The notes beneath the pieces were generated by a model. That model worked only from the letters and a program-made list of their open reading frames with translations, made no database searches and was not told the origin of the DNA. A stretch of DNA of 13,594 nt from contig CAKRTY010000011.1 in assembly GCA_934402125.1 (NCBI GenBank), forward strand, positions 1-13,594, given 5' to 3'. Below are positions 1-13,594 of the stretch, piece by piece. Positions within the stretch are counted from its first letter, which is position 1. Every line of letters starts with the position of its first letter. Source of the DNA: an uncultured Anaerosacchariphilus sp. (lineage in GTDB: Bacteria; Bacillota; Clostridia; Lachnospirales; Lachnospiraceae). The translations under genes were made by a program, and so were the position numbers.

Positions 1-80
1 TCAGTGAGGAGCTGGAGCGCCTGAATGAGCGTTTCTTATTGCTGAAGACCAGAATCGGAGAGTTGGCAGAACAGGAGTAA
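1..80 (+). CDS. C-terminal fragment of an unidentified protein
   Basis: An open frame enters from the left edge (first full codon at position 3) and stops at TAA 78-80, giving about 25 residues. The peptide is rich in Glu, Leu and Arg with heptad-like spacing (SEELERLNERFLLLKTRIGE), as in a coiled-coil or a helical C-terminal tail. Eleven bases separate it from the signal peptidase gene, so the two are probably co-transcribed. Too little remains to name a family. Confidence 0.6.
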   Translation, partial: SEELERLNERFLLLKTRIGELAEQE

Positions 81-91
81 GCAGGATACAG

Positions 92-643
92 ATGAAGAAA
101 GAACAGCTTCAGTCGGTGGACGGAATACTGGAGGAACGAAAAGAGCGTCTGTACGGACGTCGGGAATTCCGGCGGTTTGTGGTGGAGTGCGTGGTGCTGG
201 CAGCGCTGATTTACGCAGCCCTTCATTACATAATCGGCCTGGCGGTGGTCAGCGGAAGCTCTATGGAGCCGGGGCTGACCGATGGGGAAGTGGTGCTTTT
301 CTACCGGCTGGACGAATCCTATCAGACCAATGATCTGGTGATTATCCATCGGGCGGACGGTGTGGAATATATCAAGCGTGTGGTTGCGGAGCCGGGGGAC
401 GTGGTGGAGCTTTCCGAAGAGGGAGAGCTTCTGGTCAATGGAAAGCTGCGGGAGATATCCACAGCGGTGGGAAAAACTCAAAGTACTTCGGCAGAGGTGG
501 CCTATCCCTATACGGTTCCGGCGGACAGCTATTTTGTGCTGGGAGATAACCGGGAAAATTCCATGGATTCCCGGAGCTTCGGGGCGGTAAAGGCGGCCGA
601 TATCACCGGAAGGGTCTTTGGGTATATGGGAATGACGAGATAA
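92..643 (+). CDS. lepB: Type I signal peptidase
   Basis: Membrane serine protease that cleaves signal peptides from secreted pre-proteins on the outer face of the cytoplasmic membrane, using a Ser/Lys dyad. The 183-residue length and single N-terminal membrane segment (about residues 28-50) fit the small Gram-positive SipS-like class. Visible motifs: SGSSMEPGL with nucleophile Ser57; YIKRVVAEPGD with general base Lys95; and the GDNRENSMDSR box at 151-161. The N-terminal cytoplasmic part (1-27) is highly charged. The ATG at 92 has a modest AGGA five bases upstream, and the first hydrophobic segment follows at the expected distance. It lies 11 bases after the preceding stop and 25 bases before the aldolase gene, so it is probably internal to an operon whose promoter is outside the window. 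Genomes of this group often hold several paralogues, so which one this is cannot be told. Confidence 0.95.
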   Translation: MKKEQLQSVDGILEERKERLYGRREFRRFVVECVVLAALIYAALHYIIGLAVVSGSSMEPGLTDGEVVLFYRLDESYQTNDLVIIHRADGVEYIKRVVAEPGDVVELSEEGELLVNGKLREISTAVGKTQSTSAEVAYPYTVPADSYFVLGDNRENSMDSRSFGAVKAADITGRVFGYMGMTR

Positions 644-668
644 TAAAATTGCCCGGGAGACAATGTAT

Positions 669-1289
669 ATGAAAGGAAATGTCACAGCGATTCAGAGAGG
701 CTTCACCTATGAACAGGTCAGAAGCGTATGCAGGGTGCTGGTACAGAGCGAGAAGATAAAAAATGTAGAAATTACTTTAAATACGCCGGACGCCCTTGGG
801 ATTCTTTCGAAGATTGCGGAAGAATTTCAGGGGGCGTTAAATATTGGCGCCGGAACGGTGATTACTTTCCGGGATTTGAAGCAGGTATTGGAACGAGACG
901 TAAGGTTTGTTCTCTCGCCCACCGGCTATACGAAAGAGATGATAGAATACTGTCACGAAAGAAAAGTGACGGCAATTCCGGCGGCTCTGACGCCAAGTGA
1001 GATTCTGACACAGTTCGAGAACGGCGCGGACATTGTGAAGGTATTTCCGGCCAATGAATTTTCCAAAGGGTACGCAAAGAAGGTATGCGAGCCTTTGGGA
1101 AATTATCCGCTGATGGCGGTTGGCGGAGTCAACGCGGAAACGGTAAAAGAGTATCTGGATGGCGGGTATCAGTATGTGGGAACCTGCTGGGGACTCTTCC
1201 GTAAGCAGGATGTTCTGGAACAGAATGAAGCCGGTATGCTCCGGTCAGTCAGAGAATTTGAAGCCAATATGCAGATGGGAAACGGATAG
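669..1289 (+). CDS. KDPG/KDPGal aldolase family protein (class I, Eda/DgoA-like)
   Basis: Class I Schiff-base aldolase of the Eda family, which cleaves 2-keto-3-deoxy-6-phosphogluconate or the galactonate isomer to pyruvate and glyceraldehyde 3-phosphate. Numbering from the upstream ATG at 663: catalytic Glu36 in VEITLNTPDA, GAGTV at 62-66, LSP at 84-86, TPSEI, Schiff-base Lys126 in VKVFPAN and the phosphate loop VGGVN at 153-157. EITLN (not EVTLR) and AVGGV (not PTGGI) are closer to E. coli DgoA than to Eda, so KDPGal aldolase or another 2-keto-3-deoxy acid is as likely as KDPG. The usual PG before the TPSE motif is PAA here. Start: GGGAGA (655-660) is 2 bases from the ATG at 663 but 8 from the ATG at 669, so 669 is preferred. 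No sugar-acid dehydratase or kinase is adjacent, so the context does not fix the substrate. Confidence 0.85.
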   Translation: MKGNVTAIQRGFTYEQVRSVCRVLVQSEKIKNVEITLNTPDALGILSKIAEEFQGALNIGAGTVITFRDLKQVLERDVRFVLSPTGYTKEMIEYCHERKVTAIPAALTPSEILTQFENGADIVKVFPANEFSKGYAKKVCEPLGNYPLMAVGGVNAETVKEYLDGGYQYVGTCWGLFRKQDVLEQNEAGMLRSVREFEANMQMGNG

Positions 1290-1317
1290 TATGAAAGTTT
1301 CCCCTAAAATGAGGAGT

Positions 1318-1344
1318 GCCCCGACGTACCAGGTACGCCGAGGC
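1318..1344 (-). repeat. Imperfect 27-base palindrome, predicted hairpin in minus-strand RNA
   Basis: The core GTACCAGGTAC is a perfect inverted repeat, and arms extend to GCC/GGC at the ends. Read as minus-strand RNA it forms a continuous 12-bp stem with a CUG loop, using two G-U pairs. On the plus strand those two positions are C/A mismatches (1321/1341 and 1324/1338). Immediately to the left, 1301-1316 forms a second small hairpin that also pairs fully only on the minus strand. There is no U tract after either, so neither looks like a simple terminator. A leftward promoter-like site lies at 1421-1474. Confidence 0.6.
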
Positions 1345-1390
1345 TATTATGAAAAAATTTATCTATATGTGTAGTGAAAGCTTTTAAACG

Positions 1391-1420
1391 GTTAAGTAAT
1401 TCGTTCCTTAACGTGTTTTT
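1391..1420 (+). terminator. Weak possible terminator after the aldolase gene
   Basis: GTTAAG (1391-1396) and CTTAAC (1407-1412) form a 6-bp A/T-rich stem, followed by TTTTT at 1416-1420. It lies 100 bases after the aldolase stop. The stem is weak and the same T run overlaps the spacer of a leftward promoter candidate, so the call is tentative. Confidence 0.3.
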
Positions 1421-1474
1421 AGTATAGCAATGAATTATGAATAAATTATGAACATAATGTGAACTTAATGTAAA
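1421..1474 (-). promoter_or_regulatory. PHO-box-like tandem repeats and -10 box, leftward promoter
   Basis: On the minus strand four 7-base units recur exactly every 11 bases: TTTACAT (1474-1468), TTCACAT (1463-1457), TTCATAA (1452-1446) and TTCATAA (1441-1435). Eight bases further on is TATACT (1426-1421), a 5/6 match to the -10 consensus, and there is no -35 box. Direct 11-bp repeats replacing the -35 region are the hallmark of PhoB/PhoP-type and other OmpR-family activator sites, and TTCACA resembles known PHO boxes. Transcription would start near 1414 and run left into the hairpins at 1301-1344 and the 3' end of the aldolase gene. No minus-strand gene with a start codon follows. Activator identity is inferred only from the motif. 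Confidence 0.5.
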
Positions 1475-1603
1475 AGAGTACAAAAACCGGGAAAATCTCA
1501 CGAAAAAACAGGGTAAAATAAACAAAAAATCCAGAAGGATGGGAAAAATAGCTTCGGCAAAACGCAGAGAAACAATAGGGAATAGACGGGAAAAATCGTG
1601 CAG

Positions 1604-1639
1604 TCCGCACAAAGCGGAGGAACGTCCGCGAGCGGCGGA
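1604..1639 (+). repeat. Four-segment alternating inverted repeat in a gap
   Basis: TCCGC (1604-1608), GCGGA (1614-1618), TCCGC (1625-1629) and GCGG (1632-1635) alternate, so segment 2 can pair with 1 or with 3, and 3 with 2 or 4. Such arrangements can form mutually exclusive hairpins. It lies upstream of the predicted promoter of the next gene, so it would be in a leader only if another promoter exists further left. The surrounding 1475-1700 is purine- and A-rich and otherwise shows no gene. Confidence 0.35.
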
Positions 1640-1714
1640 ATTTTGGGGAAATGTCTGTGACAGAAGAAGTCAGGGATAAGAAGGAAAGTACGCGGAAAAA
1701 TACAGGAATACCAC

Positions 1715-1744
1715 TTGTATACAGGCGGTGTGGAATGATAAAAT
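1715..1744 (+). promoter_or_regulatory. Predicted sigma-A promoter of the pyrophosphatase gene
   Basis: TTGTAT (1715-1720), an 18-base spacer and TAAAAT (1739-1744, 5/6 match to TATAAT). The start codon is at 1783, preceded by AAGGGG at 1771-1776 with 6-base spacing, leaving an untranslated leader of roughly 30 bases. Confidence 0.5.
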
Positions 1745-1782
1745 AGAACTAACTAATAGTCTTGCAATAAAAGGGGTTAAAA

Positions 1783-3447
1783 ATGGAAAAAGACGCAACC
1801 AGACCGGTATATATTATCGGTCACAAAAATCCGGATACGGATTCTATCTGTTCGGCACTGGCATACGCTTACCTGAAAAACACGCTTGAGGGAGGCGGTT
1901 ATATCGCGGCCCGGGCGGGACAGCTGAATCAGGAGACCCAGTATGTCCTGAACTTCTTCCAGGCAGAGGCGCCGGTGTACGTGGCCGACGTTATGACTCA
2001 GGTGAAGGACATCGAGATACGAAAGACAGAAGGCGTGCAGGGCAATCTGTCCCTGAAGCAGGCATGGAACCTGATGCGCCGTATTGGGGCGGTGACCCTG
2101 CCGATTACCAGTGAACGCAAGATCGAGGGACTGATTACCATCGGTGATATCGCTACCTCTTATATGGACGTACTGGACAGCAAGATTCTGGCCCAGGCCA
2201 ATACCCAGTACAGGAATATCATCGACACCCTGGAGGGCACCATTCTGGTGGGAAATCCGGAGGATTATTATAACCGGGGCAAGGTGCTGATTGCCGCAGC
2301 TAACCCGGATCTGATGGAGGATTACATAGAGGAGGGCGACCTGGTGATTCTGGGAAACCGCTACGAGTCCCAGCTCTGCGCCATTGAGATGCGGGCAGGC
2401 TGTATCATTGTCTGCGAGGGAGCCAAGGTTTCCATGACCATCAAGAAGCTGGCGCAGGAGCACCATTGCGTGGTGATCAGCACGCCTCACGATACCTTTA
2501 CGGCGGCCCGTCTGATTAACCAGAGTATGCCGATCCGGTATTTTATGAAATCCGAGAATCTGACGATTTTCAATGTCAATGAGAAGACCGACGACATCAA
2601 GGAAATCATGGGTCAGAAGCGCTACCGTGATTTCCCGATTGTAGACAAGGACGATAATTATATCGGTATGATTTCCAGACGGAACCTGTTGAATCTGAAG
2701 CGGAAACAAGTCATCATGGTGGATCACAATGAGGAGACCCAGGCGGTGGACGGCCTGGATCACGCAGAGATTCTGGAAATCATCGATCATCATCGTCTGG
2801 GAACCCTGGAAACCATGTCTCCGGTATTTTTCCGGAATCAGCCCCTGGGCTGTACCGCAACCATCATGTACCAGATGTATCAGGAACGGGGCGTGGAGAT
2901 TCCGAAAAAGATAGCGGGGCTTTTGTGCGCGGCTATCATATCCGATACGCTGATGTTCCGTTCTCCCACCTGTACCGTGATTGACAAAGGAGCGGCAGAA
3001 CATCTGGCGCAGATTGCGGGCGTAGAAATCGAGGATCTGGCTGTGGATATGTTCTCGGCGGGCAGCAATCTGGGATCCCGCACGGCGGAGGAGATTTTCT
3101 ATCAGGATTTCAAGCGCTTCGATGTGGGAAATGTGGAGTTTGGCGTAGGTCAGATCAACTCTATGAACGCAGTGGAGCTGGAGGAGATTCGAGAGAAGCT
3201 GATTCCCTATCTGCCGGTGGCTCACCGGGAGAGCGGTCTCAATATGATTTTCTTCATGCTGACCAATATCATCAAGGAGTCTACCGAGCTTCTCTGCTAC
3301 GGACCCAATTCTGATACGCTGGTCCGGGAAGCCTTCCAGCTGCCTGAGGATGGCGACAGCTATCTGCTGAAGGGACTGGTATCCCGTAAGAAGCAGCTGA
3401 TTCCTTCTCTGGCAGGCATGATTCAGCAGATGGAAGAAATGCGGTAA
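1783..3447 (+). CDS. ppaC: Mn-dependent inorganic pyrophosphatase, family II, with CBS and DRTGG domains
   Basis: Cytoplasmic hydrolysis of pyrophosphate to two phosphates, which pulls biosynthetic reactions forward. Family II enzymes use a binuclear Mn/Co site in a DHH phosphoesterase fold. The 554-residue length exceeds the roughly 310 of the plain enzyme because a regulatory insert splits the DHH domain. Order: DHH start with HKNPDTD (14-20); first CBS motif (about 65-130); DRTGG (about 145-248); second CBS motif (about 250-308); return to DHH with VDHNE (313-317) and the DHH signature Asp335-His336-His337; then DHHA2 with the substrate-binding SRKKQ at 534-538. All expected metal and phosphate ligands are visible, so the enzyme should be active. 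In characterised clostridial relatives the CBS pair binds AMP/ADP as inhibitors and ATP as activator, with Ap4A bound by DRTGG-containing forms. It has its own promoter and strong RBS. The flavin reductase-like gene follows after 10 bases. Confidence 0.95.
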   Translation: MEKDATRPVYIIGHKNPDTDSICSALAYAYLKNTLEGGGYIAARAGQLNQETQYVLNFFQAEAPVYVADVMTQVKDIEIRKTEGVQGNLSLKQAWNLMRRIGAVTLPITSERKIEGLITIGDIATSYMDVLDSKILAQANTQYRNIIDTLEGTILVGNPEDYYNRGKVLIAAANPDLMEDYIEEGDLVILGNRYESQLCAIEMRAGCIIVCEGAKVSMTIKKLAQEHHCVVISTPHDTFTAARLINQSMPIRYFMKSENLTIFNVNEKTDDIKEIMGQKRYRDFPIVDKDDNYIGMISRRNLLNLKRKQVIMVDHNEETQAVDGLDHAEILEIIDHHRLGTLETMSPVFFRNQPLGCTATIMYQMYQERGVEIPKKIAGLLCAAIISDTLMFRSPTCTVIDKGAAEHLAQIAGVEIEDLAVDMFSAGSNLGSRTAEEIFYQDFKRFDVGNVEFGVGQINSMNAVELEEIREKLIPYLPVAHRESGLNMIFFMLTNIIKESTELLCYGPNSDTLVREAFQLPEDGDSYLLKGLVSRKKQLIPSLAGMIQQMEEMR

Positions 3448-3457
3448 TTGGAATATT

Positions 3458-4081
3458 ATGGAAAATAAAACGGCACATAAAAAACAGCACTGGAGAGCAG
3501 GCAATATGCTCTACCCCCTCCCGGCAGTCATGGTAAGCTGTGCCAGGGAAGGAGAAAAACCGAATATTATTACAGTGGCCTGGGCCGGGACGGTATGCTC
3601 CGACCCTGCCATGGTATCCATTTCCGTAAGGCCGAACCGTTACTCCTACGAGATCCTGCGGGAGACAGGGGAATTTGTCATCAACCTTACCACAAAGGCT
3701 CTGGTGAAGGCTACAGATTACTGCGGCGTGCGCTCCGGCCGGGACGTGGATAAATTTGCGGAAATGCATCTGACGCCGGGAAAAGCTGTACATCTTAAAT
3801 ACGCGCCCACCATTGAGGAGAGCCCGGTGAATATCGAGTGCCGGGTAACCGAAGTAAAAGAGTTGGGAACTCATCATATGTTTCTGGCAGAGGTACTGGG
3901 CGTGACGGTGGATGAGGCTTATCTGAATGAAAATGGGCGTTTTGAGCTGAACAGCACAGGTCTGATTGCCTACTCTCACGGAACCTATTTTACCCTGGGG
4001 CAGGAGGTCGGAACCTTCGGCTACAGTGTACGGAAGAAGCCGGCCAGGAAAAAAGTCAGCAGAGGAAAGGGCAAACGATGA
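3458..4081 (+). CDS. Flavin reductase-like FMN-binding split-barrel protein
   Basis: Member of the flavin reductase-like family (DIM6/NTAB type), FMN-binding beta-barrel proteins that act as NAD(P)H:flavin reductases or bind flavin for an unknown partner. Supporting features: the N-terminal LYPLPAVMVSC segment, NIITVAWAGTVCSDPAMVSISV in the position of the flavin-contacting strands (about 36-57), RYSYEILRETGEFVINL (about 61-77) and the later FLAEVLGVTVDE strand. Length 207 is typical. The last 15 residues (KKPARKKVSRGKGKR) are very basic, an add-on outside the barrel that might contact nucleic acid or be a disordered tail. The start has only a weak TGGA upstream and lies 10 bases after the pyrophosphatase stop, suggesting read-through transcription. 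Its TGA overlaps the ATG of the next gene in ATGA, implying translational coupling. The substrate cannot be inferred. Confidence 0.85.
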   Translation: MENKTAHKKQHWRAGNMLYPLPAVMVSCAREGEKPNIITVAWAGTVCSDPAMVSISVRPNRYSYEILRETGEFVINLTTKALVKATDYCGVRSGRDVDKFAEMHLTPGKAVHLKYAPTIEESPVNIECRVTEVKELGTHHMFLAEVLGVTVDEAYLNENGRFELNSTGLIAYSHGTYFTLGQEVGTFGYSVRKKPARKKVSRGKGKR

Positions 4082-4587
4082 AAAAGAACGTGGTACTGAT
4101 AGGAATGCCGGGAGCCGGAAAGAGCACCATCGGAGTCATTCTGGCGAAAATGATGGGAAAGGATTTTATTGACGCGGATCTGGTCATCCAGAAGGAGGAA
4201 GGCCTGCTTCTGAAGGACATCATCAAGCGGGACGGCCCGGACGGCTTCCTGGCGGTGGAGAACCGGGTCAATGCGGGCCTGAATCCCGCCAACGCCGTCA
4301 TTGCCACCGGAGGAAGCGTGGTGTACGGAGAAGAAGCCATGCGGCACCTGGGTGAAATCAGCGTGATTGTGTACCTGCGGCTTTCCTACCAGGCGGTTCG
4401 TTCAAGACTTAGAGATGTAAAGGGCCGCGGCGTGGTACTGCGGGACGGACAGACCCTGCATGACCTGTATCTGGAGCGGGAAGGACTGTATGAGAAATAC
4501 GCGGATGTGACCATTGAAGAGGATGGTCTGAACGTGGAAGAAACCTTAGAAAAGACTTTACAAGCCCTGGAAATGTTGGTAAAATAA
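4078..4587 (+). CDS. Divergent shikimate kinase-like P-loop kinase
   Basis: Small NMP-kinase-fold protein of 169 residues, the length of shikimate kinases, which phosphorylate shikimate with ATP in the chorismate pathway. Walker A GMPGAGKST is at 9-17, and the Asp pair in IDADLVI (Asp32, Asp34) matches the shikimate-contacting DxD. The LID Arg (Arg117) and the Arg of the LYLERE helix (Arg134) are also kept. However, the shikimate-binding Arg of the usual GFR motif is Leu58 (GFLAVEN), the GGG loop is GGS (78-80) and the RPLL LID motif is GRGVVL. ATP binding looks intact but the acceptor site is altered, so this may be a paralogue with another small substrate. The ATG overlaps the preceding stop (ATGA), linking it to the flavin reductase-like gene; no other aromatic-pathway gene is nearby. 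Confidence 0.75.
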   Translation: MKKNVVLIGMPGAGKSTIGVILAKMMGKDFIDADLVIQKEEGLLLKDIIKRDGPDGFLAVENRVNAGLNPANAVIATGGSVVYGEEAMRHLGEISVIVYLRLSYQAVRSRLRDVKGRGVVLRDGQTLHDLYLEREGLYEKYADVTIEEDGLNVEETLEKTLQALEMLVK

Positions 4588-4591
4588 AAAA

Positions 4592-4608
4592 TGTTACAAA
4601 ATTATTAC
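4592..4608 (+). promoter_or_regulatory. WalR (YycF)-like direct repeat upstream of the M23 peptidase
   Basis: TGTTAC (4592-4597), five bases, then TATTAC (4603-4608). The first half fits the WalR consensus TGTWAH exactly and the second has one mismatch, with the required N5 spacing. WalR is the response regulator that controls peptidoglycan hydrolases in Firmicutes, and the gene starting at 4659 encodes one. No convincing -10 box was found between the site and the start codon, so the promoter itself is unresolved. Confidence 0.45.
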
Positions 4609-4630
4609 ACCTCGGAGCCGATCCGGGGTG
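4608..4630 (+). repeat. Hairpin in the leader of the M23 peptidase gene
   Basis: CACCTCGG (4608-4615) pairs with CCGGGGTG (4623-4630) around a 7-base loop, eight pairs with one U-G wobble that pairs only in plus-strand RNA. No T run follows, so it is not an intrinsic terminator. It sits 28 bases before the start codon and partly overlaps the end of the WalR-like box. Confidence 0.5.
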
Positions 4631-4658
4631 TACTTGAGATTGAAGAAGAATCGGACGA

Positions 4659-6287
4659 ATGAAAAAAAAGAAATTATTTTGGAATAAAAAATCACAGCTG
4701 GTATTTGCGGAATCTATGATGATTACCTGTGGCTGTATGCTGCTGGGCGTTCCTCTAATCGGAAGCGGCTTCGGAAGCGGCAACAGCTATTACGAGGTTA
4801 CACTGGTGGGTAAGACCGTGGGGTCTGTCCGGAATCCCTCTGTGGTGGAAAACGCATTTCTGCAGGCCAGAGCCCGTATCTCCCGGGAGACCGACGGACT
4901 GGTGCTGGCGGACGTGGAATATGAACTGGATAAGGTGCCGAAGATTTTCGGCTCTACTATGGACAGCGAGACGCTGACCGACGCCTTCTACAACGAGCTG
5001 AGCCAGGTGGTGGCAAAGGCCAAGAAGAAGGCGTATCTGATGAAGATCAATGAGTTCACGGTGACGCTGGGAAGCTATCAGGACGTTATGGACGTGCTGT
5101 ATGCCACCAAGGATCGGTTTGATACGGAGAATGAGTTCCAGATCAATATTGTGTCTGACGCGGCCCGGGAGCTGAATGTATATACCGTAGAGGTGTCCCG
5201 GCAGAATACGGCCGAGGAGACGGCGGAGGAAATGGCCAAGCTGGGCGGTATTGCCGGTATTGGAGAGGCCTGCGCGGGCGTGGGTGAATATGATGTGAGC
5301 CAGGCGGTGGAGAGCGTCATTACCAAGACGGTTACCGAGGAGGACGTGCAGCAGGAGAACGCGGAGGAAGAGGCGGAAACCCAGGTAGAGGGCGACGGCC
5401 TGCGTTCCGTGGATTTTGCGGAAAAGGTGGAGATTGCCGAGGCCTATGTGTCGCCGGATGAGATTACGCCGACCAACGAGGCTGTGGATCTGGTGACGAA
5501 GGATACGGCCAAGAATGAGATCTATGAAGTAAAGGCAGGAGATACCCTGTCTGTGATTGCCAACAGCAATGGTCTCCGTGTAGCGGAGGTGCTGGCGCTG
5601 AACGAGGGCATGAGTGAAAATACGGTGCTCCATGAGGGCGATGAGATTATCATTACCGTACCGGAGCCGGAGCTTTCGGTGAAGACGGTGGAGGAGTCCA
5701 CCTATCAGGAAGAATACGATGCAGAGGTGCAGTATATCGACAATGACGAATGGTACACCACGAAGACGGAGGTGCGCCAGGAGGCACAGGCCGGATATCA
5801 TGAAGTAACGGCCATGATAACGAAGAAAAATGGCGTGGAAGAGAGCCGCGATATCATTGCGGAGACGGTTCTGCAGGAGCCGGTTCCCAAGATTGTGGAG
5901 CGCGGAACCCAGACGCCGCCGACCTATATCAAGCCTATTTCCGGCGGACGCTTTACCTCCGGCTTTAAGAGACGGTGGGGCCGCATGCATAAGGGCGTGG
6001 ACTGGGCGTGCCCGATCGGTACGGCGGTTATGGCTTCCTGCGGCGGTACGGTAGTGCAGGCCGGCTGGTTCAGCGGCTATGGAAACTGTATTACCATTCG
6101 CCATCCGGACGGCAAGCAGACCCGGTATGGCCACCTGAGCAAGATTCTGGTATCCTCCGGACAGAAGGTAACCCAGGGACAGAAGATTGCGCTGAGCGGC
6201 AATACAGGACGAAGTACGGGACCCCATGTACACTTTGAGATTATTATCAATGGCAGTCAGGTAAATCCGCTGCCGTATCTGAACTGA
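4659..6287 (+). CDS. Membrane-anchored LysM-G5-M23 peptidoglycan endopeptidase
   Basis: Cell-wall hydrolase expected to cut peptide cross-links of peptidoglycan outside the membrane. A lysine-rich N-terminus (KKKKLFWNKK) precedes a hydrophobic anchor or uncleaved signal at about 18-37. Residues 40-285 form a novel-looking extracellular region, ending in a Glu-rich linker near 225-245. A LysM glycan-binding domain begins at Tyr289 (YEVKAGDTLSVIA, to about 333). A G5 domain covers about 336-415. The C-terminal M23 domain carries zinc ligands His444 and Asp448 (HKGVD), His492 (YGHLS) and the HVH pair His523/His525, so all catalytic residues are present. Length 542 is typical of clostridial LysM/G5/M23 proteins. 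A TGA at 4641-4643 in frame excludes an earlier start; the RBS is weak (AGAAG). A WalR-like box and a hairpin precede it and a strong terminator follows, so it is probably a single-gene unit under cell-wall control. Confidence 0.93.
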   Translation: MKKKKLFWNKKSQLVFAESMMITCGCMLLGVPLIGSGFGSGNSYYEVTLVGKTVGSVRNPSVVENAFLQARARISRETDGLVLADVEYELDKVPKIFGSTMDSETLTDAFYNELSQVVAKAKKKAYLMKINEFTVTLGSYQDVMDVLYATKDRFDTENEFQINIVSDAARELNVYTVEVSRQNTAEETAEEMAKLGGIAGIGEACAGVGEYDVSQAVESVITKTVTEEDVQQENAEEEAETQVEGDGLRSVDFAEKVEIAEAYVSPDEITPTNEAVDLVTKDTAKNEIYEVKAGDTLSVIANSNGLRVAEVLALNEGMSENTVLHEGDEIIITVPEPELSVKTVEESTYQEEYDAEVQYIDNDEWYTTKTEVRQEAQAGYHEVTAMITKKNGVEESRDIIAETVLQEPVPKIVERGTQTPPTYIKPISGGRFTSGFKRRWGRMHKGVDWACPIGTAVMASCGGTVVQAGWFSGYGNCITIRHPDGKQTRYGHLSKILVSSGQKVTQGQKIALSGNTGRSTGPHVHFEIIINGSQVNPLPYLN

Positions 6288-6290
6288 CAG

Positions 6291-6330
6291 AAAAAAACAG
6301 CCCGGAGCGTTTGACTCCGAGCTGTTTTTT
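6291..6330. terminator. Bidirectional intrinsic terminator between convergent genes
   Basis: ACAGC (6297-6301) pairs with GCTGT (6321-6325) and CGGAG (6303-6307) with CTCCG (6315-6319), with one C/A mismatch between the blocks and a 7-base loop. An A run (6291-6297) and a T run (6325-6330) flank it, so it works in both directions. It serves the M23 peptidase on the plus strand and the ACT-domain gene on the minus strand, whose stop codon overlaps its edge. Confidence 0.93.
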
Positions 6331-6733
6331 ATACCACCGAAAATCCTTTGTTTTTCAGGCAGACCTCAACCTCGGCTGTATCCTGGGTCTGGAATACCAG
6401 GACAGGCTTGCCGGACGCGCGGTTGAAGGACAGGTAGATATAGTTGATGTTGATGTTGCTTTCGGACAGGGCCTTCAGAAGCTTATTGAGGTTACCTACC
6501 TCGTCTTCCACCTCCACGCCGATGACGGAGGTCAGCTTGCACAGGTAACCCACAGCCTCCAGGGCTTCCATAGCCTTCTTTGGATCGGAAACAACCATGC
6601 GGTTGATGCCGTATTCAGCGCCGTCGTTGGTGCAGGATCCCCAGATATTGATATTTTCCTGGACCAGCACTTCGGTGATATTCTGCATGGTGCCTCTCTT
6701 ATTCTCGGCATAGATTGATAACTGCTGTAACAT
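6329..6733 (-). CDS. Tandem ACT-domain protein
   Basis: A 134-residue protein made almost wholly of two ACT domains: about 3-66 (LSIYAENKRGTMQNITEVL onward) and about 70-134 (VIGVEVEDEVGNLNKLLKAL onward). ACT domains bind small ligands, usually amino acids, and the RGxMxxIT and VGNLNKLL turns are the usual ligand-loop positions. Stand-alone tandem ACT proteins of this size are common in Clostridia and of unknown target; some are annotated as acetolactate synthase regulatory-like. The start is the ATG complementary to 6731-6733, because GAGAGGAG lies 7 bases upstream; an in-frame ATG 87 bases earlier would extend into the leader and has no RBS. It has its own promoter and diverges from the methyltransferase gene. 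No biosynthetic partner gene is adjacent, so the ligand cannot be inferred. Confidence 0.85.
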   Translation of the reverse strand: MLQQLSIYAENKRGTMQNITEVLVQENINIWGSCTNDGAEYGINRMVVSDPKKAMEALEAVGYLCKLTSVIGVEVEDEVGNLNKLLKALSESNININYIYLSFNRASGKPVLVFQTQDTAEVEVCLKNKGFSVV

Positions 6734-6815
6734 AATAAAACTCCTCTCTTCAAAAAATATAGATTCAGGAAATATTCCCTGGAACTTTAGAACTTTGCAG
6801 TGCGAAACTAACCCC

Positions 6816-6844
6816 ATCATAACACAGGCCGCCGTATTTTACAA
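6816..6844 (-). promoter_or_regulatory. Predicted sigma-A promoter of the ACT-domain gene
   Basis: On the minus strand TTGTAA (6844-6839), 17 bases, then TATGAT (6821-6816) with TGT just before it, giving an extended -10. The start site would be near 6809, about 75 bases before the ATG. The leader contains a near-palindrome at 6768-6783 and the direct repeat AAAGTTC twice. Confidence 0.65.
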
Positions 6845-6873
6845 TGGTATTTAAAAATAGATTGTGCTATACT
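6845..6873 (+). promoter_or_regulatory. Predicted extended -10 promoter of the methyltransferase gene
   Basis: TGGTAT (6845-6850) is a poor -35, then 17 bases to TATACT (6868-6873), preceded by TGC, an extended -10. Its -35 directly abuts the -35 of the divergent ACT-gene promoter (6839-6844), so the two probably compete for polymerase or share a regulator. Confidence 0.55.
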
Positions 6874-6934
6874 GGTTACAATTTAAGGAACTGATCATAT
6901 AGAAATGGAACAAGTGATAAAATAAGTATAGCAT

Positions 6935-8185
6935 ATGGAAGAATTAAAAGCATTATTGGAAAAATATTTAAATGAAAATCTGGAGCTGATTACTTTAAGC
7001 GCGCCGCGAAAGGGCCGGGAGGAAGGAAAGGCCCGGATCCGTCCGGTGCTGCTGCGGGAGGAGCTGAAATTCCAGACAGAGATTTTCCGGGGTCCCAAGG
7101 CCTTTCACGAAAATCTGGATAAAGCCGAGGCGGCCGAGCGGATTGCAGAACTGATGACAGACGTGTTCTGCCAGCTTCAGCTGCAGGCGGCCGCAGGCCA
7201 GGTGACCGCGCTGGTGAGCAAGAAGGGCAAGGTCACGGTAAAAGAAAAGCGCCAGCCAGGGAAACAGCTGCCCGGTGACGAAAAGAAAAGCGTAAAACGG
7301 GAGGAGCTTGCCCATAATAAGAAAAAGCGCTATCTGCTGGAGGAGGGACGTCCGGTTCCTTTTTTAGTGGACCTGGGCGTCATGACCCCTGAGGGAAAGA
7401 TTGTCCACGCCCGTTACGATAAATTCCGTCAGATCAATCGTTTCCTGGAATTTGTGGAGGATATTCTTCCGGCGCTTCCGAAAGGCAGGGAGCTGACCAT
7501 TCTGGATTTCGGCTGTGGAAAATCCTACCTGACCTTCGCAATTTATTATTATCTGCGGGAGTGTCAGGGGCTGGATGTGCGGATCATCGGCCTGGATCTG
7601 AAGGAAGATGTGATTCGCAAATGCAGCGAACTCAGCCACAAATATGGTTATGATAAACTAACCTTCCTGCAGGGGGACATTGCCGGATACGAGGGCTGCA
7701 CGCAGGTAGACATGGTCGTGACGCTGCATGCCTGCGATACGGCTACGGATTACGCCCTTTACAAGGCGGTAAAATGGGGCGCCAGCGTCATTTTGTCGGT
7801 CCCCTGCTGTCAGCACGAGCTGAATCGGCAGATAGAAAATGAAACCCTGGCTCCGATTCTGAAATATGGCCTGTTAAAGGAGCGTATCGCGGCACTGGCT
7901 ACGGACGGCCTCAGGGCAGAGCTTCTGGAGCAGCAGGGCTACGAGACACAGCTTCTGGAATTTATCGACATGGAGCATACGCCGAAAAATATTCTGATTC
8001 GCGCAGTGAAACGGAAGAACGAAAAGAAAGCGGGAGCGGCGTCGGAGGCGGCCTTTGAGGCCTGCGCGGAAGCCTTACATGCAAATCTGACATTGGAGAA
8101 GCTTCTGAATGCGGGTACGTCTCCGGTAGAGAGCTACCGCGCCAGACGCAGAAATACCGAAAACGCGAAAGGAGAGAGCCGGTGA
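6935..8185 (+). CDS. SAM-dependent methyltransferase, METTL25/Methyltransf_32-like
   Basis: Class I Rossmann-fold methyltransferase of 416 residues. Motif I is LDFGCGKSYL with Asp191-Gly193-Gly195; an acidic end of strand 2 follows in IIGLDL; HACDTATD is at 265-272; and PCCQHEL at 290-296 is the marker of the Methyltransf_32 group that includes eukaryotic METTL25/RRNAD1-like and bacterial proteins of unknown substrate. The N-terminal 1-130 is a separate region ending in a Lys/Arg-rich stretch (about 95-130), suggestive of nucleic acid contact, so an RNA substrate is possible but inferred. The tail (about 360-416) is Ala/Glu-rich. There is no clear RBS before the ATG at 6935, and stop codons at 6923 and 6929 in the same frame exclude an earlier start. 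Its TGA overlaps the GTG of the next gene (GTGA), implying coupled expression. Confidence 0.85.
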   Translation: MEELKALLEKYLNENLELITLSAPRKGREEGKARIRPVLLREELKFQTEIFRGPKAFHENLDKAEAAERIAELMTDVFCQLQLQAAAGQVTALVSKKGKVTVKEKRQPGKQLPGDEKKSVKREELAHNKKKRYLLEEGRPVPFLVDLGVMTPEGKIVHARYDKFRQINRFLEFVEDILPALPKGRELTILDFGCGKSYLTFAIYYYLRECQGLDVRIIGLDLKEDVIRKCSELSHKYGYDKLTFLQGDIAGYEGCTQVDMVVTLHACDTATDYALYKAVKWGASVILSVPCCQHELNRQIENETLAPILKYGLLKERIAALATDGLRAELLEQQGYETQLLEFIDMEHTPKNILIRAVKRKNEKKAGAASEAAFEACAEALHANLTLEKLLNAGTSPVESYRARRRNTENAKGESR

Positions 8186-10725
8186 AAAAGCTAGGAATAA
8201 GAATCGCGACTATCGTAGCGGCCTTCTTTTGGGGCGTGGCCGGTATGAGCTATTTTCTGATGGCGGGCAATACGGATTCTACGGCGGAGATGGCCGACGC
8301 GACCCTGCCGCTGATTTACATGGAGCGGGAGGGCCGGGAGCTGAATCTGCTCCACGGCTATACGAAGAGCATGGATGGGGCCACAATCCGGGACGCGGTT
8401 TATCCGCTTCCGACGGACCGTGTTGTGGATTTCCGGGTAGAGTATCCGGACGCCAAGGTGCAGAAGATCAGCTATGAGGTGCGGAGCGCGGATACCACAA
8501 GACTGGTAGAGGACGGAGAGATTACCGATTACAACCGTTCGGGGCGGACACTGGAGGCAAGTCTGAAGCTGAAGGATCTGTTGGATGAAAATGAAGAATA
8601 TCTGTTGGTGCTCCATCTGGATCTGGAAAAGGATCGGGAAGCATATTATTACACACATGTGAAGGAAACCGGAGAAAATCATCTGGACGAGTGCCTGGCC
8701 TTTGTAGACGAGATTCACAGCGCCCTGTTTGACAAAAACAATACCGTCAGCATTGCCCAGTATCTGGAATCAGACGACAGCATTAGCAACAAATCCCTGG
8801 CGCACGTGTCGATCCATTCCAAATATAAGCAGCTGATCTGGAGCGATATGGAGGTACAGGAGCCGGACCCGGACGGAGTCCGGATGTATCTGACGGAAGC
8901 AGACGGCTCGGTGGCTTCCGTACGGCTGGAATATGAGATATCCTATGAAAATGACGCAAAGGAGACGGAACGCTATGAGGTGACGGAGGCCTATCGGGTC
9001 CGTTATACCTCGCAGCGCATGTATCTGTTGAATTATGACCGGAAGGTGGATCGGATCTTTGATCCGACCCTGGAGATTTTTACCAAAAACGGTGTAGAAC
9101 TGGGTATCCTGAACAGCGCGGTGGAATACCGGAAAAATGATGAGGAAAATGTGGTCGGTTTTGTGCAGAACGGGCAGCTCTGGTGTTACGATGTAGCCCA
9201 GAACAAGGTGTCGCTGGTCTTTGGATTCCGGGAGGGCGATGACCTCCGGGGCGCATATGATGAGCATGCCATCCGCATTCTGAAGGTGGATGAATCCGGA
9301 AGCATGAATTTTCTGGTCTATGGTTATATGAACCGGGGAAACCACGAAGGGGAGACCGGCGTGGCACTGTATACGTATGACGCGCTGACCAATTCCGTGG
9401 AGGAGCGGGCATTCCTGGCCAGCACGGAATCCTTTGCGGTACTGCAGGCGGGAATGGGTTCGATGGCTTATGTAAATGATGCCGGACAGTTTTACCTCTA
9501 TTTGAAGGAAACGGTACTGCGGATTGACCTGAATACCATGGAGTATGAGGCGATAGACGAAGGAATCGCGGCCGGAAGCGGTATGATATCCGAGGATGGA
9601 CATCTGGCTGCCTGGCACGAAGAAAATTCCCTGTATGCGTCCCGGAATGTGGCGGTGCTGAATCTGGATACGGGCAAAAGCCGGGAGATTCAGGCGGACG
9701 AAGGATATTATATCCGGGCGCTGGGCTTTATGGGTACGGACTTTATCTACGGAGAGGCCCGGGAAAGCGATGTACAGAAGGGCCTGACCGGTAACGAGCT
9801 GTTCCCTATGGGCCGCATTATCATTGAAAATGAGCAGGGCGAGCTTGTCCGGGAATTTGATTACGAAGCCCAGGGAAAATATGTGACAGATATTACCATT
9901 GAGAGCAACCGGATTTCCCTTAACTGTGTCCGGAAAACTGCTGAGGGTGGATATGAGGCGGCGGATCCAGAGCCGATTACGAATAAAACCACAGAAGTTG
10001 TGGAAAAGATATCTCTGGAGACTAAAAGCAGCGAACCCAAGAAACAGGAGTATTATTTTGCCCTGTCGGGCACCAGGGGCAGCGGCAAACTGCGAACCCT
10101 GACGCCGAAGCAGGTAGTGTTTGAGGGGAACCGGACGCTTTGGCCGGAACAGGGAGCAGAGGATTCCCATTATTATGTGTACGGCTTTGACGGCACCTTT
10201 GCGGGTGCGTTTGCGTCGGCCAACAGGGCGGTGCAGACAGCTTATGACAATATGGGAGTCGTCGTGGACGCGCAGCAGAATACCCTGTGGACCAGAGGCG
10301 GCAGAAAGACCCGGACAAATCTGGGAGCTATGAGTAATCCGCAGCAGAAGGACGGAGAATCCGGTCTGCAGGCGGCGTTGGAGCTTCTGCTGGGAACCCG
10401 GAAGAGCTACAGCGACATCAGCGCATATCTGGAGGAAGGCTATACGCCCTATGAGATTTTATCCGCTCAGACCACGGGCCGGGTGCTGGATTTGTCCGGC
10501 TGTTCGGTGAGCATGGTTCTCTATTATGTAAGCGAAGGATATCCGGTGCTGGCGCTGGAGGGTGGAAATACCGCGGAGCTGATTACCGGTTATGATCCGC
10601 AGAATATTGTGGTGACGGATCCGCTGACCTGCGAGAGCAGTAAGCGCGGCATGAACGACAGCACAGAACAGTTTATGCAACTGGGCAATCTGTTCCTGGT
10701 ATGCCTGCCGGAGACAGAAAAATAA
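8182..10725 (+). CDS. Large exported protein with propeller-like body and degenerate C39-like domain
   Basis: An 847-residue protein I cannot assign to a named family. One hydrophobic N-terminal segment (about 5-27) after KK suggests a membrane anchor or signal with the rest outside. Residues 40-200 look beta-rich. From about 285 to 560 there are repeating strand patterns (VGFVQNGQLWCYDVAQNKV, AVLNLDTGKSREIQ, MNFLVYGYMN) as in a beta-propeller. A charged linker (about 605-640) leads to a C-terminal region (724-845) matching the layout of C39-family papain-like peptidases: ESGLQAALELLLG where CGPTSLAMVL is expected, EGYPVLAL for GxPV, and TAELITGYDPQNIVVTDP for the His-GYD-DP motif. Both the Cys and His positions are lost, so it should not be a protease. 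It starts at GTG with AGGAGA six bases upstream and overlaps the methyltransferase stop. The function is unknown; a cell-surface binding or scaffold role is a guess. Confidence 0.75.
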   Translation: MKKLGIRIATIVAAFFWGVAGMSYFLMAGNTDSTAEMADATLPLIYMEREGRELNLLHGYTKSMDGATIRDAVYPLPTDRVVDFRVEYPDAKVQKISYEVRSADTTRLVEDGEITDYNRSGRTLEASLKLKDLLDENEEYLLVLHLDLEKDREAYYYTHVKETGENHLDECLAFVDEIHSALFDKNNTVSIAQYLESDDSISNKSLAHVSIHSKYKQLIWSDMEVQEPDPDGVRMYLTEADGSVASVRLEYEISYENDAKETERYEVTEAYRVRYTSQRMYLLNYDRKVDRIFDPTLEIFTKNGVELGILNSAVEYRKNDEENVVGFVQNGQLWCYDVAQNKVSLVFGFREGDDLRGAYDEHAIRILKVDESGSMNFLVYGYMNRGNHEGETGVALYTYDALTNSVEERAFLASTESFAVLQAGMGSMAYVNDAGQFYLYLKETVLRIDLNTMEYEAIDEGIAAGSGMISEDGHLAAWHEENSLYASRNVAVLNLDTGKSREIQADEGYYIRALGFMGTDFIYGEARESDVQKGLTGNELFPMGRIIIENEQGELVREFDYEAQGKYVTDITIESNRISLNCVRKTAEGGYEAADPEPITNKTTEVVEKISLETKSSEPKKQEYYFALSGTRGSGKLRTLTPKQVVFEGNRTLWPEQGAEDSHYYVYGFDGTFAGAFASANRAVQTAYDNMGVVVDAQQNTLWTRGGRKTRTNLGAMSNPQQKDGESGLQAALELLLGTRKSYSDISAYLEEGYTPYEILSAQTTGRVLDLSGCSVSMVLYYVSEGYPVLALEGGNTAELITGYDPQNIVVTDPLTCESSKRGMNDSTEQFMQLGNLFLVCLPETEK

Positions 10726-10768
10726 AGAAAAAGCGTTCAGAATGTTTTAATATCAGGAGGAAGCAGAC

Positions 10769-11884
10769 ATGGACAAGAGAATCCGAACACTGGCGAAAAA
10801 TCTGGTAAATTATTCCTGTAAGGTACAGCCGGGCGATAACGTATACGTCCACTATACCGGCCCGTCCACGGAAGAGCTGGCGCGGCAGCTTATCAAAGAA
10901 GTGTACGCCGCAGGCGGACGGCCCTTTCCCCATTATACGAATCCGAAGGTCCAGCGGGAAATGCTGCTGGGCTGTACGGAGGAACAGCTGAAGCTGATGG
11001 CTGAAATCGACGCGGCGGAAATGTCGAAGATGGACTGCTACATCGGCGTGCGCGGCGGCGACAATGTGTCGGAGTATTCCGATGTTCCTTCAGAGAAAAT
11101 GCATCTTTATGAAACCCTGTACGCGACGCCGGTTCATCACAATATCCGGGTGCCGAAGACCCGGTGGGTAGTCTTACGCTATCCGAACGAATCCATGGCC
11201 CAGCTATCCGGCACCAGCACGGAGGCCTTCGAGGACTTTTATTTCGACGTCTGCAACCTGGATTATTCGAAGATGAGCGAGGCCATGAAGCCCCTGGTAG
11301 ACCTGATGAACCGCACGGACAAGGTGCGTCTGACGGCGAAGGGAACCGATTTGAGCTTTTCGATCAAGGATATTCCAGCCATCGCCTGCGACGGGCAGAT
11401 GAATATTCCGGACGGAGAAGTGTATACCGCACCGGTACGGGATTCCATAAACGGCGTCATCACCTATAATACGCCGTCCATTTGTCAGGGTACGACCTTT
11501 GAGAATGTCTGCCTGGAATTTGAGAATGGTAAAATCGTGAAGGCCACGGCCAACAATACAGAACGGCTGAATCAGATTCTGGATACGGACGAGGGAGCCC
11601 GCTATGTGGGCGAGTTCGCCATCGGCGTGAATCCCTATATCCTTCAGCCCATGAAAGATATCTTGTTTGATGAGAAAATCATGGGTTCCATTCACCTGAC
11701 TCCAGGCAATTGCTACGACGAAGCGCCTAACGGCAACGTCAGCGCCATTCACTGGGATCTGGTGCTGATTCAGCGGGAAGAATTCGGGGGCGGCGAGATC
11801 TGGTTCGACGACCGCCTGATCCGGAAAAATGGCCGCTTCGTAATTCCGGAGCTCGAGTGCCTGAACCCGGAGAAGCTGATATAA
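10769..11884 (+). CDS. M29-family metallo-aminopeptidase
   Basis: Cytoplasmic aminopeptidase of the M29 family (AmpS/PepS/aminopeptidase T type), releasing N-terminal residues from peptides with a two-metal site. Length 371 matches the family's usual 370-415. Candidate metal ligands sit where the family has them: Glu217 in PDGEVYTAP, Glu282 in VGEFAIGVNP, His309 in SIHLTPG, and His328/Asp330 in AIHWD. The N-terminal domain carries the typical VQPGDNVYVHYTGPS and the later RWVVLRYPNESMAQ segment. The ATG has a strong AGGAGG (10755-10760) 8 bases upstream. It begins 43 bases after the exported-protein gene with no terminator between, so it may share that transcript. Downstream there is no simple terminator, and its 3' untranslated region would include the palindromic element at 11919-12120. 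Confidence 0.92.
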   Translation: MDKRIRTLAKNLVNYSCKVQPGDNVYVHYTGPSTEELARQLIKEVYAAGGRPFPHYTNPKVQREMLLGCTEEQLKLMAEIDAAEMSKMDCYIGVRGGDNVSEYSDVPSEKMHLYETLYATPVHHNIRVPKTRWVVLRYPNESMAQLSGTSTEAFEDFYFDVCNLDYSKMSEAMKPLVDLMNRTDKVRLTAKGTDLSFSIKDIPAIACDGQMNIPDGEVYTAPVRDSINGVITYNTPSICQGTTFENVCLEFENGKIVKATANNTERLNQILDTDEGARYVGEFAIGVNPYILQPMKDILFDEKIMGSIHLTPGNCYDEAPNGNVSAIHWDLVLIQREEFGGGEIWFDDRLIRKNGRFVIPELECLNPEKLI

Positions 11885-11918
11885 GATAAATTATGCGTGG
11901 TGCTATTTTAGAAAAACA

Positions 11919-12120
11919 GCCCGGGAAAGGGAATGGGGTCCCCCTGCGGCGGCGTTCGTGAATTTTCCGAGCGTTTTGTACGCCCTGGCAGCATCCGAAG
12001 GAGGCACTGTCCGAGGCCCTTTAGGGCCGAGTTTGCCGATCGGGTGCGAATAAGCCGGGTGTACAAGACGCCGGAAAATTTGCGTTGCAGCCGCAGGGGG
12101 ACCCTTTCTCCTTCCCGGGC
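11919..12120 (+). ncRNA. 202-base four-way palindromic element, candidate structured RNA or MITE
   Basis: The ends GCCCGGG (11919-11925) and CCCGGGC (12114-12120) begin a long stem. Its strongest block is a perfect 15-bp inverted repeat, 11936-11950 with 12090-12104, and it continues inward through 11957-11985 with 12057-12084 and 11987-11989 with 12054-12056, roughly 60 pairs with a few bulges. The centre holds three small hairpins: 11991-12005, 12015-12028 (GGCCC, TTTA, GGGCC) and 12032-12050. Seven positions pair as G-U only in plus-strand RNA; one (11928/12111) favours the minus strand. That bias suggests selection on a plus-strand transcript, presumably read through from the aminopeptidase gene. 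In the minus direction the stem is followed by TGTTTTTC, so it could also end the convergent gene. No known RNA family is recognised and no clear target-site duplication is seen. Confidence 0.7.
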
Positions 12121-12127
12121 GTCCATC

Positions 12128-12394
12128 CTAATAATCCTCCTCGATCACCTGCACCTCCAGATAATCAAACGCAATCGAATCAATAAAGCTATCCTGATAA
12201 AACCGCACCTTTGCCGTCCGCTTAAAATCCTCGATACAGGACTCCAGCCAGATAGGTTTGCTCAGATCAAACTGATGACAGATCTCATCCAGCGCGTTAA
12301 AAATCTTGTGCGTCCGCGTTTCGTCCGAAAAATCCTCAACCACCATATCCTTTAACATATGATTACTCTTAAATTCCCTGGCCCAGATTCGCAT
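12128..12394 (-). CDS. Small conserved hypothetical protein
   Basis: An 88-residue cytoplasmic protein without a membrane segment or signal. It begins MRIWAREFKSNHMLKDMV and ends in an acidic tail (EVQVIEEDY). The middle is rich in aromatic, acidic and basic residues (THKIFNALDEICHQFDLSKP), compatible with a compact alpha/beta fold. I recall similar short proteins of unknown function in Clostridia but cannot name a family. The start is the ATG complementary to 12392-12394, because GGGAGG lies 5 bases upstream; a TTG six codons earlier would include the RBS in the coding sequence. A well-formed promoter precedes it. It diverges from the rpsF operon and converges on the palindromic element, whose edge lies 7 bases after the stop codon. 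Confidence 0.8.
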   Translation of the reverse strand: MRIWAREFKSNHMLKDMVVEDFSDETRTHKIFNALDEICHQFDLSKPIWLESCIEDFKRTAKVRFYQDSFIDSIAFDYLEVQVIEEDY

Positions 12395-12466
12395 AAAAAC
12401 CTCCCGTTTCAAAAATTATTTCTATAATAAAGAAAATAGATATCAAAACGATAACACAACACTTAG

Positions 12467-12495
12467 AGTATAAAGGCAGCCACCCTGTTTGTAAA
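12467..12495 (-). promoter_or_regulatory. Predicted sigma-A promoter of the small hypothetical gene
   Basis: On the minus strand TTTACA (12495-12490), exactly 17 bases, then TATACT (12472-12467); each hexamer matches the consensus at 5 of 6. The leader is about 65 bases and A/T-rich. Confidence 0.75.
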
Positions 12496-12538
12496 GAAAG
12501 AATGCCGGGAAAAACCTTGAAAAACTGCGAAAAAACCC

Positions 12539-12567
12539 TTGCTTTTGCGGAAAAATTATGTTATAGT
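12539..12567 (+). promoter_or_regulatory. Predicted promoter of the rpsF-ssb-rpsR operon
   Basis: TTGCTT (12539-12544), 17 bases, then TATAGT (12562-12567) with TGT before it, an extended -10. The start site would be near 12574, giving a leader of about 70 bases before rpsF. It is divergent from the minus-strand promoter at 12467-12495, with about 45 bases between them. Confidence 0.75.
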
Positions 12568-12595
12568 ATCACCTTGTGATATATTATTAAAATTC

Positions 12596-12623
12596 CTTGT
12601 TTCCCCCATAGTGAGGAAGCCAG
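12596..12623 (+). promoter_or_regulatory. Leader hairpin before rpsF, possible autoregulatory site
   Basis: CTTGTTTCC (12596-12604) pairs with GGAAGCCAG (12615-12623), eight of nine positions including one U-G, around a 10-base loop of CCCATAGTGA. It ends 8 bases before the rpsF ribosome binding site. In other bacteria the S6:S18 complex binds an rpsF leader structure with an exposed CCG; here the loop shows CCC but no CCG, so the role is uncertain. Confidence 0.45.
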
Positions 12624-12643
12624 AGACCAAAAGGAGGAAAAGC

Positions 12644-12931
12644 ATGAACAAGTATGAATTAGCATTAGTTGTGAATGCAAAGGCAGAGGATGACGTCAGA
12701 ACCGCTACCGTAGAGAAAGCGAAAGAGTATATCGCTCGTTACGGCGGTGTAGTGACAGAGGTGGAAGATTGGGGCAAGAAGCGTCTTGCTTACGATATCC
12801 AGCACATGAGAGAAGCGTACTACTACTTCATCCAGTTTGACGCTGACGCAACCTGCCCGGCAGAGGTGGAGAAGCACGTTCGTATCATGGAGAATGTCAT
12901 CCGCTATCTGTGTGTTCGCAAAGACGCATAG
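12644..12931 (+). CDS. rpsF: 30S ribosomal protein bS6
   Basis: Primary ribosomal protein that pairs with bS18 on the platform of the 30S subunit. The 95-residue sequence begins MNKYELALVVNAKAEDD and has the diagnostic GVVTEVEDWGKKRLAYDIQ and YYYFIQFDAD strands followed by ENVIRYLCVR. The start at 12644 is chosen because AAGGAGG lies just upstream and the conserved family N-terminus begins there; an in-frame TTG at 12539 lies inside the promoter. It is the first gene of the classic rpsF-ssb-rpsR operon, with 39 bases to ssb. Confidence 0.97.
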   Translation: MNKYELALVVNAKAEDDVRTATVEKAKEYIARYGGVVTEVEDWGKKRLAYDIQHMREAYYYFIQFDADATCPAEVEKHVRIMENVIRYLCVRKDA

Positions 12932-12970
12932 AGACAAGGTTTTTAACCGAACAAGTGGAGGATTGTTGGT

Positions 12971-13432
12971 ATGAATAAAGTAATTTTAATGGGACGTTTA
13001 ACCCGTGACCCGGACGTTCGTTATTCTCAGGGAGAGAACGCGAGCGCATTCGCAAGATATACACTGGCAGTGGACAGAAGATTCAGACGGGACGGAGAGG
13101 CAACCGCTGATTTTATCAGCTGTGTGGCATTCGGACGTCAGGCTGAGTTTGCTGAGAAGTATCTGCGTCAGGGAACGAAGATTGCGATTACCGGACGTAT
13201 CCAGACCGGCAGCTACACGAATCGTGACGGACAGAAGGTTTACACCACAGACGTGGTTGTAGAGGAACAGGAGTTTGCGGAGAGCAAGGCGGCAGCAGGC
13301 GAGCATGCAGGCGGCTTCCAGCCCCAGAACAATTCCAATCCTTTCCAGTCTGCACCGGCTCCTTCCGCAGCAGCGGGAGATGGATTCATGAATATTCCGG
13401 ATGGAATTGACGAAGAATTACCGTTTAACTAA
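12971..13432 (+). CDS. ssb: Single-stranded DNA-binding protein
   Basis: Binds and protects single-stranded DNA in replication, repair and recombination. The OB fold spans about 1-105 (MNKVILMGRLTRDPDVRYSQ, then FISCVAFGRQAEFAEKYLRQ, then ITGRIQTGSYTNRDGQKVYT). A short flexible Gln/Pro/Ala/Asn-rich linker follows, then the acidic tip GIDEELPFN that recruits partner proteins. The tip carries an extra Asn after the usual terminal Pro-Phe. Length 153 is normal for Firmicutes. GGAGG (12957-12961) sits 9 bases before the ATG. It lies between rpsF and rpsR, 39 and 43 bases away, and should be co-transcribed with them. Confidence 0.97.
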   Translation: MNKVILMGRLTRDPDVRYSQGENASAFARYTLAVDRRFRRDGEATADFISCVAFGRQAEFAEKYLRQGTKIAITGRIQTGSYTNRDGQKVYTTDVVVEEQEFAESKAAAGEHAGGFQPQNNSNPFQSAPAPSAAAGDGFMNIPDGIDEELPFN

Positions 13433-13475
13433 CAATCGTGGAAGAGAATGGAAAGATTAACAGGAGGTAAAAGCC

Positions 13476-13594
13476 ATGGCTTACACAAAATCCGATAAAG
13501 GCGACGCGCCCATGAGACGTAGAGGCATGGGACGCAGAAGAAAGAAAGTTTGCGTATTCTGCGGTAAAGAGAATAACGAAATTAACTACAAGGA
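13476..13594 (+). CDS. rpsR: 30S ribosomal protein bS18, 5' part
   Basis: The window ends within this gene after 39 codons. The peptide begins MAYTKSDKGDAPMRRRGMGR and reaches KKVCVFCGKENNEINYK, the N-terminal half of bS18. A CxxC pair (Cys26, Cys29) is present, as in the cysteine-bearing form of bS18. The RBS AGGAGG at 13462-13467 is strong and 8 bases from the ATG. It is the third gene of the rpsF-ssb-rpsR operon; bS18 binds bS6 and the 16S rRNA platform. Confidence 0.96.
   Translation, partial: MAYTKSDKGDAPMRRRGMGRRRKKVCVFCGKENNEINYK

Follow-up and report, generated by a model that had tools for sequence, protein, structure and literature searches.

What is a palindrome of 202 bp doing between two genes that run towards each other? 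The window (the whole stretch of DNA analysed here, 13,594 nucleotides) holds such an element behind an M29-type aminopeptidase gene, and an earlier note on this DNA offered two answers: a structured RNA in the 3' region of the aminopeptidase transcript, or a MITE-like element that moves or acts through a folded RNA. We weigh these and other readings using folding, searches for copies and comparison with long-hairpin families in related genomes.

The palindrome and its fold

The palindrome (Table 1) is real and unusually long. Aligned over 11919-12120, its two arms form 64 Watson-Crick pairs and 8 wobbles, with 4 mismatches of other kinds and 9 columns containing gaps. The fold of 11910-12130 has an energy of -146.9 kcal/mol for the + strand (z -12.5) and -130.2 kcal/mol for the - strand (z -10.8), with 0 of 200 shuffles as good on either strand. 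These values bear out the large palindrome described in the earlier note, and the perfect 15-bp inverted repeat that it reported (11936-11950 with 12090-12104) is present. Among the hairpins listed for the window this one is the strongest, with 64 stem pairs by a stricter measure against at most 35 elsewhere, and 83 by a looser measure against at most 51 in the others (a looser-measure entry at 11940-12100 is the same hairpin and is not counted as a rival). The arms form terminal inverted repeats, 11921-11953 and 12087-12119 being 79% complementary, and the pairing reaches 11919/12120.

The minimum-energy fold of the element is a single unbranched stem with bulges. The note had drawn a cloverleaf in which one long stem closes three small hairpins; for positions 11985-12060, the core, no three-hairpin fold found is better than -26.8 kcal/mol, and the unbranched alternative reaches -34.3 kcal/mol. 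Because the apical part folds better unbranched, by 7.5 kcal/mol, a cloverleaf RNA is ruled out as the favoured fold and we drop the label.

Table 1. Features of the aminopeptidase gene end and the palindrome behind it (window coordinates).
Feature	Position	Strand	Basis
M29-type aminopeptidase gene	10769..11884	+	ORF; Pfam PF02073, E 1.6e-55
TGTTTTTCTAAA, U-tract-like, immediately beyond hairpin base	11907..11918	-	sequence
Imperfect palindrome, 202 bp	11919..12120	none assigned	arm alignment and folding; extent judged from pairing
Outer 5' arm, G+C rich, contains the perfect 15-bp part 11936-11950	11919..11950	+	arm alignment
Middle stem, 5' side	11951..11984	+	folding and arm alignment
Apical part: bulged stem with end GGCCC-TTTA-GGGCC; unbranched fold preferred	11985..12058	+	folding
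Middle stem, 3' side	12059..12089	+	folding and arm alignment
Outer 3' arm, complementary to 11919-11950	12090..12120	+	arm alignment
94-aa gene, convergent	12128..12412	-	ORF; no Pfam family matched

The wobble pairs of the stem are split by strand, seven forming G-U only in + strand RNA and one only in - strand RNA. Arm alignment reproduces the earlier 7:1 count exactly; it is statistically weak (two-sided binomial p = 0.07), and we take it as a hint.

The gene junction and the search for copies

The stop codon of the aminopeptidase gene (11882-11884) lies 34 nt ahead of the palindrome and that of the convergent 94-aa gene (12128-12130) only 7 nt from it. On the - strand only, the long stem is followed beyond its base by TGTTTTTCT. 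A standard terminator scan of 11700-12600 finds no ordinary terminator, and it does not call the palindrome itself because its loop limit is 8 nt.

Is the same junction occupied in relatives? The window's aminopeptidase is 82-84% identical to those of the four nearest relatives (L001-L004, from two Clostridia bacterium genomes, one Merdimonas sp. and one Lachnoclostridium sp.), and the 94-aa protein has 475 homologues, few of the best 120 carrying a source name, with names of Lachnospiraceae type. The gap between the convergent stops is 243 nt in the window, -4 (an overlap) in L001 and L004, 43 nt in L003 and 101 nt in L002. The palindrome is absent from this junction in all four relatives, which are other species with variable gaps, and their junctions have diverged too far from the window for an empty site to be read at single-base resolution. 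By eye, the flanks at 11918/12121 show no recognisable target-site duplication. The L002 junction has a short, strong hairpin of its own, to which the window element has no match. More widely, the element has no match at E 1 or better to 80 loci from relatives. The same place can hold other hairpins: of 36 Lachnospiraceae-type loci with at least 350 nt past the aminopeptidase match, one, L007, shows a long hairpin there among the best 120 entries of the fold scan, an unrelated one of 169 nt (7144-7312) behind its aminopeptidase stop (7114-7116). L027 has a long hairpin about 1 kb further on, away from the aminopeptidase-end site.

Counting copies in related genomes by sequence search, as the note had suggested, yields none: no second copy is seen in 13 related genomes, and the 16 genomes of the nearest genus give only two 28-29-bp matches (L081, L082), where local folds show no comparable palindrome. 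No relative appears among the matches listed for 397 family genomes with at most two candidates scored per genome, and negatives from such large samples are weak because so few candidates are scored in each. Plasmids and phages give no match, and four pattern scans of viral contigs give chance or coding-type matches only, the best of which (L380/L382, 83% over 35 bases) comes without such a palindrome. A covariance-model search of Rfam gives no match; the earlier note had likewise not recognised a known RNA class.

Long-hairpin families in related genomes

In a fold scan covering 200 kb of the congener G001, three hairpins measuring 161-226 nt turn up; 200 kb of G002, scanned in the same way, contain no hairpin judged comparable. 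Such scans also print coding-like stretches, so the real hairpins were picked by eye; those that define the families e264, e327, L007 and L027 below were then shown to be repeats by search. The family e264, found with one G001 hairpin as query, has matches in nine of the 16 genus genomes (G001, G003, G004, G014, G017, G018, G020, G024 and G025), with 36-60 matches in six of them, a count that includes second-strand matches of one copy, at most 40 candidates being scored per genome; L336 of G022 is a remote member. Among the matches listed for 299 sampled family genomes, at most two candidates being scored per genome, the only match is in G001 itself. We read 89 copies (L278-L306 and L393-L452), 29 from the genus search (L307 left out) and 60 from the matches listed for G001, G004 and G020.

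An e264 copy is about 210 bp long and built in layers. The outer stem is exactly 25 bp in 39 of the 89 copies; its mean identity between copies is 44%, and within a copy it is 97.3% Watson-Crick (2310 Watson-Crick pairs, 19 + 14 wobbles by strand, 32 other, 18 gaps). The middle stem is conserved, with 84% identity over the first 15 nt, recurring bulges and a mismatch column retained in 27 of 29 aligned copies, and the interior consists of an inner stem and a variable loop. The family leans to gene ends. Of the 59 copies that can be classified, 27 are convergent, 27 co-directional and five divergent (for the other 30, the stretch read lacks a clear gene to one side). The 165 gene pairs called by the same simple ORF rule over 200 kb of G001 divide into 23, 119 and 23, so that the convergent excess is 27/59 over 23/165 (p = 2e-6). 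The stop codon of the - strand neighbour is at most 40 nt away in 41 of 49 cases and that of the + strand neighbour in 13 of 51. These counts include close orthologues in G004 and G020; without G020 the copies are convergent in 22 of 44 cases (p = 1.5e-6), with the stop at most 40 nt away in 30/37 for the - and 11/40 for the + neighbour, and in G001 alone the figures are 6/15 convergent (p = 0.02) and 10/12 for the - neighbour. Beyond the base of the hairpin, a T-tract follows on the - strand in 18 of the 89 copies and on the + strand in one (15 and one of 65 without G020); since 71 copies are without the - strand tract, a terminator role is not general in e264. A Y1/RAYT transposase appears not to be the partner of e264: Y1_Tnp occurs in eight of the 16 genus genomes, yet there is none in e264-rich G004.

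How does an outer stem keep its pairing while its sequence turns over? We compare orthologous copies recognised by their flanks, 28 strict pairs in all. In the 15 pairs between the close genomes G004 and G020, 369 of 375 outer-stem columns are unchanged, six carry a single change and none a double one. Of the 13 distant strict pairs, three are dropped because one of the two copies pairs in register at under 21 of its 25 columns, and the remaining 10 show 47 double changes, all from Watson-Crick to Watson-Crick, and seven single changes, where 10.2 doubles are expected if the arms change independently; two loci enter twice (against G004 and against G020), and counting them once leaves 44 doubles and five singles, while 16 of the doubles come from the single pair L428-L452. 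Sixteen pairs matched by one flank, which overlap in the same way, add nine singles and 115 doubles (35.7 doubles expected), and here too every double leads from one Watson-Crick pair to another. A looser first count (61 of 64 pairs, some of them paralogues) gave 361 doubles and 50 singles. Close pairs show single changes only and distant pairs mostly double ones; therefore the arms seem to change one at a time, the second catching up with the first later. The intermediates have no steady strand preference, since six of the seven singles in distant strict pairs are G-T on the + strand and four of the six in close pairs are A-C. In published work, template switching is said to create stems and to repair them, whereas the route by point mutation would lead through G-U (PMC8794818, as excerpted). 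Because compensation in the outer stem is massive, nearly wobble-free and unbiased by strand (19:14), the data favour maintenance of the e264 arms at the DNA level, with selection for perfect pairing also possible and few intermediates sampled.

Related genomes carry other families of long hairpins as well. The hairpin e327 is about 270 bp long, multi-hairpin and TA-flanked (L327:18421-18690 and L368-L379), with 14 copies at 99-100% in G019; it matches in nine of the 16 genus genomes, diverged in the eight others. Of 12 loci read, 11 have TA next to both ends on the outside, and L379 has TA on the left only. TA flanks are a mark of IS630/Tc1-mariner MITEs, and e327 is plainly a recently multiplied, mobile MITE. 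In the same genome, L327:1353-1466 matches the pemK RNA of Rfam (RF02913) above the gathering score. The L007 hairpin, used as query in its own genome, gives 48 matches (second-strand matches of one copy included), and its family in G007 and G053 (L007:7144-7312, L161-L190 and L228-L257, also L222-L227) has a conserved apical core, GCGAATTTGCCGAGC ... GAGACTACAGGCTC ..., and a stem largely common to most copies, L225 and L227 having different, still complementary outer stems. Two G007 copies, L183 and L187, share an almost identical insert, a small inverted repeat of about 27 nt, on the 5' side of this core. The L027 family consists of A+T-rich long hairpins in G416 (L027:6803-7018 and L191-L220), with diverged matches in G418 and G417; 11 of 13 G416 copies have a + strand gene to their left. 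Microrna-type Rfam matches to this family are weak, below the gathering score, and were discounted. Placement is convergent in 12/30 copies in G007, 11/30 in G053 and 4/13 in G416, and divergent in 4, 2 and 0.

The strand bias of wobble pairs is not constant among these families: two are biased and two are not. Wobbles for + and - number 53:61 in e264 (29 copies) and 49:56 in G007 (30 copies), against 103:41 in G053 (30 copies) and 59:13 in G416 (11 copies); as distinct column pairs the figures are 24:25, 19:23, 22:12 and 26:12. Since the bias varies in this way, the 7:1 split of the window element is compatible with both kinds. The earlier argument that a neutral DNA palindrome should show no such bias is weakened by this comparison but not overturned: e264 compensation is nearly wobble-free and, in the outer stem, unbiased, as DNA-level maintenance predicts, and G053 and G416 show bias.

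Does the window element belong to any of these families? A profile search (nhmmer) with four families of the same build, e264 among them, gives no hit in it, and with pairing-preserving shuffles its likeness to six hairpins, including e264 and e327, stays at z of at most 1.6. Membership of e264 is rejected on the blank profile and on shuffle tests of z 1.4 (17 of 200 shuffles reach it) and z 1.8 (9 of 200), the element scoring 23.4 where the remote member L336 scores 46.7. A by-eye likeness between its middle stem and that of e264 (TTTTCC...GTACAC) failed the shuffle test. Membership of the L007, G053 and G416 families is rejected by profiles and shuffle tests, and of e327 by the pairwise shuffle test only, which finds no kinship. 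Without significant sequence kinship, e264 and the window element are nonetheless alike in length (about 210 against 202), in their place behind stop codons, in a long layered stem, and in a layout with the - strand stop close by (7 nt in the window) and, in some e264 copies, a T-tract-like sequence beyond the base on the - strand.

Readings of the window element

We consider it probable that the window element is a palindromic repeat of MITE-like type, specific to its lineage and serving as a hairpin at gene ends, whose palindrome is maintained at the level of DNA at least as much as at that of RNA; that it is itself repeated or mobile, and what its role is, we infer. Of the two earlier alternatives the MITE-like one is the better, because the element is absent from the junction in the nearest genomes and high-copy families of long hairpins populate related ones, e327 with its TA flanks and recent multiplication among them. 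The same proposal is held back by the lack of a second copy and of a recognised target-site duplication, and the absence from relatives' junctions could also reflect loss. A palindromic repeat would have settled, or grown, in the tail-to-tail gap between the aminopeptidase gene and the small convergent gene, so that transcripts of both genes would enter it and end in a very stable 3' hairpin. Such a hairpin may stop or slow read-through between the two genes, with the U-tract following on the - strand, and may shield or process the mRNA ends; the complementarity of the arms may be kept by template switching (in replication, one arm serving as template for its partner), by selection for pairing, or by both.

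Described repeats offer partial likenesses. By what it looks like, the closest described analogue in the excerpted sources is YPAL (RU-2), an intergenic palindromic repeat of about 168 bp, with no TA ends and not A+T rich, whose targets lie across or next to regions of dyad symmetry and which is reported as co-expressed with upstream genes (PMC2229807). We claim no membership, the likeness being one of description only: YPAL belongs to Yersinia and Erwinia, is multi-copy, is mobile by filled and empty sites, and has internal inverted repeats (PMC2229807). ERIC (IRU, RU-1) and Correia/NEMIS elements are described as small repeats whose transcripts contain long stem-loops; where ERIC sits at a gene 3' end it affects transcript levels, and RNase III cuts Correia/NEMIS transcripts. 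Both differ from the window element in having TA termini, where the window element has none, and in coming from other phyla (PMC2229807, PMC10969869). REP, Bor, Ype and Efa stem-loop repeats are described as clustering at gene 3' ends, with Bor repeats of 26-30 bp and Ype and Efa larger than REPs, against 202 bp here (PMC1590033); REPs are given as 20-40 bp (PMC3733652). Among the papers listed in a literature search over titles and abstract openings, with few subscription journals covered, none is on such families in Lachnospiraceae.

It is also conceivable, though unlikely, that the element is an oversized bidirectional terminator that was never mobile and arose where it stands, an ordinary terminator hairpin having been lengthened by template switching. 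The bidirectional intrinsic terminators of Firmicutes place a GC hairpin between convergent genes with a U-tract on one strand, and the window element differs from them in its 202 nt, its bulged three-part stem and its apical structure. An A-rich stretch facing the 3' uridines is described at terminators (PMC1590033, as excerpted). Growth in place agrees with the U-tract beyond the base on the - strand, with the blank terminator scan, with the short strong hairpin at the L002 junction and with template switching as a described source of stems (PMC8794818, as excerpted); against it, the L002 hairpin is unrelated to the window element by sequence, and the long bulged middle and apical parts come closer to the layered build of the repeat families.

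The structured-RNA alternative is the less likely of the earlier note's two. In its single-locus form the aminopeptidase transcript would yield a discrete RNA, in its 3' UTR or as an sRNA, under selection for the + strand fold, and we hold this to be quite improbable. The + strand fold is 17 kcal/mol more stable than the - strand fold, and the wobble split leans the same way; the unrelated G416 hairpins favour + strand wobbles 59:13 with a + strand gene on their left, and those of G053 lean similarly, so such hairpins may come under selection as RNA. The counter-evidence comprises the p of 0.07 for the window's split, the lack of bias in e264 and G007, the blank Rfam search, the lack of a homologue in the 16 genus genomes, where a conserved RNA would be expected, and the position of the palindrome, nearer to the - strand gene (7 against 34 nt). 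That the element is a functionless inverted duplication, arisen by chance or in decay, is very unlikely, even if the one known copy and the mismatches and gaps throughout the stem might speak for it, given that 0 of 200 shuffles are as stable and that e264, of the same build, keeps its pairing over species divergence.

Beyond the single locus, there is a broader proposal that we make tentatively and regard as rather doubtful: the element would belong to an undescribed class of gene-end palindromes in Lachnospiraceae in which the pairing of the long outer stem would be inherited rather than its sequence. The stem would be free to drift, its arms changing together almost without wobbles, and the element would act as folded DNA (a cruciform or single-strand hairpin), or one arm would continually be copied afresh from its partner, so that every gene has a hairpin of its own that repairs itself. 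If the comparisons made here were confirmed, gut-type Lachnospiraceae would carry several unrelated palindrome families of roughly 150-270 bp, the four examined for context leaning to gene ends and one further family having 14 near-identical copies in a genome; e264 orthologues would hold near-perfect pairing while their sequence turns over, and one clade could test whether stem compensation reflects RNA selection or hairpin-templated DNA copying. A microbiome RNA screen is described as having 250 palindromic candidates among 3161 (PMC8040213, as excerpted), and the wobble test would help to separate RNA from DNA palindromes in such screens.

Elsewhere in the window, at another convergent junction (6292-6330), a short hairpin (AAAAAACAGCCCGGAG / CTCCGAGCTGTTTTTT) pairs almost perfectly and resembles a terminator; beside the 202-nt palindrome it is an ordinary case.
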